The position numbers and the translations under genes are program-made. The notes beneath the pieces are model-generated. The model ran no database searches and was not told where the DNA came from. It saw only the letters and a list, made by a program, of their open reading frames with translations. From positions 1-56,716 of IMG/VR virus record IMGVR_UViG_3300010403_000026: a DNA stretch of 56,716 nucleotides. One strand, written 5' to 3'. The DNA is from a virus. The stretch's first letter is position 1. Each line of letters starts with the position of its first letter. This document shows, one piece after another, positions 1 to 56,716 of the stretch.

Positions 1-488
1 GGGTTGACGACCGGGAAGGAACCCGTGAAGTTCCCCAATCCATTCGTCGTGTGGGTGATCTGCGCCACGCTCTCATGGGGAAGGAACATCCGGAAGACGG
101 TGTTGTAGGACTGCATGGCCGACACTGAGGAGGTGAAGACCATCACCTTCTGAGAATCGAGCTGCCCCGTGATGGCCCCGAAGGTGGTCGGGATGTTGAG
201 GTTCGGAAAGGCCGTGAAGTCACAGATGCAGACTCGTGGGAGTCGGACCGGACAGTTCTGGACGCAGAACCACCTTGGAGGATTCCGGATGAGATGTGTC
301 GAACCCCACAGGGCCTCCGTCTGACCGGCCGCGAGGGATTGGAGGTAAGGGGTCCAAGCCACCGGGAAGGAGGTGCGGTCCGATGCTCTTGGAAGTTTCC
401 CCGTCCACGAAAAGTTGGATTGAAGATAGCCGGTGGTTCCCGACCATCCGGTGACACGTCTGGCCGGGAGCTTGAGGGCGGGGTTCAT
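1..488 (-). CDS. Virion-region protein, 3' end cut by the window edge
   Basis: The frame opens with an ATG at 488 that overlaps the TGA of the upstream gene (ATGA) and stays open to base 1, giving 162 codons. It starts MNPALKLPARRVTGWSG and is rich in Trp, Thr, Phe and Asn. The frame continues exactly from base 56716 down to a TGA at 56671, adding about 18 residues that end GTIFRAG, which would make a protein of about 180 aa. It is the last gene of the tail/internal-protein series. I recognise no family; a virion or adsorption protein is inferred from position only. Confidence 0.7.
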   Translation of the reverse strand, partial: MNPALKLPARRVTGWSGTTGYLQSNFSWTGKLPRASDRTSFPVAWTPYLQSLAAGQTEALWGSTHLIRNPPRWFCVQNCPVRLPRVCICDFTAFPNLNIPTTFGAITGQLDSQKVMVFTSSVSAMQSYNTVFRMFLPHESVAQITHTTNGLGNFTGSFPVVN

Positions 489-1645
489 TTCAGTCGTTCA
501 CGGAAGAACTTCTTGGCCGCGTAGGGGGCCGTCAGTTCCTCGTTGGACAGGAAGGGATTGATGGTCCTGAAGAACCCACCGATCAACTGGCCGGTTGAAG
601 CCTGCGGATTGAGGTAGTTCTTGTACTCATCCGGTGGGTACATCTGCTGGATCACCTGATTGAGCGCCGCCAAGCGTTCGTTGGTCAGCATCCCCGGCTG
701 GAGCTGCTCGCGCTTGAAGATGCCTTCGAGAGCAGCGTCGATGGGCGGAAGTTTCCCAGACTGGTCGGGGGTTCCGAGAAGCTCCAAAAGCGGACCGAGT
801 TGCCCAACCGGACCCGCAGGCTGAGGCTGTCCCTGCGAGGCCCGGATGCGGGCGTTGCGGATGTCGGTGATGATCTGGGGAAGGTTCTGGGCGATCCCCT
901 GTCCGGTGTTGGCTTTAATCATCGCCTCGGTGTCGCGCTGTGCCAATCCAGAGGGGGAGCGCAAAAAGTCATCGACCCCTTTCTGGTGCTCGAACTTCTG
1001 CTGTTGAAGGCCGAATTCCTTGTTCCGGAGCTGGTTCTCCTGATCGAGCGCCGCCATTCGTTGAAGGAGTCCGGCGCTCTGGTACTGGTTGTGCTGCTGG
1101 GCCTCCGCGAGACGTGCCTGCGAAGCTTGCTCGGAGACGGCGGCATTCAGGTTCGCCAGATAGCGGGCGTTGGCCGAGTGCTCGGATTCGTCCATGTGCC
1201 GCCACGGGGCCTCGACGCGGACGCCGGGATTGTCGGTCTGGACGGGTTCGATGACCTGCTGGGCCATTGGGCCAGCGTCGATGGAAGGTCCGCCAGCCTG
1301 ACCGCTCTTCATCTTGTTGACGAGATTGCCGAAGTATCCCGGTCCTGAAGGCGCAGGCCCCTGACCCATCATGTCCGCGATACCGCTCATGAACCCAAGG
1401 GACTTTTGCGGAGGAGCAACTTCTCGCGGCATCAACGGCAGTTCTTCTACCGGAATCGGACCGCTGCTCCCCATCTCCATGATTGGGCCTCTTCGCCCCT
1501 GCTTCTCCGCAAGGTCCAGCGCCCCCATCTTGGGACGGAAGTTCCCCTGCTGGGCCGCGCCTTCGTCGATGGCGCGCTGCCACCACGGGCGGGAGTCTCC
1601 CTGAACCCCTTGACCCAACATCGCCAAAATCTGCTGAATGGCCAT
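485..1645 (-). CDS. Putative internal virion protein, Gln/Ala-rich
   Basis: A 386-aa protein with a Gly/Pro-rich N-terminal third and a long helical middle (about residues 150-230) rich in Gln, Ala, Glu and Leu, which looks like coiled coil. The start ATG overlaps the stop of the upstream gene, so the two are translationally coupled. Long low-complexity helical proteins after the tail genes of short-tailed phages are often ejected internal virion proteins. That role is inferred from position and composition; no enzymatic motif is visible. Confidence 0.65.
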   Translation of the reverse strand: MAIQQILAMLGQGVQGDSRPWWQRAIDEGAAQQGNFRPKMGALDLAEKQGRRGPIMEMGSSGPIPVEELPLMPREVAPPQKSLGFMSGIADMMGQGPAPSGPGYFGNLVNKMKSGQAGGPSIDAGPMAQQVIEPVQTDNPGVRVEAPWRHMDESEHSANARYLANLNAAVSEQASQARLAEAQQHNQYQSAGLLQRMAALDQENQLRNKEFGLQQQKFEHQKGVDDFLRSPSGLAQRDTEAMIKANTGQGIAQNLPQIITDIRNARIRASQGQPQPAGPVGQLGPLLELLGTPDQSGKLPPIDAALEGIFKREQLQPGMLTNERLAALNQVIQQMYPPDEYKNYLNPQASTGQLIGGFFRTINPFLSNEELTAPYAAKKFFRERLK

Positions 1646-2280
1646 TATCCGAATCCTGCAAGGGCGGAAAGAAGGGCGCTGATCTGATCGGCCTGAATCT
1701 TCCGGGAACCGAGTTCCTGGTCGCTTCTGGCCGTCTGACTCTTGAGAAGCTGGGCGGCATTCCCCTCCGCCGCGCCAAAGCGGATGTTTCGTTCACTCTC
1801 GGCGTTCTGGGCCATCCCCTGTCGGCCGAAGGAGCCTTGCAGAGCCGCTAGAAGAGGGCTGTTGGACCCGAATCCCCTTCCGGACAGGGATTGGGCGGCT
1901 TCGCGTCCCCTGGAGGCCGTGGCGGCGTCCGTGTTGGCCCTGGAGGCGTTGACTTGCTGCTGAACCATCTCCTGGTTCCAGATTGGGCCAGCGGAGATGG
2001 TAGGCAAAGGTCCGCCCGGACCTCCTCCCGTTCCGGAGATCGCCTTCGTGAAGTAGGGGAAAAGGGCCTGGAAGCGCTGCTGTTTCTGGTCCGCGACGTA
2101 TTTCCCAAGAGGCTCGTACTCCAGCCCATCCACGGGACTGCCGTGGCCGAACTTGGTCCTCACGAGTCCCGGAAGAGCGCCGTACCACGCGGAACTGAGG
2201 CTCGACTCCGGGGCGGTCAACGTGTTGGTCATCCACGGGAGCATGGACCCTTGAGCGCCGGGATAGATGTTTTGTGCCAT
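1645..2280 (-). CDS. Putative internal virion protein, small
   Basis: A 211-aa protein with little secondary-structure signal in the first half and an Ala/Gln/Ser-rich helical second half (about residues 105-210), the same composition as the 386-aa protein encoded next. The pair may act together, for example as ejection proteins, but this is inference. No signal peptide, membrane segment or catalytic motif can be seen. It ends at the start codon of the next gene. Confidence 0.62.
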   Translation of the reverse strand: MAQNIYPGAQGSMLPWMTNTLTAPESSLSSAWYGALPGLVRTKFGHGSPVDGLEYEPLGKYVADQKQQRFQALFPYFTKAISGTGGGPGGPLPTISAGPIWNQEMVQQQVNASRANTDAATASRGREAAQSLSGRGFGSNSPLLAALQGSFGRQGMAQNAESERNIRFGAAEGNAAQLLKSQTARSDQELGSRKIQADQISALLSALAGFG

Positions 2281-2289
2281 TGAATCACC

Positions 2290-2814
2290 CTAGAGCCAAA
2301 CGCTCGCCTGAAAGTAATACTGCGTCCCTACCTGGCTGACCATCGTGAACGTACCGGCCGGGACAGAGTCGGCTGGGTCAATCTGAAGCTGGATGGCGGA
2401 GACTCTGGACGACGGTCCCGGATAGCCCTGTTTATACAAGTCTACTTGGTAGTTGCTTCCCGTGCCAGACACGATGACGCCGATGATCTGTCCCTGGACC
2501 TGCCTCTGGGAGATCAGGTTCGAGAGATCGGACCCATCGGACTCCGACCCGGAGAGCAGGCCAAGGTCGTCGTAGGTCAACTCTTTCGACTGGTCGTTGC
2601 TCTCCAGCGCGAGCAATCCATCCGTCGAGGAAGGCTGAAGGCGGTCGATGATCTTCAGCGGGGGGCGTCCAGTCTGCTTGACGATCTCCAGTCCCCCTTC
2701 GATGCGGACCGGAATATTGGACGTGAAGAGGGCGTAGAGTTCCTTCGCAAGTTCATCAATGCTCTTCCAGTTTGTCCGCATCAGGCGGTTGGAGGCTTCG
2801 CCGAAGAGGCTCAT
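2290..2814 (-). CDS. Tail-region structural protein, unknown family
   Basis: A 174-aa protein that starts [18 protein letters not shown] and overlaps the stop of the large tail gene by 4 nt (ATGA). The N-terminal 40 residues are helical; the C-terminal half (from about residue 105) is beta-rich, with alternating hydrophobics and GTFTMVSQVGTQYYFQASV at the end. It is tightly coupled to the tail gene, so a tail or connector component is likely. The family is not recognised. Confidence 0.65.
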   Translation of the reverse strand: MSLFGEASNRLMRTNWKSIDELAKELYALFTSNIPVRIEGGLEIVKQTGRPPLKIIDRLQPSSTDGLLALESNDQSKELTYDDLGLLSGSESDGSDLSNLISQRQVQGQIIGVIVSGTGSNYQVDLYKQGYPGPSSRVSAIQLQIDPADSVPAGTFTMVSQVGTQYYFQASVWL

Positions 2815-5546
2815 TTCTCGACGCCCTCAAGTCCCAATCTGAATATGGTTACTGGGTCCGGACCCGTGACTCCCCGAAGCTCCAGTGTAACGCGCCGGAT
2901 GCCGTCCATTGATTCCTCCCTCCGTCCGGAGAGGGCTTTCTTCGCATACCCGATTCGTTTCGAGAGCGCGACCACCATGTCGGGGTCGCCCCTCTGGGTT
3001 GCGACCTCCATTTCCTGAGCGCCCGTCTGGTCGATCCCCATGTTCTCCGGGTCTTCATCCTGATCGACGAATCTTCGCATGTCGAACGTCATGTCGGACT
3101 TGGTGGGGATGAACGACACGTCGAAGCTCCTCTGCTGGTCGGCTTCGCTCATAGCCAGTTGGTGCGACCCTCCTGACCACACCCACGGGACGCCCCCGAT
3201 CTGGTACTTGGAGGTGTCGTCCGGAACGATCATCCACGGCCACGAGAAGGTGAGCTTCGTTGAAGTCCTCGCGGAAACGATCCGCGTCTGTCCCTTCCCT
3301 CTGCCGGAGGTGATCGTCACCGGAAGTCCGATGGTATCCGCGAGGAAAGAGGCGCTTGAGTCCGTGAGGGACGAGAATCCACCGGAGGTCGCGGTCCCAC
3401 GCTCCGATCCCCCGGTCGCGCCGTCCAGTTGCCCAACCCAATAGGCGAGCACTTCACGGAACTGTGAGCCAAGGTAGCACTGCTCAGTTCCGGACCCCCA
3501 TCCTCCCGATTGGGGGCCGATGCGCCCCACGCAGGAAGCTCCCACGGGGACTTTGAATTCCTCGATCCACCAGCGCTTCTTCAGGTACGAGAAGCACAGC
3601 GCATGACGAGGGAGGTAGTCCCCGGAGAGAGCGACGAACCACCGGATTACCCCCTGAGTCTGGTAGTGCAAGCAGTGGAAGAATCTCTGCGAGGACCAGT
3701 TGATCTGGTGAAGGGAATTCGGGTCGGAGCGGAAGACGCTCTGGATCGCATCCGAGACCGCCCCTCCACCTTCACCGCCGTCGAACAAGTGAACCCCCTG
3801 CTCATCCAGCATGTAGACCCCATCGTCCGTGATCGCCCAACACCTGTTGTTGATGCAGCCACGGAGTTTCGCCATGTAGACCACCCCGTCTCTTGCAGGG
3901 TTGGTCTGGAAGGTCAGACGGTGGATGTGCCGCCTTTCGAGGAGGAACACGAAGGAGCGGTACGAGAACCCTCCCGTGAAGTCGTCACCGTCTTCTTCGA
4001 TGGAAAGCCCGTTCGTGACCGGGACGGCTTCCGCGAGTCCGGCCTCCGAGTAGTAGCAGATGCGGCGCTCCGCAGGGGCAGGACGGATGGAGTAGAAGGA
4101 ATAAGTGGAAGTCGCGCCACCGTAGGCTTCCGTCAGCGTCAGCGTTGACCCAGAAGCGCTCGCGATCTCGTAGGGCTTGGGAGCGCCGTCGATGTAGATG
4201 AAGCGATTCGCGAACGTAACGGGCCAACTGGCGTTGATGGCCGTGACGGTCGTGGACCCGTTCGTGACCGCGACGTTTCCTTCCGAGTAGGGGACTTCCC
4301 CGAAGTAGAACATCCGGTCCTGATGGGCGACCGGGAAGCATTTCCAGTTCGGGGGGACGGTGTAGATGTTGACAATATCGTTCCCCTCCACGTCGAAGAA
4401 GGGGACCGCTTCCTGCGCGGACAATTGGGAGTCCGAACGGGTCGAAGTGGCCGTAGTCGTCAACAAAGAAGTCGTGTCCACATCCACGTAGAAGGTCGTC
4501 GCCTGCCCATCGGTGTTCCGGAGAATCTGCCTTCTGACTACTTTGGGTTCGACGGGAACAGGGAAGCCCGTGTAGGTGATCGTCAGACACCCGGAGGTCC
4601 AGATCGCATTGGGGCTTGGCGAAAAGGCGAAGATTCCCGAAGAGCCATTGAGGTTGAAGCGATTCTGGTCCAGAACCGTGACTTCCCACGTCCCGTTGGC
4701 GTCCTCGTTCCCCAGGACTCCGGAGACCTTGACGATCAGGCCCGTCGTCAGCCCGTGTCCGTTGGACGTGATGGTGATCGGGGTCGTGGGAGAAGCATCG
4801 GTGATAATCCCCGTCGTCCCCGTGGTGATGATTCCGCCGCTGACGTAGTTGGCGTTTCCACCGCTCGTCTGGTTGATGGCGAACGTCGTCCCCGAAGGGA
4901 CGGTGAGGACAGTCCACGTTCCGTTGGCGTCCGTGTTCCCCACGACCCCCGTGATGACCACCGTGGCCCCGACGTTGATGAGGTGAGCGACCGCCGTCGT
5001 GATCGTGATCGGAATCTGGAGCTTCCACGTCGCTGAATTGTTGACGTAGACGCCGTTGCTCGTTGAACCGTTGAGCCTGAACTGGGTGGCGGTGACGACC
5101 GTGATCGTCCACGTCCCGTTCATCGCCGTGTCCCCAAGAGCGCCCGTGATCTTCAGAATGTCGTTCGTGGCCCTTCCATGAGGGGTGGCCGTATTGCAGA
5201 CGATGGGGGTTCCACCCGCCCCGGTCGGAGAGGAGAGGACGGTCCCGGAAGCTGAGTTGGAGGCGTTCGTGACCTGAATGGTCCTCCCCCCACGGGCGTC
5301 GAGCTGAGCCGACACGGGGGAGAGGTTGGAGAAGTTGCCGAAGCGGTCAACGAATCTGGAGTACGCGAAGTAGCTGCCGATGATGTTCCCGATCCCGGAA
5401 CCACTCATCGTCAGCGCCGTCAGTGGAGGAAGAACGCCAGCCGGTTCAGCTTGCGCTGACTGCCCGTCCCACCTGAGCGAATTTTCTATTCCATTGCAAA
5501 TAAGAAGGATATTTGATCCCGGCTCTAACGCAAAATTATCAGGCAT
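2811..5546 (-). CDS. Large tail protein with repeated beta domains
   Basis: About 911 aa from the ATG at 5546 (a GTG at 5555 is also in frame). Residues about 110-310 hold three copies of a beta unit with the pattern HGL-TG-V-I-G-NANGTW-V-V-F-LNG, resembling the FCCH-like units seen in phage tail proteins. The rest is beta-rich with a Trp/Tyr-rich region near the middle. This is the longest virion gene. Its first 20 or so codons are a recoded copy: the original 5' end lies at 6281-6346, upstream of the inserted HNH gene, whose stop overlaps this start. Domains of the sort found at 8607-8786 normally precede this type of protein. Confidence 0.8.
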
Positions 5547-6174
5547 TTTGGCCACGAATCTTTCTGGGCGGCTTGGTTAGCGCATCTTCAACGCTCCATC
5601 CACGGTCAAGCCTTTTAACAACCATCAAGCTATTCACCCTCATCCTCTCAGCGAACATCGAAACGCATCCTCGCTCACCACGAAACTCAATGATCCGATT
5701 AGACCTTGTGTTCCTAGCTTGCTCTTTTGGAGTCGCCCACCGGCAGTTGTCAGGCTCGTAGTTTCCATTATTGTCGATTCGGTCAATCGAATGAACGCTA
5801 GAAGGCATCGGCCCCATATCGTCATAGAAGTTTTGGAAAACAAGCCATCGCTCACAAACCGTGATTCCTCTGCCTCCATAACGTGGCCACGATGGGGAGT
5901 TGGGGTTTAAGCACCGCGATTTCATCGCATTCCAAGAGTAGTATTCCTTTTGGCCGTACATGCCGTGCGTTGTCGGAATTTCTCTTTGTCTTTCTCGGTG
6001 GAGGCATCCGCAGCTTCTTGTTTTTGAAAGAAGAAGAACTTCTTTTTCGGTTCCGCAGGCGCACCGACAAAGCCAATAAATTCGGTGCTTCCCGCTGTGA
6101 AATGCTTTTCTTGCGATTCTGAGAACTGTTAACCTTCCAACAACGTCACCTGTCCGGTCGATAAATCTGCCCAT
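5539..6174 (-). CDS. HNH homing endonuclease inserted in the tail gene
   Basis: A 211-aa protein starting [17 protein letters not shown] with an AAGG ribosome site. An N-terminal zinc ribbon (CRCACG, then SCGC) is followed by the HNH core typical of phage homing enzymes: [41 protein letters not shown] and EQARN-RSN. The C-terminus ([10 protein letters not shown]) is a DNA-recognition tail found in this group. It cuts DNA at a specific site and spreads by homing. It separates the dead 5' end of the tail gene (6281-6346) from the working gene, and its last codons overlap the new start. A longer frame to 6573 exists but lies over the upstream genes and is not believed. Confidence 0.9.
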
Positions 6175-6280
6175 GTTGTGTACCTTGGCGGGCCAACCCG
6201 AACAGCCGCGAGGCGGTACACTGCCAAGCGGCCATTCGGATTTTCGATGGATCATGACTTCCACCGTTCCCAATTGGATT

Positions 6281-6346
6281 TTACGAAATGCCGTTGCAGA
6301 TGAGCAGGATGTTGGACCCGGATTCAAGCGCGAAATTATCGGGGAT
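6281..6346 (-). pseudogene. Orphaned 5' end of the tail gene
   Basis: Reading from 6346 gives (ATC)[19 protein letters not shown] and then Ser-stop. The working tail gene begins [20 protein letters not shown], so 18 of 19 residues after the first codon agree. Thirteen of those 18 are spelled with a different synonymous codon (for example TTC/TTT, CTT/TTA, GGG/GGA, AAC/AAT, CTC/CTT). The initiator is ATC here, with an in-frame stop two codons upstream, so the remnant is dead. It lies just after the stop of the 220-aa gene, where the native start would be expected. Confidence 0.85.
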
Positions 6347-6349
6347 ACG

Positions 6350-7012
6350 TCACCTCCCGTACCGGCCTTCGGCGATCTGAGCGGAGATGCGACTGGTGTC
6401 TCGCTGAACGACGCCGACGAAGGTTTGCGTCTTGGCGAAATCGTTGGCTGATCGCACTGAGGACTGGGAGAAAATGACGGTCTCGCACCCGTCTTCGACC
6501 GGGCCGCTGTAGTACACGGTGATTTCGCAAAAATCCACCCACGCCTCAACGGGGTCGGTGCCGCTGTTTTCAAGAACGAGCAGGAGCGAACCGAAGTCGT
6601 CGCTGTTCACGACATCGACATCAATCGACGGTTCGCTCCAGAGGTCGGAGGAATTTCCGTAGACATAGGTCGTCTGAGTCGTGGTCCAGATTGCCGGGTC
6701 AGCGCCAATCGACCCCGCTACGGAGACTCCCGGACCAATAGTCAGAAAGACCCCTTGATCCTTTACTTCCCCGGCCTCGGTGTTTTTCCGCCTCGTCCAT
6801 GCGATTTCGACTCCACGGATCATCGACCCGTCAGGAATCTCGAAGCCGAAGGCGCGTGCCTCAAGGTAATTCGTCTGATCGGACGCCACCATGTCCGCAA
6901 CGGCGTAGTTGTGGTCGTCGGAAAGGATGTTGGACGTGTTGGTCCAGTCAACGGTCCCTCCACCGGCAGGCTCGTTGTCGGCAAACGTCGGCGAAGAGGT
7001 GACAGATGCCAC
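6350..7012 (-). CDS. Tail-region structural protein
   Basis: A 220-aa protein starting [19 protein letters not shown]. It has alternating beta-strand patterns throughout and no transmembrane or catalytic motif. The middle (about residues 60-160) has the look of a carbohydrate-binding-type jelly roll ([18 protein letters not shown], then [13 protein letters not shown]). The position between small tail genes and the large tail gene suggests a tail fibre or tip part. Its stop lies directly before the orphaned tail-gene start. Confidence 0.65.
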
Positions 7013-7016
7013 TGCG

Positions 7017-7169
7017 TCACTCGATGGTCAGGTAGGGGCGAGTGTCCGAATTGATTCCCGTTACAGGGACTTGGCTCTGATCCAATAGTTGGACTCTGGC
7101 ATCCATCGCCAGTTGCTCAGGAGTCAAAAGAGCCTGAAGCTTGTCGATCAATTCCTGCCATGTGAACAT
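7017..7169 (-). CDS. Small tail-region protein
   Basis: About 50 aa starting MFTWQELIDKLQALLTPEQL, an amphipathic helix, with a GAGG ribosome site in front of the ATG at 7169. Two further in-frame ATGs upstream (7175, 7181) could also serve; the one at 7181 overlaps the preceding stop. Function unknown. Confidence 0.55.
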   Translation of the reverse strand: MFTWQELIDKLQALLTPEQLAMDARVQLLDQSQVPVTGINSDTRPYLTIE

Positions 7170-7177
7170 CGTCATCC

Positions 7178-7663
7178 TCATTGAAGGGTGTTGGTGTACG
7201 TGGTCTGGAGCACCTGACCGGATTCCAAGGTTCGTGGGGTCGAGAATGCCCCCGTGGCCCACAGGGTTCCGACCGCCCCGCCCTTCGTCGAGTCCGAGGC
7301 GAGGAACTGGCCGTAGACCACGTTCCCGTTCGTGACGTTGGTGAAACTGCAAACCGTTGGGTTCGTCACCGACCCGCTGGCCGAAGACCCCGGCGTCCAC
7401 GTCTGCCTTACTGACTCCGAGTAGTCGGTGAACTCGCTCCACCCCGTATGGGAACCCATCGTGTCGTCGGCGGAGAGGGCGGAAAACCCTGAGTTGTTAA
7501 TCAGCCCAAGAAACCACGGCGTCAACTGCGACGTGCCGCCCAAGGCCACGTCGTTCATGTAGTTCAACCCAACCGTCGTGGCCCCGTTGGGGAACTTTTC
7601 TTCCCAGGCGAGTGAGCCATCGGGGTTGTAGCATCGGGTCGTGAAGTAGCCGTTTTGCTTCAT
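7178..7663 (-). CDS. Phage structural protein, tail region
   Basis: A 161-aa protein with the start MKQNGYFTTRCYNPDGSLAWE and a Gly, Asn and Thr-rich beta pattern. This start and composition resemble a widespread family of small virion proteins in short-tailed phages; the exact role of that family is unclear to me. It overlaps the upstream gene by 4 nt. Confidence 0.68.
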   Translation of the reverse strand: MKQNGYFTTRCYNPDGSLAWEEKFPNGATTVGLNYMNDVALGGTSQLTPWFLGLINNSGFSALSADDTMGSHTGWSEFTDYSESVRQTWTPGSSASGSVTNPTVCSFTNVTNGNVVYGQFLASDSTKGGAVGTLWATGAFSTPRTLESGQVLQTTYTNTLQ

Positions 7664-8097
7664 GACACACTCGGATTTTTCAGGCGGAACAACTTACCGG
7701 AGTCAGCTTGGGACACCAAAAACCTCGCATGGGGAAGTTCGTGCTGCGTCATGGCGATGATGGACCCGTCCACGTTCCCTCCGGGGATCACCGCCCACCT
7801 TGAGAACTTGACCCCCAGATACGTCCCATTCGTCCAGCGCATGACGGCCTCGTAGTAGCCGGTCGTGAACCTTCCGTCGAGAAAGAGCTTGAGGCAGAAC
7901 CTCCCAGTGGCGGTGCCGTCGTCCTTCGGCATCTTGAGTCCGCCGACCACGAGGTTCGTGTTCTTCCACACGTCGAGGATGGGGGGAGAACTCGGCCAGG
8001 AGATTGTGCCGTTTTCACTCGCAATGCACGCCACCGAAAGTGAAAGCTCCTGACCGAGTTGTTTCCTCCCCAACCAGTCGGATAGTGAATCGACCAT
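7660..8097 (-). CDS. Tail-region protein, beta-rich
   Basis: A 145-aa protein starting MVDSLSDWLGRKQLGQELSL. Residues 30-130 carry strands with repeated aromatic residues (FCLKLFLDGRFTTGYYEAVMRW). It lies in a run of tightly packed tail genes and overlaps the next one by 4 nt. Family not recognised. Confidence 0.62.
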   Translation of the reverse strand: MVDSLSDWLGRKQLGQELSLSVACIASENGTISWPSSPPILDVWKNTNLVVGGLKMPKDDGTATGRFCLKLFLDGRFTTGYYEAVMRWTNGTYLGVKFSRWAVIPGGNVDGSIIAMTQHELPHARFLVSQADSGKLFRLKNPSVS

Positions 8098-8098
8098 G

Positions 8099-8605
8099 CT
8101 ACACCACGCAAACGGAGAACGTCTGTACGTAGGCCGTGCCGCTGATCGCGTAGCTCAGATGCACGCTGTAGTTCTGCCCCGCGTCGAGTCCTTTAGCGGC
8201 CGAGCATTCGAGGGCCATGTTGTAGAACCCCGTGACCGTGAATGCCCCACCAGCCGTGTAGACCCCACCGGCTGAAACTGCGACCGAGAAGGTGTTGTCG
8301 TCGATCCGAGTGACGACCCAGGTTCCGTTGACCCCCGTCGAGCCTCCCACGCCGGAGATCGTGACCCTCATCCCGGTTTGAAGCCCGTGGGAATTGCAGG
8401 TGATGACCGCTGGATTGGTGTTTGTGACCCCGGTGATGACCCCGGTGTGCTTGTTCGTCACCGTCCCACCGGCGTTCGCGAGCAGCCCGGAGGCCCCGTA
8501 GACTCTCCACGTAGGAAGGGCGTCCGCTGCCGTGGGGGTGTCGCCGACCCGTGTCTGCACTCCGGCGTTCAGGGTGTCGTCGAGTTCTACCAGACCTAGA
8601 AACAC
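8099..8605 (-). CDS. Tail-region protein with one FCCH-like beta unit
   Basis: A 168-aa protein starting with GTG (VFLGLVELDD). Residues about 60-115 contain one copy of the beta unit that occurs three times in the large tail protein (ITCNSHGLQTGMRVTISGV, then VNGTWVVTRIDDNTF). The shared unit suggests that both belong to the same virion structure. The start lies just after the stop of the 59-aa gene. Confidence 0.68.
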   Translation of the reverse strand: MFLGLVELDDTLNAGVQTRVGDTPTAADALPTWRVYGASGLLANAGGTVTNKHTGVITGVTNTNPAVITCNSHGLQTGMRVTISGVGGSTGVNGTWVVTRIDDNTFSVAVSAGGVYTAGGAFTVTGFYNMALECSAAKGLDAGQNYSVHLSYAISGTAYVQTFSVCVV

Positions 8606-8606
8606 G

Positions 8607-8786
8607 TCATCCGTCCTCGAATGAAACTCTCTTGTAGCCCTTTCTGGTGCTCATCTGCCCCAGCACGCAACTGACGATGTTGACCTGATTGTCCGCCGTT
8701 CCATCCGGAATGTCCTCGGAGTCGTAGTCGTCAAGAAGGCCTGGGAAATCACGTATGTCCAGCCGTGTTTCAGCAGGTGAAGCCAT
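8607..8786 (-). CDS. 59-aa protein like the N-terminus of a tail protein
   Basis: Not a shadow frame: ATG at 8786, 59 codons and a TGA at 8607-8609. It contains IRDFPGLLDDYDSEDIPDG, then NQVNIVSCVLGQMSTRKGYKR. The pattern of a D-F-GL start, a PDG element, a conserved Asn-Val and a final R-KGY is typical of the N-terminus of large phage tail proteins, where it is followed by domains like those at 2811-5546. Here it stands alone, about 3 kb upstream of the large tail gene. It may be a split-off domain that works in trans. Confidence 0.65.
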   Translation of the reverse strand: MASPAETRLDIRDFPGLLDDYDSEDIPDGTADNQVNIVSCVLGQMSTRKGYKRVSFEDG

Positions 8787-8789
8787 AGG

Positions 8790-9446
8790 TCACGTCGAGG
8801 GAAACATATCGCCCGATGGCACGGAAAGGGCCTCTTCGAGAGGCCATCCGTTTCTCAGTCTTGCGCCAAGGGTCCCTTGCTTTATTCCAAGCCGCTCAGC
8901 CCATTCGGCAAGGCAGGCTGTTTGACCCATAAAAGTAATCATTTTGTTGCTGCGTCGGTTTCGACAGTTATCTTTTCTCGTTATCCACTGACAATTTTCT
9001 GGCGTGTAGTCTCCGCCGTTGTCCTTCCGGTCTATCTCGTGGTCTTCCGTTGGAGGCTTACCCATGTCGGCTAGGAAATTTTGAAATCCAGTTCCCTTCT
9101 CCAGCCACCGATCACAGACCTTGATTCCTCGACCGCCGTAATTCTCATAATACTTCTGCGCTGGGTAGTAGCACCTTTTCCTCATCGACAGCCATATTTT
9201 GTAAATTCGCGAACTAGACATTCCGTGGGTTTTTGTTGGCCCTATTCCAACGGCGGCGCACCCGCAACTTTTTGAATGTCCGCTCCGAAGGTTACAGGTT
9301 CCAATTACTCTCTCGGTTCCACAGTCGCATCGACAAAGCCATTGAGAAATCTTCGCCTTTCTTTTGCCGACCTCTTTTATGCCAGCCAAACAAATAACTG
9401 TCCAAAGACCAAATCTCAGTCCGGCGATGTTTTTTAGTCTGCTCAT
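8790..9446 (-). CDS. HNH homing endonuclease at the 3' end of the 385-aa gene
   Basis: A 218-aa protein from the ATG at 9446 (MSRLKNIAGLRFGLWTV). It has the N-terminal zinc ribbon (CRCDCG, SCGC), the HNH core (RCYYP, YGGRGIKVCDRW, F-NFLADMG, EIDRKDNGGDYTPENCQW) and the tail WPLEEALSVP. It is a relative of the nuclease at 5539-6174. The last residues (PSGDMFPST) may be read from the native 3' end of the upstream gene, whose present end is PSGPDVD. A strong promoter lies directly before it; no clear ribosome site is present, so a leaderless message is possible. Confidence 0.9.
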   Translation of the reverse strand: MSRLKNIAGLRFGLWTVICLAGIKEVGKRKAKISQWLCRCDCGTERVIGTCNLRSGHSKSCGCAAVGIGPTKTHGMSSSRIYKIWLSMRKRCYYPAQKYYENYGGRGIKVCDRWLEKGTGFQNFLADMGKPPTEDHEIDRKDNGGDYTPENCQWITRKDNCRNRRSNKMITFMGQTACLAEWAERLGIKQGTLGARLRNGWPLEEALSVPSGDMFPST

Positions 9447-9453
9447 GCCGCTT

Positions 9454-9482
9454 ATTGTAAGCGAAATTAGCAGAGGTGCCAA
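9454..9482 (-). promoter_or_regulatory. Sigma70-type promoter for the HNH gene
   Basis: On the minus strand TTGGCA and TACAAT are separated by 17 nt. The -10 box ends 7 nt before the HNH start ATG, so transcription would begin at about the start codon. The promoter lies between the stop of the 385-aa gene and the endonuclease. Confidence 0.6.
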
Positions 9483-9484
9483 CA

Positions 9485-10642
9485 CTAGTCTACATCTGGT
9501 CCTGATGGCATGTCACTGAATCGAAGCCGGTAAGCCACCATCCCGCCCGCGACCCGCAAGGACATCGACCGCGAGTCCGCCTCACGGGCGCGAGCGTAGG
9601 ACAACTGGTAATCGGAGTCTTCCACGTTCAACGCCTTCATGCGCTTGTAGGAGCGGAGTTGTCGTTCGCACTCCCTCCAGAACGCGGTCATGAACGCCCC
9701 TTCTTCGAGGTCCATGGGGTCGCTGATGCGGTACTTGACGTTCGTCAGTGTTTCGGGGAGAACTTCATCGACTTCCAAGGCACCAGCCGCGCTCACGCTC
9801 GTCACGACCCGCTCGTAAGCATACGGATAAGCGCCCTCTCGTCCCGTGGGGGCGTACTTCTCACCTGTGGCGGCGAAGCGGATCACGGCCCCGATATGCT
9901 TCGAGGCCCACGCGGTCGATGACCCGGAGACCGAGGCGGACCCGTTGCTGACCGACACAACACCGGACGAGTAGTCCATGATGTTCAACTGGCGCGGTCG
10001 TCGATGGTAGATGAAGTCAAACGAGTAGGCTTGATCGGGCCGTGGGTGAAAGCGGCAGGCGAGAACCCCGAAGTAGTTCGGGTCCGCCGTGACGGCAAAC
10101 CGAGAAGGCTTGGCTGGACCGGCCCGCAACTGCTGGGGGGATAGCCAGTCCGAGTTCGTGACCTGAAGGACCAGTTGGCCTCCCGTCAGCTCCAGCATGT
10201 CGAAGCCTTTGAGGTAGTCACAGGGCATCGGGAAGGTGTCGCGGTAGATTTCAAAACTGGTTGCGGTCGCGATGTCCTCTCCTGGGTTCGACGATTGGGA
10301 GAGGACGAGGACCGTCGCGCTTGTTCGAGAAGCAACCTCGTAGGGAATCTGATTGATAATGACCGACCCGTAAGCCGCCCAGGTAGGCCACGTCCCTCCG
10401 GAGAGCGTCAGTTCCCTCGTGGAGTTGACGTAAGTCACCGTCCCGGTGTCGTATGGTTCCGAGGTGGTGATCCGGTGCCGCGCGAAGTAGTACGACCAGT
10501 CGTGAGAAGACGTGAATTCCCGGTAGCCATTGACGACCGCTCTCTGGGCGTCGGTGAGGGTCCGCTGCTGGGCGTCACCACCCGCGTAGTCGATGAGATA
10601 GCTCACCGCGTCGTGGTACGTCGTTAATTGGATGACCGACAT
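9485..10642 (-). CDS. Head-tail adaptor or tail-tube-type protein
   Basis: A 385-aa protein starting MSVIQLTTYHDAVSYLIDYAG. The first 60 residues are helical, as in head-completion or adaptor proteins, followed by beta-rich parts with aromatic-rich strands (residues 140-280) and a helical C-terminal part (MTAFWRECERQLRSYKRMKA). Similar proteins in short-tailed phages sit between connector and tail genes, which fits its position. The last codons before the TAG use AT-richer synonyms (AGT, TCA, GGA, GTA) and may be a recoded 3' end brought by the following HNH element. Confidence 0.65.
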   Translation of the reverse strand: MSVIQLTTYHDAVSYLIDYAGGDAQQRTLTDAQRAVVNGYREFTSSHDWSYYFARHRITTSEPYDTGTVTYVNSTRELTLSGGTWPTWAAYGSVIINQIPYEVASRTSATVLVLSQSSNPGEDIATATSFEIYRDTFPMPCDYLKGFDMLELTGGQLVLQVTNSDWLSPQQLRAGPAKPSRFAVTADPNYFGVLACRFHPRPDQAYSFDFIYHRRPRQLNIMDYSSGVVSVSNGSASVSGSSTAWASKHIGAVIRFAATGEKYAPTGREGAYPYAYERVVTSVSAAGALEVDEVLPETLTNVKYRISDPMDLEEGAFMTAFWRECERQLRSYKRMKALNVEDSDYQLSYARAREADSRSMSLRVAGGMVAYRLRFSDMPSGPDVD

Positions 10643-10677
10643 GGCGGCATCTTACCGGAAGGTTGAGGAAAATACCA

Positions 10678-10851
10678 TCAGTTTGGCTCGTCTGCTCTGG
10701 GTCTGTAGGAACAAGCCGCGTCGGCCCTCATGGGCACATAGGGCAGAATGGGGGCCTGAATCTCATCGGCGTCCACCTGAACTCCGTCGAAGAAGAACTG
10801 TCCGTCCCCTTCATCGGTGATCTGGACTCCATCGGCAAACCAGACTCTCAT
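10678..10851 (-). CDS. Small virion-region protein
   Basis: 57 aa, start MRVWFADGVQITDEGDGQFF, overlapping the stop of the preceding 437-aa gene by 4 nt (ATGA), which supports the start. The protein is acidic in its first half. Function unknown; a structural accessory role is likely from position. Confidence 0.6.
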   Translation of the reverse strand: MRVWFADGVQITDEGDGQFFFDGVQVDADEIQAPILPYVPMRADAACSYRPRADEPN

Positions 10852-12161
10852 AAGACGGCCACCTTTGGATCGACGTAACACACGCTGGAAGGTTTGGCGA
10901 AGTTGAAGTGGACCAGCACAACCCCGGCCATCGTCGGGTTGATCTGCACCTGAATGACCTGTTTCGACCCCACTCCGCTTCCGTTCCAGACTGAAGTAGA
11001 ATCCACCGGCCACGCTTCGGGGGTGGCGAGAGGATCGCAGCGAAGACTCTGGTATCTGAACTGCGCGGTGGGGGACACGGCTTCGCTTGGCGACAGGACT
11101 TCTGGCCAGAATTCGTCATCGTTCAACAGCGCTCCACCGGCGACGTAGAAGGTCAACGTCTGCTCTCCGGCTTCCACAAACCGGGCGATCTGTGGAGTTT
11201 CAAACATCAGGACTGAGTTGTTCGCGTTGCTGGTGCTGGCGATCTCCCACGAGTAGGGGTTGGCCTGCTCGCCATCCCACGCTCCCCCGGTTCGATAAAC
11301 GCTGGTCAGCGCCCTCAGCGTGCCAGCACCGTCTGCTTCAACATTTGGCCGCAGGTGAGGGGCCGTCAGCGTTCCGGAAACAAACCCATCGAGGTTGATC
11401 CGGTTCCCCATGTTGGTCGGCACTGTACCGGCGTTGAAGATATTCGTGTACGCGCAGCCCTCGCAGCCGTCGAAGCGATATATCCCTGAGATGTTGGTGC
11501 TGGCGGTGAAGAGATTAGTGACAGTCCCGCTGAACTTGACTCCGCGAAACACCGCTGATCCCGTTGTCGATTGCGATGCCCCGATCAGGTTCGTTTGAGT
11601 CGAACGACAGGTATAGGTTCCTCCCGTCCAGTTGAAGATCGTCGTCGCGGTGTTGAGGAATGGGCCGAAATTGACAGTCGCCGCCGAGGCCCCGGAGAAG
11701 TTGACGCTGGTGTTGATGAAGTCGATGCGGTTTCTGGATGTTGCTGACGTGAAGTCGATTCCCGTTGCCCCAGTTACGGTCAGCGTGCAATTCTCGTATC
11801 GTTGATACCCGGAGTTCGGAGGAGACAGTCGAAGGTTGGCCCCGGAGGTCGCGAACGTGATCCCGTAGGCGAACAAGCTCCCCTGCGGGCCGGTGTTGGT
11901 CACGTTCCAGTTGAAGACAGCACCGCTCGCCAGTGCATCACCGGCGTCCTTGTCCACGCAGATCAACCGGACAGGATTAGAGAAAGTGCCGTTCGACCAG
12001 TTGATGTTCGCCCCGTTGTTGGCCCCGCTGTGAGTCTTGTGGACCTTCACCACGTCCCCGGCCGCGACCCCGTTCGACGAGGCCTCACTCGTCCAGGCGT
12101 TGGCCCAGCTTGTGCCGTCGTTCGCGCCGACGGCCCCGGAGAAGACGAACTTGGTTGCCAC
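10848..12161 (-). CDS. Beta-helix-like virion protein
   Basis: A 437-aa protein starting MATKFVFSGAVGANDGTSWANAW. The opening and the following Asn, Gly and Ser-rich strands (residues 20-290, with repeated patterns such as VFNWNVTNT, INTSVNFSGA and TIFNWTGGTYTC) resemble right-handed beta-helix proteins of pectate-lyase fold, common in phage fibres and host-surface enzymes. A C-terminal part of about 140 residues looks like a beta sandwich. It may bind or cleave surface sugar, but no catalytic residues can be named with confidence. Confidence 0.68.
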   Translation of the reverse strand: MATKFVFSGAVGANDGTSWANAWTSEASSNGVAAGDVVKVHKTHSGANNGANINWSNGTFSNPVRLICVDKDAGDALASGAVFNWNVTNTGPQGSLFAYGITFATSGANLRLSPPNSGYQRYENCTLTVTGATGIDFTSATSRNRIDFINTSVNFSGASAATVNFGPFLNTATTIFNWTGGTYTCRSTQTNLIGASQSTTGSAVFRGVKFSGTVTNLFTASTNISGIYRFDGCEGCAYTNIFNAGTVPTNMGNRINLDGFVSGTLTAPHLRPNVEADGAGTLRALTSVYRTGGAWDGEQANPYSWEIASTSNANNSVLMFETPQIARFVEAGEQTLTFYVAGGALLNDDEFWPEVLSPSEAVSPTAQFRYQSLRCDPLATPEAWPVDSTSVWNGSGVGSKQVIQVQINPTMAGVVLVHFNFAKPSSVCYVDPKVAVL

Positions 12162-12168
12162 CTATGCC

Positions 12169-12453
12169 TCACGCCGGGGTCGTATCGACCAGTGGAAGAA
12201 GCCACGAATCGCGCGGAGCTGCGCCGACGGGCGCGTTTTCGTTGAAGCTCTTGAAGTCTGCGGTGTAGTTCATGATCCCGGTGATCTCGCCCGTTGTCGA
12301 TGCCGGGGTGTCAACGAAGAACTGGCTCCCGTTGACTTCCTGCAAAAACATCGCCCTGAGCCTCGCTCCTTCTTCTCTGAGATTCTGGATCGACTTGGCG
12401 AAGTTCTGGCAGCGTTCGTGGAAGTTGCGGTTCTTGTCGAGTGAAAAAGCCAT
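12169..12453 (-). CDS. Small virion-region protein
   Basis: About 94 aa starting MAFSLDKNRNFHERCQNFAKS, with AGGAG six bases before the ATG at 12453; a second ATG at 12459 overlaps the previous stop. The first 45 residues form an amphipathic helix. The family is not recognised. Confidence 0.6.
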   Translation of the reverse strand: MAFSLDKNRNFHERCQNFAKSIQNLREEGARLRAMFLQEVNGSQFFVDTPASTTGEITGIMNYTADFKSFNENAPVGAAPRDSWLLPLVDTTPA

Positions 12454-12455
12454 GC

Positions 12456-13649
12456 TCATCTCCTGATATTCGGTTCGTCGGGCTTGGGTCGATTCGTGCA
12501 GGAGCTATCAATCCTGAAGCGTGCCGTCCCGCACCCCTGGTCGTCCCGTGGACGGTCCGTGCAGCCCTCGTCGGACCTCTTTGGTCTATAGGGGGATGGT
12601 GGTTCAGGAAGAGGCGGAGGCGCGACGTAGGGAACCTGCCACTCCTCGGCTTCGTGGATAGTGGTCCGCCACGAAATCTGCTGCCTGCGGTCAAGCCACG
12701 GGTACTCCTCGTCGATCCGGACTGACTTCAGTGAAGACCCGATCTCGTCGTCGAGGGATGGCCGGTTTGTCCACCTCACGCTCTGGACTTGCGCGATCCA
12801 GTATTCATCCTCCACCCGAAGAGTCTTGTGCAGCCCGTCCTCATCGGAAACGACCCGGTTCGTCCAAGTGATTTTCTGCTGAAGAGTAAGGTGGTGCAGT
12901 TCGTCTTCGAGCGGGAACCCTTTAGCGCGGGCGTCTTCGTCCTGGAAGGCCCGTGAGGTCCAGACGATCTTCTCCGTCTGGGCCGTCCAGTGATACTCCT
13001 CTTCGTAGCGGTTGACGGCCACGATCCGGATCACGTCGTCGTCGAGATAGACGCCCTTGAGCCAGGGTTGCGCCTGCTGAACTGACTGGTAGCCTTCCTC
13101 GTTCTCAAGGAAGAAATTCTTCAGGTTCGCCGAGGAGTCTTCGTCGGTGAAGAGCGTCTTAGTCCACGGGTTCGACTGGACTTTGAACTCAGGGAGGAAG
13201 TCCTCTTCGGTGATCCCGAATCCAGCCACCCCTTTGGACTTCGCGAATTCCTCCTCGTCCACAACGACCGTGATCTTCCACGGGACCGACTGTTTGACGG
13301 ACTGATAGCCACCCTCTTCCTCGCGGAAGAAGTTCTTCAGACTGGTGGAGATTTCGTCGTCAAGGGCCGGGCGCGAGAGCCACGGATTGAACTGAAGGCC
13401 GGACTGGTAGCCGCCTTCCTCTTCGGAGTAGAAGTTCTTGGGGTTCGGTTCGGGGTCTTCGTCCTGAACGGCGGGAAGGGGATTTGGTGGCTGTCCCAGC
13501 CACGAGATCAGTTGTCGTTGCTGGTTCCACGGAAAGGAGGGGAAGCCTTCTTCCTGTTCGAGAAAGAAGTTCTTCGCCCCAGCAAGCTCCTCATCGGTCG
13601 GCAGGGAGAGATATTTATTCCTGCCGTCTGAGGTGATGAGGATTTCCAC
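12456..13649 (-). CDS. Acidic repeat protein, about nine 33-aa repeats
   Basis: A 397-aa protein. From about residue 18 to 345 it consists of about nine repeats that start with a D-D/E-E cluster and end in PW or VW plus a short strand. The best conserved ones read LKNFF-EEEGGYQS--Q--PW. Strongly acidic edges alternate with aromatic residues. The last 40 residues contain a second, shorter repeat built on RP-DDEGC. The function is unknown; the repeated fold suggests a fibre or scaffold-like filament, possibly a metal-binding one. The gene lies in the virion block. Confidence 0.72.
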   Translation of the reverse strand: MEILITSDGRNKYLSLPTDEELAGAKNFFLEQEEGFPSFPWNQQRQLISWLGQPPNPLPAVQDEDPEPNPKNFYSEEEGGYQSGLQFNPWLSRPALDDEISTSLKNFFREEEGGYQSVKQSVPWKITVVVDEEEFAKSKGVAGFGITEEDFLPEFKVQSNPWTKTLFTDEDSSANLKNFFLENEEGYQSVQQAQPWLKGVYLDDDVIRIVAVNRYEEEYHWTAQTEKIVWTSRAFQDEDARAKGFPLEDELHHLTLQQKITWTNRVVSDEDGLHKTLRVEDEYWIAQVQSVRWTNRPSLDDEIGSSLKSVRIDEEYPWLDRRQQISWRTTIHEAEEWQVPYVAPPPLPEPPSPYRPKRSDEGCTDRPRDDQGCGTARFRIDSSCTNRPKPDEPNIRR

Positions 13650-13657
13650 GTTTCACC

Positions 13658-13912
13658 CTATTCGGGCTTCGACGGGTCTTTCCCCACCAGCCCATCAGCC
13701 TCGATGTGTTCCAGGACGGCTTTCAGGAGATCGACCTTGAGCATCGGGTCCGTGAAGTGGATGCCGCACCCATCGGCATCCATCAGGCTCCGATGGCGGA
13801 CGTGATTGGTTGCCGCCCCGGTGTCGTGCATGTTGTAGAGAATGCCGACGAGGAAGATTTCGTCTCGATAAAGCCGCCACCCCTCGGTGGTGGCTTCGTG
13901 GGTGATCTTCAT
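13658..13912 (-). CDS. Small protein next to an HNH insertion
   Basis: 84 aa starting MKITHEATTEGWRLYRDEIF at 13912, two bases after the HNH stop, with AAGG upstream. It contains His, Asp and Cys residues (MDADGCGIHFTDPM) without a clear metal site. Role unknown. Confidence 0.6.
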   Translation of the reverse strand: MKITHEATTEGWRLYRDEIFLVGILYNMHDTGAATNHVRHRSLMDADGCGIHFTDPMLKVDLLKAVLEHIEADGLVGKDPSKPE

Positions 13913-13914
13913 GC

Positions 13915-14445
13915 TCAACCTTCCTGAATCTTCAGCCATCCCCAATGCTCGCCACGATAAATCCGACTTACCTGAGTCTGCCCGATGCCCATCTCGACGG
14001 CGACTTTATCTTGAGACATCCCACTGGCAAGCAGCTTCTTGACTCGAATCACCTGCTCTTCGCTCAACTTATTTTTAGGGTTCTTGGTTCCACGCGAAGT
14101 TTTCCCGTCACGGATTTTATCTTCGCCGTTGTTCTTTTCTCTCGTGCCCCAGCACAGGTTCGACACTCGGTTGTCTTGTTGACCACCAACTCCGTGGCAC
14201 GCTTCCATTCCCTCTGGCCTTGGGCAAACGAAGGCTTCTAGTACAAGAGTGTGAATCATTCTCATCCCGGCAAACGATTCGTTTTTCAAATACGCGCGAT
14301 GGTAGCCTTGAACACTCGGATTCGGAGACAAGATTTTTGGTTTGTCCCTTTTCTTGTTCCGAGAATAGCTTCTGACTCGACCAAGATTCGACACCTCGTA
14401 ATTCGGAAAGCCAACGACCTGACGCCATTCTTCGGCTTCTTGCAT
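13915..14445 (-). CDS. HNH homing endonuclease (NUMOD4 type)
   Basis: 176 aa. The N-terminal NUMOD4 motif (EEWRQVVGFPNYEVSNLGRV) is followed by an HNH core (ACHGVGGQQDNRVSNLCWGT), then a helix-turn-helix tail (KLSEEQVIRVKKLLASGMSQ, then VSRIYRGEHWGWL). This is the classic layout of a free-standing phage homing nuclease. It has its own promoter (14472-14499) and GGAG ribosome site. Its last residues are IQEG-stop, close to the VQEG-stop of the gene upstream, which suggests that the native 3' end of that gene now serves as the end of the nuclease. Confidence 0.92.
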   Translation of the reverse strand: MQEAEEWRQVVGFPNYEVSNLGRVRSYSRNKKRDKPKILSPNPSVQGYHRAYLKNESFAGMRMIHTLVLEAFVCPRPEGMEACHGVGGQQDNRVSNLCWGTREKNNGEDKIRDGKTSRGTKNPKNKLSEEQVIRVKKLLASGMSQDKVAVEMGIGQTQVSRIYRGEHWGWLKIQEG

Positions 14446-14471
14446 AGACGAATCTCCAATTAGATTCGTCT

Positions 14472-14499
14472 ATTGTACAGAAGGCTATCCCTCTGTCAA
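14472..14499 (-). promoter_or_regulatory. Strong sigma70-type promoter for the HNH gene
   Basis: Minus strand TTGACA, 16 nt, TACAAT, just upstream of the HNH start at 14445. The -35 hexamer is consensus and the -10 has one change. It is internal to the element and would drive the nuclease independently of late transcription. Confidence 0.7.
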
Positions 14500-14509
14500 C
14501 TAGATATAT

Positions 14510-15043
14510 CTAACCTTCTTGCACGTCCAATTCATGCTCGAACGACAGAGAGACAGTCGGGGACGAGGAGAACAGGTCCGCCGACTTGTTGGCCCCACCG
14601 TCCAGCGAGGGAACGTCATCCGGATTCGCCGCCACCCACCCGCCCGGACCCGAAGCCCCGCAACCCGCGAAGCCGACGATGTTCGGTCCGCCTGTCCCGG
14701 AGGTGATGGTCCCGGCTGCGACGGTCGCCATCCCAGCGGTCGAGACCGCTGCGGGAGCCAGATTGTGTTTGGGTGCTGGAGTCACCGATGTCCCGCCGAC
14801 CGTCGTGGAGCTGGTGGAAGTCCAGTGTTTCAAGCGGTTGACGATGCCGGACAGGGCCGTCAGACCAGCGCCTTTGCCCTGAATACGCAGAGCAAGGACG
14901 GTGGAAACGCGGGAGGCTCCCGGTTTCAGGAACGCAAAGTCGTTTTCCGTGTTGGCGGTGCCGTTGGTGGTGAGATTTTCAAGCGCCTGAGCGCCAGACT
15001 TGCTGTTAAGAGCATAGACGAATGGGATAAAGCACCTCGTCAT
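14510..15043 (-). CDS. Virion-region protein, Gly/Thr/Ser-rich
   Basis: A 177-aa protein starting MTRCFIPFVYALNSKSGAQA. The middle is Gly, Ser, Thr and Ala-rich with few helices, like a decoration or tail part. It ends SFEHELDVQEG-TAG. The last 15 codons may be a recoded end supplied by the HNH insertion that follows. Family not recognised. Confidence 0.62.
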   Translation of the reverse strand: MTRCFIPFVYALNSKSGAQALENLTTNGTANTENDFAFLKPGASRVSTVLALRIQGKGAGLTALSGIVNRLKHWTSTSSTTVGGTSVTPAPKHNLAPAAVSTAGMATVAAGTITSGTGGPNIVGFAGCGASGPGGWVAANPDDVPSLDGGANKSADLFSSSPTVSLSFEHELDVQEG

Positions 15044-15099
15044 GGGCGACGGCGGGCTGCACGTAGCTTACAAACAAATCACTTTGGATGCCAAGCCTT

Positions 15100-16470
15100 T
15101 TACCTGTTCTGCGGGTCGTTTTCCGGGACCAGAGGAGCTTCCTGCGGGACCGGCCACTGGAACCACTCTCCGTAGGAACCTGAATTCTGTTCGTCGGAAG
15201 CCTTGTTCCCCCACGGTTGGGAATTCGTGAAGGCAATTTGCCCCCAGTGGTCGCAGACCACCGCGCGGGTGGCGAAGACCCTAAGATCGAGCTGGTTCAA
15301 CAAGTGGGAGAAGAACCAGTCCTCCGATACCGTCTGGGTGACGAACATCCCATCTGGCCTTCTGAGGATGCGACTCCGGTTGTCAAACCACACCTTCTCG
15401 ACCCACGGCTTCGTGAAATCCGCGATCCAAAGACCGGAGGAGATCAACAGGTCTCGGCCGGGGAAGTTCTTCTTCGAGAACGTGTCCACCGGAAGACCAT
15501 AGACCTCACGCATCGTCAAGCGCCTGACGGCCCCGGTCTTCCGGTCCATCAAGGCCGTCGAGGTATAGCCATCCGTGTCCTTGATGGGCAGCACGACCGC
15601 CAGCACGTCGGCTTTGTGTTTCCGCATCAAATCCACCATCTGGTCCAGCCAGAACCCATAGGGCGTCACGTCATGGTGGATCATCGCGTAGTGCGTCCAC
15701 CCCAGAGTCCTCTGGTTCAGAGCTTCGCACCACGAATCGTTGAAGTTCTTGATGTGGAACGGCCCGCCCATCGGGAACTTCACGTACCCATTCTCGCTGT
15801 CGGGTCCGACCCCTTGGTCGTAGCCTTGAATGACTTGCCCGATGAAGGACTGGTAGAAGGGCAGCGAGAGGTAGATTTGAGCGCCTTTCTCCTGACGGAG
15901 TTTCAGTGGCGCTGGCTCCGGAGCGCACCTTCCGAGGACCATCAGGCCGTTGTTGTTCTTGAAGTCAGCCCGGACCTCGAAGGTGCCTCTTTGAAGGAAC
16001 TCCTCGACGGCAGGCAGCAGTCCTTTGTGACCGGGGGATTCACCGATTTCCCCACAGGCCACGGTGTCGTGCAGGACGATGAACTGCCGGACCTTCGGAG
16101 AGTGCTTCTCGAATTCGCTTTTCAACTGCTCGTAGACGTGCCAGGTGTCGATGAAGAGCACGTCTGTTTCCTCGATCTCGACTTCGAGGACGTTCTTCTG
16201 GTGGAAGGCCATCTCCGGGTGACGCGCTTGAAGTTCCCGGCATTGAGGGGATTCCATGAGGTCGTAGCAGACCAGCTTCTTGGGCTTCCCCGCCAGAAAC
16301 CCGATGGTCGAGACGCATAGCCTCGTCCCCATCTCGGTGACGTGCCGGTCTTTTGCGAGCGCGTAGAGGGTGGGAAGGTGCTCGTTGATGTCCGAGGGGA
16401 CTTCGCAGCACATCTTGTAGGATTCTTCGATGGTGCCGTCGAGCATCACCTGTTCGAGCATGGGCGACAT
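15100..16470 (-). CDS. Methyltransferase-glycosyltransferase fusion
   Basis: A 456-aa protein. The N-terminal part (residues 1-200) looks like a class I SAM-dependent methyltransferase of the cephalosporin-hydroxylase/CmcI-like type: VTEMGTR, DLMES, FIDTWHVYEQLKSE and FIVLHD are placed as expected. The C-terminal part (from about 205) has a GT-A-type pattern, with an opening strand QIYLSLPFYQSF, then LGWTHYAMIHHDVTPYG near an expected metal or donor site, and EDWFFSHLL near the C-terminus. It probably adds a sugar, perhaps then methylated, to a virion protein or a host surface. It lies within the virion gene block. Confidence 0.7.
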   Translation of the reverse strand: MSPMLEQVMLDGTIEESYKMCCEVPSDINEHLPTLYALAKDRHVTEMGTRLCVSTIGFLAGKPKKLVCYDLMESPQCRELQARHPEMAFHQKNVLEVEIEETDVLFIDTWHVYEQLKSEFEKHSPKVRQFIVLHDTVACGEIGESPGHKGLLPAVEEFLQRGTFEVRADFKNNNGLMVLGRCAPEPAPLKLRQEKGAQIYLSLPFYQSFIGQVIQGYDQGVGPDSENGYVKFPMGGPFHIKNFNDSWCEALNQRTLGWTHYAMIHHDVTPYGFWLDQMVDLMRKHKADVLAVVLPIKDTDGYTSTALMDRKTGAVRRLTMREVYGLPVDTFSKKNFPGRDLLISSGLWIADFTKPWVEKVWFDNRSRILRRPDGMFVTQTVSEDWFFSHLLNQLDLRVFATRAVVCDHWGQIAFTNSQPWGNKASDEQNSGSYGEWFQWPVPQEAPLVPENDPQNR

Positions 16471-16473
16471 TCT

Positions 16474-16884
16474 TCATCCTTTCGGTCGGTGGTCGTGAGA
16501 AGGGAATGGGGAATCGTTCAACAGAGCCATGAGTTCAGGTCCAAGGGTATTGTCCTCAAGGGCGCGGGCGATGTTCTCGACTGTCCCTCCTCCGGGGCCG
16601 AAGCGCTTCTCCAGTTCAAACGCCACGTCCTTGACGAACTCCTCATCGGGCTGCACCCACGTATTGGCGATGGTCCCGTGGGTCTCAAAGCACTTGGCGC
16701 AGAGGAAGAACGAGAAGGTGGTGTTCTCCCTTGGAACGTGGCCCCAGAATTTACCGCAGTTCGCGCAGTAGATTTTCTCGGCCTCAATCCGGACCGTCCC
16801 CCCACCGGGGAGCCGCCACTGGACCATCTCGGTCCCGATCTTGTGGTGCTTGAGTCGTGAATCAGGAAGGACGAGTTCGCTCAC
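16474..16884 (-). CDS. Zinc-ribbon protein
   Basis: 136 aa. Residues 38-68 hold CANCG and CAKC in the order CxxC...CxxC, a likely zinc ribbon; a helical part follows (FVKDVAFELEKRFGPGGG). It overlaps the LamG gene by 4 nt. The role is unknown; it could be part of the glycosylation module around it, given the position between two such genes. Confidence 0.62.
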   Translation of the reverse strand: MSELVLPDSRLKHHKIGTEMVQWRLPGGGTVRIEAEKIYCANCGKFWGHVPRENTTFSFFLCAKCFETHGTIANTWVQPDEEFVKDVAFELEKRFGPGGGTVENIARALEDNTLGPELMALLNDSPFPSHDHRPKG

Positions 16885-17687
16885 CAGATCAACCTCGGAA
16901 CGTAAAGAAGCTCGCTGTCCTCATCCAGAACGCTCGTTGCCGGATTCGGGGGAGGGAGGAAGAAACGCAGGTTGTCCTTGTAGGTCGAAATCACATTCGA
17001 GAAGAAATCCTCGGCGTCACGGGCACTGTATTTGAGTCTTGGGCACCTCTGGGAAAGCTGTGGGACTCCACCGAGGTTTGCCTCCATCGGCCAATGGGGG
17101 CCAAGCAAATTGAGCTGACGTGCCCCTTTCTGCTCCAGGGTCCAAAAGCCGATGATGTCCTTCGGTTCGATCATCCAAGGAGGCATCCCGGTGGCGAGAA
17201 GTTCAACCTGATGGTCGAGTAACGCTTTTCGCCACACCACGATGTCGGAGAGCGATCCCCTCATCGGGCCGGAAATTGTCCCGGAGTTGATCCTCAGCGC
17301 CCCGATGGACATCGTGTTCATCCCCGTGGGGGCCGAGGAGTTGGTGTCCGACCCCCTTCCTCCTCCGTCGAGAGTGGACCATCTGGAGGTCGTGCTCTCG
17401 AACACCGCCATCGCGTGGTGCCAGTAGTTGGTTCTGTACCTTGTGGAAGTGACTGAATTTCGCTCCACCGCCGCCGCGTTGGAAACCGCGTTCACGGCCC
17501 CAGCGGTGTTGTTGGAAAGCGAGAGTCCAAGGTAGGGGTTTCCTGCGCTGTTGATCCCCTGAAACCAGACGTTGTGCGCTGCCGTGTCCTCGACGAAAAA
17601 CCAAGCCGAGACGGACAGGCCCAGTTCGAGCTGAGTGACCCCGCCCCGGACCTCCAGATAGTCGTTGGCTCGTTGTTTGAAGTACAT
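16881..17687 (-). CDS. LamG/concanavalin-like lectin-fold protein
   Basis: 268 aa from the ATG at 17687, which overlaps the previous stop (TGATG). Residues about 5-170 follow the LamG jelly-roll pattern: YLEVRGG start, LGLSVSAWFFVED, NPYLGLSLSN, NYWHHAMAVFES, MSIGALRI and GSLSDIVVWRKAL. Such domains bind sugars. The last 90 residues have no match that I can see. As a virion gene it may be a fibre or receptor-binding part. A longer frame extends upstream to 17912 but overlaps the 130-aa gene. Confidence 0.75.
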   Translation of the reverse strand: MYFKQRANDYLEVRGGVTQLELGLSVSAWFFVEDTAAHNVWFQGINSAGNPYLGLSLSNNTAGAVNAVSNAAAVERNSVTSTRYRTNYWHHAMAVFESTTSRWSTLDGGGRGSDTNSSAPTGMNTMSIGALRINSGTISGPMRGSLSDIVVWRKALLDHQVELLATGMPPWMIEPKDIIGFWTLEQKGARQLNLLGPHWPMEANLGGVPQLSQRCPRLKYSARDAEDFFSNVISTYKDNLRFFLPPPNPATSVLDEDSELLYVPRLIW

Positions 17688-18079
17688 CAGGTGTTCAAAA
17701 CGCCCGTGAGGATGTCGGCGGTCCCGACGAGGAAAGACCATGTGGTCGTGCATGACCCCGCGCTCGTGAGCCTCAAGAGCCACTGCCCTCCGGGGATCGT
17801 GATCGAAACCTGATCGGTGGCTGCGGGATTTCGAGCGATCACCCGTGAGTAGGAGGGGACGGTCTCGTAGGTTCCACCTCCATCCGTTGAGCGATAGACG
17901 TTCGCCTCCCACCCGGCGCTATTGGCAGTCGTGTTGGGCTGGAGGCCCTTCACTTCAAAGTTGATCTCGAAGCCGAGGAACGACACCGGGATCGTCAGGT
18001 CGGCGGACTTTGGGAGAACGGTCCCGGAGAGCAGGACAGCGCCCGTGAACGCATGTTGTGGAACAGAAATTGTGGCCAT
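17687..18079 (-). CDS. Virion-region protein with a recoded 5' end
   Basis: A 130-aa protein with beta-rich patterns (VSFLGFEINFEVKG, WLLRLTSAGSC). Its first eight codons (ATG GCC ACA ATT TCT GTT CCA CAA) are AT-rich, while the following ones switch to the G/C-ending codons usual here. The upstream remnant at 18206-18226 reads MATVSTP against MATISVP here. The HTH relic at 18081-18215 lies in between. An AAAGGA ribosome site precedes the ATG. The protein's role is unknown; the neighbours are LamG and glycosyltransferase genes. Confidence 0.68.
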   Translation of the reverse strand: MATISVPQHAFTGAVLLSGTVLPKSADLTIPVSFLGFEINFEVKGLQPNTTANSAGWEANVYRSTDGGGTYETVPSYSRVIARNPAATDQVSITIPGGQWLLRLTSAGSCTTTWSFLVGTADILTGVLNT

Positions 18080-18080
18080 A

Positions 18081-18215
18081 TCAAATCCTTTGGTGTGATT
18101 TTCCGGTCACAATTCTCCAGACCGTGTTCTTTGACACGGAGAACCTTCGCCCTATAGCCGTCAGCCCATTGCCTTCGCTATACAAACGCTTGATTTCACG
18201 CGCTAAGGCGTACTG
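18081..18215 (-). pseudogene. Relic of a homing endonuclease (HTH tail only)
   Basis: An open frame of 44 residues without a start codon. It contains AREIKRLYSEGNGLTAIGRR and FSVSKNTVWRIVTGKSHQRI-stop, the pattern of the helix-turn-helix tail of NUMOD/HNH nucleases (compare 21261-21851 and 13915-14445). The nuclease part is absent: only 148 nt separate the flanking genes. It is a deletion form of the same kind of insertion, still flanked by a dead gene start on one side and a recoded gene start on the other. Confidence 0.75.
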
Positions 18216-18226
18216 ACAGTCGCCAT
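18206..18226 (-). pseudogene. Orphaned 5' end of the 130-aa gene
   Basis: ATG GCG ACT GTC AGT ACG CCT then TAG: MATVSTP-stop. The living gene starts MATISVP, with different codons at every degenerate position (GCG/GCC, ACT/ACA, AGT/TCT, CCT/CCA). The ATG lies two bases after the last codon of the glycosyltransferase gene. The match is short, so its weight comes from the repeated pattern. Confidence 0.6.
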
Positions 18227-18227
18227 G

Positions 18228-18920
18228 TCACACGATCCCTTGGGCGTCCTTGAGTCTGATCGGTTCTACTTTGGGCTTACGGTAATCTTTCAGCGTAATC
18301 GACCTTGTGACAAGGTGCGGGCACTCGATCCGGGCATCCATGTAGGGTTTGATGCCCAGTTTTTTCAGCCTTGTGAAGAACGCCATGTCCTCTCCGGACT
18401 GGCCGATCACGTCGAATGGTTGCTCGTTCAATTCTTCCCTGATCCGGTTGAAGACCCTGCGGCGGACCATCAGGCACCCGCCGCCTGCGGCCGAGACAGT
18501 CTGAAGTGGGAGTGCCTCGTCCCAAGCGCCCAATAGCTGAAACTGGCCCTTGTCGTCCTCGCCGAAGATCACCGGAGGATAAGGCTCTTTCTTGAACTGG
18601 TAGACCCCGCAGAGCACGTCCAGATCGTGCATCTGCATCCGGTCCCACATTCTGACCAGGGTATCGGGTTCCGGTTCATGGTCCGTGTCGAGCATGAGGA
18701 TGAACTCCCCCAGCATCCGTTCCGCCAGTTGGTTTCTGGCCCACGAGTGGAAGGAGAAGTCCGCGTAGTCGAGGTGGATGTACTCCGTGTTGGGGTCGCA
18801 GGCGAAATAGTTCGAGTAGGCGATCAGTTGGCCCCACGCTTTGCAGAACGTGGTCAAGACGGCAGGGACGCCGAACATTCCTGCCAGCGTCCCGATGGGC
18901 TTTCGTCCGAAGATCATCAT
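18228..18920 (-). CDS. Glycosyltransferase, GT-A fold (family 2-like)
   Basis: A 230-aa protein. Residues 55-110 contain a probable nucleotide-sugar site with the LMLDTDHEPEPDTL motif (DTD as the DxD metal-binding motif), a middle SAAGGGCLMVRRRVF typical of acceptor regions, and SGEDMAFFTRLKKLG (the ED motif with the catalytic base). It would move a sugar from a nucleotide donor to a protein or glycan in the cytoplasm. It lies between virion genes, with an overlapping start (18920/18917), so virion modification is likely. Confidence 0.8.
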   Translation of the reverse strand: MMIFGRKPIGTLAGMFGVPAVLTTFCKAWGQLIAYSNYFACDPNTEYIHLDYADFSFHSWARNQLAERMLGEFILMLDTDHEPEPDTLVRMWDRMQMHDLDVLCGVYQFKKEPYPPVIFGEDDKGQFQLLGAWDEALPLQTVSAAGGGCLMVRRRVFNRIREELNEQPFDVIGQSGEDMAFFTRLKKLGIKPYMDARIECPHLVTRSITLKDYRKPKVEPIRLKDAQGIV

Positions 18921-19588
18921 TGCCTCAGTGCAAAAACAGTCGGCCCGTCAATCGAGCCTTCGACGACCGTGAACCCAGCTTTTCCAGTCGTGCTGCCGTC
19001 GAAATTAGCCCCCTGAGACAAATCGGCGAAGACTTTCTCAAGGTTGGTGATCTTCCGGCAGAGAATGGGTTTGACGTTGCTCCACCCCGCGTCCTGAGTG
19101 GTCCCGCCCGTGTTTGATGGAACGTCTGTCAGGGCATCCTGAAGTCCCTGCCAGATTTCCTTCTTGGAGAAGTCGGCGACGTTGACGCCATCGACCTGCT
19201 GAGTGGGGGTTATCAGGGCGATGACGTTCTGCTGGCGCTCCATGATGACGTTCGACCGGCACAGAAAGACGGTCGCGTCGAGCTGAAGGACGGTGGGAAC
19301 CGAGTCCTTGGAGGTCAGCTTCTTCCACTGGATGTTCCCACGGATCAGGGAGCACGGGACCAGCATGTGGTTGGCAAAACAGTCCGTGGCTGGGAATCCG
19401 TTGTACCAGTCGGCGATAAGGTTTGCCGCCGTGCCGTCCGCAGGGTTCGAGTCCTTGATCTGGACCGAGTTCCCATCGACGGTGATGGTGGCCGTGTTAT
19501 TGTTGATGTTGGTGAGCAGCGTGGCTTTCTGGGCGGCGGACAGGGACGCCTGAAGGGTCATGAGGAATTTCCTCAACCAGTCGAGCAT
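18917..19588 (-). CDS. Virion-region protein, unknown family
   Basis: 223 aa starting MLDWLRKFLMTLQASLSAAQK with a strong GGAGG site. The N-terminal 30 residues are helical; the centre carries VTVDGNSVQIKDSN-type strands, and two thirds of the way a WQGLQDALTDV helix. Position after the glycosyltransferase/methyltransferase gene suggests a connector or head-completion part, but no family is seen. Confidence 0.62.
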   Translation of the reverse strand: MLDWLRKFLMTLQASLSAAQKATLLTNINNNTATITVDGNSVQIKDSNPADGTAANLIADWYNGFPATDCFANHMLVPCSLIRGNIQWKKLTSKDSVPTVLQLDATVFLCRSNVIMERQQNVIALITPTQQVDGVNVADFSKKEIWQGLQDALTDVPSNTGGTTQDAGWSNVKPILCRKITNLEKVFADLSQGANFDGSTTGKAGFTVVEGSIDGPTVFALRQ

Positions 19589-19617
19589 AAGTCCTCCGTG
19601 TGGCGATCATCACCCCG

Positions 19618-21207
19618 TTAGGGGGCCATCCTCGCCCGCGCGACCACTCCCCAGCCAGCAAAATTCCCGTAGTCGAGTTCCTGACTTTCGACCAGTTCGA
19701 GGTCGGCATCCCTGAGCCACGATTCGATGACCGACAACGTGATCGGTCGCTCGTGGTAGGCCGACTCACCGGGGGGATACCGCAGTCCTTCAGTCGAATG
19801 CTGAAGGCTGGTGGGACGGTAGTCCTCCGGGCATGTAATGATGATACGACCATTCGGGTTCAGAACGAGCGAGGAATTGCGCAAAACCCTCACCGCGTCC
19901 TCGTCGGTCATGTGCTCCAGGATGTCCCCAAGGACCACGGTGTCGTAGCTAGTGACGGGGAACGGTTCCCTGGCGTCGTGGATCACGTCCGCCTTGGTCT
20001 TCTTGCCCGTCCACGGAATCTCTTCCATGAGGTCCATGTTGGTCCCATGTCTGCCGATGTTGGCCGGATCGTCCGCGCAGCCGACGTTCAGCACCATCCC
20101 TCGAAGATGCTTGAGCTGGAAGGCGAACTGCGCCACGCACAGCCCATCCCAACCGTAGAGCCACGATTCCCACTGATCGACGACCCGCTCCCAGCAGTGA
20201 CGGGAACGGGCCTCAACCATCATCCGTCCCCTGATCTCCTCCTGCGCATTCGGATTGTTCATCAGGGCCACGATCTCCCCTACGAAGTAAGCGCGGATCA
20301 ACTGGTCGTTCGGGTCGCCTTGAATGAAGACACCGTTCAGGACGTTCTCGGCCAGCGCGGCGCGGGGCGAGCAGATCGGGATCGCTCCAAGGGCCTGCGC
20401 CTCCATCGAGGTGATGCAACTGGTTTCATGGAAGTTCGTCGGATAGCACCAGATGGCAGTTTTCATCCACTCCCGGTAAAGCTCGTTCTGGTTCACCCGC
20501 CCGTGCCAGTGGATGCCGGGCTGCTCTAATTGGCCTTCGATTGACTTTTGGACCTCGCCCATCCACGGGTAGCGGTCCTTCAACTTCTCGATGTTGTTGA
20601 ACCCGTAGAAGATGTGAAGTTCGGCGTCCGAGACGAACTCGCGGACCCTTGGGAAGATTCTCAGGAGGGTCTGGAGTCCCCGGTCGGGAGAAGAGGCATA
20701 CATGAGGCGATGGGAATTGCGGTCCTGCGCGGGGACGCTTCTCAGCAGGTCGGTTTTGACACCATTCGACGTGACGACGATCTTCCCCTTCAGGAGCGGA
20801 AGATTCAGCTCCATGTGGCGCTTGTGCCACTCGCACAAAGCCAGCACCTTGTCGATCTTCGGGGCGGTCTCTTCCGTGACCCCACGGGCGATCTCGTCCT
20901 GACACATCAACCAGACGGTTTGCCCTTCCTGCTTGTCCATTTGCGTCAGGCACGACGCATCCCGGTAGATGATCCAAATCCCCTTTTGGGTGAAGTCGGC
21001 CGATTCCAGAGGCTTCCAGACGGTCCCACGCCATTCTCCGGGGCAATCGTCGGGAATCGGGGCGTAGGAGGTGACTTTGTGGCCCCGTCGAGCCAAGCGC
21101 CACGCCATTTCTACCGCGCTCGTTTCAGAGCCTCCTACGCCCCTGATAATCGAAGACCTGTAATCCCATTGCTCAAAAAACACCGGATTGTAGAAAAAAA
21201 AGTTCAA
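19618..21207 (-). CDS. Glycosyltransferase-methyltransferase fusion, recoded start
   Basis: 529 aa when started at the TTG at 21207 (CGGAG upstream), which aligns with the ATG of the orphaned start at 21935. Residues 1-350 are a GT-B-type glycosyltransferase (family 4-like): early GVGGSETS (donor loop), VVTSNGVKTDLL, YASSPDRGLQTLL, HGRVNQNELYREW and FHETSCITSMEAQALG. Residues about 365-529 are a class I methyltransferase: MVLNVGCADDPANIGRH (SAM-binding loop), DVIHDAREPFPV, VVLGDILEHM, IITCPEDYR. The first 28 codons repeat the orphaned start with mostly different synonymous codons. An in-frame ATG at 21255 would add 16 residues. Confidence 0.82.
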   Translation of the reverse strand: MNFFFYNPVFFEQWDYRSSIIRGVGGSETSAVEMAWRLARRGHKVTSYAPIPDDCPGEWRGTVWKPLESADFTQKGIWIIYRDASCLTQMDKQEGQTVWLMCQDEIARGVTEETAPKIDKVLALCEWHKRHMELNLPLLKGKIVVTSNGVKTDLLRSVPAQDRNSHRLMYASSPDRGLQTLLRIFPRVREFVSDAELHIFYGFNNIEKLKDRYPWMGEVQKSIEGQLEQPGIHWHGRVNQNELYREWMKTAIWCYPTNFHETSCITSMEAQALGAIPICSPRAALAENVLNGVFIQGDPNDQLIRAYFVGEIVALMNNPNAQEEIRGRMMVEARSRHCWERVVDQWESWLYGWDGLCVAQFAFQLKHLRGMVLNVGCADDPANIGRHGTNMDLMEEIPWTGKKTKADVIHDAREPFPVTSYDTVVLGDILEHMTDEDAVRVLRNSSLVLNPNGRIIITCPEDYRPTSLQHSTEGLRYPPGESAYHERPITLSVIESWLRDADLELVESQELDYGNFAGWGVVARARMAP

Positions 21208-21260
21208 ATTATCACTCCGCTGGCATTGGATGGACAGAGCAGATTCACTATCCATTCTTA

Positions 21261-21851
21261 ATGGAAGAATTCAAGCCAATACCCGGATATGAAGGCCAAT
21301 ATCAAATCAACTGCAATGGGACGATTCAGTCCTGCAAACAAAGAATTGGGAATAAATGGGAAAACACAAATGAGTGGACGGCCATCTGCTCCAACCGAAA
21401 TAAAACTGGCCACCATGTAATCAGACTGTCTTCGTCCGGAAAACGCCAACAGTTCCTTGTCCATCGGATAGTTTTGACAGTATTTGGTCCACCGATGCCG
21501 TTTGATGGCGCTCTCGGATTGCATAAAGACGACAACCCAGACAATAACCACATCGACAATTTGTACTGGGGAACATCCAAGCAAAACCGCGCCGATGCGA
21601 TGAGGTCCGGACGCGCCTATATTCCAAAAGGAGAAGAAAACGGGAAGTCGATCTTGACCATTGAGCAAGTCAAAGAAATCAAAGAGTTTCCAAAGACACG
21701 AGGATACCGCATAGTCCTTGCGAGCAAGTATGGCGTTACGATTGCCACAATAAAAGACGTTGTTTCTGGCCGATCTTGGGCTGCTGTTGATTGTGAAAAT
21801 CCAGCCCCAAGGACTTACGGAACTGGTCCTGATGCCGGACGGATTCGGTAG
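21261..21851 (+). CDS. HNH homing endonuclease, opposite strand, in a glycosyltransferase gene
   Basis: A 196-aa protein on the strand opposite to all neighbours. NUMOD4 start (MEEFKPIPGYEGQYQINCNG), HNH core (VHRIVLTVFG, LHKDDNPDNNHIDNLYWGT, KQNRADAMRSG) and HTH tail (ILTIEQVKEIKEF, LASKYGVTIATIKDVVSGRS). The stop TAG directly abuts the orphaned 5' end of the glycosyltransferase gene (21852-21935); the recoded replacement start lies beyond its own start. Base use is AT-richer than the surroundings, as expected for a recently acquired element. Confidence 0.92.
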   Translation: MEEFKPIPGYEGQYQINCNGTIQSCKQRIGNKWENTNEWTAICSNRNKTGHHVIRLSSSGKRQQFLVHRIVLTVFGPPMPFDGALGLHKDDNPDNNHIDNLYWGTSKQNRADAMRSGRAYIPKGEENGKSILTIEQVKEIKEFPKTRGYRIVLASKYGVTIATIKDVVSGRSWAAVDCENPAPRTYGTGPDAGRIR

Positions 21852-21935
21852 CTCGGAGCCACCGATTCCGCCTTGGACGGATGAGCGCCAATCCCACTGC
21901 TCGAAGTGGACCGGCGAGTAAAAGAAGAACTGCAT
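21852..21935 (-). pseudogene. Orphaned 5' end of the glycosyltransferase gene
   Basis: ATG at 21935, 28 codons ending GGIGGSE at the HNH stop. The start reads MQFFFYSPVHFEQWDW; the working gene reads LNFFFYNPVFFEQWDY. Nineteen of 28 residues agree, and 13 of those 19 use different synonymous codons (for example TTC/TTT three times, CAG/CAA, CGC/AGG, TCC/TCT, GAG/GAA). It keeps an AAAGGA ribosome site after the 145-aa gene, so it is the native start of the gene, now cut off. Confidence 0.88.
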
Positions 21936-21943
21936 TGGGCGAA

Positions 21944-22381
21944 TTATCCTTTCATGGCCTCCCGGACGCGGGCCTTCAGGCTTTTCTTCTTCCTTCCCAG
22001 TTTGGGGATATTGAGTTCGTCCACCCGCCCGTCCGCCTTGTGGGTCATGGAGCCATCGACAATGTTCAGGTTCCGCTCACGGCAGACGCGCTTCACGTCG
22101 TCTTTCCCGGACACCCATGCCCTCGGATCACCGGGGTACTCAGCCAGTCCGCCGATGTAGACCTTTCCGGTCGTCGAGCCGCCTTTGGCCCTCAGTTCGC
22201 TCGCGAGTGCCTCGCCCTGAATGTTTCCCAGTTTGGTGTTGAACTTGTTGTGCTGGCGATTCGCCATCCCGGCGAACATGGTGGCCTCTGTGGAGATGCT
22301 CGGAGGAGCGCACGAGCTGAACATCTCGCACAGCTTGCAGGATTCTTCGGTGCGGTTTCCGCCGCAGGTTTCGCAGATCAT
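21944..22381 (-). CDS. Small zinc-finger protein after the portal gene
   Basis: 145 aa with an N-terminal CETCGG...CKLC pattern (CxxC, then CxxC within 20 residues), likely a zinc site. The rest is basic with a helical C-terminal end (LGRKKKSLKARVREAM). ATGA overlap with the portal gene. Possibly a head or portal accessory protein; the family is not recognised. Confidence 0.65.
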   Translation of the reverse strand: MICETCGGNRTEESCKLCEMFSSCAPPSISTEATMFAGMANRQHNKFNTKLGNIQGEALASELRAKGGSTTGKVYIGGLAEYPGDPRAWVSGKDDVKRVCRERNLNIVDGSMTHKADGRVDELNIPKLGRKKKSLKARVREAMKG

Positions 22382-24318
22382 TGGGCCACCACGGGTTTCT
22401 TGGAAGCGCCGTTGCTTGAGGGTTTAGGCGGTCCCTTGCCTCCCTCTATAGAGGGAGGTTCAGGCGGCGGGGGAGGCTGGAGCATGTAGCCAGCCGTCTC
22501 CAGATCGTTGCTCTTCCCCCAGTCCGAGATGAGGTTGTTGACCGGCCGCACGTCCCCGGTCTGCTGGGCGTAGGTGTAGAGCGGGGTGAAGAGGTTCTGC
22601 ATCGCGCTCGTGAGGTTGGCGGACTGACGGTCGCGATTCGGCTTCCGCGTCGAACCGGCCTCGATGCGGTACTGGAGCTGACGGGTGATGTCCTCGGAGC
22701 TTCCGTTGGCGATCAGGACTTTCCAGAAGTAGGCCCCTGCGGGTCCGAGGATGGGGAGAACGTCCTGCGGGGTCAGGTGAGTCCTTGCGCAGATGGCTTC
22801 TTTCTTCGCCACTTCCGTCATGGCTTCTTCGACTCTGGTCGCCATGTCGTCAGGACGAATCTTCAACTGGTCGTTCTTGACTTCCGCTTCCGAAGCGGAG
22901 CGGTACTGGTGAGTGGTCCCGCCGTACATGAGTTCCGTCAGACCCACTCGTTTTTCAAACTGCTCACCCACCATCGCGATCACTTTGATGATGTCCTGAT
23001 TCATCTCCGGGTGCTGAAGGAACTGGACGACGGACTTCAAATCCTGTCCGGGAGCATCAGAGACCCCCACTTCCAGAAGGGTCAGGTCCGGCCCGTGAGT
23101 AATGGCTTTCTTGAACTCCTCGTTCATCCCCTTCCGAACAGCAATGAAGTCCCGGCTCGTGACCCGCATCTTGCTGGCGAGGAACGAGTACGCCCAGTTG
23201 AGGAATTTCAATTCACCGATTCCAGCCTTGACATGGCTCATCGGCCACGCCTGTCCGGGGACGGGATGAATCTCGAAGAACGTGCATGGCCATGTCCCGT
23301 CCTTCCAGTACGGGGTCGGCCAGCGGAGTCTTTCGATGACCTCCTGATCGGGTGCGCTTTCGAGGACGTGCGGTGGCAAATTGAGCGGATAGGGGACGTT
23401 CTCAGCCACGGCGAGAAAGACGTAATCCCCATAGGCGTCGAGAGTCGGCCTCAGTCCTTGGGGGATTCCTTCAAGTCGTCCCCCAAGGCCCATCTTGGAG
23501 TAAATCTTCCAGTAAACCAGAAGGTCGGAGGTCGTCCCTTTCTGCTGCCAGTAAGTCGATTTTTGAACGTCTTCCTCGGAAGCCTGATTCAACGACTTCA
23601 GGTTCCCGCTCAGCGAACCCGGCGGGAGTTGATAGTCACGTTCCACCATCCAGACCGGGTGACAGCACCTTCGGTAGATGTACTGGCAGTCTTCCCGGCA
23701 ATCAGCGTCGGGGTCTTGGCCGTAGTTGTTCACCGAGTCGTAGAAGGAACCCGACATCTTCCAGCCGGACTCCGGGACGGTATAGACCTCCGTCCACAGA
23801 ACCCCCATCCCCTTGATAATCATCTCGTCGATGGCGCAGCGGGCGTTGTCCTTCAAGTTGAGTTCGTATGGGGTGAAGTTCAAATACCCTTCGAGAAGTG
23901 CGGCGCGGGCTTTGTCCTGCTGGAGCGCCATGTCGGCTGGCCCTTGGATTGCCTGCATCATCATCTGCGTCATGGGGTCATTGGGATCGCCGTAGAACTC
24001 CGGGGGAATCTGCGGATAGCTCCTTGGGGAGACCATCCGATACGGGTTTTTGTGATAGAGGGACGGGCCGAAGAGTTGCACCATCTCGGCGACCCGGTTG
24101 GACTGCATCCTGAGTCCGGGTTGGGGCCAGTCCTCGTCGTCGGCGAACATTCCAACCGGCTTGCTCTTCGACCCCTGGGTGTAGAGCCAGTCGTAGGGTC
24201 CGTTGAAGAACCGCATCGCCTCGTCGGCGTCGTCCTGAAAGAGCTTCTGCTTGACCTCCTGGGCGGCGCGAATCTTTCTCACCCAGGCGGCGCAGATCGG
24301 CTTCAGAGGATGGTCCAT
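22378..24318 (-). CDS. Portal protein
   Basis: A 646-aa protein, long for a portal. The N-terminal half has the typical mixture of helices with Trp/Pro-rich loops (FNGPYDWLYTQGSK, VAEMVQLFGPSLYHKNPYRM), a central part rich in aromatic residues, and a helical wing/crown part further on (KVIAMVGEQFEKRVGLTEL, then TEVAKKEAICARTHLT). It ends in a Pro-rich stretch. It lies directly after the large terminase and a small gene, as portals do. It forms the ring through which DNA is packaged. No single diagnostic motif is present, so size and position weigh in the call. Confidence 0.82.
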   Translation of the reverse strand: MDHPLKPICAAWVRKIRAAQEVKQKLFQDDADEAMRFFNGPYDWLYTQGSKSKPVGMFADDEDWPQPGLRMQSNRVAEMVQLFGPSLYHKNPYRMVSPRSYPQIPPEFYGDPNDPMTQMMMQAIQGPADMALQQDKARAALLEGYLNFTPYELNLKDNARCAIDEMIIKGMGVLWTEVYTVPESGWKMSGSFYDSVNNYGQDPDADCREDCQYIYRRCCHPVWMVERDYQLPPGSLSGNLKSLNQASEEDVQKSTYWQQKGTTSDLLVYWKIYSKMGLGGRLEGIPQGLRPTLDAYGDYVFLAVAENVPYPLNLPPHVLESAPDQEVIERLRWPTPYWKDGTWPCTFFEIHPVPGQAWPMSHVKAGIGELKFLNWAYSFLASKMRVTSRDFIAVRKGMNEEFKKAITHGPDLTLLEVGVSDAPGQDLKSVVQFLQHPEMNQDIIKVIAMVGEQFEKRVGLTELMYGGTTHQYRSASEAEVKNDQLKIRPDDMATRVEEAMTEVAKKEAICARTHLTPQDVLPILGPAGAYFWKVLIANGSSEDITRQLQYRIEAGSTRKPNRDRQSANLTSAMQNLFTPLYTYAQQTGDVRPVNNLISDWGKSNDLETAGYMLQPPPPPEPPSIEGGKGPPKPSSNGASKKPVVAQ

Positions 24319-24320
24319 GC

Positions 24321-24638
24321 TTATTTCTTCACGAGTTCGTCGATCAGCTTGTTGATCTTCTTGTCCCGGTCGAGCAAGTCCCAGCAGCCTTCGGTGGTTT
24401 CCCTTCTCCGGAGGTCGGGGTCGTCGATGTGGTAAACCCCGTCCCTGGGCTGGCCGTTGAACCGTCCGATGGACAGAACCCAGACTTCGAGCACCCGTCC
24501 GTTCGATGAAGTCACGATGGCGGCGACCGGGTTTTCATCCGAGGGGGAGTGACGCCACAGGACGGTCTGGCCGACCTCCACCGGGGGAGGGGCGAACGGA
24601 GCATTGGCTTTGACGGGCGCTTGGGCTGTTGCGGTCAT
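24321..24638 (-). CDS. Small protein between terminase and portal
   Basis: 105 aa starting MTATAQAPVKANAPFAPPPV with GGAG upstream. After a Pro/Ala-rich start, residues 20-80 form strands with VGQTVLWRHSPSDENPVAAI, like a small SH3-like barrel. It ends in a charged helix. Function unknown. Confidence 0.65.
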   Translation of the reverse strand: MTATAQAPVKANAPFAPPPVEVGQTVLWRHSPSDENPVAAIVTSSNGRVLEVWVLSIGRFNGQPRDGVYHIDDPDLRRRETTEGCWDLLDRDKKINKLIDELVKK

Positions 24639-24689
24639 GGGAATCTCCTTTGGTGAAATCGTAGCGGAAACACAGGGCCTTTGCGAGCC

Positions 24690-26387
24690 TTATCTGCCGG
24701 GTCCGAGGTTGACGAACGACCGACCAAGTTTCTTCCTCTCTTTTTCCTTCTTCTCCCGCACGGCTTTGACGGCGTAGCTCTCCCGTTTCTTGGCCGGAGG
24801 GGGTTTGACGTACGCGCAGCCGTGCATGGCGGCGTACCGCAGGGTGTCCGGGCCGTCGCAGTTGAGCTGTGCAGGCTCATCCGTCAGGACGTTTTTAATC
24901 ATCTTGTTGTGGTAGCGCTCCATCTGGTGGGCGAGTTTGTTCGTCCTCGAAAGAGCGAAGAGGACGGTCGGTCGCCCGTCTGGCGCTATGTGGAGCCACG
25001 AACGGACAGCTTCGACCCCTGCCTTGATGTCGTCCGCCCCCCAGTGGAACCCGTGCCCGGTCTCCAGTGAGAAGACGTTGTTCTTCTGAAGTTCCTGCGA
25101 GTATTGAAAGCCAACCGTTTTCCCCGACCCCATTTCGGTCTGCTTTGCCATGTGGGAGTCGATCAGGAACGCCTGAAAGTGCTGCCCGGAGCACTTCTTC
25201 GCCATCTCCTCCCCGTACTTGATCGCCGTGCAGTTCTCGATGTAGAGTTCGTCGTAGACGTACTTTTTGTTCCCCTCCTCTGGCGGAGGGACGGCAACGA
25301 AGGTCGTGACGCACAACTGCCTTCCTGGGTCCGTGATCGCGTAGCGGGTCCAGTGAGGGGGAGGCTCTGTCATCTCGACTCCATGAACCGCAAGGGTAAA
25401 TTCCGGGTAGACCCTCCGGCGCAGGTAGGCGAATTCACCAAGGATGCGGACCCGGTACTGCTCCGGGTCGGCGAACTTAAGGGCCAGCAGTTTCTTTTGA
25501 TCGGATGGAAGATAAGGATTGTCTTCGAGGAGCAGGCGGAATTCCACTACTCGCGGGTCTTTGCGCTCCCGCTCCTTCTCGGCTTGAAGGCTCAAATCAA
25601 AGAGCCGATCAGTCCCCGCTTGAGGGGTTGCGGACCAGATGAACTTTCCCTGACGGTCCACGAGTCGTGAGGCCATTTCCGGATACCACTCCGGGTCTTC
25701 GATTTCCTCGTCGAAAAAAGCCAGGTCAATGTCGCTCCCCTGTGGGGGTTTCCCCAGCGAGGAGTAGAAGTTGATCTCCCACCCGGTCGAGAGGACGACC
25801 AGTTGCGGCTGACTGGCCTTCTTGTTCTCCCACGCGATGTCCTTGACGTACCTTCTGGGGATCAGTGGAGGCGCTGGTCGGGACTCGTGCTTTCTTGTCG
25901 CGTCCTCCTCGGTCCACGGGCGGAAGGCCCGCCATCTTCCGGTCGTCTTGTCACGGACGATCCGGAACGCATTGGGTTTGAAGAGCTTTCGGAACATCAC
26001 GTCCGCGACGTGTTTGCCATCCTTGCCGACTGCGAAACAGCGCCCGTCCAGTTCCGGGTACTTGTGGTTAGGGTCTTGCCCGGTCAGCGCGCGGGCGACC
26101 TCGACGGAGGTGAGGAGTGTTTTGCCAGCCCGGTTCGATCCACGAGCGAGACGTTCCGGGGCAGTGGATTTGTGGAACTCGTCCGCGCTGACGATTTTGT
26201 CGTTCAGCCAGATCGCGGGAAGTGGTTCATACAGCTTCAGGGCCTCGATCTGCCTCCTCGCCAGTTCGTGGGCCAGGTGTCTCAGGTCTTCGCTCACTGC
26301 CTGGAGGAACTTCAGGTCCGGTTCCTGTCCCCGGTCCAGCGCTTCCTCCTGAAGCTCCTCCGGGGTTACTGGTACGTCCCGCGCCAT
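24690..26387 (-). CDS. Terminase large subunit (TerL)
   Basis: A 565-aa DNA-packaging motor. The ATPase part has Walker A GSNRAGKT (about residues 83-90), Walker B LAFFDEE (about 220) and a coupling motif SATPQAG (about 253). The nuclease part carries AITDPGRQ (about 350) and conserved acidic residues towards the C-terminus (FLIDSHMAKQTEMGS; AVRSWLHIAPDGRP). It cuts concatemers and pumps DNA into the head through the portal. The GGAGG site before the ATG supports the start at 26387, inside the 3' end of the preceding gene. Confidence 0.95.
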   Translation of the reverse strand: MARDVPVTPEELQEEALDRGQEPDLKFLQAVSEDLRHLAHELARRQIEALKLYEPLPAIWLNDKIVSADEFHKSTAPERLARGSNRAGKTLLTSVEVARALTGQDPNHKYPELDGRCFAVGKDGKHVADVMFRKLFKPNAFRIVRDKTTGRWRAFRPWTEEDATRKHESRPAPPLIPRRYVKDIAWENKKASQPQLVVLSTGWEINFYSSLGKPPQGSDIDLAFFDEEIEDPEWYPEMASRLVDRQGKFIWSATPQAGTDRLFDLSLQAEKERERKDPRVVEFRLLLEDNPYLPSDQKKLLALKFADPEQYRVRILGEFAYLRRRVYPEFTLAVHGVEMTEPPPHWTRYAITDPGRQLCVTTFVAVPPPEEGNKKYVYDELYIENCTAIKYGEEMAKKCSGQHFQAFLIDSHMAKQTEMGSGKTVGFQYSQELQKNNVFSLETGHGFHWGADDIKAGVEAVRSWLHIAPDGRPTVLFALSRTNKLAHQMERYHNKMIKNVLTDEPAQLNCDGPDTLRYAAMHGCAYVKPPPAKKRESYAVKAVREKKEKERKKLGRSFVNLGPGR

Positions 26388-26682
26388 GAATGATTCCCTC
26401 CAGGGACTTCATGAGGTCATCGTCGGACAGTTCATCATAGTTCCCGGCCCCCGTCTTCTTGCTCTTCGTCGAGGAGACGATCAGGCGCATCACGTTGTCG
26501 AGCATCTTCCCTTTCTGGAAAGACGTTTTGGAACTCTTGTAGACCTTCAGGTACTCGTCAACGAACTTGTCGATCCCGCCGAATTTCTCGACGAACTTGC
26601 CGATGAGAATATCGGTGTTGGGGAGAACGGATTTGTTCTCGAAGACGGTCTTCAGCGCGGAAGCGAGTTTGTTTCTGGCCAT
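26227..26682 (-). CDS. Putative terminase small subunit, overlapping TerL
   Basis: About 151 aa from the ATG at 26682. Residues 1-100 are helical and charged (MARNKLASALKTVFENKSVL; KFGGIDKFVDEYLKVYK), as in DNA-recognition subunits. From residue about 100 the frame runs 160 nt into the terminase large gene and codes a Gly/Pro-rich tail (NPGGASGGSAGPGTGTGPEV), a product of overprinting on the TerL start. Position before TerL supports the name, but no helix-turn-helix can be pointed out. Confidence 0.58.
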   Translation of the reverse strand: MARNKLASALKTVFENKSVLPNTDILIGKFVEKFGGIDKFVDEYLKVYKSSKTSFQKGKMLDNVMRLIVSSTKSKKTGAGNYDELSDDDLMKSLEGIIHGAGRTSNPGGASGGSAGPGTGTGPEVPPGSERRPETPGPRTGEEADRGPEAV

Positions 26683-26752
26683 AAAAAGGCGGGGCGGGAC
26701 TGACCAAGCTGACCCGTCGCCCAAGCGGGCAACCCAGCCAGCCCGCACCCAT

Positions 26753-27634
26753 CTACTTCCTTGCTTTGCGTCCCGTCAGGGCCTTGGGCTTGCCGTTGGC
26801 AATTGCCTTGGGAGGCTCCCATTGGGGATCGAACTTGCCGCCGATCTGCTCCATCGGGGTCTTGTCCACTTCCTGCTTTCTCAGCAGGGGCGCGCGGAGG
26901 GTTTCCGCCACCGATTCCTCGGTCTGGAGATGAGGTTTGCCGACGCATTTGAGCTTCCAGTGTCCAGCCCAGCAGTCCCACGCGCAATACTGCTTGACCC
27001 CCACGAGAGCCAGATTCCGCGTCAGCACCACGTCCTCCGTCGAGGCTTTCTCGGCCATCTTCTCGTCCTTCCACTCGTACTCGAAGTAGGGATGGTCGAG
27101 ATGGTCGAAGGCCCGCATGTCGAAAAGAATCAGCCCGGTCGGGAGAGCGGCCACCTGCTCGATTCCGGTCCGGGTCGCGCACTCCGAGCGCGTGAACTGT
27201 TCAAGGACTCTTCCAACCTCGGAATCGTCCGGGCAATCGGACTGCATGTTTTGCCAACGAAAGACGTAGATGTTCTCGTGAGGAGGAGGACCGCAGTACG
27301 GGGCCGCGACGGCGCACGGCCCTTCATGCTTGACGGCGAAGTCGAAAGCCGTCTTCCAGAACTGCTTGGCGCTGGGGTCTTTCCCGAAGTACAGGTCAGG
27401 GGCCATGTCGGAGTCGATCATGAACAGGTAGTCGGAATTGGTCTTCCTAGCATTCTCGACTGCTTTGTTCCGCGTCATCGTGATCGGTGTGTCATCCAGG
27501 ATGATCCGGGCGATGTTCCCGATCCTATCGTCGCGCTTCATGTCGAGGACGGTGGAGACCAGCCAGTCGGCGACCGTTGAGTTCTCCTCTTTCTTGTAGG
27601 GGAACCGCGCGATGGCGATGTTGAACTTGGGCAT
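26753..27634 (-). CDS. Glycosyltransferase, GT-A fold
   Basis: A 293-aa protein. Residues 40-80 include ITMTRNKAVENARKTNSDYL, then FMIDSDMAPD, whose DSD is the metal-binding DxD motif after an asparagine-arginine entry typical of family 2-like enzymes. Further on ALPTGLILFDMRAF and a STEDVVLTRNLALVG part (ED as the catalytic base region) match the family. It would transfer a sugar to a glycan or protein. It sits between terminase and capsid genes with the FkbM methyltransferase, so virion decoration is a plausible role. Confidence 0.8.
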   Translation of the reverse strand: MPKFNIAIARFPYKKEENSTVADWLVSTVLDMKRDDRIGNIARIILDDTPITMTRNKAVENARKTNSDYLFMIDSDMAPDLYFGKDPSAKQFWKTAFDFAVKHEGPCAVAAPYCGPPPHENIYVFRWQNMQSDCPDDSEVGRVLEQFTRSECATRTGIEQVAALPTGLILFDMRAFDHLDHPYFEYEWKDEKMAEKASTEDVVLTRNLALVGVKQYCAWDCWAGHWKLKCVGKPHLQTEESVAETLRAPLLRKQEVDKTPMEQIGGKFDPQWEPPKAIANGKPKALTGRKARK

Positions 27635-28357
27635 CTAGTCGGACTCCTTGCGAAAAGCCCAAAAGTTGCTGATGATGGTCGGGGCCTCCTCGTTGGGCAC
27701 GACGGCGACCTCGAAGCCGGACTTCTCAAGCTTCCGGCAGAACGCTTCCGAGTTCCATTCCCACGGAACCAGTTTACGGATAAAGGCGGTGTGGAGTTCA
27801 CCGCAGATCACCCGGCACTTCCTCAACTGTTTGGGAGAAGCCGTCATGACGGCCGCGTACTCCGACCCCTCGCAGTCCAGTTTCAACAGGCGAACTTCTT
27901 TGTGCCTTGAGAGTATCTGGTCCAGTCCCTTGCTGGGGATCGGCTGTCCGGAGGTGTGGAGCGTGATCCCCATCGCGGTCAACCCGTTGCTGACCCGTGC
28001 GATCTTGAGGTTTTCCTTCCGGTCTGAGCGTCCCACCGCATGGGGGTAAAGCTCGACCTTCCGGTGCTTGAGGTTCTTTTCCAATAGCTCGAAGTTGTCC
28101 GGGTCTGGTTCGTAGCACTCGACCCGGCGCGCCCCGCGCGCCAGACAGGCCATCGTGAAGAACCCGATATTGGCCCCGATGTCGATGACGAGGTCGGTCT
28201 TCAGGAATCGGTCGGGGAGCCGGTATTCGTTTTCGCAGACGACGTGATCGTAAACGACCCCATCCTGGGAGTAGAGGCGGGCGTAATAGGCTGCGCCTTG
28301 GAGGTCGCGCAGTTCCGCGCCGGCATGGCAGAGAGTGACTTGGGGCGATGGAAGCAT
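27635..28357 (-). CDS. FkbM-family methyltransferase
   Basis: A 240-aa class I SAM-dependent methyltransferase. FkbM-type motifs are clear: VIDIGANIGFFTM (SAM-binding loop, residues about 57-69), RVECYEPDPDNFELLEKNL, then LLKLDCEGSEYAAVM and FEVAVVPNEE. Members methylate O-groups on sugars or lipids. The next gene is a glycosyltransferase, and the start codon of that gene follows this stop directly, so a pair that makes and caps a glycan is likely. Confidence 0.88.
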   Translation of the reverse strand: MLPSPQVTLCHAGAELRDLQGAAYYARLYSQDGVVYDHVVCENEYRLPDRFLKTDLVIDIGANIGFFTMACLARGARRVECYEPDPDNFELLEKNLKHRKVELYPHAVGRSDRKENLKIARVSNGLTAMGITLHTSGQPIPSKGLDQILSRHKEVRLLKLDCEGSEYAAVMTASPKQLRKCRVICGELHTAFIRKLVPWEWNSEAFCRKLEKSGFEVAVVPNEEAPTIISNFWAFRKESD

Positions 28358-28371
28358 AGGGCGAACTCAAA

Positions 28372-29028
28372 TCACCATGACAAAAACGTATCCACCAAAA
28401 TATCCGCGTTGGTCTCGCCGGTCGTGCGGGCGCTCAGCGCCAGACCGATCCTGTTGGCGATCATGTCGTACAGACCCGTGGTGTCGTAGGTGGTGACGCC
28501 GGAGGTAGCGGCGGTCAGGGACGTGTCACGGACCCCCACTCGTCCGGCCGTGGTCGCCCCGGAGGTGACGGCGGTCTGCGCCACGAGATGGGCGTTGAGG
28601 GCGATGCTGTTGGTGATGTCGCCCGCCATACTGGTCCGCATGATTGCCGGACCCTGCACGACGACGTAGAACAGGTCGCCGTTCCGCACCCCTGCGGGCG
28701 GAAGATACTCGTCAATCGGGAACCCACGGGTGGCGGCGGTGGCCACCAAACCGGAAGCGTACTGAGTCACCTTGCCAGCGGTGACTCCCAGGAGTGCGCA
28801 ATACTTCCCGAACAGGGTCGTGCCGGAGAGGTTCCGGACGATCCGACACTTCACCGGACGGCCGGTTCGTGTCGCGGCCACGCCAGCGGCGGAACGGGGG
28901 TCTTGGTCCTCGAAGATGTATTCCTTGCCTTCGAGGTTGATCCCGCCGAGGTTGTTCAAGTCAATCGTGCCATCGGTGTCGTGGTAGGTGGTCCCACGAG
29001 CGAAGGGTGCTTCTTCTTGTTTGGCCAT
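28372..29028 (-). CDS. Head protein, possibly decoration
   Basis: A 218-aa protein downstream of the major capsid gene. It is rich in Ala, Gly and Thr, with beta-pattern segments (VKCRIVRNLSGTTLFGKYCA, DLFYVVVQGPAIMRTSM). Position and composition resemble small head decoration or stabilising proteins. No signature motif is visible, so this is inferred. Confidence 0.65.
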   Translation of the reverse strand: MAKQEEAPFARGTTYHDTDGTIDLNNLGGINLEGKEYIFEDQDPRSAAGVAATRTGRPVKCRIVRNLSGTTLFGKYCALLGVTAGKVTQYASGLVATAATRGFPIDEYLPPAGVRNGDLFYVVVQGPAIMRTSMAGDITNSIALNAHLVAQTAVTSGATTAGRVGVRDTSLTAATSGVTTYDTTGLYDMIANRIGLALSARTTGETNADILVDTFLSW

Positions 29029-29070
29029 CTAACGCAACTCCACGGGGCGATACTGGAAATCAAGTAAGAA

Positions 29071-30231
29071 TCACGCGCCGTCTCCGCCGATGTTTCGACC
29101 GACGAAGAAGTTGCGAGGGCTGGAGAACATCATGTTGCCGTAGAAGTCCACGGCGAACCGCCACGACTGACCGGCGATGTCGAAGTCCGGACCTTCGGGG
29201 ACGAACAGTTGTCCTTGGAGGCTGCGCAGCTCCATCTGGTTTGTGTTGAACCCGTAGACGGTGTTGGACGGGACGCCGTACTCGTAGGTGACTTCGCAGC
29301 CGTCGAAGTTGATGACATCCGTGAAGCCCAGTGACTTCAGGGAGTTCGGCTTGGCGTCCTGAACGACGATCCGTTCCTCGGTCTGGAGCAAGGCGAGGAA
29401 CTGCCGGTAATACTCGTCCGAGGTCAGCACCATGTCGATCTGACCCTTCTTGGACTTGTTCTTTCCGGCCTTGATGAGACCGTAGCGGATGATCTCCATC
29501 CCACGGGCCGCGAAGGTCGCGGTGGCGGATGCCCATCCACCGGACGCCGCCGCCAAGGTGGAGGTAATGTCCATGATGAGCGGTGAGTAGAAGTCGTATT
29601 CGGCGGACCCGGAACCCGAAGGCCACGGCCCTGCGGAACCCAAGGCGGGAGACCACGTTCCACCGTAGTCACCAAGCCCCGTCGTGATACCCGCGTAGGT
29701 ATCCGAGGGGGCGTAGAGTGGCGTGCCGATGATTTCGCCTGCGGCCGAGATGCCGGTCCCCAGCGCGGAGGTGGCGCGTCCGAGGAAGCTCTCGATGCCG
29801 TGGATGCGCTTGTCGTTGCCGGAGGCGTTGCCGTCAACGTAGAACTCGTCGCCGAAGTTGTCCTCGATGTCGTCCATCATCATCTCGGTCAGGGACGTGA
29901 ACCGATTGACGATGGCCTCCGTCGAGGCGTTCATCAGCTTTTCTTTCTTGGTCACGGAGTCCGGGATCGCGTAACCGCGCCAGTCGAGGTTGGCTTTCTT
30001 GTGGCGGTTGACGCGCGCGAAGGTCAGGGTGTCGGCGTCGGCCATTCCCTGTAAAGCTGCGCGACGGAAGCGGACGCGCCATTCGACTTGATCGCCGGAC
30101 CAGTTATAGGAAACCCGGCCTTTGGATTGGAGTTTGGCGAGAATCTTGCGATTCCGCATGACCTCTTCTTCCACCTCCCGGATGTACTTTCGGATGGTGG
30201 TGTTGAGAATCCCTTGCCATTCAGCAGGCAT
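29071..30231 (-). CDS. Major capsid protein
   Basis: 386 aa. N-terminal long helix (MPAEWQGILNTTIRKYIREV), then the beta-rich core (AIPDSVTKKEKLMNASTEAI), a surface insertion rich in Gly/Ser (about 160-215), and the C-terminal segment with NFDGCEVTYEYGVPSNTVYG and AVDFYGNMMFSSPRNF, in keeping with HK97-type phage major capsid proteins. It follows the scaffold-like gene and two small genes, the usual order. It forms the head shell. Confidence 0.88.
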   Translation of the reverse strand: MPAEWQGILNTTIRKYIREVEEEVMRNRKILAKLQSKGRVSYNWSGDQVEWRVRFRRAALQGMADADTLTFARVNRHKKANLDWRGYAIPDSVTKKEKLMNASTEAIVNRFTSLTEMMMDDIEDNFGDEFYVDGNASGNDKRIHGIESFLGRATSALGTGISAAGEIIGTPLYAPSDTYAGITTGLGDYGGTWSPALGSAGPWPSGSGSAEYDFYSPLIMDITSTLAAASGGWASATATFAARGMEIIRYGLIKAGKNKSKKGQIDMVLTSDEYYRQFLALLQTEERIVVQDAKPNSLKSLGFTDVINFDGCEVTYEYGVPSNTVYGFNTNQMELRSLQGQLFVPEGPDFDIAGQSWRFAVDFYGNMMFSSPRNFFVGRNIGGDGA

Positions 30232-30277
30232 GGATGCCCCTTAAAAGCCGCCGCTTGGCACGTAACGGTGGCGGTTT

Positions 30278-30508
30278 TCAAGTTTTCCTTGAGCGAATCT
30301 TCTTTGCCTGAGCGATGGTGGTATTCATCGCCTCGACAAATGCGACAGCCTCTTGGGGCGTTAAGAGGAGATCGGGCACCGGCTTTCCAAACAGCACGAT
30401 GATGCTGCCATCTTGCGTTAAACCAAAACGGAATTCAAGCCTTTCTGGTGAAATGGGCGTTTTTTCCAAAATCTTGAACTCCATCTGGCGCGTGAGGTAG
30501 TACCTCAT
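30278..30508 (-). CDS. Small head-region protein
   Basis: 76 aa, MRYYLTRQMEFKILEKTPI at the start; the rest is helix and strand (FGLTQDGSIIVLFGKPVPDL). The start at 30508 is chosen because the open frame further upstream lies in the 64-aa gene. It lies between the scaffold-like and capsid genes. Role unknown. Confidence 0.6.
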   Translation of the reverse strand: MRYYLTRQMEFKILEKTPISPERLEFRFGLTQDGSIIVLFGKPVPDLLLTPQEAVAFVEAMNTTIAQAKKIRSRKT

Positions 30509-30533
30509 TCTGATCTTCGCCTGTTCGATTTCG

Positions 30534-30728
30534 TCACCCTTCGATGGGCGCGAACAGGAGCCGGAACAGCCCGTCCGTGAGGACCACCGGGGTCTGGTGA
30601 TCGACGTAAACAATCCAGTCGCCCACTTGAGCGCCTTTCGGAGCATCGGGAGCGTCCTTGACCCGGCAGGCCCGCACGACCTGGTTGCTTCTCATGAAGC
30701 GCGGCATGTCATTGTAGTCCACGATCAC
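30534..30728 (-). CDS. Small head-region protein
   Basis: 64 aa starting MIVDYNDMPRFMRSNQVVRA, overlapping the scaffold gene stop. Two short strand pairs (GDWIVYVDHQTPVVLT) are visible. Function unknown; a possible capsid accessory protein. Confidence 0.6.
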   Translation of the reverse strand: MIVDYNDMPRFMRSNQVVRACRVKDAPDAPKGAQVGDWIVYVDHQTPVVLTDGLFRLLFAPIEG

Positions 30729-31768
30729 CTCGTCTTGAACACGTCGTCATTGATGCCGTTTTCCTTCGCGGCCGTCATCAGGCGCTCCTTGAGGGAAGTC
30801 CCCTTCGGGAATTCACCCACGGCGGCTTGCCTCTGAGCGTTGTTCCCCAGACCGGCGATCCGGTTGACCCCCGGTTTCGTCGTTGTGGTTTGCTGGGTGG
30901 TCGCTCCCTGAGCGCCTTTCTCCTGCTCGTACCGTGCGCGCCACAAATCCCCCTCCGTGCAGCGCTCCGCGTACTCCTGCTGGGCCGCGATGTCGCGGAT
31001 TCCCAGTTGTTCGGCCTTTTGAACGTAGGAGGCGAAGATACGACCCGTGGGGGAGAATACCCGCTCACCTTTATGGTCGGTTTTGATGGCCCCGTTGGCG
31101 TCTTTCTCGAAGAGCCACGATGAATTCTGCTGCACGTAGCTCTGCGCAGCCTGCGCGGCCTGGAAACCACCCAGTTTCTTGTCCAGAAGCTCCTCAAGGA
31201 TCGGAACCAGGCTGTTTTTAAGCCCCGGTTCGAGCATTTTCAGGGGGTCTTGGGTGAACTGGTTGATCTTGTCCCTCTGAAACTCCCGATAGGCAGCGAG
31301 TTTCTGAGGAATCGTCGGGTCAAACCCCGGTTTTGCCAGTCCGGTCTGAGGATCAATGGCTTTTTCCCACGAAGGATCGAATGGTGGAGGGGTCCACCAC
31401 GAGGATTGGGCCTTCTGGGACTCCTCTTTGGCCCGTTTCTCTTTATCGGCGAGCCATTGGTCGAATTCCGAGGCGTGAGGGGCGTAGCGGTCCGCCAGTT
31501 GAGCCTTCTGGGCGTACTGAGCGGTCTGTCGCGCCACGTCCACGAGCTGACGGAGGGCGGTCTCATCGTTCTCCCACGTCTTTTCCAAATCCGGCTGGCC
31601 GAATTCCTTGGCGAGAAAAGACCGCGCCGAGAAGGGGGTCGGCTGAGGCGCTGGAGCGCTCGCCGTTTGCGCCGCCATCTCGGACGCGCTCTGCGGTTGA
31701 GGACTTGGTGCTGGTGTTTGTTGTGCCGGAGTGGTGGTCTGTTGGCCGTTCTGAATTTCATCGGGCAT
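30725..31768 (-). CDS. Scaffold-like protein before the capsid gene
   Basis: 347 aa. The first 45 residues are Gln/Thr/Pro/Ala-rich; most of the rest is helical and charged (ETALRQLVDVARQTAQYAQK). The last residues are basic and mixed (SLKERLMTAAKENGINDDVF), as in scaffolding proteins whose C-terminal end binds the capsid protein. A scaffold would guide assembly and leave before packaging. Position is the main support. Confidence 0.72.
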   Translation of the reverse strand: MPDEIQNGQQTTTPAQQTPAPSPQPQSASEMAAQTASAPAPQPTPFSARSFLAKEFGQPDLEKTWENDETALRQLVDVARQTAQYAQKAQLADRYAPHASEFDQWLADKEKRAKEESQKAQSSWWTPPPFDPSWEKAIDPQTGLAKPGFDPTIPQKLAAYREFQRDKINQFTQDPLKMLEPGLKNSLVPILEELLDKKLGGFQAAQAAQSYVQQNSSWLFEKDANGAIKTDHKGERVFSPTGRIFASYVQKAEQLGIRDIAAQQEYAERCTEGDLWRARYEQEKGAQGATTQQTTTTKPGVNRIAGLGNNAQRQAAVGEFPKGTSLKERLMTAAKENGINDDVFKTR

Positions 31769-31822
31769 GTTGGTCTCCTTTGCTCTCCATCATGGGGAAC
31801 TCACGAGAAAAAGGCAATGCAA

Positions 31823-32098
31823 TTACTCGCTACGGCCCTCATCGCACTCCGTGATCGTCAGCCCCCAGTTGTCCATGCACTTCCGACAAGCGGGTCTTCC
31901 ACCACCGACTTTGAGGCAGAACTGGCAGAGCGACTTCCTCAATCCAAGGAGGCCGATCTCACGATTGCACGTTCCCCTCAGCCACTCGGAAAGTTCAAGA
32001 CCCTTGGAGCGCGCGGCTTCCACCCACGCCAGTTTCTCGACGTGGGTGATCCGGATTTCCAAGCGCTTGTCTTTCTGTCCGAGGATGACCTGTTCCAT
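31823..32098 (-). CDS. Ribbon-helix-helix protein with zinc knuckle
   Basis: 91 aa. An RHH-type DNA-binding core of the MobC/Arc kind (RLEIRITHVEKLAWVEAARS, KGLELSEWLRGT) is followed by LCQFCLKVGGGRPACRKC, two CxxC pairs that may bind zinc. The regulator at 33547-33966 has the same design, including LCQSC and CDAC. The pair is probably paralogous. It may bind the operators near 33976-34050 or act elsewhere. Confidence 0.75.
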   Translation of the reverse strand: MEQVILGQKDKRLEIRITHVEKLAWVEAARSKGLELSEWLRGTCNREIGLLGLRKSLCQFCLKVGGGRPACRKCMDNWGLTITECDEGRSE

Positions 32099-32107
32099 GC
32101 TTTCGTC

Positions 32108-32299
32108 CTAGAGCCGGATGTGGATGTTGGTCAGGCGGTTTGGTCCATTGATGGGGATGTTGAGATCGATGCCATCGAAATGGTCGTCGTAGATGAAGAG
32201 TTCCCGGTGCCAGTTTGAGGAAGGGATGCCGAAGATGGTGATGATCTGAACGTGGATGGCAGGGACTTCACGTTCCTCAAGGCGCTCAAGAGACAGCAT
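32108..32299 (-). CDS. Small protein with planctomycete LERLE-REVPA start
   Basis: 63 aa starting MLSLERLEEREVPAIHVQII. The start repeats a motif common at the N-terminus of planctomycete (Gemmata-type) exported proteins, where LExLExRxVPA precedes the mature part. Its presence in a phage gene links the phage to that host lineage and hints that the product is sorted by the host. The rest is beta-rich (SNWHRELFIYDDHFDG). A GGAG site precedes the ATG, and it overlaps the previous gene by 14 nt. Confidence 0.65.
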   Translation of the reverse strand: MLSLERLEEREVPAIHVQIITIFGIPSSNWHRELFIYDDHFDGIDLNIPINGPNRLTNIHIRL

Positions 32300-32735
32300 G
32301 CTTCTCTCCGTGTTGACAGACTTCGCCCATCCGCTCCGGGGCGATCAGAGAATGGCAACCATTGCAGTGCCACTTGTTGCCGATGACCGTTCCTCCCTGC
32401 CCGTAGTGCGAGCGGTCGATGACGAGTTCGTGCAGGTCTCGAACGGCTTTCCCAAAAGCCACCTCGGATTTCGAGAGTGGCCGGTAGTTCTCCAGCAGGG
32501 CCGCGACAGCCGCTTCAAGCGAGAGCGACTCGTGGACGAAGAACTCAGCTTCGCACCAAGGAGTCGAGCGGTAGAACGAGCTTTTGTATCGTGGTCTGGC
32601 ACACAGGTTTAACGGAAGGTCTGGCGGGTCATTCGACGGAAGAGGCTCGTGAACCTGCATAAGTCCACCGCGAGCATTATCGGCTTCCCTTCTTTGGCCG
32701 TCCCACGGACCACCAACGAACAAGTAAAGTCTCAT
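32286..32735 (-). CDS. GGPxDG-type protein with C-terminal zinc site
   Basis: 149 aa, starting MRLYLFVGGPWDGQ. The GGPWDG opening occurs in small phage and actinobacterial proteins of unknown role. Near the end, residues 118-143 hold CNGCH and CQHGEKH, a possible zinc finger. The start overlaps the previous stop by 4 nt. The same opening, cut short after GGPK, forms the two micro-genes at 33062 and 33291. Function unknown. Confidence 0.65.
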   Translation of the reverse strand: MRLYLFVGGPWDGQRREADNARGGLMQVHEPLPSNDPPDLPLNLCARPRYKSSFYRSTPWCEAEFFVHESLSLEAAVAALLENYRPLSKSEVAFGKAVRDLHELVIDRSHYGQGGTVIGNKWHCNGCHSLIAPERMGEVCQHGEKHAVS

Positions 32736-32890
32736 TTTTCAACTCCGTAGTGATGGCTCACTGTTGCCCAGACTCCATTCTTCCAGCAATGCGTCCGCCT
32801 TATCTCGTTGCAATGCACCTTGCTCTCGCGTGCCGACGAGTTGAATCCGGACTTCTTTGATTGCCGTCTAGGCTTGTTTTTGCTCTTCAC
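32732..32890 (-). CDS. Small basic protein
   Basis: About 52 aa from the GTG at 32890 (VKSKNKPRRQSKKSGFNSSA), ending WATVSHHYGVEK. It is strongly basic in its first half. The start lies inside the end of the preceding gene (23 nt overlap), and the stop overlaps the next start (ATGA). Start uncertain; function unknown. Confidence 0.5.
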   Translation of the reverse strand: MKSKNKPRRQSKKSGFNSSARESKVHCNEIRRTHCWKNGVWATVSHHYGVEK

Positions 32891-33065
32891 CGTCAGCCTC
32901 CAGTTGCCCCAGTTTCTTTTTGGCCTCTTCCTCAGTGGCGCACCGGGCCTCAATTGTCGAACGATTCATAGCAATGACGTTGCCGACTCTCGAATACTGA
33001 CCGCCACCGGAAATAAGAAACCACGAACCGTCAGGCTGAGGACAAATCCGCAGGTTTTTCTTCAT
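32868..33065 (-). CDS. Small protein, unknown
   Basis: 65 aa from the ATG at 33065 (MKKNLRICPQPDGSWFLISG). Its start overlaps the stop of the 11-codon micro-gene (TGA/ATG). The C-terminal half is charged and helical (STIEARCATEEEAKKKLGQL). Function unknown. Confidence 0.6.
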   Translation of the reverse strand: MKKNLRICPQPDGSWFLISGGGQYSRVGNVIAMNRSTIEARCATEEEAKKKLGQLEADGEEQKQA

Positions 33066-33097
33066 TTGGGACCACCAACGAACAAATAAACGCTCAT
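33062..33097 (-). CDS. 11-aa micro-gene MSVYLFVGGPK
   Basis: ATG at 33097, 11 codons, TGA at 33062-33064. It overlaps the stop of the gene before it and the start of the gene after it, each by 4 nt (ATGA on both sides). The sequence MSVYLFVGGPK repeats the start of the gene at 32286-32735 (MRLYLFVGGPWDGQ). It could be a leader peptide that couples translation, or a fossil of a truncated GGPxDG gene. A micro-gene in this position is easily missed. Confidence 0.5.
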   Translation of the reverse strand: MSVYLFVGGPK

Positions 33098-33294
33098 ATC
33101 GGCACCAGTCCTTTGAAAACACCAACCACCTTCTCGCCGCGCATCTCCCACTCGTAGACCGCTTTCAGCCAGTCCTCTGGGGCCTGCCACTCGCTCCGAG
33201 CCACCGCGTGCTCGTAACGAATGGCCACAAACTCCACGATCTTGCCGTCGAACGGGCCACCAATCAGCTCAGCGTGCTCAATCTGCGTCGTCAT
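33094..33294 (-). CDS. Small GGPxDG-type protein
   Basis: 66 aa, MTTQIEHAELIGGPFDGKIV. The I-GGPFDG motif is the same as in the 149-aa protein at 32286, placed after a short N-terminal strand. The tail (YEWEMRGEKVVGVFKGLVPI) forms strands. The gene is overlapped at both ends by the two YLFVGGPK micro-genes. Role unknown. Confidence 0.62.
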   Translation of the reverse strand: MTTQIEHAELIGGPFDGKIVEFVAIRYEHAVARSEWQAPEDWLKAVYEWEMRGEKVVGVFKGLVPI

Positions 33295-33329
33295 TTGGGA
33301 CCACCAACGAAAAGGTACTCAGCAATCAC
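33291..33329 (-). CDS. 12-aa micro-gene ending YLFVGGPK
   Basis: GTG at 33329, 12 codons (VIAEYLFVGGPK), TGA at 33291-33293. The GTG overlaps the previous stop (GTGA), and the TGA overlaps the next start (ATGA), exactly as in the micro-gene at 33062-33097. The two share a run of DNA around GTTCGTTGGTGGTCCCAAAT. Leader peptide or fossil of a truncated gene. Confidence 0.48.
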   Translation of the reverse strand: MIAEYLFVGGPK

Positions 33330-33547
33330 TCGTCCTTGACTTGAAAGAACTTCTCCGGAGTCCGACCGGAGAGCCACTCCAGAACCCCATCTCCATCCGT
33401 GACGCCTTTCCGTTCCCCAATATGACCGGGACCGATCACCGTTGACTCGTAGCACGCCCACCCGAACAGACACTCTTTTGCGGCCCGATAAGGATGGGCC
33501 TTGCTGACAAACACGCCATCTTTGTGCCAGCACTCGACCCCATCCAT
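33326..33547 (-). CDS. Small protein, unknown
   Basis: 73 aa from the ATG at 33547 (MDGVECWHKDGVFVSKAHPY), which overlaps the stop of the RHH gene (TGATG). It contains CWHKDG, two Cys-containing stretches and a short helix at the end (VLEWLSGRTPEKFFQVKDE). Function unknown. Confidence 0.6.
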   Translation of the reverse strand: MDGVECWHKDGVFVSKAHPYRAAKECLFGWACYESTVIGPGHIGERKGVTDGDGVLEWLSGRTPEKFFQVKDE

Positions 33548-33966
33548 CACTTGTCCTCCATAGCTTCCACGTCGAACGCATCGAGCGCTGACTTGGCGTT
33601 CGCCTTCCGACAGGCATCGCAAGACGGACGGCCCTTCCGAGTGCAGCTTTGGCAGAGCTTCCCCTTCTTGGCCACGGGCCTTGGAGGAGAGGGTTTGCCC
33701 AGCACCTCGATGGTGTCCTTGAAGCCACCGTGGACAGACCCGACAGACTCCAAGTCCGACTCGACTGCCGATTCCCTGATGGCAATCGGGTTAGGAGCCT
33801 CGACGCCACGGTACTGAAGCATCTCCTCAGCGGACGGAAGCGTCACGTCCCGATTCGCCTGCCGCCTCACCCACTCCGAGAGCTTCAAGCCTGAGTCCGC
33901 CGCCCGGCGCTGCCACTCCGCCTTCTCCTCATCGGAAATCCTGATCTTAATCTCACTGCCCTTCAT
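33547..33966 (-). CDS. Ribbon-helix-helix regulator with zinc knuckle
   Basis: 139 aa from the ATG at 33966 with a strong GGAGG site (a longer frame starts at 34005, inside the promoter). Residues 4-40 (EIKIRISDEEKAEWQRRAAD, SGLKLSEWVRRQANRD) are a MobC/Arc-like RHH fold that binds DNA as a dimer. The C-terminus carries LCQSCTRKGRPSCDACRK, a CxxC-x(n)-CxxC knuckle. It is the first late gene, and three operator-like repeats lie across its promoter, so it probably regulates itself and the late operon. Confidence 0.75.
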   Translation of the reverse strand: MKGSEIKIRISDEEKAEWQRRAADSGLKLSEWVRRQANRDVTLPSAEEMLQYRGVEAPNPIAIRESAVESDLESVGSVHGGFKDTIEVLGKPSPPRPVAKKGKLCQSCTRKGRPSCDACRKANAKSALDAFDVEAMEDK

Positions 33967-33975
33967 ACTCCCTCC

Positions 33976-34050
33976 TTGTGGGAACAATATCCATTGTGGG
34001 AACAAAAGTCAACCACCATTGTGGGAACAATGCCATGACGTTCCCACAGT
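33976..34050. promoter_or_regulatory. Operator repeats TTGTGGGAACAA
   Basis: Three exact 12-base copies of TTGTGGGAACAA at 33976-33987, 33994-34005 and 34019-34030, with a related inverted copy GTTCCCACAG at 34040-34049. The outer four bases form an inverted pair (TTGT/ACAA). They overlap the -10, the spacer and the area just upstream of the -35 of the late promoter. RHH repressors bind such repeated short sites in tandem; the gene next to them encodes one. Confidence 0.75.
33984..34012 (-). promoter_or_regulatory. Late-region promoter inside the operators
   Basis: Minus strand TTGACT, 17 nt spacer, TATTGT, about 18 nt upstream of the start at 33966. Operator copies cover the -10 and the spacer, which fits repression by blocking of RNA polymerase. 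It would start transcription of the late block. Confidence 0.6.
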
Positions 34051-34236
34051 CCAATTTCCCGGATATGTGAAAAATTCCGGGGGGAACTGGTACTCCACTC
34101 CCAGCCTCCGCCTGGGGGCCATCCGGGTGTCTGGAGACTGGGAAACAGAGCATCGCGCGCGTGCACGCGCAGGCGAAATCGTTTGTTTTCTTGCGTGAAT
34201 TGCAGTAAAGATGCGAGGAAACGGAGCTGGCAAGAT

Positions 34237-34268
34237 GGACAAACGTTGCGCGGGCCGGTTGTTTGTCC
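34237..34268. promoter_or_regulatory. Inverted repeat upstream of the CI-like gene
   Basis: GGACAAAC (34237-34244) and GTTTGTCC (34261-34268) form an 8-base inverted repeat with a 16-base centre, lying 36 bases before the helix-turn-helix gene. It could be an operator of that regulator. A TACAAT box at 34289-34294 lies ten bases upstream of the gene start, but no convincing -35 was found. Confidence 0.4.
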
Positions 34269-34303
34269 GTACACTCCGTTCGTTCCCTTGCTACAATCCC
34301 TCT

Positions 34304-34531
34304 ATGGCGATTGCCCCACACTCTCGTTTGTGTGTCGACTCCCCTCTAACTCAATTGAGGCTTAGGCGTGGATTAACTCAAGATGACCTTGCGAAAATGA
34401 TTGGTGCATCCCGTCGCACTGTGATTCGTTATGAATCCGGTCAGCATGCGCCCACCCGTCGCAAGATTGCTCTCCTCGCGGCAGCGCTCCGCGTCTCCCG
34501 TTCTACCCTCGCAAGCCGAATTTTTGCTTAA
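34304..34531 (+). CDS. Cro/CI-type helix-turn-helix regulator
   Basis: 75 aa starting MAIAPHSRLCVDSPLTQLRL. Residues 15-60 follow the XRE/Cro helix-turn-helix pattern: LRLRRGLTQDDLAKMIGASR, RTVIRYESGQHAPTRRK. It has no further domain, so it would be a Cro-like repressor. It is the first gene on the plus strand and faces away from the RHH regulator, which suggests a two-regulator switch between early and late regions. No integrase is seen, so lysogeny is unproven. Confidence 0.8.
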   Translation: MAIAPHSRLCVDSPLTQLRLRRGLTQDDLAKMIGASRRTVIRYESGQHAPTRRKIALLAAALRVSRSTLASRIFA

Positions 34532-34758
34532 TCAACCGTATCACAACGCTAATACACTGAATTTTCAAAATAATTCTATCTCTTATCCGATATAGAGTTA
34601 CGTCAATTCCTTTGTTCACTACTCTGTACACTAACCGATATGGCCGATACGATGGGTTTAGCCTGAAAACGTGGGAATAGCTTGCACCTAGTAGACGCGC
34701 AACCATTTCCTATAGGGTAGAGGGACTTCGTGACAGTTTATGACAAGAGGATTCACCG

Positions 34759-34827
34759 ATGATCGTCGCACTCGCAGTTTTGGGCATCGTTTCGCTTCTA
34801 TCCGCGTTCCTTGTCTGGGGGAATTGA
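34759..34827 (+). CDS. 22-aa membrane micro-protein
   Basis: ATG at 34759, 22 codons, TGA at 34825-34827: MIVALAVLGIVSLLSAFLVW and GN. It is almost all hydrophobic and would form one membrane helix. An AGAGGA sequence lies ten bases upstream, and the next gene starts two bases after the stop. Too short for usual gene callers. The role is unknown; small membrane proteins in early regions can change host entry or lysis timing. Confidence 0.5.
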   Translation: MIVALAVLGIVSLLSAFLVWGN

Positions 34828-34829
34828 AC

Positions 34830-35048
34830 ATGACGATTCAAGAAATGGCATCGAAGTATGGTTTTGAGCTGTTCTATTCGTGCGGTGGTCATGGCGGACC
34901 CTATTGGACGTTTGAAGAGGCGCAATCGGCCGCACGTGCGAAGCTTCGCGGAATGCCAACAATGCAAGCCGTTTCCATCGTGGAACGGACCCCGTACGGC
35001 ATCGGTGGATATGGCATGATCGTGGAAAAAATCAAGCAAGGGGAATGA
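34830..35048 (+). CDS. Small early protein
   Basis: 72 aa, MTIQEMASKYGFELFYSCGG, from the ATG at 34830, two bases after the membrane micro-gene. Acidic and aromatic residues, a Gly-rich middle (CGGHGGPYWTFEEAQSAARA) and a Gly-rich end (TPYGIGGYGMIVEKIKQGE). Family not recognised. Confidence 0.62.
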   Translation: MTIQEMASKYGFELFYSCGGHGGPYWTFEEAQSAARAKLRGMPTMQAVSIVERTPYGIGGYGMIVEKIKQGE

Positions 35049-35051
35049 CCT

Positions 35052-35354
35052 ATGTTCGGATTACTTTCCGCTGTTGCGGTCGGAGCGGGTCTAGGCTATG
35101 CCAAGCGCACCGTTGCCCAGCTCCGAGAGGATGAGAAGCGCAATCGGGACAACGCAAGGGAACTAGCCCGAATGAACCGCGCTTACGTCAAGGAACTGGG
35201 GTCACTTCGTGTGCTCCATGTGCTCTTGAAGCGCCCGGTGAATGATGATGTACGGGCCGAGCTGCAAACGAAATACGCTCGGCATGAGCTGCGCGCCCGC
35301 ATCCTGGCGGGACAAATCAGTGAGCTATCCGTTCCAGTGGTCTATCCGGTTTGA
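35052..35354 (+). CDS. Small early protein with N-terminal membrane helix
   Basis: 100 aa. Residues 1-17 (MFGLLSAVAVGAGLGYA) are hydrophobic, an anchor or signal; the rest is basic, helical and coiled-coil-like (QLREDEKRNRDNARELARMN). It may be a membrane-anchored rod. Function unknown. Confidence 0.58.
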   Translation: MFGLLSAVAVGAGLGYAKRTVAQLREDEKRNRDNARELARMNRAYVKELGSLRVLHVLLKRPVNDDVRAELQTKYARHELRARILAGQISELSVPVVYPV

Positions 35355-35379
35355 ACACTATTTTTTGAGGGGAAATGCA

Positions 35380-35757
35380 ATGAAACCGCTCTGTATCCAA
35401 ACCGCCATTGATCGGATTCATACTGGCGAATCTGTTGATGCGGCTTGCAACTGGGTTTGGCAATGGCTCACCAGCGAAGATCGGAATAGCGTTGACGCCT
35501 ATCTGGTCGAAATTCAGCATTCCTTGGCATTTGAGGCAGGCACGCAAGAGGGCCGATACAAGGCAATCGTCCGTGAGTTAACCGCACAATGCCCAACATG
35601 CTGCCGTGCGCCCGAATCGCCACTTCGCCGATATGACAAGCGCGGCAAGGTAGTTGAGGGATGTGTTGACGGTTTCCATTCTGGCAAATTGGTCAGTCCG
35701 TCCGAATCTGCCCATTGGCATAACCGAAGGAAAGCAAAGCGATTCGCAAGCAACTAA
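35380..35757 (+). CDS. Small early protein, Cys/His-containing
   Basis: 125 aa starting MKPLCIQTAIDRIHTGESVD, with a GAGGGGAAATGCA leader. Residues 65-105 contain CPTCCRAPE and CVDGFHSGK, a possible zinc site. The C-terminal end is basic (HWHNRRKAKRFASN). Family not recognised. Confidence 0.58.
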   Translation: MKPLCIQTAIDRIHTGESVDAACNWVWQWLTSEDRNSVDAYLVEIQHSLAFEAGTQEGRYKAIVRELTAQCPTCCRAPESPLRRYDKRGKVVEGCVDGFHSGKLVSPSESAHWHNRRKAKRFASN

Positions 35758-35816
35758 ACCGTTTGGCGTGATTGTGTCCGCATTTACTCTTTTCACCAGC
35801 AACAGAGGGGGAAGCA

Positions 35817-36242
35817 ATGAAGAGCTATTGCGAGCGACAGGGCCAAACTGAGATTGGCGTGGTCGAGTTTGAGGGAAGAGAATTCCGCGCACTGGGCGCA
35901 TCGGTTCAAGGGAAGCGCGTTTCAGGCTATCTAGGGAAGCGCGACCAGCTCCAATCGTGGTGCGGCCGCACGATGATGGATTGCAGATCGGAGCGATTCG
36001 GCGAATACCGGACCGATTGCGACGACGACACTTTCGGCGTGGTCTACTTCCTGACGCGCGGCCGCGCTATCGTCGGCTATTGCCTAGGCGTGGGAATGCT
36101 CTTTCGCGGGGAACTGGTCGAGATTGAATCCCGCGAGGATGCTATCCGCCAGTGCGAAGCGGAATGTGAATACTGGCTCAATATCGACCACGACGATTAT
36201 GAGCGCGATCAAGCCGAACAAATGGCGGAAATCGACGCTTAG
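35817..36242 (+). CDS. Early protein, unknown
   Basis: 141 aa (MKSYCERQGQTEIGVVEFEG). The first half is beta-rich, the rest carries an acidic helical C-terminus (SREDAIRQCEAECEYWLNID). Cys residues are scattered without a clear zinc pattern. The ribosome site is the repeated AGAGGGGGAAGCA leader. Function unknown. Confidence 0.6.
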   Translation: MKSYCERQGQTEIGVVEFEGREFRALGASVQGKRVSGYLGKRDQLQSWCGRTMMDCRSERFGEYRTDCDDDTFGVVYFLTRGRAIVGYCLGVGMLFRGELVEIESREDAIRQCEAECEYWLNIDHDDYERDQAEQMAEIDA

Positions 36243-36342
36243 CGCGTCTACGGGCCGATTGCGTGAAAGCGCGGCACTCGCAAGCCGCGCGGCCATTGCC
36301 CGATTGTGGGCGGATTCAGCAAACAAAAAGAGGGGAAAGAAC

Positions 36343-36906
36343 ATGAAAGCTACGTTGCATCAGGGCAGGAACGCGCCGAATTTTTGCTTTGAACTGGTCG
36401 ATGAATCGGGCAAGTCTCTGACGTTTGTGCAAACGGATTGGGACTATGCTCCCCTGGCTCGTTCGTGCGGATGGGACATGTCGGAAGTGCAAGCCGAATC
36501 TAGAACGGCTCATTTTGAGCGATTCGCTATCGAGCTGCCCTCTGAAGCAATCGCCGATTGTTCCCATCAAGGCGCTTGCGACGATGACGTAAAGCACTGG
36601 GCAGGGGAGATTAATCGGCCAGAGCGGTGCACGCCGCAAGCTCTGGCTGCGGAACTGAAGGAATATGGCGCATGGGACACCGATCAATTAACCGATGATG
36701 ACGCAAACTGGGGACGCATCGTCTGGATTGCAGCGGGCAATCTGAAAGAGGAAAAATGCGACCACAACGGTACAGACGGCACGATTGATTGTGACAAATG
36801 CGGATGCAAGGTTAGCACGTTCTTATCGGCCGCATTCGACTACCTGGCGGCGCACGACGGCGATGAATTCGACGTTGACGATTGCTATGCCGATCTCGCG
36901 GAATGA
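36343..36906 (+). CDS. Early acidic protein with zinc-like cluster
   Basis: 187 aa starting MKATLHQGRNAPNFCFELVD, with the leader AAGAGGGGAAAGAAC. A cluster C-D-H...C-D-K-C-G-C near residues 140-155 could bind a metal. The C-terminal 40 residues are very acidic. The hairpin GCGCGGC/GCCGCGC lies in the gap before it. Function unknown. Confidence 0.62.
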   Translation: MKATLHQGRNAPNFCFELVDESGKSLTFVQTDWDYAPLARSCGWDMSEVQAESRTAHFERFAIELPSEAIADCSHQGACDDDVKHWAGEINRPERCTPQALAAELKEYGAWDTDQLTDDDANWGRIVWIAAGNLKEEKCDHNGTDGTIDCDKCGCKVSTFLSAAFDYLAAHDGDEFDVDDCYADLAE

Positions 36907-37011
36907 GTGACTAGTTCCAGTCCCCTCGCATGCGCCGGTCCGTCAAGCCGGCGCGCGCGAGGCGATTGCAACGGGCAAGCGTCGATCTGGACACCGAAAG
37001 AGGGAAAAGCA

Positions 37012-37356
37012 ATGAAACGGGTAGTCGACGGATCAATGGTTGCGCACCTATGGGCGCATCAATCGCAATCCGACGCGCGAAACGGAACAGGGAAGCTGTC
37101 CGTCGAGGTGCGCGGCGGATGGCACACTCCTGGCCAATTGACGGCAGAAGAGGCTTGCCGCCCGGAAGAGTTCTGTATCCTGCTCTCGACTGGAGGCCCA
37201 GCGCTGCGGATCATGGGCGAGCTTGACGAGCATTGCCAGCCAACTCGCGCCTACTTGCAGTATCAGGACTGGGGCACGCCCTGGACCGACTACTACGAAA
37301 CCGGCATTGGCGAAGTCCTGCTCAAATGGGCCAGCGTGTTCTACTTCGGAGATTGA
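37012..37356 (+). CDS. Early protein, unknown
   Basis: 114 aa from the ATG at 37012 (MKRVVDGSMVAHLWAHQSQS). It follows the leader GAAAGAGGGAAAAGCA. Aromatic and Asp/Glu residues are frequent (YLQYQDWGTPWTDYYETG). Function unknown; probably a host-takeover gene by position. Confidence 0.6.
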   Translation: MKRVVDGSMVAHLWAHQSQSDARNGTGKLSVEVRGGWHTPGQLTAEEACRPEEFCILLSTGGPALRIMGELDEHCQPTRAYLQYQDWGTPWTDYYETGIGEVLLKWASVFYFGD

Positions 37357-37416
37357 CCGGGGAGCGGTGCGCGGGCCACCTCGTCAGCCGCAAACCCGGA
37401 CGAAAAGAGGGAGCCA

Positions 37417-37698
37417 ATGAAAGTCCAAGAGTATCGAGACCTGATGGATAATGTCGGCCATTTGTGGGCCAGTTGCAGAAGCGGCGCGACCGATGATGAG
37501 CTGGAAAGCGAATGCGCCCGACTCGAAAAAGCCTTGAACGAATTGCGCGACGCGCCAATCCCGCGTCGGCTTATCGTCCGCGAGATGCACAAATCGGCAG
37601 CGCTGCAAAAGCGCGTGCGGCAGCATCTTTTCACGGTGCGAATGTATCTGAACTGCAACCAACGAATTGGGGCGGAATACTTTGGAACATCGCGGTAA
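37417..37698 (+). CDS. Early helical protein
   Basis: 93 aa, MKVQEYRDLMDNVGHLWASC, a helical acidic start and a basic helical end (QKRVRQHLFTVRMYLNCNQR). The leader is GAAAAGAGGGAGCCA. No family seen. Confidence 0.58.
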   Translation: MKVQEYRDLMDNVGHLWASCRSGATDDELESECARLEKALNELRDAPIPRRLIVREMHKSAALQKRVRQHLFTVRMYLNCNQRIGAEYFGTSR

Positions 37699-38065
37699 AC
37701 GTAACCGCGATTATGGGCGTGCTGGTGTAGCAATGAGGGGGAGACTTTGAAGCGGGCTAGGTCCGAGGCCAGACGGTGAACAGCGGTCGCGCCGCTCAGT
37801 AGCCGTTCAACTGTAGACGATACGCTCGCGGAGTCGCCAACTGAAAGACCCCTCCTCACGCCCAGCTAGTTTTCGTGGGGCCGCCTCGTCAGCCGGATAG
37901 CCGGGGACTGGTGGCCCACAATGGCGCAGGGGCGGGCAAGGCGACCCGCAAAACGTGAAAGCTGGTAGCCGCGCGCGAGGCTCGCAATCCAGCTCCAGCC
38001 GGTTCGATTCCGGCCTGCGTCCCTACGGCAAATGGGCCATTAGCTTGACTTTCCGTTGTTAATCC
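37699..38065. other. Non-coding stretch of 367 nt
   Basis: No gene is supported here. It holds several G/C-rich hairpins (for example AGCGG/CCGCT near 37783-37797, flanked by TGAAC/GTTCA) and the tRNA-like element at 37923-38022. The composition is richer in G and C than in the flanking genes. No promoter is convincing. Confidence 0.5.
37923..38022 (+). tRNA. tRNA-like element (3' half clear, rest does not fold)
   Basis: A perfect T arm (GCCGG, loop TTCGATT, CCGGC at 37998-38014) is followed by CTGCGTC, which pairs with GGCGCAG at 37923-37929 (7 bp with one G-U) as an acceptor stem. A D-arm-like hairpin GCGG/CCGC lies at the proper place. The 48 nt between do not form an ordinary anticodon arm; instead AGCTGG pairs with CCAGCT around a 23-nt loop. 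The total length is 100 nt. It may be a decayed tRNA, an interrupted one, or an unrelated tRNA mimic. No encoded CCA. Confidence 0.35.
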
Positions 38066-38080
38066 ATGACAATGCTTTGC

Positions 38081-38275
38081 ATGAGCGAGCTTATGACGAT
38101 TGCCGACTACGCGAAACGGGAAAACGTCACCGCCCAGGCGGTCTACAACTGGATCAACCAGCAGAAGATCACGCCTGAGGTCGTCGAGGGCCACTACTGG
38201 ATACCCTCCGACACCGTGAGGCCAAAGAAGCGCCCACCGGGGCGCTTGCCTAAGCCCAAGCTAATCTTGTCTTGA
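38081..38275 (+). CDS. Excisionase-like helix-turn-helix protein
   Basis: About 64 aa from the ATG at 38081 (others at 38066 and 38093). The core MTIADYAKRENVTAQAVYNW, then INQQKITPEVV, is the MerR/excisionase-type DNA-binding fold. The end is basic and Pro-rich (RPKKRPPGRLPKPK). Without an integrase, it is more likely a small regulator. Its stop overlaps the -35 box of the next promoter. Confidence 0.7.
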   Translation: MSELMTIADYAKRENVTAQAVYNWINQQKITPEVVEGHYWIPSDTVRPKKRPPGRLPKPKLILS

Positions 38276-38299
38276 CAAACCGTTGAAAATCTTTAGGAT
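38272..38299 (+). promoter_or_regulatory. Sigma70-type promoter for the replication block
   Basis: TTGACA at 38272-38277, 16 nt, TAGGAT at 38294-38299. It stands before the gene at 38353, and the -35 overlaps the stop of the HTH gene upstream. It could drive the long run of overlapping plus-strand genes. Confidence 0.65.
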
Positions 38300-38352
38300 T
38301 TATGTTGACAACCGGGGACAGGAACCGTAAATTTCTCTCAAGAGGAAGAACC

Positions 38353-38598
38353 ATGAAAGGCTTTGCTTACTATCTCGACCACGAAGCCGCGACGGACGCG
38401 GCGCGGCTGTTCTCCTGCGGCTCTCCGGGGAAGCCCTCGATAGTCGCGGTCTTTGACGACACCGACAAGGAGACTGGAACGCCCCGGTACGGCATCAGGG
38501 CTGAGGGGTTGTTCCACCCGGACGTGGTGTCCGTGTGGGCTGGGGGAAATGAGATGGAACTGGACCGCGAGAGCGTAGCGGGGATGGTGAGATCATGA
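38353..38598 (+). CDS. Early protein, unknown
   Basis: 81 aa, MKGFAYYLDHEAATDAARLF, with AGAGGAAG upstream. Mixed beta pattern (SIVAVFDDTDKETGTPRYGI). First gene after the promoter at 38272; overlaps the next by 4 nt. Function unknown. Confidence 0.62.
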   Translation: MKGFAYYLDHEAATDAARLFSCGSPGKPSIVAVFDDTDKETGTPRYGIRAEGLFHPDVVSVWAGGNEMELDRESVAGMVRS

Positions 38599-39224
38599 CC
38601 AACGAACAAAAGCGTGACGCATGGCTGCAAGCCTACTGCGCGGCACTTTCGCAGGGCTTGGCGTGGTCTATTGACCGATGCGTCGATCAGGGGAATTCGG
38701 ACTGGAAGACGGCTTATCAAGAAGCCGATGAAATCGCCATCTCCGCTGCTGACGCCGCTCTCGTGGCTCTACTGGAACGCTTCCCTGAACCACAAGAAGG
38801 ACCGTCGCAACCTGAAGCGGATGCCGTCTGCGCCGCCAAGGTTGAGATGGACGAGCAACGAGAAAAGGATGTGCTGGCGCTGGTGGACGCGGCACGAAAC
38901 GTGATTCACTCAAACGAGCAGGGACGATACGGCAAACCTTCGTGGCCCGAAGCGATAACCGCCCTTCGCGCCGCCCTCGTCCCGTTCTCTGGTAAGGCAC
39001 CGAAGGCCAAACTGCCACCACCGTCGATGGACGAAGGTGAATGTTGCACAACCTACCGGATCAGCAGCGGCATTTCGATTTGGTCATCGCTAGATGAACG
39101 ACATCAAGGCGAGTGGTGTGCAACCAACCTGCACGATAGCGATCACGGACCAAATATGCGTTACTTCCCCACCCCGGAAGCCGCTCTGGACGCCTTGGTC
39201 GAGGCAGGATTGGTGAAACCATGA
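38595..39224 (+). CDS. Early protein, unknown, helical
   Basis: 209 aa. Helical N-terminal two thirds (MTNEQKRDAWLQAYCAALSQ, AISAADAALVALLERFPEP) and a C-terminal segment (WCATNLHDSDHGPNMRYFPT, then PEAALDALVEAGLVKP) resembling small phage domains of unknown role. ATGA coupled with both neighbours. Confidence 0.6.
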   Translation: MTNEQKRDAWLQAYCAALSQGLAWSIDRCVDQGNSDWKTAYQEADEIAISAADAALVALLERFPEPQEGPSQPEADAVCAAKVEMDEQREKDVLALVDAARNVIHSNEQGRYGKPSWPEAITALRAALVPFSGKAPKAKLPPPSMDEGECCTTYRISSGISIWSSLDERHQGEWCATNLHDSDHGPNMRYFPTPEAALDALVEAGLVKP

Positions 39225-39331
39225 CGCTCGAAGTCTGCGTCGTGCCACTGCTCGTAATGATCGCGCTCATGCTTGCGATGATCTCGTTCCAAATCGCCGT
39301 AAGAAACGACGGGAAGGACCAGCAGTCATGA
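39221..39331 (+). CDS. 36-aa membrane micro-protein
   Basis: ATG at 39221 overlapping the previous stop, 36 codons, TGA overlapping the next ATG. After MTLEVC a hydrophobic stretch VVPLLVMIALMLAMISFQI would span the membrane, then a short polar tail. The double coupling argues that it is translated. Role unknown. Confidence 0.55.
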   Translation: MTLEVCVVPLLVMIALMLAMISFQIAVRNDGKDQQS

Positions 39332-39603
39332 CCCACCTGACCTTCGGCATCTCCGAACACCAGACCTTGGAACTGTCGCACGACTACTTCCCGGACAACG
39401 GTCAGACGGACGAGTGGGGATGCGTCAGGATGACGCTCAAGGCCGCTTACTTCGAGTCGGCTACGGTATCGCTCCATTTCTCCTCGGTGGAGGAGATCGA
39501 CCGGCTGACGAAAGAACTGGAAGCCCTGCGGACCGCGTGGCTCTGCGAGAGGGCGGCAGAGGGAATCAGATACGAAGAACAGAAACCCATTGAGGTGAAG
39601 TGA
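39328..39603 (+). CDS. Small early protein
   Basis: 91 aa, MTHLTFGISEHQTLELSHDY. A strand-rich first half and a helical acidic end (SVEEIDRLTKELEALRTAWL). ATGA overlap with the micro-gene before it. Function unknown. Confidence 0.62.
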   Translation: MTHLTFGISEHQTLELSHDYFPDNGQTDEWGCVRMTLKAAYFESATVSLHFSSVEEIDRLTKELEALRTAWLCERAAEGIRYEEQKPIEVK

Positions 39604-40052
39604 TGAAACTTGCGGACCTGACTCTTGGGTGCCACTACAACGCATGGGCGGTGCTGCACATTCTGGCTGGTAAAGATGTCGATACGGACAATGGGTGGCG
39701 CGTCGAGACCGCCCCGTGGTACAACGGGCGTGAGCGTGGCTTCACGTTCACGATCAGCAACTTCAAGAAGACGCTCCACGTCGCCGTCTTCGAGCATCGG
39801 AACAGCGACGACATCTGCGCCCTTCGATGGGAGGGAGAATCCGACATCAACCCGCCGACCTGTGAAAGCGACTGCGAGAAGGCTTACCACGGCAAGAACA
39901 AGTGGGACGGCATCGCACACACGGTCGAGTACAACGAGGCCGGAAAGATGGCCGAGTGGGTGCAGAACGAACTGGAAAACTTTGCCGATCAACACTCAAA
40001 GGAGGTAGAAGATGACCCCGTTGTGGCCCCTGATCGAAGCCGCCACCCGTGA
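39603..40052 (+). CDS. Early protein, unknown
   Basis: 149 aa from the ATG at 39603, one base after the previous TGA begins. Beta-rich middle (TFTISNFKKTLHVAVFEHRN) and Trp-rich patches. The end overlaps the next gene by 41 nt. Family not recognised. Confidence 0.6.
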   Translation: MKLADLTLGCHYNAWAVLHILAGKDVDTDNGWRVETAPWYNGRERGFTFTISNFKKTLHVAVFEHRNSDDICALRWEGESDINPPTCESDCEKAYHGKNKWDGIAHTVEYNEAGKMAEWVQNELENFADQHSKEVEDDPVVAPDRSRHP

Positions 40053-40167
40053 GTACCGGACCCGGCAGGCGCAGCAGAGAAGCGAAGCACAGACCGTGAA
40101 GGCTTGCCGCACTGTAGCGGTCAAGCGTGATGGGTGGTGGAGTAAACTCTTGAGGAGGTTCAAGTGA
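40012..40167 (+). CDS. 51-aa basic protein
   Basis: ATG at 40012 behind a perfect GGAGG at 40001. MTPLWPLIEAATREYRTRQA is an amphipathic helix; the end (DGWWSKLLRRFK) is basic. It overlaps the preceding gene's end and the GTG of the Gp157-like gene (GTGA). Function unknown. Confidence 0.58.
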   Translation: MTPLWPLIEAATREYRTRQAQQRSEAQTVKACRTVAVKRDGWWSKLLRRFK

Positions 40168-40715
40168 AACTGTTGGAAATCGGCGATGAGTTTCGTGCCC
40201 TCGACGCCCTCTTGGCTGAGGCCGCGTGGGACGCCAACGACGTGACGCAAGAGAGCTTGGAAGCCATGCAGGACGCGCATGAAGCGCTCTCGAAGTGGTT
40301 CGATGAACTCTCGACCGGCGAGAGTCAGAAGATCGACAATTACAGGGCCTACATCCGCACCCTTGAGCGGGACATTGCGGTCGCACAGTCCCTTGAGGAC
40401 CAGTACCGCAAGGAGCGGAAGACACGCGAAGGCCGCATCGAGTGGCTGAAGGGACGGATGAAAGCCTACCTCGAACTTCGGGGCAAGGACCGCATCGTCA
40501 CCGACACCTTGGGTGAAGTGAAGCTCCAGACCAACGGAGGCAAACTCCCCATCGTCCCTGAAGGGTGGGCGGATGGACTGGACCCGGCGACGATTGACTC
40601 TCAGTTCCGCAAGCTGGCTGTCAACACCGAGGCAGTCCGAGCTGCTTTAGAAGGCGGAGAAGAACTACCGTTCGCCAAGCTGGGCGAGCGTGGGAAGCAC
40701 ATTCGATTAAAGTAA
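40164..40715 (+). CDS. Gp157-like phage protein
   Basis: 183 aa starting with GTG (VKLLEIGDEFRALDALLAEA) and GAGGAGG upstream. The sequence is a long helical coiled coil (KIDNYRAYIRTLERDIAVAQ) followed by RIEWLKGRMKAYLELRGKDR and the conserved KLQTNGGKLPIVPEGW part. This is the layout of the Siphovirus Gp157 family (PF05565), of unknown role but usually next to recombination or replication genes. Confidence 0.82.
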   Translation: MKLLEIGDEFRALDALLAEAAWDANDVTQESLEAMQDAHEALSKWFDELSTGESQKIDNYRAYIRTLERDIAVAQSLEDQYRKERKTREGRIEWLKGRMKAYLELRGKDRIVTDTLGEVKLQTNGGKLPIVPEGWADGLDPATIDSQFRKLAVNTEAVRAALEGGEELPFAKLGERGKHIRLK

Positions 40716-40733
40716 CCAAACCGAGGGAAGCAA

Positions 40734-41552
40734 ATGAGCGCCGAAGTGAAACTCTACCATCCGCGCGGCCCGGCCGTGTTGATGACGCTGGAAGGCGACC
40801 TGACGACCTACTCAAGCCAAGTTGACAATCTGCTCAACGGTGGCTGGCTGGTGGCCCCGCCGGGACTGGAGGCCGGTGAGGAAAAAGATACCGTGGGGTT
40901 CGTCCTTCACGGGGAACTGGAACGGGACGGAAAGGCGACTCCGTTCCTGCTCCTGTACTCCACCAATGACGCCATGAAGTGGTCGTTCCTGAAGGTCTAC
41001 CTGAACAAGCTCGAACAGATCGAGGACTTCGAGTTCGCGTCCGGGATGAAGTTGGCGCAGATTCCCGTCTATGTCGGCAACGACAAACCGGAACGGGGCA
41101 AGTCGAGCCGGGTCGATCAGTTCATCAAACCCACTAGGCCCTTCGTGGTCGTCTTCAAGGCCAACCCGAAGTGGAACAAGGAAGACGCCGACGCCCACGC
41201 GGCCAGGCAGGAAATCTACCCGGTCCCCAAGCGGTTGTTCGTTCGCTGGGCGGATCAGCGGCCGCAGAGCGACCATCCAGAGCCTTCTGGAACGCCTACG
41301 ACCGCTCATGAGCCATCATCCCAGTCTCAACCGGCCCAAAGAGCGCCCGTGCAGAGGAGCGGCGTAGCGAGCGAACTGGCGGCTTGGCTGGCCAAAGACC
41401 CAACCCTCCAGCAGTTGAACGACTGGCTCCCGGACTTGGGCAAGATGACTCCCGATACGAAGCGAGAGTGCTGGACGATGATCCAGGAATTCGCACGGGC
41501 CGGTGGGCTGACGTTCGATGAGCAGACGAAGAAGTTCAAACCGTTCTTTTAA
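40734..41552 (+). CDS. Early protein, replication-region
   Basis: 272 aa, starting MSAEVKLYHPRGPAVLMTLE. Residues 1-185 are mixed alpha/beta (FVLHGELERDGKATPFLLLY, VVVFKANPKWNKEDADAHAA); a Pro/Gln-rich linker follows (180-215), then a helical C-terminus. The place after the Gp157-like gene suggests a DNA-metabolism role, but no motif is clear. Confidence 0.62.
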   Translation: MSAEVKLYHPRGPAVLMTLEGDLTTYSSQVDNLLNGGWLVAPPGLEAGEEKDTVGFVLHGELERDGKATPFLLLYSTNDAMKWSFLKVYLNKLEQIEDFEFASGMKLAQIPVYVGNDKPERGKSSRVDQFIKPTRPFVVVFKANPKWNKEDADAHAARQEIYPVPKRLFVRWADQRPQSDHPEPSGTPTTAHEPSSQSQPAQRAPVQRSGVASELAAWLAKDPTLQQLNDWLPDLGKMTPDTKRECWTMIQEFARAGGLTFDEQTKKFKPFF

Positions 41553-41565
41553 CCAAGGAGTTTCC

Positions 41566-41835
41566 ATGTCCGAAGAAATCGAAGTGACCAAGATCATCCT
41601 GAAGATCGGCAAGAAGTCCATCGAGCTAACGCCTGCCGAGATGAAGGAGTTGCGCGACGTGATCGACCAGACGTTCCCAAAGGAGAAGATCGTCAAGGAA
41701 CACATCTATATCCCGACCGCGCCGCCGCTCGTTCCGTGGTACAGGAGACGGTACTGGGATGAACCGCGATGGACATATACGAGCAAGACAACCGAAGGTC
41801 GAAAGTCGGCAACGATGATGCTTTCGACCAAGTGA
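41566..41835 (+). CDS. Small early protein
   Basis: 89 aa, MSEEIEVTKIILKIGKKSIE, with AAGGAG upstream. The N-terminal part (LTPAEMKELRDVIDQTFPKE) is a helical repeat; the end is Tyr/Trp/Arg-rich. Function unknown. Confidence 0.6.
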   Translation: MSEEIEVTKIILKIGKKSIELTPAEMKELRDVIDQTFPKEKIVKEHIYIPTAPPLVPWYRRRYWDEPRWTYTSKTTEGRKSATMMLSTK

Positions 41836-41840
41836 CCTTT

Positions 41841-41923
41841 GTCCGGGGGAGATCGGTGGCCTGCTTGTCGCAGGTGCCACGTTATCCTCGTGGTTTCCGC
41901 AAAAACGCCGGTCTTCCCCGGAC
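41841..41923 (+). ncRNA. Structured RNA candidate, 83 nt
   Basis: The arms GTCCGGGGGAGATCGG (41841-41856) and CCGGTCTTCCCCGGAC (41908-41923) pair over 16 bases with two G-U pairs. Inside, GTGGCCTGC/GCAGG-TG-CCAC form a hairpin, and CCACG/CGTGG a competing one. The element fills the gap between two genes and is nearly the same length as the one at 42861-42942. It could be a riboregulator, RNase site or terminator-like element; no T-run follows. Confidence 0.5.
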
Positions 41924-41976
41924 AATGCTTTTGATGTGTACCAGTTACGGAAGCTGGAAAACTAGGGCGAAAAAGC

Positions 41977-42210
41977 ATGGCATGCCCAACTTGTGATCAC
42001 ACGATGCAGTATTGCGGAAACGGACGTAGCCACTGCCCCCGATGTGGAACCATGTGCATCGACGGAGCTAATTACGTTCCGAAGCTGGTGGAGCGGTGCC
42101 GACGCTTCGAGGATGAGCGCATTCCGCTGACAGGAACGCTCGCCGAAGAATGGTTTCGTCTCGGCATCGCTGAGTCGATCAACAAGCCAGAAAACAGGTC
42201 CACTACCTAA
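41977..42210 (+). CDS. Zinc-ribbon protein
   Basis: 77 aa. Residues 3-30 (CPTCDHTMQYCGNGRSHCPR, then CGTMC) hold CxxC...CxxC, a zinc ribbon. A helical C-terminus follows (VERCRRFEDERIPLTGTLAE). Role unknown; possibly nucleic acid binding. Confidence 0.65.
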   Translation: MACPTCDHTMQYCGNGRSHCPRCGTMCIDGANYVPKLVERCRRFEDERIPLTGTLAEEWFRLGIAESINKPENRSTT

Positions 42211-42212
42211 GA

Positions 42213-42527
42213 GTGCCGGACCACGAGGGTAAAAAAGTGTCCGAATTTCGATTGCCTGACCTTGTGACTGATGACCGCACGCTAGAGCTGCAAAACTACG
42301 CGAGCGAACAAGAGGCTAAACTGCTGCCCTGTCCGTTCTGTGGATCGAAAGCCTACTACGTTCGTTCAGTCAATGGAAGCAATATGCACCGTTGCGGTTG
42401 TCACGCATGCGGGGTGTATTTCAAATCGCCGGAGGTTTACCATCCGGGCGGCGACTATCTGACCAAGGACATTGTGTCAGCGTGGAACCAGCGCGCTGAT
42501 CCGTGCCCGAAAGGTCACGACGAGTAG
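42213..42527 (+). CDS. Lar-like restriction alleviation protein
   Basis: 104 aa with a GTG start (a second GTG is at 42237). The core LLPCPFCGSKAYYVRSVNG, then CGCHACGVYF and a closing DIVSAWNQRA, fits the Lar family of phage-encoded zinc-finger proteins that weaken host type I restriction. The CPFCG ... C-AC ... WN-R pattern is typical. Function inferred from the family. Confidence 0.72.
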   Translation: MPDHEGKKVSEFRLPDLVTDDRTLELQNYASEQEAKLLPCPFCGSKAYYVRSVNGSNMHRCGCHACGVYFKSPEVYHPGGDYLTKDIVSAWNQRADPCPKGHDE

Positions 42528-42564
42528 CCCAGCCTACCGAGCTAGAGAACCAAAGGAGAAAGCA

Positions 42565-42762
42565 ATGACTGACTTGTTGTGTCCACTGACCCACAAAAGG
42601 CTGTGCTCCATCCCCCAGCCCCAGATGACGCTCGCGGACGTGAAGCAGTATTTGGCCCACGTCTTCGGAAACGAAGTGGCCGCGCAGTCGAGGTGCCGGT
42701 CGAGGGACACGGATTGGATCGTAGACGTTCCGGTCGGGCTGAAGATCGTGGAACGGAACTGA
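42565..42762 (+). CDS. Small early protein
   Basis: 65 aa from the ATG at 42565 (MTDLLCPLTHKRLCSIPQPQ), leader AAAGGAGAAAGCA. Two Cys pairs are far apart. Function unknown. Confidence 0.55.
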   Translation: MTDLLCPLTHKRLCSIPQPQMTLADVKQYLAHVFGNEVAAQSRCRSRDTDWIVDVPVGLKIVERN

Positions 42763-42860
42763 GCGCTTGACTCCTCTCAGGGGCGAGCGTACAAATGAAA
42801 TCGACGCCGGATGTCAGACCCCGGCAGGCCGCAAGCTATGGGACAACTTGAATTTTTCCT

Positions 42861-42942
42861 GGGGCCATGCCCCTTCGGTGCCGAACATTCGCTTCCATAG
42901 CGGCGGGTGGGATCGGGTCTGACGCCGAAGGGGTGTGGCCCC
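42861..42942 (+). ncRNA. Long hairpin before the ParB-like gene, 82 nt
   Basis: GGGGCCATGCCCCTTCGGTG (42861-42880) pairs fully with CGCCGAAGGGGTGTGGCCCC (42923-42942): 20 bp, of which three are G-U, as expected when selection keeps an RNA structure. The loop contains a CGCT/AGCG hairpin and a CCGA/TCGG stem. It lies 22 bases before the ATG of the ParB-like gene with AAGGAG between, so control of translation of that gene is possible. Confidence 0.55.
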
Positions 42943-42964
42943 CGGTGTTTTCAAGGAGTCTAGG

Positions 42965-43798
42965 ATGGTCTTCCGAGTTGACCCGGAGATTCAGAGTTTT
43001 CTCCCCAAGATGGGAGAAGAGAGCTACGGGTTGCTGAGAAAAAACATCATCGCACGCCACGAGGCTGGCCACAAAGTAGACAATCTCGTCATCATCAACG
43101 TCAACGGCGATCACTTCCTCGGCGACGGACACAACCGCAAAGACATCTGCGACGGCGAGGGCATCCCCTACGAGTTCTCGATTCTGAAAATGAGCACCCG
43201 CGAAGAGGCTATCCAGTGGATTATTGAGAACCAACTAGGCAAGCGCAACCTGACCGACGCCCAGCGCAGCGACCTTCGCGGAAGGCTATATCTGAACACC
43301 AAAAACGGGCACGGCGGCGACCGAGCAAGTTCCCAAAATGGGAACTTGAAAACAGCGGAAAAAATAGCAAAAACAGAGGGTGTATCGAAAAATACCGTGC
43401 TTCGAGACGCCGAGTTTTCCAAGGGCCTTGACGAGCTAAAACCAGAAGCAAAAGCCAAAGTTCTGTCCGGCGAGGCCACGGTCACGAAGTCCCAAGTCGC
43501 CACCGGAATCTTCTGCCCGAACTGCACGAAGAAAGGCCCCAAGTCCATGTGCCGGGAATGCTTTGCTTTGCGCGAGAAAGCGAAAGAGAGCAAACCAACC
43601 AACGGCAAACCCAAAGAACCCAAGTCCGGTCGATTGAAGTTCGATGACCGCAAGGTCGAGGACATGATCGGCAGGCTGACTAGGCTTCTGAACGACCGGG
43701 CGCAAGCTTTGGGGCACCAGAAGCATCCGGGGTGGAAATCAACCCACTCGAAGATGAGCGACCTCATTGAGGCTTGGGAAGCATGGCAGAAGGCATAA
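42965..43798 (+). CDS. ParB-like nuclease-domain protein with zinc knuckle
   Basis: 277 aa from the ATG at 42965 with AAGGAG. Residues about 30-90 carry a ParB/Srx-type fold (VDNLVIINVNGDHFLGDGHN, RKDICDGEGIPYEF) and the helical part IENQLGKRNLTDAQRSDLRG, typical of ParB-like phage proteins. A second part has VSKNTVLRDAEFSKGLDEL (HTH-like) and FCPNCTKKGPKSMCREC, the same kind of zinc knuckle as in the RHH regulators. It ends helical. A role in DNA binding or regulation is likely. Confidence 0.8.
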   Translation: MVFRVDPEIQSFLPKMGEESYGLLRKNIIARHEAGHKVDNLVIINVNGDHFLGDGHNRKDICDGEGIPYEFSILKMSTREEAIQWIIENQLGKRNLTDAQRSDLRGRLYLNTKNGHGGDRASSQNGNLKTAEKIAKTEGVSKNTVLRDAEFSKGLDELKPEAKAKVLSGEATVTKSQVATGIFCPNCTKKGPKSMCRECFALREKAKESKPTNGKPKEPKSGRLKFDDRKVEDMIGRLTRLLNDRAQALGHQKHPGWKSTHSKMSDLIEAWEAWQKA

Positions 43799-45342
43799 TC
43801 CTGCCCACGATGTGGCCACATCAGGAGTACGCCGTTGGTGAAGTGCCACGGCGTATCCTTGCTGGCGAAAAGAAAATCTGCCTGACCTCTCCAACGGGAG
43901 GAGGAAAGACGCGGATCGTCTGCGAACTGATCGAGTGGGCGGTCGCGCAAGGATGGAAGGCCATCGTCTACACAAATCGGAAACTGCTCATCAATCAACT
44001 TTCCAGAGTCCTCACCGCTCATGGATTAACCTTCGGCATTCGTGCGGCCGGACATGAGGACAATCGCCAGCACGACGTACAGGTATCCTCTCTGCCGACC
44101 GAAAACCAGCGCGTCTTCAAAATGGACAAGTGGCAGATTCACGGCCACGGAGTAAAGACCCTGGCCCTCGTGGACGAAGCGCACCTGAACAAAGCCGCAA
44201 TGGCCGAGCAGGTTTTGAAGCTTCACGTCGAGCACGGCGGAGCGTATGTGGGGATCACGGCCACGCCAATTGACCTAGCGCACCTGTACGACTCGCTGGT
44301 CGTCGCCGGGACGATGGGGGAATTGAGAAAATACGGATGTCTGGTTCCCGCCATGCACTACGGGCCGGACGAACCGGACATGCGGAACTTCAAGCAGAGT
44401 GTTAAGACCGGGGAATACAAGGAAGGCGATGTCAAGAAAGCCATCATGACCAAAGCGATCTTCGGTCGAGTCCTGGACCAATACCGCCAACTCAATCCCG
44501 ACCAAAGGCCAACCGTTCTCTTTGCTCCTGGGGTCGAGGAGTCGATCTGGTTCGCCGAGCAGCTTTGCAAGGCTGGTGTTCGCGCGGCCCATATCGACGG
44601 CAACGGAGTCTGGATGGAAGGCGAGTATTACCCAAACGGGCCACGGGAAGAACTCCTTGCCTCCGTCAGAGACGGGTACACAAAGATCATCTGCAACCGC
44701 TTCGTCCTTCGGGAAGGACTGGATATTCCCGAACTCTCGCACGCCATCGCCGCCACCGTGATGGGGTCGCTCCAGACCTGGCTTCAGTCGATGGGGCGCA
44801 TCCTACGGGCCTGCGCTGGAAAACAGTCAGCCACCATTCAGGACCACGGCGGGCACTACTGGAGGCACGGTTCAGTCAACGCGGATCGCGAGTGGGCGCT
44901 TGGCAAGACCGAGGCTCAGTGGAAAGAGGAACGAGCGGAGCGGATCATCGCCAAGCAGGATCAGGAACCGATCCGCTGCCCTCAGTGCGGCCGGATTCGA
45001 CCATCTGGCCCAAAGTGCCCTCAGTGCGGACACGAATCAAGCAAGCGAACCCGCATCGTCATGCAGTCCGATGGCTCTCTTCGCCAGCACGAAGGCGACG
45101 TGTTCAAACCCAAGCCTGTGAAGGTCGAGCCGGACACCGCCAAGCTGTGGAGCAACAAGTATTACCAAGCCAAGAATTCGAAGAATCGCATGAACTTCAA
45201 ACAAGCAGAGGCGATGTTCTTCTTGGAAAACCACTACTACCCACCACGCACGCTTCCCCTGATGCCCATCGAGAAAGCCGACTGGTCTTTGCCAGTGGCC
45301 GACGTTCCCTATGACCGCCTGATCCAAAAGGAGAAATCATGA
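43783..45342 (+). CDS. Superfamily 2 DNA helicase with zinc ribbon
   Basis: 519 aa. Motif I is TSPTGGGKTRIV (residues about 35-46), motif II LVDEAHL (DEAH type), motif III GITATP. The C-terminal helicase half has VLFAPGVEESIWFAEQL, a VLREGLDIPELSHAI (motif V) and QSMGRILRA (motif VI). A zinc ribbon (IRCPQCGRIRPSGPKCPQCG) lies near residue 400. It would unwind DNA or remodel protein-DNA complexes in phage replication. The start overlaps the end of the ParB-like gene. Confidence 0.93.
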   Translation: MAEGIILPTMWPHQEYAVGEVPRRILAGEKKICLTSPTGGGKTRIVCELIEWAVAQGWKAIVYTNRKLLINQLSRVLTAHGLTFGIRAAGHEDNRQHDVQVSSLPTENQRVFKMDKWQIHGHGVKTLALVDEAHLNKAAMAEQVLKLHVEHGGAYVGITATPIDLAHLYDSLVVAGTMGELRKYGCLVPAMHYGPDEPDMRNFKQSVKTGEYKEGDVKKAIMTKAIFGRVLDQYRQLNPDQRPTVLFAPGVEESIWFAEQLCKAGVRAAHIDGNGVWMEGEYYPNGPREELLASVRDGYTKIICNRFVLREGLDIPELSHAIAATVMGSLQTWLQSMGRILRACAGKQSATIQDHGGHYWRHGSVNADREWALGKTEAQWKEERAERIIAKQDQEPIRCPQCGRIRPSGPKCPQCGHESSKRTRIVMQSDGSLRQHEGDVFKPKPVKVEPDTAKLWSNKYYQAKNSKNRMNFKQAEAMFFLENHYYPPRTLPLMPIEKADWSLPVADVPYDRLIQKEKS

Positions 45343-45623
45343 GACTTCAATGCTGGCTTTGGGGATGCGAAGACACTCATCGTCTCGATGACGAAGAAGG
45401 GCTTCTGTCCGAATGCCGCCGATGCCGCGAGCCGTCGTATGGAGAAAACTGGTACTTTTCGCTACTCAATCGAATCGAGTTTGACTGGTTGTACCCCATC
45501 GTTCACCGCTGCCTGTGCGGCAAGCTCGACTGGTTCAATAGTAAGAAGCACGAAGACTGCTGCGGCAAAGCCCATCAGGAATGGATGGACAAGAACCAAA
45601 TCGGCGACGACATCCCGTTTTGA
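45339..45623 (+). CDS. Small Cys-rich protein
   Basis: 94 aa starting MRLQCWLWGCEDTHRLDDEE. Cys residues occur in CRRC, CLCG and CCG, a likely zinc-binding set; the start resembles DUF1660-type prophage proteins. ATGA overlap with the helicase gene. Function unknown. Confidence 0.62.
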   Translation: MRLQCWLWGCEDTHRLDDEEGLLSECRRCREPSYGENWYFSLLNRIEFDWLYPIVHRCLCGKLDWFNSKKHEDCCGKAHQEWMDKNQIGDDIPF

Positions 45624-45630
45624 GGCTCCT

Positions 45631-45858
45631 ATGGCCAAGAAAACTGACGAGACTCTTCATCGTTACGACTTCAAGTGCTGCAACGGCCTCTGTAAGCGCT
45701 CTGGGTCCATCAAGTGCAACTGGATCGAGCTGAACTACCTCAGAGAGTGTAAGCCTCCGATGGAGTGTTCGTTCTGCAAGCAACGAAAGAAGCGCCACCC
45801 GACGCCGGGTTTGTTTGATGGAGTTGAAGAAGGAATCCACTTGGGAGAAATCGAGTGA
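45631..45858 (+). CDS. Small zinc-finger protein
   Basis: 75 aa, MAKKTDETLHRYDFKCCNGL. Two groups C-C...C and C...CSFC fit a zinc ribbon. Overlaps the next gene by 4 nt. Function unknown. Confidence 0.58.
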   Translation: MAKKTDETLHRYDFKCCNGLCKRSGSIKCNWIELNYLRECKPPMECSFCKQRKKRHPTPGLFDGVEEGIHLGEIE

Positions 45859-46073
45859 AGCTCAATCTGCGAATCAGGCGCTATCCTTCCGATCCGAACC
45901 ACTGCGACGTGTGGCTGCTCGACGGCGTGCTCGGCGCTGAATGCCTGCTTCACGGCCAAGTCCTTCCGAGTCGGGCCGATGCTTTGAAGGAATGGTTTTC
46001 GGAGCACGGGGTCAAATGCGAAGAAGAGTCATCGCCGATTGAAAACCCAAAGGACTTGGGAGGCGAAGCGTGA
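45855..46073 (+). CDS. Small protein, unknown
   Basis: 72 aa starting with GTG (VKLNLRIRRYPSDPNHCDVW). It looks like a mixed alpha/beta fold with a helix near residue 40 (RADALKEWFSEHG). Coupled to both neighbours by 4-nt overlaps. Confidence 0.58.
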   Translation: MKLNLRIRRYPSDPNHCDVWLLDGVLGAECLLHGQVLPSRADALKEWFSEHGVKCEEESSPIENPKDLGGEA

Positions 46074-46285
46074 GCCAGCCATTCCTGACGGTCTCATACG
46101 TCAACGACCACAAGCTCCAGGGCCGTCAGGTGGAGGGAAGGTGGGAGTGGAGCTGCCCGGCCTTCCCCTCTCTCGCCAGCCTGCACGACGGCTGCACGGA
46201 CCCCTCGGAGTGCCTTCTGGACTTCATGAAACTGTGCGTAGAACCGAGTTTGAAGAACCGACGAGCGTGGGAGGAGAGCAAGTGA
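46070..46285 (+). CDS. Small protein, unknown
   Basis: 71 aa with a GTG start (VSQPFLTVSYVNDHKLQGRQ). Cys-containing middle (CPAF, CTDPSEC). Overlaps the next gene by 4 nt. Function unknown. Confidence 0.55.
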   Translation: MSQPFLTVSYVNDHKLQGRQVEGRWEWSCPAFPSLASLHDGCTDPSECLLDFMKLCVEPSLKNRRAWEESK

Positions 46286-46506
46286 GCGAACAGGTCAATC
46301 ATCCGACACACTACGGCGGTGAGGCTAATCCCTACGAGGCCATCAAGGTTATCGAAGCGTGGGGCTTGGGATTCTGTCTCGGCAACACCGTGAAGTACAT
46401 CAGCCGCGCCGGGAAGAAGGGCGATGTATTGACCGATCTGAAAAAAGCAGCGTGGTATCTGAACCGTGAAATCCAAAACCTTGAAGGGAAGCCCAATGGA
46501 GTTTAA
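46282..46506 (+). CDS. DUF3310 (SaV-like) protein
   Basis: 74 aa, GTG start with GAGGAG upstream. The core VNHPTHYGGEANPYEAIKVI, then FCLGNTVKYISRAGKKG and DLKKAAWYLNREI, matches DUF3310, a small phage protein related to nucleotide pyrophosphohydrolase-like folds. It precedes ThyX, so a link to nucleotide metabolism is plausible. Confidence 0.85.
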   Translation: MSEQVNHPTHYGGEANPYEAIKVIEAWGLGFCLGNTVKYISRAGKKGDVLTDLKKAAWYLNREIQNLEGKPNGV

Positions 46507-47218
46507 GTCAACGGTTGATGTGAAGCTCATTCAGAGCATGGGCGGCGATCATATGGTCGTCGCAGCCGCGAAGGTCAGCACGAACGGACGGGACTGTTTG
46601 CAGTTTGCCGAACCGGGCGCTGCTGACGAAAACTTCGGCCTCATCAACTACCTGATGAAGCACCGCCACGGAACACCGTTCGAGCACGCCGCCGCGACGT
46701 TCTTTGTCCACGCTCCGATTTTCGTCTGGCGTGAATGGCACCGTCACAGAATTGGGTTCAGTTACAACGAGGAGAGCGGGCGTTACAAGCAGCTTGAACC
46801 AATTTTCTACGTGCCCGACCGGCACCGCCCCATGATGAAAGTCGATGGGTGGAAGCCGGGTCGCCCAAAGTTTGCTCACTGTGACAGCGACGACGTTTAC
46901 AACCACTTGGTTGGCAATCTCGAAGGCATGTACGAAGCAGCGTACCAGACCTACGAAGACAACCTTTCTCTCGGCATCGACCCCGGACTGGCCCGCGACT
47001 GTCTGCCGGTAGGCATCTATTCCGGTTGTTGGGTCACTTGCAATCCACGGTCGCTGATGGCCTTCCTGTCGCTCAGGACGCACGATCCCAACGCCAAGGC
47101 AGTTTCATACCCTTTGTGGGAAATCGAGATGGCGGCACGGGCCTGCGAGAAGATGTTCGCGGAGGGGTGGCCGCTTACCTACAAAGCGTTTTGCGAGAAC
47201 GGGCGGATGGCCCCATGA
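46496..47218 (+). CDS. thyX: Flavin-dependent thymidylate synthase (ThyX)
   Basis: 240 aa. The signature RHRIGFSYNEESGRY (RHRxxSxNExSxRY-like, residues about 82-96) is clear; EWHRH precedes it, and LPVGIYSGCWVTCNPRSLMA and FLSLRTHDPNAKAVSYPLWE follow at the substrate/FAD site. The enzyme makes dTMP from dUMP with folate and FAD, helping phage DNA synthesis. Its start overlaps the DUF3310-like gene. Confidence 0.95.
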   Translation: MEFKSTVDVKLIQSMGGDHMVVAAAKVSTNGRDCLQFAEPGAADENFGLINYLMKHRHGTPFEHAAATFFVHAPIFVWREWHRHRIGFSYNEESGRYKQLEPIFYVPDRHRPMMKVDGWKPGRPKFAHCDSDDVYNHLVGNLEGMYEAAYQTYEDNLSLGIDPGLARDCLPVGIYSGCWVTCNPRSLMAFLSLRTHDPNAKAVSYPLWEIEMAARACEKMFAEGWPLTYKAFCENGRMAP

Positions 47219-47553
47219 GCGACCAAGACGATATGCTCCGCGCCCAAGAGCGTGCCCTGAGCAACGATCTGGCCCTGATACTCCTCAAGGCCATCACGAC
47301 GGCCTCCATCGCCCAACCGGACATCCTCCGCACGGCTTTGGCTTCCGTCTTCGACCTGAAGAGGACCGAGGAACTGTACGAGAAGATGCAGCAGCGTATC
47401 TTCCTCGCGACCCAAAAGCTGGAAGCCTTGGAGGAACGGTGCAGGTTGGCTGAAGAGGAACTGGGGAAGCTCCGCAAGACGGTCGCGAACGCACAGGAGT
47501 TCTTGTCCCATCGAAATGGAAAACATGCCGGACCAGCGCCGAGAATACGTTGA
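47215..47553 (+). CDS. Helical early protein
   Basis: 112 aa, starting MSDQDDMLRAQERALSNDLA from an ATGA overlap with ThyX. Residues 50-95 are a coiled coil (TQKLEALEERCRLAEEELGK). Function unknown. Confidence 0.6.
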   Translation: MSDQDDMLRAQERALSNDLALILLKAITTASIAQPDILRTALASVFDLKRTEELYEKMQQRIFLATQKLEALEERCRLAEEELGKLRKTVANAQEFLSHRNGKHAGPAPRIR

Positions 47554-47584
47554 CTTCTTTGCCACAGTAGTTATTATTACTATT

Positions 47585-47716
47585 ATGAAGACGACCAAGA
47601 AACCCCTGACGTGCAAACGGTGCGGCCAGTCATGGACGCCACGGATTGAAGCCGTGCCCGTCCAGTGCCCGCGATGCAAAAGCCCGTTATGGTCCAAACC
47701 AAAGGTGCGAAAGTGA
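47585..47716 (+). CDS. Zinc-ribbon micro-protein
   Basis: 43 aa: MKTTKKPLTCKRCGQSWTPR, then VQCPRCKSPLW. CxxCG...CxxC is a zinc ribbon of the rubredoxin-like kind. No clear ribosome site is seen at this ATG; an earlier ATG at 47516 would give 66 aa. Function unknown. Confidence 0.58.
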   Translation: MKTTKKPLTCKRCGQSWTPRIEAVPVQCPRCKSPLWSKPKVRK

Positions 47717-47940
47717 TTAAAGAAAAACTGGCCGAGTTCGTGTCTATGCTTGAGGCCAAGGACACGCCGAAGAACACGGCGAAACTACAGTCAGTCCTCA
47801 TGATTATCACCGGGCTTGCTCAAGACGAGTCTTTGGAAGTGACTCACGACGACTTCGCCTCGCTCAACAGCGAAGTCAGAAAAATGATGCTTTTGTGTTG
47901 GGCTGCTCTGTTCCTTCAACAAATTCAGGAGAAAAAGTGA
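47713..47940 (+). CDS. Small helical protein
   Basis: 75 aa with a GTG overlapping the previous stop (GTGA). It starts VIKEKLAEFVSMLEAKDTPK and ends hydrophobic (MMLLCWAALFLQQIQEKK). Function unknown. Confidence 0.52.
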   Translation: MIKEKLAEFVSMLEAKDTPKNTAKLQSVLMIITGLAQDESLEVTHDDFASLNSEVRKMMLLCWAALFLQQIQEKK

Positions 47941-48149
47941 GCGAAGACAACAATCTGGCTGCACCGCCAAAGCAACCCAAAACCAAGGCCCGTTCACGTC
48001 GGAACTACCAAGCCGAACTGATCGACTTGCAAGGACGGGTCGATGTGGCGGTGCGGATTCTCAAGAAGTCCACCGACAGCGAGGCTAACTCTCCCGCCGC
48101 CAAGGAACTGGTCAGCGTGGCCGTCGAAACCCTGACCGGGGAGGAGTGA
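47937..48149 (+). CDS. Small basic helical protein
   Basis: 70 aa, GTG start overlapping the previous stop. Basic Pro-rich start (APPKQPKTKARSRRNYQAEL), then a helix (IDLQGRVDVAVRILKKSTDS). Possibly DNA binding. Function unknown. Confidence 0.55.
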   Translation: MSEDNNLAAPPKQPKTKARSRRNYQAELIDLQGRVDVAVRILKKSTDSEANSPAAKELVSVAVETLTGEE

Positions 48150-48385
48150 TGCCACGCCTTCATTTGCTCATCCACGGGAAGCTGTATCTGGTTATGACCA
48201 AGCTGATCGAAGGAGTCAGGACCGTCAGCCTGTGCGACCAGATGGGTGTCACGAAGTTCGAGATCAACGAGCGTGGCTCATGCACCTGCGGGAGCGACCA
48301 CCAAAGGCTCCTTGGAACGACAGGGAAGGGCGAGTTCCGCCGTTGTCCACACGCCAAAGCCGCTCAAAAGGTTGGTCTGCTGTGA
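48149..48385 (+). CDS. SWIM-like small zinc protein
   Basis: 78 aa from the ATG at 48149, with GAGGAG upstream. CTCGSDHQR and CPHAKAA form a CxC...CxH set like a SWIM zinc finger. Role unknown; overlaps the HNH gene start. Confidence 0.6.
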   Translation: MPRLHLLIHGKLYLVMTKLIEGVRTVSLCDQMGVTKFEINERGSCTCGSDHQRLLGTTGKGEFRRCPHAKAAQKVGLL

Positions 48386-48789
48386 TCTACCGGACGAAAG
48401 AAAGCCGTGAGGCCCTGAAGGAATGGTGCATCACGATTGGAAAATGCGAACTGTGCGGCAAGCGCCCGCCGAGCGGTGTTCGCTTAGAACCGCATCACCT
48501 TTTTCTGAAGGTCGGCGGGGCTGGCTCAGACTTCCGCTGCAACGTGATCGTGACGTGTCGTGCCTGTCATCACGACGCGGAGTCCAGCACGGCCAAAAAC
48601 GAAGCCGCCAAGCGTCTCGTGGCCGACAGGGAAAAGACGACCGTAGAGGCCATCATGGAAGCCCTGTGGTTCATTCGGCGAACGCCAAAAGGCACCTCGC
48701 CGGAGCGGATCGCGGCCCAGCTTCGTGAGCTGTCGGCTGAAGTCCGCAGGCTGGTGACGGGGTGCCTACGAGAGTGTGGGAGAATTTGA
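48382..48789 (+). CDS. HNH nuclease, early region
   Basis: 135 aa from the GTG at 48382. It carries CELCGKRPPSGVRLEPHHLF and FRCNVIVTCRACHHDAES, a CxxC...CxxC zinc frame around an HH...N...H catalytic site. The C-terminus is helical. It lacks the NUMOD parts of the homing enzymes in the late region and sits in an intact operon, so it may be a resident phage nuclease of recombination or packaging type. Confidence 0.8.
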   Translation: MIYRTKESREALKEWCITIGKCELCGKRPPSGVRLEPHHLFLKVGGAGSDFRCNVIVTCRACHHDAESSTAKNEAAKRLVADREKTTVEAIMEALWFIRRTPKGTSPERIAAQLRELSAEVRRLVTGCLRECGRI

Positions 48790-48791
48790 CC

Positions 48792-49301
48792 ATGTGTTTT
48801 TACCAAGGCGACTACGACTGGCTTGCTTCTGTCAGCAGCGAAAAATCCGAGCCAGCGCCGAAAAAGATTTGGTGCAACGAGTGTCATCGCACAATCGAGG
48901 CTGGCCAGATAACGCACCATATTTACCAGCAAGAGCACGAAGAGTGCCGCCGCTGCTCGGAAGGCGAGTGTGAGTGCGTCGGCTCTCGCAACGATGAGGA
49001 TGATCCTCAAGACCACGACTGCAAATGTGCCGAACCGAACTTTGGCGAGACGTTCGACTACGACCGCTGCGACGATTGCCACAAGTTCCTCTGTGCTATC
49101 GAGGCCGCAGAAATCGACGCTGGTTGCAAGCCCTACGAGGCCCGCCCATCGCTTTGCGGCATGATCGAGAACATCACCAACGCCGATAACTCGATGGATG
49201 AGGCCAAGAGGTATTTCAAGAAAGCGCGGTCGATGTTCCCGGAACTGGTTGCATCGAAGTATCTGGCGTGGCTGTGGCGAAAGATGTTTCGGGTTGGGTG
49301 A
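48792..49301 (+). CDS. Cys-rich protein with several zinc sites
   Basis: 169 aa starting MCFYQGDYDWLASVSSEKSE. It holds at least three Cys/His groups (CNECHRTIEAGQITHHI, CRRCSEGECEC, CDDCHKFLC). The C-terminus is helical (DEAKRYFKKARSMFPELVAS). Function unknown. Confidence 0.65.
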   Translation: MCFYQGDYDWLASVSSEKSEPAPKKIWCNECHRTIEAGQITHHIYQQEHEECRRCSEGECECVGSRNDEDDPQDHDCKCAEPNFGETFDYDRCDDCHKFLCAIEAAEIDAGCKPYEARPSLCGMIENITNADNSMDEAKRYFKKARSMFPELVASKYLAWLWRKMFRVG

Positions 49302-49332
49302 CGGGGTGCCTCAAGGAAGCGGGGAGGATGTG

Positions 49333-49503
49333 ATGGCTCGTTCGTGGCTGGAGTGGCGGCTGTTGCGACCGGATGGGACGCTTTACTTCCCAGCTTTCTC
49401 GGAAGAAAAGTACGCTCGGAATCACGCCAGCACCATGATCGGCTGGCGTGTCGTCCGTGTGCGGGTGACGGTCCACGAGAAAGGCAAGGGGAAAAAGAAA
49501 TGA
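49333..49503 (+). CDS. Small basic protein
   Basis: 56 aa from the ATG at 49333 (MARSWLEWRLLRPDGTLYFP) with GGGGAGG upstream, ending VTVHEKGKGKKK. Overlaps the next start by 4 nt. Function unknown. Confidence 0.55.
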   Translation: MARSWLEWRLLRPDGTLYFPAFSEEKYARNHASTMIGWRVVRVRVTVHEKGKGKKK

Positions 49504-49706
49504 TAGCTAAAGTTGATTCTTACGTTTTTCAGACGGCTGGGTTTGGCAAAGGCGATGTGCTGAAATTCGACCCTAACCCAATCCGATGCGGCCAAGTCGA
49601 AGATGGTGTATCGGTTATGATCCCTGGCCTTTCTGGCTGGGGAGTGATTGCCTACGAGGATTTGCTGGAAATGGCGCGACTGGCCAAAGAACGGAGGGAG
49701 CGATGA
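49500..49706 (+). CDS. Small protein, unknown
   Basis: 68 aa, MIAKVDSYVFQTAGFGKGDV, ATGA overlap. Mostly beta with a helical end (EDLLEMARLAKERRER). Function unknown. Confidence 0.55.
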   Translation: MIAKVDSYVFQTAGFGKGDVLKFDPNPIRCGQVEDGVSVMIPGLSGWGVIAYEDLLEMARLAKERRER

Positions 49707-50020
49707 CTCACGACGAGGCAAAGGCAAAGGCCGAGGCCGCGAAGCTGTGGAACCTGCTGCGAGTCGAAGGCGAAGGCAGTATTGACGACATCGCCGCCGC
49801 CCTGGTCGCGGCCCGCCCACAATGGCAGCCGATTGAGACAGCGCCGAAAGATTCGAGTTGGCTTCTTGGTCTGATGCGGACGCGAAGGCAAGCCGTCGTG
49901 CGTTGGGGCGGTGGCGTATGGGAAGACGACAATCGGCTATGTCGTGATCCGATTGCTTGGATGCCACTCCCCGCACCGCCTGTCGAAGCCCTGTTGGCCG
50001 CCCCGGAGAACCAGAAATGA
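49703..50020 (+). CDS. DUF551-like small protein
   Basis: 105 aa from the ATG at 49703. After an acidic helix (MTHDEAKAKAEAAKLWNLLR), the motif WQPIETAPKDSSWLLGLM, then WMPLPAPP, matches the phage-common DUF551 shape. Function of that family unknown. 4-nt overlaps on both sides. Confidence 0.7.
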   Translation: MTHDEAKAKAEAAKLWNLLRVEGEGSIDDIAAALVAARPQWQPIETAPKDSSWLLGLMRTRRQAVVRWGGGVWEDDNRLCRDPIAWMPLPAPPVEALLAAPENQK

Positions 50021-50193
50021 CCCTAGCTGAACTGAGGAAAAAATACCCGACGATGACTTCTTTGAAGTACGAACCGGCTTCGGACTGTCGCTTTTGTGGC
50101 GGGACTGGAGAACGCAAATTGCGCGATGGCGACAATCTCTATCCGTGCATTTGTACGGCGGTGCGAAAGGAGCCTGCCCATGAATCCCTTTGA
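50017..50193 (+). CDS. Small zinc-finger protein
   Basis: 58 aa, MTLAELRKKYPTMTSLKYEP. CRFCGGTGERK and CIC form a DnaJ-type zinc motif part. ATGA overlap with the gene before it. Function unknown. Confidence 0.58.
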   Translation: MTLAELRKKYPTMTSLKYEPASDCRFCGGTGERKLRDGDNLYPCICTAVRKEPAHESL

Positions 50194-50236
50194 CCCCATC
50201 GCCGCCGCCCGCCAGGTGTTGGAGAAACCAGCGTGA
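50180..50236 (+). CDS. 18-aa micro-gene
   Basis: ATG at 50180 behind AGGAG, 18 codons (MNPFDPIAAARQVLEKPA), TGA overlapping the GTG of the next gene (GTGA). It lies partly inside the end of the previous gene. Leader peptide or small effector; the ribosome site makes translation likely. Confidence 0.45.
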   Translation: MNPFDPIAAARQVLEKPA

Positions 50237-50625
50237 CCACCGAATCCGCCTTTCAAGCCGCCCTGGACGCCGAGCCGGACAACCACGCGCTGCGGGGTGC
50301 GTTTAGCGATTGGCTTGAAGAGCGGGGCGACTGGAGGGCGGCTGGGTATCGGTGGATGAGCGGTAATGAGAAATTCGCAAATGGCAGTTTGGTCGATGGC
50401 CCTTACTGGTCTGGTATCACGCTGGAAATAGGCGAAGAAGGCGACCGTGATGATGTACCGTACAACCAAAGGCGACTGCCAAAGGAAATCCACGCCGCTC
50501 TTCATCGTGGAATCGAGCCGTTTCCGTGCCATTATCGGCAATACCCTACCCGTCAAGCCGCCGAAGAGGCGCTCTGCCGCGCATTGCACGAACACCCCGA
50601 ACTCTTGACAGGAGCCGCAGCGTGA
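50233..50625 (+). CDS. TIGR02996-domain protein
   Basis: 130 aa starting with GTG (VTTESAFQAALDAEPDNHAL). Residues 1-40 match the TIGR02996 pattern (FL-AL-A-P-D...R-VYADWLEERGD): here RGAFSDWLEERGDWRAAGY. This domain was described from Gemmata obscuriglobus, where it stands next to repeats; its role is unknown. The rest is a mixed fold. It points to a planctomycete host. Confidence 0.78.
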   Translation: MTTESAFQAALDAEPDNHALRGAFSDWLEERGDWRAAGYRWMSGNEKFANGSLVDGPYWSGITLEIGEEGDRDDVPYNQRRLPKEIHAALHRGIEPFPCHYRQYPTRQAAEEALCRALHEHPELLTGAAA

Positions 50626-50846
50626 CCACCAACAAGATCGACGTGATGGAAATGCAAGTCATCGAGCCGAAAGGTCAGCGCATCCACAGCGATTTCGATG
50701 TGTACCTTTCGCCGTGGCCTGACTTCAGCCAGCTTGAGCAGTTCCTCGACGGCGCTCCGACCGACGTTCCGTGCATGGTCAGGATCACGATGCGGAAGAT
50801 GACGCAGGCAGACTTCGACGCCAGATGCGAAGGATTTGAGCTGTGA
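50622..50846 (+). CDS. Small duplicated protein, copy 1
   Basis: 74 aa, starting with GTG (VTTNKIDVMEMQVIEPKGQR). A second copy at 53051-53374 shares most residues. The fold is mixed (DFDVYLSPWPDFSQLEQFLD). GTGA overlaps on both sides. Function unknown. Confidence 0.68.
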   Translation: MTTNKIDVMEMQVIEPKGQRIHSDFDVYLSPWPDFSQLEQFLDGAPTDVPCMVRITMRKMTQADFDARCEGFEL

Positions 50847-51958
50847 CCGACTCCCAATTCCTTGAAACGATCCTCGCCGAGCCTGAGAACGACGCGCCGC
50901 GATTAGCCTACGCTGATTGGCTGGTCGAGAACTGCCCGCTGGGCGCTGAGGGGCAGCAGTGGACGGACAGGGCGGAATTCATTCGCGTGCAATGCGAACT
51001 AGCAGACTGTGCAGCCAGAGAGGTTGAACTGTTCAACGACGATGTTGAGTGGAAGGACTGCGAGGGCGTGTCGGCCAATTGGTGCCCGAACTGCGGCGAC
51101 TGCTGTTGCAAGAATCCAGAGCAGTCGAAGAACGACCACGATTGCCCGTTGCATAGCTCAGAAAGCCCACACGCCCAGCACCATATTTTACAGCGCAGGG
51201 TCAGCACCCTCCGTCGCCGCGAGCGTGAACTGCTGTCAGCAGTCAGCACGGAGACGTGCCCACGATGCAAGGGCAGGAAAACAGTCACGGAGCAAAGGTC
51301 ATATCGCATTGAATCGTCAGGCTGCGGTGAATGCCTTGCAAGTGGCGTCGTGCAGGTGAGTAATTGTGTGCGTTGGGCCGGGAAGCTGGGCGGACGCAAT
51401 GCCAATCATACCAACCCATGCCCAAACCAAGACGGATGGCACGGCTTCTGGTCGGCTGACGTGATGCGCGGCGCTGGCGAAGAGCTTGTGATGTTTCGCT
51501 TCGTCCGTGGCTTCGTCGGCGTGGTGTCGCTGTCGTGTGCCGCCCTCGTCGGGGACGTTTGCCCACGATGCAGCGAAGGCAGGCGGCAATGGCAGAACGG
51601 AATGAACTTCTACACTTGCCCAACATGCAAAACGACTGCTGGCCGCGTTAACTCCCTCGCGGGCGAACTGTCACGGCTGCCACTGACAGGGGTGCAGGTA
51701 AGCGGCAAGAGACCATACGATGCAACGGTCGAGAATATGGCGTTTGGTTTGTTCGATGAAGCCTTTCGTCCTGACGGAGATAATGATCCAGAAAGCAACC
51801 TGCCGACCGTTCTTTTTGATGCCTTGGAAGGCGGCACGTTTAACGAAGAACTGGACCCGCAACGGTCCTTGTGGTACGCCACGTCTGCCGCTGCGACTGA
51901 TGCCCTGGAGCGGGCGGCGCTGCTGCTGGTGAGGAAACGAATGGAGGTGATGGCATGA
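50843..51958 (+). CDS. TIGR02996-domain protein with zinc fingers
   Basis: 371 aa with a GTG start. Residues 1-60 carry TIGR02996 (VTDSQFLETILAEPENDAPR, then LAYADWLVENCPLG and FIRVQCELA). The middle holds a row of Cys groups (CPNCGDCCCKNPE, TCPRCKGRKTV, CGECL, CPRCSEGRRQW, CPTCKTTAG), at least three zinc sites, some DnaJ-like. It may bind nucleic acid or protein. A planctomycete-type gene in phage form. Confidence 0.78.
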   Translation: MTDSQFLETILAEPENDAPRLAYADWLVENCPLGAEGQQWTDRAEFIRVQCELADCAAREVELFNDDVEWKDCEGVSANWCPNCGDCCCKNPEQSKNDHDCPLHSSESPHAQHHILQRRVSTLRRRERELLSAVSTETCPRCKGRKTVTEQRSYRIESSGCGECLASGVVQVSNCVRWAGKLGGRNANHTNPCPNQDGWHGFWSADVMRGAGEELVMFRFVRGFVGVVSLSCAALVGDVCPRCSEGRRQWQNGMNFYTCPTCKTTAGRVNSLAGELSRLPLTGVQVSGKRPYDATVENMAFGLFDEAFRPDGDNDPESNLPTVLFDALEGGTFNEELDPQRSLWYATSAAATDALERAALLLVRKRMEVMA

Positions 51959-52431
51959 GCCGATTTGGGACCATCAACGCTGAGACACAAGCCAAACTGC
52001 TTTCGGAAGGAACAGTCCGGGGAGCGCCAAAGGAAGGGCAAAAAGCGGCAAGGATGCCGTTCACGGGGTTCTTTTCCCTGCCGGTTCCGCCATCGACAAA
52101 CAACCTTTTCCGAAACGCTGGCAAGAAGAGAATCAAAACTGAACGATACATAAACTGGCTGGTGGACGCTCAGTTATCCATGCACCAGCAGCGCGTCCGT
52201 GGCGAAGCTCCAAACCCGTGCAAGATCACGATCTCCATATCGAGCGGGAAAGGCTTTCGTGAGGATCGGGACTTGGATAACTTCGCCAAGGCTGTCTTGG
52301 ACCTGTTGGTTGAAAACGGGATTCTCGCAGGTGACAGCGTTAAGTTCGTCCCACGCCTGTCCCTGCACTATTACGAAGGCAACGAGGGAGCGCTGGCCAT
52401 GTGCCACATCTGCATCGAAAAGCTGTGGTAG
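51955..52431 (+). CDS. RusA-like Holliday-junction resolvase
   Basis: 158 aa, starting at the ATG at 51955. PVPPSTNNLFRN, then REDRDLDNFAKAVLDLLVEN, then GILAGDSVKFVPRLSLHYYE are RusA-family hallmarks, including the three catalytic Asp residues of the D-L-D-N region and downstream. It cuts branched DNA during recombination and replication. Coupled by ATGA to the gene before it. Confidence 0.9.
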   Translation: MSRFGTINAETQAKLLSEGTVRGAPKEGQKAARMPFTGFFSLPVPPSTNNLFRNAGKKRIKTERYINWLVDAQLSMHQQRVRGEAPNPCKITISISSGKGFREDRDLDNFAKAVLDLLVENGILAGDSVKFVPRLSLHYYEGNEGALAMCHICIEKLW

Positions 52432-52433
52432 CC

Positions 52434-52535
52434 ATGCACCACCTATGCTTAATCATCCTGCTCGCCTTGGCCTTCGTCGGCCTTCCCCTGTTGGTGGGGT
52501 GGATGTTATGGAAAATTGGTCGTGGTGATCGGTAA
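52434..52535 (+). CDS. 33-aa membrane micro-protein
   Basis: ATG at 52434, 33 codons, TAA at 52533-52535: MHHLCLIILLALAFVGLPLL continuing VGWMLWKIGRGDR. One membrane helix, then a basic tail. It starts two bases after the RusA stop. It may be a small membrane toxin or holin-like factor. Unproven. Confidence 0.5.
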   Translation: MHHLCLIILLALAFVGLPLLVGWMLWKIGRGDR

Positions 52536-52568
52536 AGTACAACAGCACACGCAGCTAGAGAACCTGAA

Positions 52569-52787
52569 ATGACGACGAACGCCGGACCAACGGCAATTAG
52601 CCGAATGCTTGACGCTATCGAATGGAAAGCTCTTGCTCACGATGCGCCAACAGATATTCCCGTGGCCACGCATGAGGGCCTTTTGAAGATTATGGGGTTT
52701 GAACTCCGCGTGTATCAACTGAGCAACGGCCAAAGAGTGATCGAAGAGAATGACCTGATTCGATTTTTCGGAGGAGATTGCGAATGA
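52569..52787 (+). CDS. Small protein, unknown
   Basis: 72 aa, MTTNAGPTAISRMLDAIEWK. Helical start, strands in the middle (LRVYQLSNGQRVIEENDLIR). Overlaps the next gene by 4 nt. Function unknown. Confidence 0.58.
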   Translation: MTTNAGPTAISRMLDAIEWKALAHDAPTDIPVATHEGLLKIMGFELRVYQLSNGQRVIEENDLIRFFGGDCE

Positions 52788-53017
52788 CCGAATCAAGGAA
52801 TGCCAAGAAGAAGCGGAAGCCAAGCGAACTAGAGAGGCTTCAAAAAGACGAGTTCGAGATTAGGGGGATGCTGCGTAAGCACGACAACGCCGATGACTGT
52901 ATTGGATGCGGTTGTTTTGTGGCCACCGCTCCTGAGTTGGTCGCCGGTCTTTTGTGCGAGAGCAAAGAAATGGCCGAGCGCCTGAAAGAGATAGCAGCCC
53001 TGACCAAAGGCTATTGA
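52784..53017 (+). CDS. Small protein with CxGC motif
   Basis: 77 aa from the ATG at 52784 (MTESRNAKKKRKPSELERLQ). Basic start, one long helix, then CIGCGC. Function unknown. Confidence 0.58.
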   Translation: MTESRNAKKKRKPSELERLQKDEFEIRGMLRKHDNADDCIGCGCFVATAPELVAGLLCESKEMAERLKEIAALTKGY

Positions 53018-53050
53018 GGTCCACTGTTCTTGGATGCTAGGGAACCATAA

Positions 53051-53374
53051 ATGACGACCAACAAAATCGACGTGATGGAAATGCAGGTTATCGAGCCTAA
53101 AGGCCAACGCATCCACGGTGATTTCGACGTGTATCTGTCGCCGTGGCCTGACTTCAGCCAACTCGAACAGTTCCTTGATGGTGCTCCGACCGACACGCCA
53201 TGCGTGGTCAGGATCACAATGCGAAAGATGACTCATGAAGACTTCGATGCCAAGTGCGAAGGGTTTGAGCCATGCCCACTAACGGCTTCAAGCATGACCG
53301 ATGGGGACGCGATAGAGACACCGGCGCTCGCGGGCTTGCATTTGGGATTCGTAAGGTCAAAGACGGCATGGTGA
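53051..53374 (+). CDS. Small duplicated protein, copy 2, extended end
   Basis: 107 aa, MTTNKIDVMEMQVIEPKGQR. The first 73 residues are the same gene as at 50622-50846, with most DNA changes silent. In copy 2 the stop codon is lost (GAGCTGTGA became GAGCCATGC) and the frame reads on for 34 residues into the next gene. The first gene copy has no such tail. It shows a recent duplication with a new overlap. Confidence 0.7.
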   Translation: MTTNKIDVMEMQVIEPKGQRIHGDFDVYLSPWPDFSQLEQFLDGAPTDTPCVVRITMRKMTHEDFDAKCEGFEPCPLTASSMTDGDAIETPALAGLHLGFVRSKTAW

Positions 53375-53544
53375 AGATAGCTGGCGAGCTTTGGGAAGCG
53401 ATACCGTGGCGCGGGTCGCTGGCGAAGTACGAAGGCAAGAAGGTCGAGGTTGCGGTTCAGGACGCATGGGCTACGGAATACATCGCGAGAGACATTGACA
53501 CGCTTGACTCCGTAGCCATGCTGCATCGAGTCAAGGTTGCCTAG
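53272..53544 (+). CDS. Small protein, last plus-strand gene
   Basis: 90 aa, MPTNGFKHDRWGRDRDTGAR, overlapping the previous gene by 103 nt in another frame. It contains an SH3-like part (WEAIPWRGSLAKYEGKKVEV). Function unknown. Confidence 0.6.
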   Translation: MPTNGFKHDRWGRDRDTGARGLAFGIRKVKDGMVKIAGELWEAIPWRGSLAKYEGKKVEVAVQDAWATEYIARDIDTLDSVAMLHRVKVA

Positions 53545-53563
53545 CTAGCTGGAACAGAATACT

Positions 53564-53596
53564 AAAAAGGCCGCGCCAGTTAGCCCTGACGCGGCC
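53564..53596 (-). terminator. Rho-independent terminator for the minus strand
   Basis: On the minus strand GGCCGCG (53596-53590) pairs with CGCGGCC (53575-53569), followed by TTTTT (53568-53564). This is a strong terminator for the late operon whose last gene is at 53625. It lies between convergent operons; on the plus strand no T-run follows, so it mainly serves the late side. Confidence 0.8.
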
Positions 53597-53624
53597 TCAG
53601 CCTCGACGGTGGGAAGCACGTCGA

Positions 53625-53885
53625 TTACGCGAAGATTTCGATGATCTGCTTGATAAATTCCAAAATTTCTGCGCGGTGATCGAAAAGCCACTTCAGCAGC
53701 GCGCCATCACCAAGCTGGCCGACCTTGCCGTTATCGGCTTGGGCGACGTGCAGGGCTGCGGCGCGAAGGGCCTTGCGATCATCGAGCGCGAGGCGGATCG
53801 TCGCCTTCTGCTGGTCGCTCGTGGTCTGGTGAGCCAACTGCTTCTTCAGGTGCCGCTTCAGCAGCATGATCTTGATCGGCTTCAT
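53625..53885 (-). CDS. Small protein, last late gene
   Basis: 86 aa, MKPIKIMLLKRHLKKQLAHQ from the ATG at 53885. The C-terminal 24 residues (LLKWLFDHRAEILEFIKQII) form an amphipathic helix. It may be membrane-active, but no holin pattern is clear. Function unknown. Confidence 0.55.
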   Translation of the reverse strand: MKPIKIMLLKRHLKKQLAHQTTSDQQKATIRLALDDRKALRAAALHVAQADNGKVGQLGDGALLKWLFDHRAEILEFIKQIIEIFA

Positions 53886-53896
53886 GTGTTCTCCGG

Positions 53897-54094
53897 TTAG
53901 GTTGTCAGTTCTTCCCACTTGTCACAAATCTCACGGGCCTTCTGGCAGTACGGGCAGGCGATCATCTCGTCGTAGGGGAGCGCTGGGTTTTTAATGCTCC
54001 CCGTCCCGTCGCACTTCAGGCAGGTGTCGATGTGGACCTTCAGCTCAGCCATCCCCGCGCGGAGCAGTTTGTATTCTTCAGTCTCTTCCATCAT
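53897..54094 (-). CDS. Small zinc-finger protein
   Basis: 65 aa, MMEETEEYKLLRAGMAELKV. CLKCDGTGSIKNP and CPYCQKA form a DnaJ-like zinc motif. Function unknown. Confidence 0.6.
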   Translation of the reverse strand: MMEETEEYKLLRAGMAELKVHIDTCLKCDGTGSIKNPALPYDEMIACPYCQKAREICDKWEELTT

Positions 54095-54213
54095 CTTCTC
54101 CAGTTGGCTCGCGCTCCGTTGTCCCGACGCGGGGCGCTTGCCATTGAACGAGCGAGGTCACGCTCTCATTCCTCTCCACTGACTCCTTTCGGTGGCTAAG
54201 GCAATTGACCCGA

Positions 54214-54648
54214 CTAACGACGAAAGATGCGAAGGGGACGACCGCCCCCGGAACTCTGTGGACAGCCGCCCGGTGGACACGATTGGAAAGATGGCAGGAC
54301 AGGAAGCGGACCGTCTTTCGACTGCCCAGCAACTACGCTGGACCTAGCAATACCAGCCCCCTGTCCTGCCAAGATCGGATTATGCCAAGCGCACGGTTCT
54401 TTTCCGCACAGACTAGCCGGATTGCAATGACAGCCGAAGCCCGTCGCTCCGCAAGGGCAGCTTCCACGGTTCAACGGCTGGGCCAGATACGTTTGGATGG
54501 CCTTTGGGAGCGTCTGGGTGGCCACAGGAGCCACGATCTTGTTCTCAACGATGAATTGTGGGACTTTGTTCTCCACGACGAACTGGGGCGTCTGTGCCCC
54601 AGCGTCGTAAACGAAGAGTAAACAGAAAGTAAGCGCGGCAATTCTCAT
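54214..54648 (-). CDS. Exported Cys-rich protein
   Basis: 144 aa from the ATG at 54648. Residues 1-18 (MRIAALTFCLLFVYDAGA) form a signal peptide with an AQT-type cleavage site. A short repeat (PQFVVENKV, PQFIVENKI) follows, then Cys-rich CPCGATGFGCHCNPASLCGK and a Gly/Pro-rich end. An exported protein with such a shape is unusual in phages and fits the planctomycete host. Function unknown. Confidence 0.65.
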   Translation of the reverse strand: MRIAALTFCLLFVYDAGAQTPQFVVENKVPQFIVENKIVAPVATQTLPKAIQTYLAQPLNRGSCPCGATGFGCHCNPASLCGKEPCAWHNPILAGQGAGIARSSVVAGQSKDGPLPVLPSFQSCPPGGCPQSSGGGRPLRIFRR

Positions 54649-54655
54649 AATTACC

Positions 54656-55492
54656 TCACTGGGCGGATGCCGACGACAACCGGATCGCCAATCCCCCGTT
54701 GCAGATCGCCTGAGAACCACGCAGGACCGCCAATCCGTAGCGGCCCCAGTTCAGCCACGAGTTGAGGATCAACTGCCCCCACGAACCTCTCTCGATGCGG
54801 ACCCAGCGGATGCCGCAAACGCTGTGGCTCCAGAAGTTGTAATCCCTCGGTCCGGGGATGTTGTTGAACCCGCAGGTCGCGCACTGGGCGCGGGTCAAGT
54901 TCTGGTCGTAGACCTGTTTGGTCAGGTCCGTCCACTCCTCCTCAACCTTGTGGAGCGACATGGCGGCACGAAGCTGAGGAGTGTCGTACTTCAGGTTCCG
55001 CGACTGAGCGGGCCACTCTCCTGGCCCGGTGCCCTCAATGGCGTAGCCGTTCTCCCGCGCCCACTTGGCCGATAGCCCGCACCACCCGCCTTCGTTCCTT
55101 CCCCCCTTGATGATCGCTGCCGTCGCGGCCCCGCTCAAACGGATGACGGGGAGGTTTTGTTTCAACCGATCCATCATGATCGAGTGGGCAGTGGAATAAC
55201 TCCAACAAAAACCATTGTTTCCTTGATCGAGATTGATGAACTTCGGGGTTCCGTTCGGGCCGGAGAGGTAGATGTGCTCCAACGAGCTTTGGGTTGCCTC
55301 CTGCTCGTCAAAGCGGGCGTCCCACTCCGATTCGGGGATCAGGACCATCTGGTCAGGCTGGGCGAACATCATCTCCGGGTCCACCGAGTAATCGCGCGGC
55401 ACCATGCCGAACGTCGCCCCCGGAGGATGAGACAGATTGGTGGCCGGAAGGTCGGTTTCAAGTATTGGGATATTTCCGTGGAAAAAATCCAT
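54656..55492 (-). CDS. Papain-like cysteine protease (C1 family)
   Basis: 278 aa. The catalytic set is in the right order: QGNNGFCWSYSTAHSI (Gln of the oxyanion hole and Cys, about residues 90-97), NFWSHSVCGIRW (His, about 220) and LNSWLNWGRYGLAVL (Asn in NSW, about 245). It would cleave proteins. No signal peptide is seen. It lies in the late operon, where lysis genes would be expected; a role in lysis, head processing or host attack are options. Confidence 0.82.
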   Translation of the reverse strand: MDFFHGNIPILETDLPATNLSHPPGATFGMVPRDYSVDPEMMFAQPDQMVLIPESEWDARFDEQEATQSSLEHIYLSGPNGTPKFINLDQGNNGFCWSYSTAHSIMMDRLKQNLPVIRLSGAATAAIIKGGRNEGGWCGLSAKWARENGYAIEGTGPGEWPAQSRNLKYDTPQLRAAMSLHKVEEEWTDLTKQVYDQNLTRAQCATCGFNNIPGPRDYNFWSHSVCGIRWVRIERGSWGQLILNSWLNWGRYGLAVLRGSQAICNGGLAIRLSSASAQ

Positions 55493-56184
55493 TATTGGCC
55501 TCCGTATGATTGCAAAGTTTTCAGGGCATCGGCGACGGACGTGGGGAGGGGAAGGATGTCGGCCTTCCCGTTCCGCTCAATTACCCAGCATGGAACTCCG
55601 GTCATCTTCGCTTTGGCGGCTTCCCACAAAGCCTTCATGTTCGGCAGTTCGTTGGCGGTGTTGACGTTCTGGTCGTACCTGCGCCAATCGGGATGCCCGC
55701 TCTCTCTCGTGCAGTGCGAGTTCAGGTAGTCCGCTACCTGCTTGCCGTAGATGACGCTGTTCTGCACGGCCGTAAGCGTGCTGGCGGACTCGAAGGAAAA
55801 GATCACGCGAAAGGACGTTACGGGCTGGGGAGGGACTGGAGGGGCCGGGCCGGGATCAGGCGGAGGTCCGGGAGGCGGGCGTGGTCCAGTGACGGTCAGG
55901 ATCACTTCCGTCGAGAGTACATCGTCCCCGCTCGGCACCTGAGCGATGAACTTGTAGACCCCTTCGGTCGCCCACACGGCCAGCCTTTTGCCGTCGATAG
56001 CAAGCGTATCTGGTCCCAGCGGGGCGCGCCACGTCACCTTCTTGGCCGTCGTCTCGATGGTCAGAATGCACTTCTTCCCCACCTCGACGGTAATGGGTTT
56101 CCCTTGGGAAATTGTGACAGCCTTTGGCGCAGGATCGGCCCCGAAGATCGGTGTCACGAACAGGAACAACAGGCATATTCGCAT
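55492..56184 (-). CDS. Exported Pro-rich protein
   Basis: 230 aa from the ATG at 56184. Residues 1-15 (MRICLLFLFVTPIFG) are a signal peptide. An immunoglobulin-like domain follows (residues 17-95), then a Pro-rich linker (PRPPPGPPPDPGPAPPVPPQ), then a thioredoxin-like C-terminal part (FRVIFSFESASTLTAVQNSV and WEAAKAKMTGVPCWVIERNG). This layout is common in exported planctomycete proteins. It overlaps the protease gene by 1 nt. Confidence 0.7.
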   Translation of the reverse strand: MRICLLFLFVTPIFGADPAPKAVTISQGKPITVEVGKKCILTIETTAKKVTWRAPLGPDTLAIDGKRLAVWATEGVYKFIAQVPSGDDVLSTEVILTVTGPRPPPGPPPDPGPAPPVPPQPVTSFRVIFSFESASTLTAVQNSVIYGKQVADYLNSHCTRESGHPDWRRYDQNVNTANELPNMKALWEAAKAKMTGVPCWVIERNGKADILPLPTSVADALKTLQSYGGQ

Positions 56185-56186
56185 CG

Positions 56187-56393
56187 TCAACCCCCAGCCA
56201 TTGGAATGACTTTTACTTCGAGCACGCACTTCATGTTCACGTAAAGCTCAGGCTTCTCTTTGCACGTCATGTCCGGCAACGTCGCCCCCGTGGTCAGGTT
56301 TCGGAACCGCACCGTCCACAACGGGTCGCCGGGGAGTTGCTCCACCATGATGACCTGAACGATGTCCGCGACTGATAGGATCACGGTTTTCAT
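56187..56393 (-). CDS. Small protein, unknown
   Basis: 68 aa, MKTVILSVADIVQVIMVEQL, ATGA overlap with the RHH gene. Beta-rich, possibly an SH3-like fold (DPLWTVRFRNLTTGATLPDM). Function unknown. Confidence 0.6.
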   Translation of the reverse strand: MKTVILSVADIVQVIMVEQLPGDPLWTVRFRNLTTGATLPDMTCKEKPELYVNMKCVLEVKVIPMAGG

Positions 56394-56521
56394 TTCCCGC
56401 TCAGTTTCGACCTGACGTACTCGCTGATCGTCTGACCCGCCATCCGTGCGGAGCGTGCAATGCGGCGCTTCTCGGCTTTCGTCATTCTGATTTGAACACG
56501 CTCGGATAGGCGTTCTGTCAT
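56390..56521 (-). CDS. Ribbon-helix-helix DNA-binding protein
   Basis: 43 aa from the ATG at 56521: MTERLSERVQIRMTKAEKRR, then IARSARMAGQTISEYVRSKL. The strand, helix and helix pattern is RHH of the Arc/MobC type. It may regulate the last late genes. The longer frame up to 56674 is low complexity and not believed. Confidence 0.72.
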   Translation of the reverse strand: MTERLSERVQIRMTKAEKRRIARSARMAGQTISEYVRSKLSGK

Positions 56522-56670
56522 GAAGGAAGGATAACTGATTTGTCTGACAAATTCAATTCCCGTATTTGCGCACCAATCCCCCTCGGCACTCCCTTCTCTC
56601 CCTCCCTCTGTGCTGCACGCCTTCGAGTTCTTGTCTGGGTGCTGTGTTGGGGTTATCCCGTCACCGCGCC

Positions 56671-56716
56671 TCACCCGGCCCGGAAAATGGTTCCGGTCCA
56701 GCCGTACAAATCAGCA
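56671..56716 (-). other. End of the gene that leaves the left edge
   Basis: Minus strand reading from 56716 joins in frame to the codon split at base 1 (CC|T), giving PADLYGWTGTIFRAG-TGA. It completes the gene at 1-488 when the ends are joined. It suggests a circular or circularly permuted genome of this length. Confidence 0.65.

Follow-up and report, generated by a model that had tools for sequence, protein, structure and literature searches.

How can the coding sequence of a phage tail protein be broken by a free-standing endonuclease gene, with neither splicing nor, apparently, loss of the protein? The question is raised by a locus in a 56.7-kb IMG/VR virus record (IMGVR_UViG_3300010403_000026) which has a portal-terminase-major-head-protein block, and whose whole length of 56,716 nucleotides is here termed the window. 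Two of its proteins, encoded at 50843–51958 and 32108–32299 (repeat-companion-type domain; LERLEERE-type start), are ones that we take to be planctomycete-like, a hint at a planctomycete host. A first-pass annotation had proposed for 5539–6352 that a tail gene has lost its native start to an HNH gene which itself brings an altered start, and the whole arrangement does lie within that interval (Table 1). The shared codons of the remnant run from 6343 to 6287 on the minus strand, the TAA that closes its frame (6283–6281) is two codons past the shared part (GGC ATT TCG TAA), and a search for ATG, GTG or TTG in frame before that stop found none. The ATG of the tail gene, 5546–5544, overlaps the end of the HNH gene, and the 19 codons compared with the remnant are 5543–5487; the mechanically called ORF, 2811–5555, has a GTG opening three codons before that ATG.

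Table 1. Features at the interrupted tail gene, in window coordinates
Feature	Position	Strand	Remarks
Upstream gene	6350–7012	minus	Ends with TGA, just ahead of ATC 6346–6344
Remnant of the native tail-gene start	6281–6346	minus	ATC, 20 residues and stop; lies where the tail gene of relatives begins, directly past the stop of the upstream gene
Leader, from remnant to HNH gene	6175–6280	minus	About 100 nt; holds a predicted strong hairpin
HNH homing-type endonuclease gene	5539–6174	minus	211 aa; ATG at 6174, TGA 5541–5539; phrog_374, E=1.1e-69
Element-borne replacement tail start	5478–5546	minus	22 residues and the AT-rich codons for ENS; overlaps the HNH stop
Tail gene body, native to the phage	2811–5477	minus	Homologues in six relatives, 37–45% identity; whole-gene GC3 0.77
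Candidate mobile unit	5478–6286	minus	Leader, HNH gene and replacement start; drawn from its two boundaries and by analogy with the AP22 block

Are these really two versions of one gene start? As first reported, and now confirmed on the minus strand, 18 of the 19 residues are identical while 13 of the 18 shared ones are in different codons; at the nucleotide level identity is 41/57 (72%). Chance, already discounted on first reading, is ruled out, as the local score of the pair is 97 where mismatched upstream and downstream pairs reach at most 50–52, and the composition-corrected test described below gives p=1.4e-12 for the duplicate start. That the protein has been kept while its synonymous sites are saturated means that the downstream start is under selection as protein. 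Its origin is a different matter. Its codons 1–19 have a GC3 of 0.26, against 0.74 in the remnant and 0.77 over the tail gene, and a codon-level search for the place where the recoding ends, the course that the first-pass annotation had recommended, found an abrupt change at codon 21/22, where ICNGIEN with a GC3 of 0.14 gives way to SLRWDGQ with 1.0, matching the end of the remnant. A start that is AT-rich, and whose composition switches where the remnant ends, is foreign DNA which stops at the insertion point, within ~3 codons of it.

What did the gene look like beforehand? Searches of IMG/VR with the full tail protein and with its N-terminal 100 aa gave no relative, named phages likewise gave none, and no close relative of the window phage, with or without the element, was found in IMG/VR; the empty site has therefore to be deduced from relatives that are only ~40–45% identical. 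These were reached through the portal protein, which is common to 14 records (38–54% identity), six of them with the tail gene. In five of the six the beginning of the gene can be aligned, at the P codon or further in, and all five have a single tail start with no adjoining HNH gene, in most of them directly after the stop of the preceding gene. The starts of four have a GC3 of 0.72–0.83, like the remnant of the window and unlike its downstream start. Relatives without the HNH gene had been expected to start at the place of the remnant with remnant-like codons, and the single start at that place, with remnant-like GC3 in four, bears this out as far as distant relatives can.

Taken together with the sister cases below, the locus is, we consider with fair assurance, a splicing-free homing element of coding genes, made up of an HNH gene and a diverged copy of the terminus of its target gene. 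The enzyme would cut an element-less phage at a conserved coding stretch near one end of the gene, which in the window would be past the codons for NGI and just before those for LRWDG. Repair from a carrier would then copy in the HNH gene together with the replacement terminus, with the gene body as homology arm on one side and the cut-off native terminus as the arm on the other. The native terminus, severed in this way, would stay as a remnant beyond the HNH gene and be the arm for the next transfer, and the host protein would consist of replacement terminus plus native body. As such a hybrid gene would still yield the full protein, the insertion would be nearly harmless. A replacement differing at most synonymous sites would escape cutting, and its divergence would prevent recombination with the remnant and hence loss of the element; protection and stability are both plausible consequences of the divergence. 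From this mechanism follow intact remnants without a start or outside the protein, remnants that differ from carrier to carrier, and a foreign stretch that ends at the cut.

Is the window alone in this? Relatives of its HNH protein, which has no match in Pfam or NCBIfam and matches phrog_374 over the HNH domain in a profile search, occur in 1041 phage records, and at ~290 related HNH loci the DNA upstream of the HNH gene was compared with that downstream of it. As GC-rich frames give noise in unstructured scores, a structured, composition-corrected test anchored at true gene termini was adopted, with a cut-off of p<1e-3; survey scores of 40–53 from the unstructured comparison were no better than those of control ORFs. 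Leaving the window out of the count, starts were positive at 5/197 loci and ends at 7/203, among which L158 is doubtful for its low complexity, and control ORFs at the same loci gave 0/337 for starts and 1/389 for ends. The contrast, 12/400 tests at HNH loci against 1/726 for control ORFs, is significant (Fisher p=3e-5), though as a frequency it is a rough guide only, since L246 and L359 were reached by searches grown from L169. For most of the related HNH genes no duplicate could be detected, the insertion being a simple one between genes. For the L169 enzyme, one scan of bacterial genomes found nothing and an alignment-based scan found 68 loci.

Doubled gene starts (5′-type) are present at L169, L246/L357, L359, L389, L390 and L417, and doubled ends (3′-type) at L145, L151, L295, L299, L148 and L136, the native end in the latter being fused to the HNH gene or lying just after it. 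The arrangement thus recurs in phages and genes that are unrelated. L169, in a rumen-type phage, involves a ParB-methylase with remnant MPKNRAFDHSKYQHWIDPNEVTPYERNA and replacement KNRAFDHSKYKDWINPEKVIPYQMNA, whose first 10 shared codons differ at 9/10; L246 and L359 are further methylases, and a helicase (L389), a Mu F-like head protein (L390) and a VRR-nuclease (L417) also have doubled starts. Every remnant keeps an open frame as far as the junction. Those of L169 and L246 end with PYxxNA, and L359 has EYPNNA at the corresponding place. Each methylase element, of which there are three, has a replacement more like the remnant at its own locus than like the replacements of the other elements, and the notion of a single cargo common to methylase elements is unsupported, as the replacements match their own lineage. 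Among the empty-site relatives of L169, a clearly greater likeness to the remnant than to the replacement is confined to the nearest, L201 and L209. Inspection by eye shows a good sigma-70-like promoter right after the remnant both at L169 (~2430–2485, TTGATT-17-TATAAT) and at L246 (~1120–1185, TTTACC-17-TATAAT), with the left boundary at nearly equal distance in the two, which suggests a defined element end. The doubled ends of L145 and L151 are those of one and the same phage gene, which has an NPxxGxNxGIEGG motif; it is a recurrent 3′ target.

Was the replacement recoded so as to remove the target of the nuclease, as the first-pass annotation would have it? If so, shared codons might be expected to be rarer than random. 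Such avoidance was not found in the 12 cases pooled, where the same codon is used at 49/129 shared residues against 51.5 expected under independent codon choice. The synonymous sites are saturated and show no anti-correlation. An allele that diverged in nature long ago would be enough to give this pattern, and purposeful recoding is at most a possibility. In some of the other cases the replacement and remnant differ in amino acids too.

The most telling case is in cultured phages of Acinetobacter. In AP22 an HNH gene follows the head-morphogenesis gene, the end of which is GCKCRKCLIIDIPETI, and past the HNH gene comes (C)RCRKKLIIEIPDKPYQNN, followed by a stop. Its HNH-less relatives KEN01, QH4 and WUPSU have KLIIEIPDNPYQNN or similar as gene end, with the same downstream DNA; since they carry the native end, the AP22 remnant is that native end and the working end is the replacement. 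The junction in the AP22-type head-gene end is AATTGCCGATG. In protein the replacement end is closest to the alleles of AB1 and Acba_21 and not to its own remnant, and codon identity between AP22 and these two drops from ~80% to ~45–50% within the replacement part. Compared with AP22, the replacement end, leader and HNH gene are 98.1, 100 and 99.5% identical in IME-Ap7 and 93.8, 98.5 and 96.5% identical in YNAF, quite a contrast to the remnants of the three phages, which share only 78% and 74% identity, with a common junction TTTTTAATT-CCGATG. A near-identical block joined to different native alleles has to be a unit of transfer, comprising the replacement end and the HNH gene, and this transfer is comparative evidence for the mobility of the phage elements. 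The earlier remark that no phage case of this form was known has also to be amended, as AP22 and its relatives have this arrangement, without annotation, at the end of a gene. The AP22 locus (L441) is 8404–9210 of NC_017984, in which the unannotated region after the HNH gene holds the remnant of the native head-gene end; in relatives with the AP22 block the region is annotated as ordinary genes.

Could each such locus nevertheless be a single accident of repair, with no stable element involved? A donor with an intergenic HNH gene upstream of its own tail gene would have cut the tail gene of the window phage, one broken end would have been repaired by homology with copying of the donor start and HNH gene, and the native start would have been left behind when the other end was joined with no homology to guide it. 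In favour of this are the documented cases of one-sided illegitimate double-strand-break repair in phage T4 introns (reviewed in PMC2988022) and the many intergenic HNH genes that have no duplicate; the replacements, too, are alleles that diverged in nature to saturation at synonymous sites, and the methylase replacements that match their own lineage are accounted for. However, the AP22-group block recurs with different remnants and the same junction, and so there at least is a repeatable unit, and in the window the foreign DNA stops within the few codons noted above, where resected repair usually leaves longer conversion tracts. As a full account we regard such one-off repair as unlikely, though it may be the first origin of each element. 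Far less credible is the view that the insertion doubled the gene start in tandem on the spot and that the new copy then drifted: the two copies are indeed direct repeats flanking the HNH gene, yet drift would have decayed the unselected remnant too and all remnants are intact to the junction, the base composition of the new copy is foreign, and the alleles nearest to AP22-type replacement ends are those of AB1 and Acba_21, their own remnants being more distant. HNH genes are often within group I introns, but that the remnant is an exon 1 spliced to the gene body, with the downstream start incidental, is most improbable given that intron RNA was sought in the window and seven sister loci and none was found, that the remnant has no start codon and that the downstream start is under protein selection.

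The homing element with a replacement terminus is thus the reading to be set beside known systems. A coding gene that is broken by a homing gene and yet keeps its function is familiar from gene 60 of T4, with its bypass cassette (mobA), and from the nrdA gene of Aeh1, split by mobE. Ribosomal bypass or two-piece proteins keep function there, whereas in the window it would be the replacement terminus that does so; a gene in pieces of the nrdA-mobE type was rejected for the window, where the remnant is of ~20 codons and without a start codon. The closest known kind is instead the gene hybrids of fungal mitochondria, and the parallel with Allomyces atp6 that the first-pass annotation drew is apt. 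In Allomyces macrogynus atp6, and in Glomus atp6, atp9, cox2 and nad3, an endonuclease ORF inserted in the gene supplies a C-terminal end from elsewhere, and beyond the ORF the native terminus stays as a remnant which matches element-less relatives; the foreign copy has diverged as DNA with its protein conserved, in Glomus atp6 to 63.5% nucleotide and 91% amino acid identity (PMC3630166). The window has in common with these an endonuclease ORF in a coding gene and a foreign in-frame copy of the cut-off terminus. A native remnant, with element-less relatives that have the native terminus only, is found in the AP22 group as well, and for the window among distant relatives only, these having a single start. 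The fungal elements replace the C-terminal end, a layout that the 3′-type phage cases AP22, L145 and L295 match, whereas in the window, as in several sister cases, it is the N-terminal start that is exchanged; the fungal enzymes are LAGLIDADG or GIY-YIG and that of the window is a phrog_374 HNH. Free-standing phage HNH genes (phrog_374; the mob and seg genes of T4, PMC2988022) are likewise intron-less and between genes or at their edges, and the enzyme of the window is of the phrog_374 family, but they are usually intergenic with no duplicated terminus, where the HNH gene of the window interrupts a coding sequence and supplies what was cut off. In synthetic home-and-rescue drives (HomeR, PMC7968924) a nuclease cassette likewise attacks a gene that is essential and makes good the loss; those drives are engineered, where the phage elements draw on alleles that diverged in nature.

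No phage report of an endonuclease with a replacement terminus was found in the open-access literature. On balance we lean towards phage HNH genes comprising a widespread natural home-and-rescue class, acting at either gene end, with the replacement kept diverged by the blocking of self-cutting and of recombinational loss, and with replacement of a START not described before. An intron-less selfish gene could on this reading sit harmlessly in essential coding genes by bringing the part that it destroys, as a natural counterpart of the engineered drives. The doubled gene ends beside HNH genes would be explained, there would be a route by which chimeric structural proteins arise in phages, and AP22-type Acinetobacter phages offer a culturable system for cleavage, protection and transfer.

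The window has two further endonuclease genes. One, at 8790–9485 (minus), is also of phrog_374, is 45% identical to the first and is directly upstream of a small tail gene (8607–8786); a test for a doubled gene start or end there gave nothing significant. The other, at 13915–14445 (minus), has NUMOD4, HNH_3 and HTH domains and overlaps the start of the next gene, and a test for a doubled start was similarly not significant. In the leader of the HNH gene at the interrupted tail gene, the hairpin at ~6242–6195 (minus) has a predicted MFE of −48.7 kcal/mol (z −3.2 against shuffles), and on this folding prediction may serve to mask the HNH transcript or in its processing.
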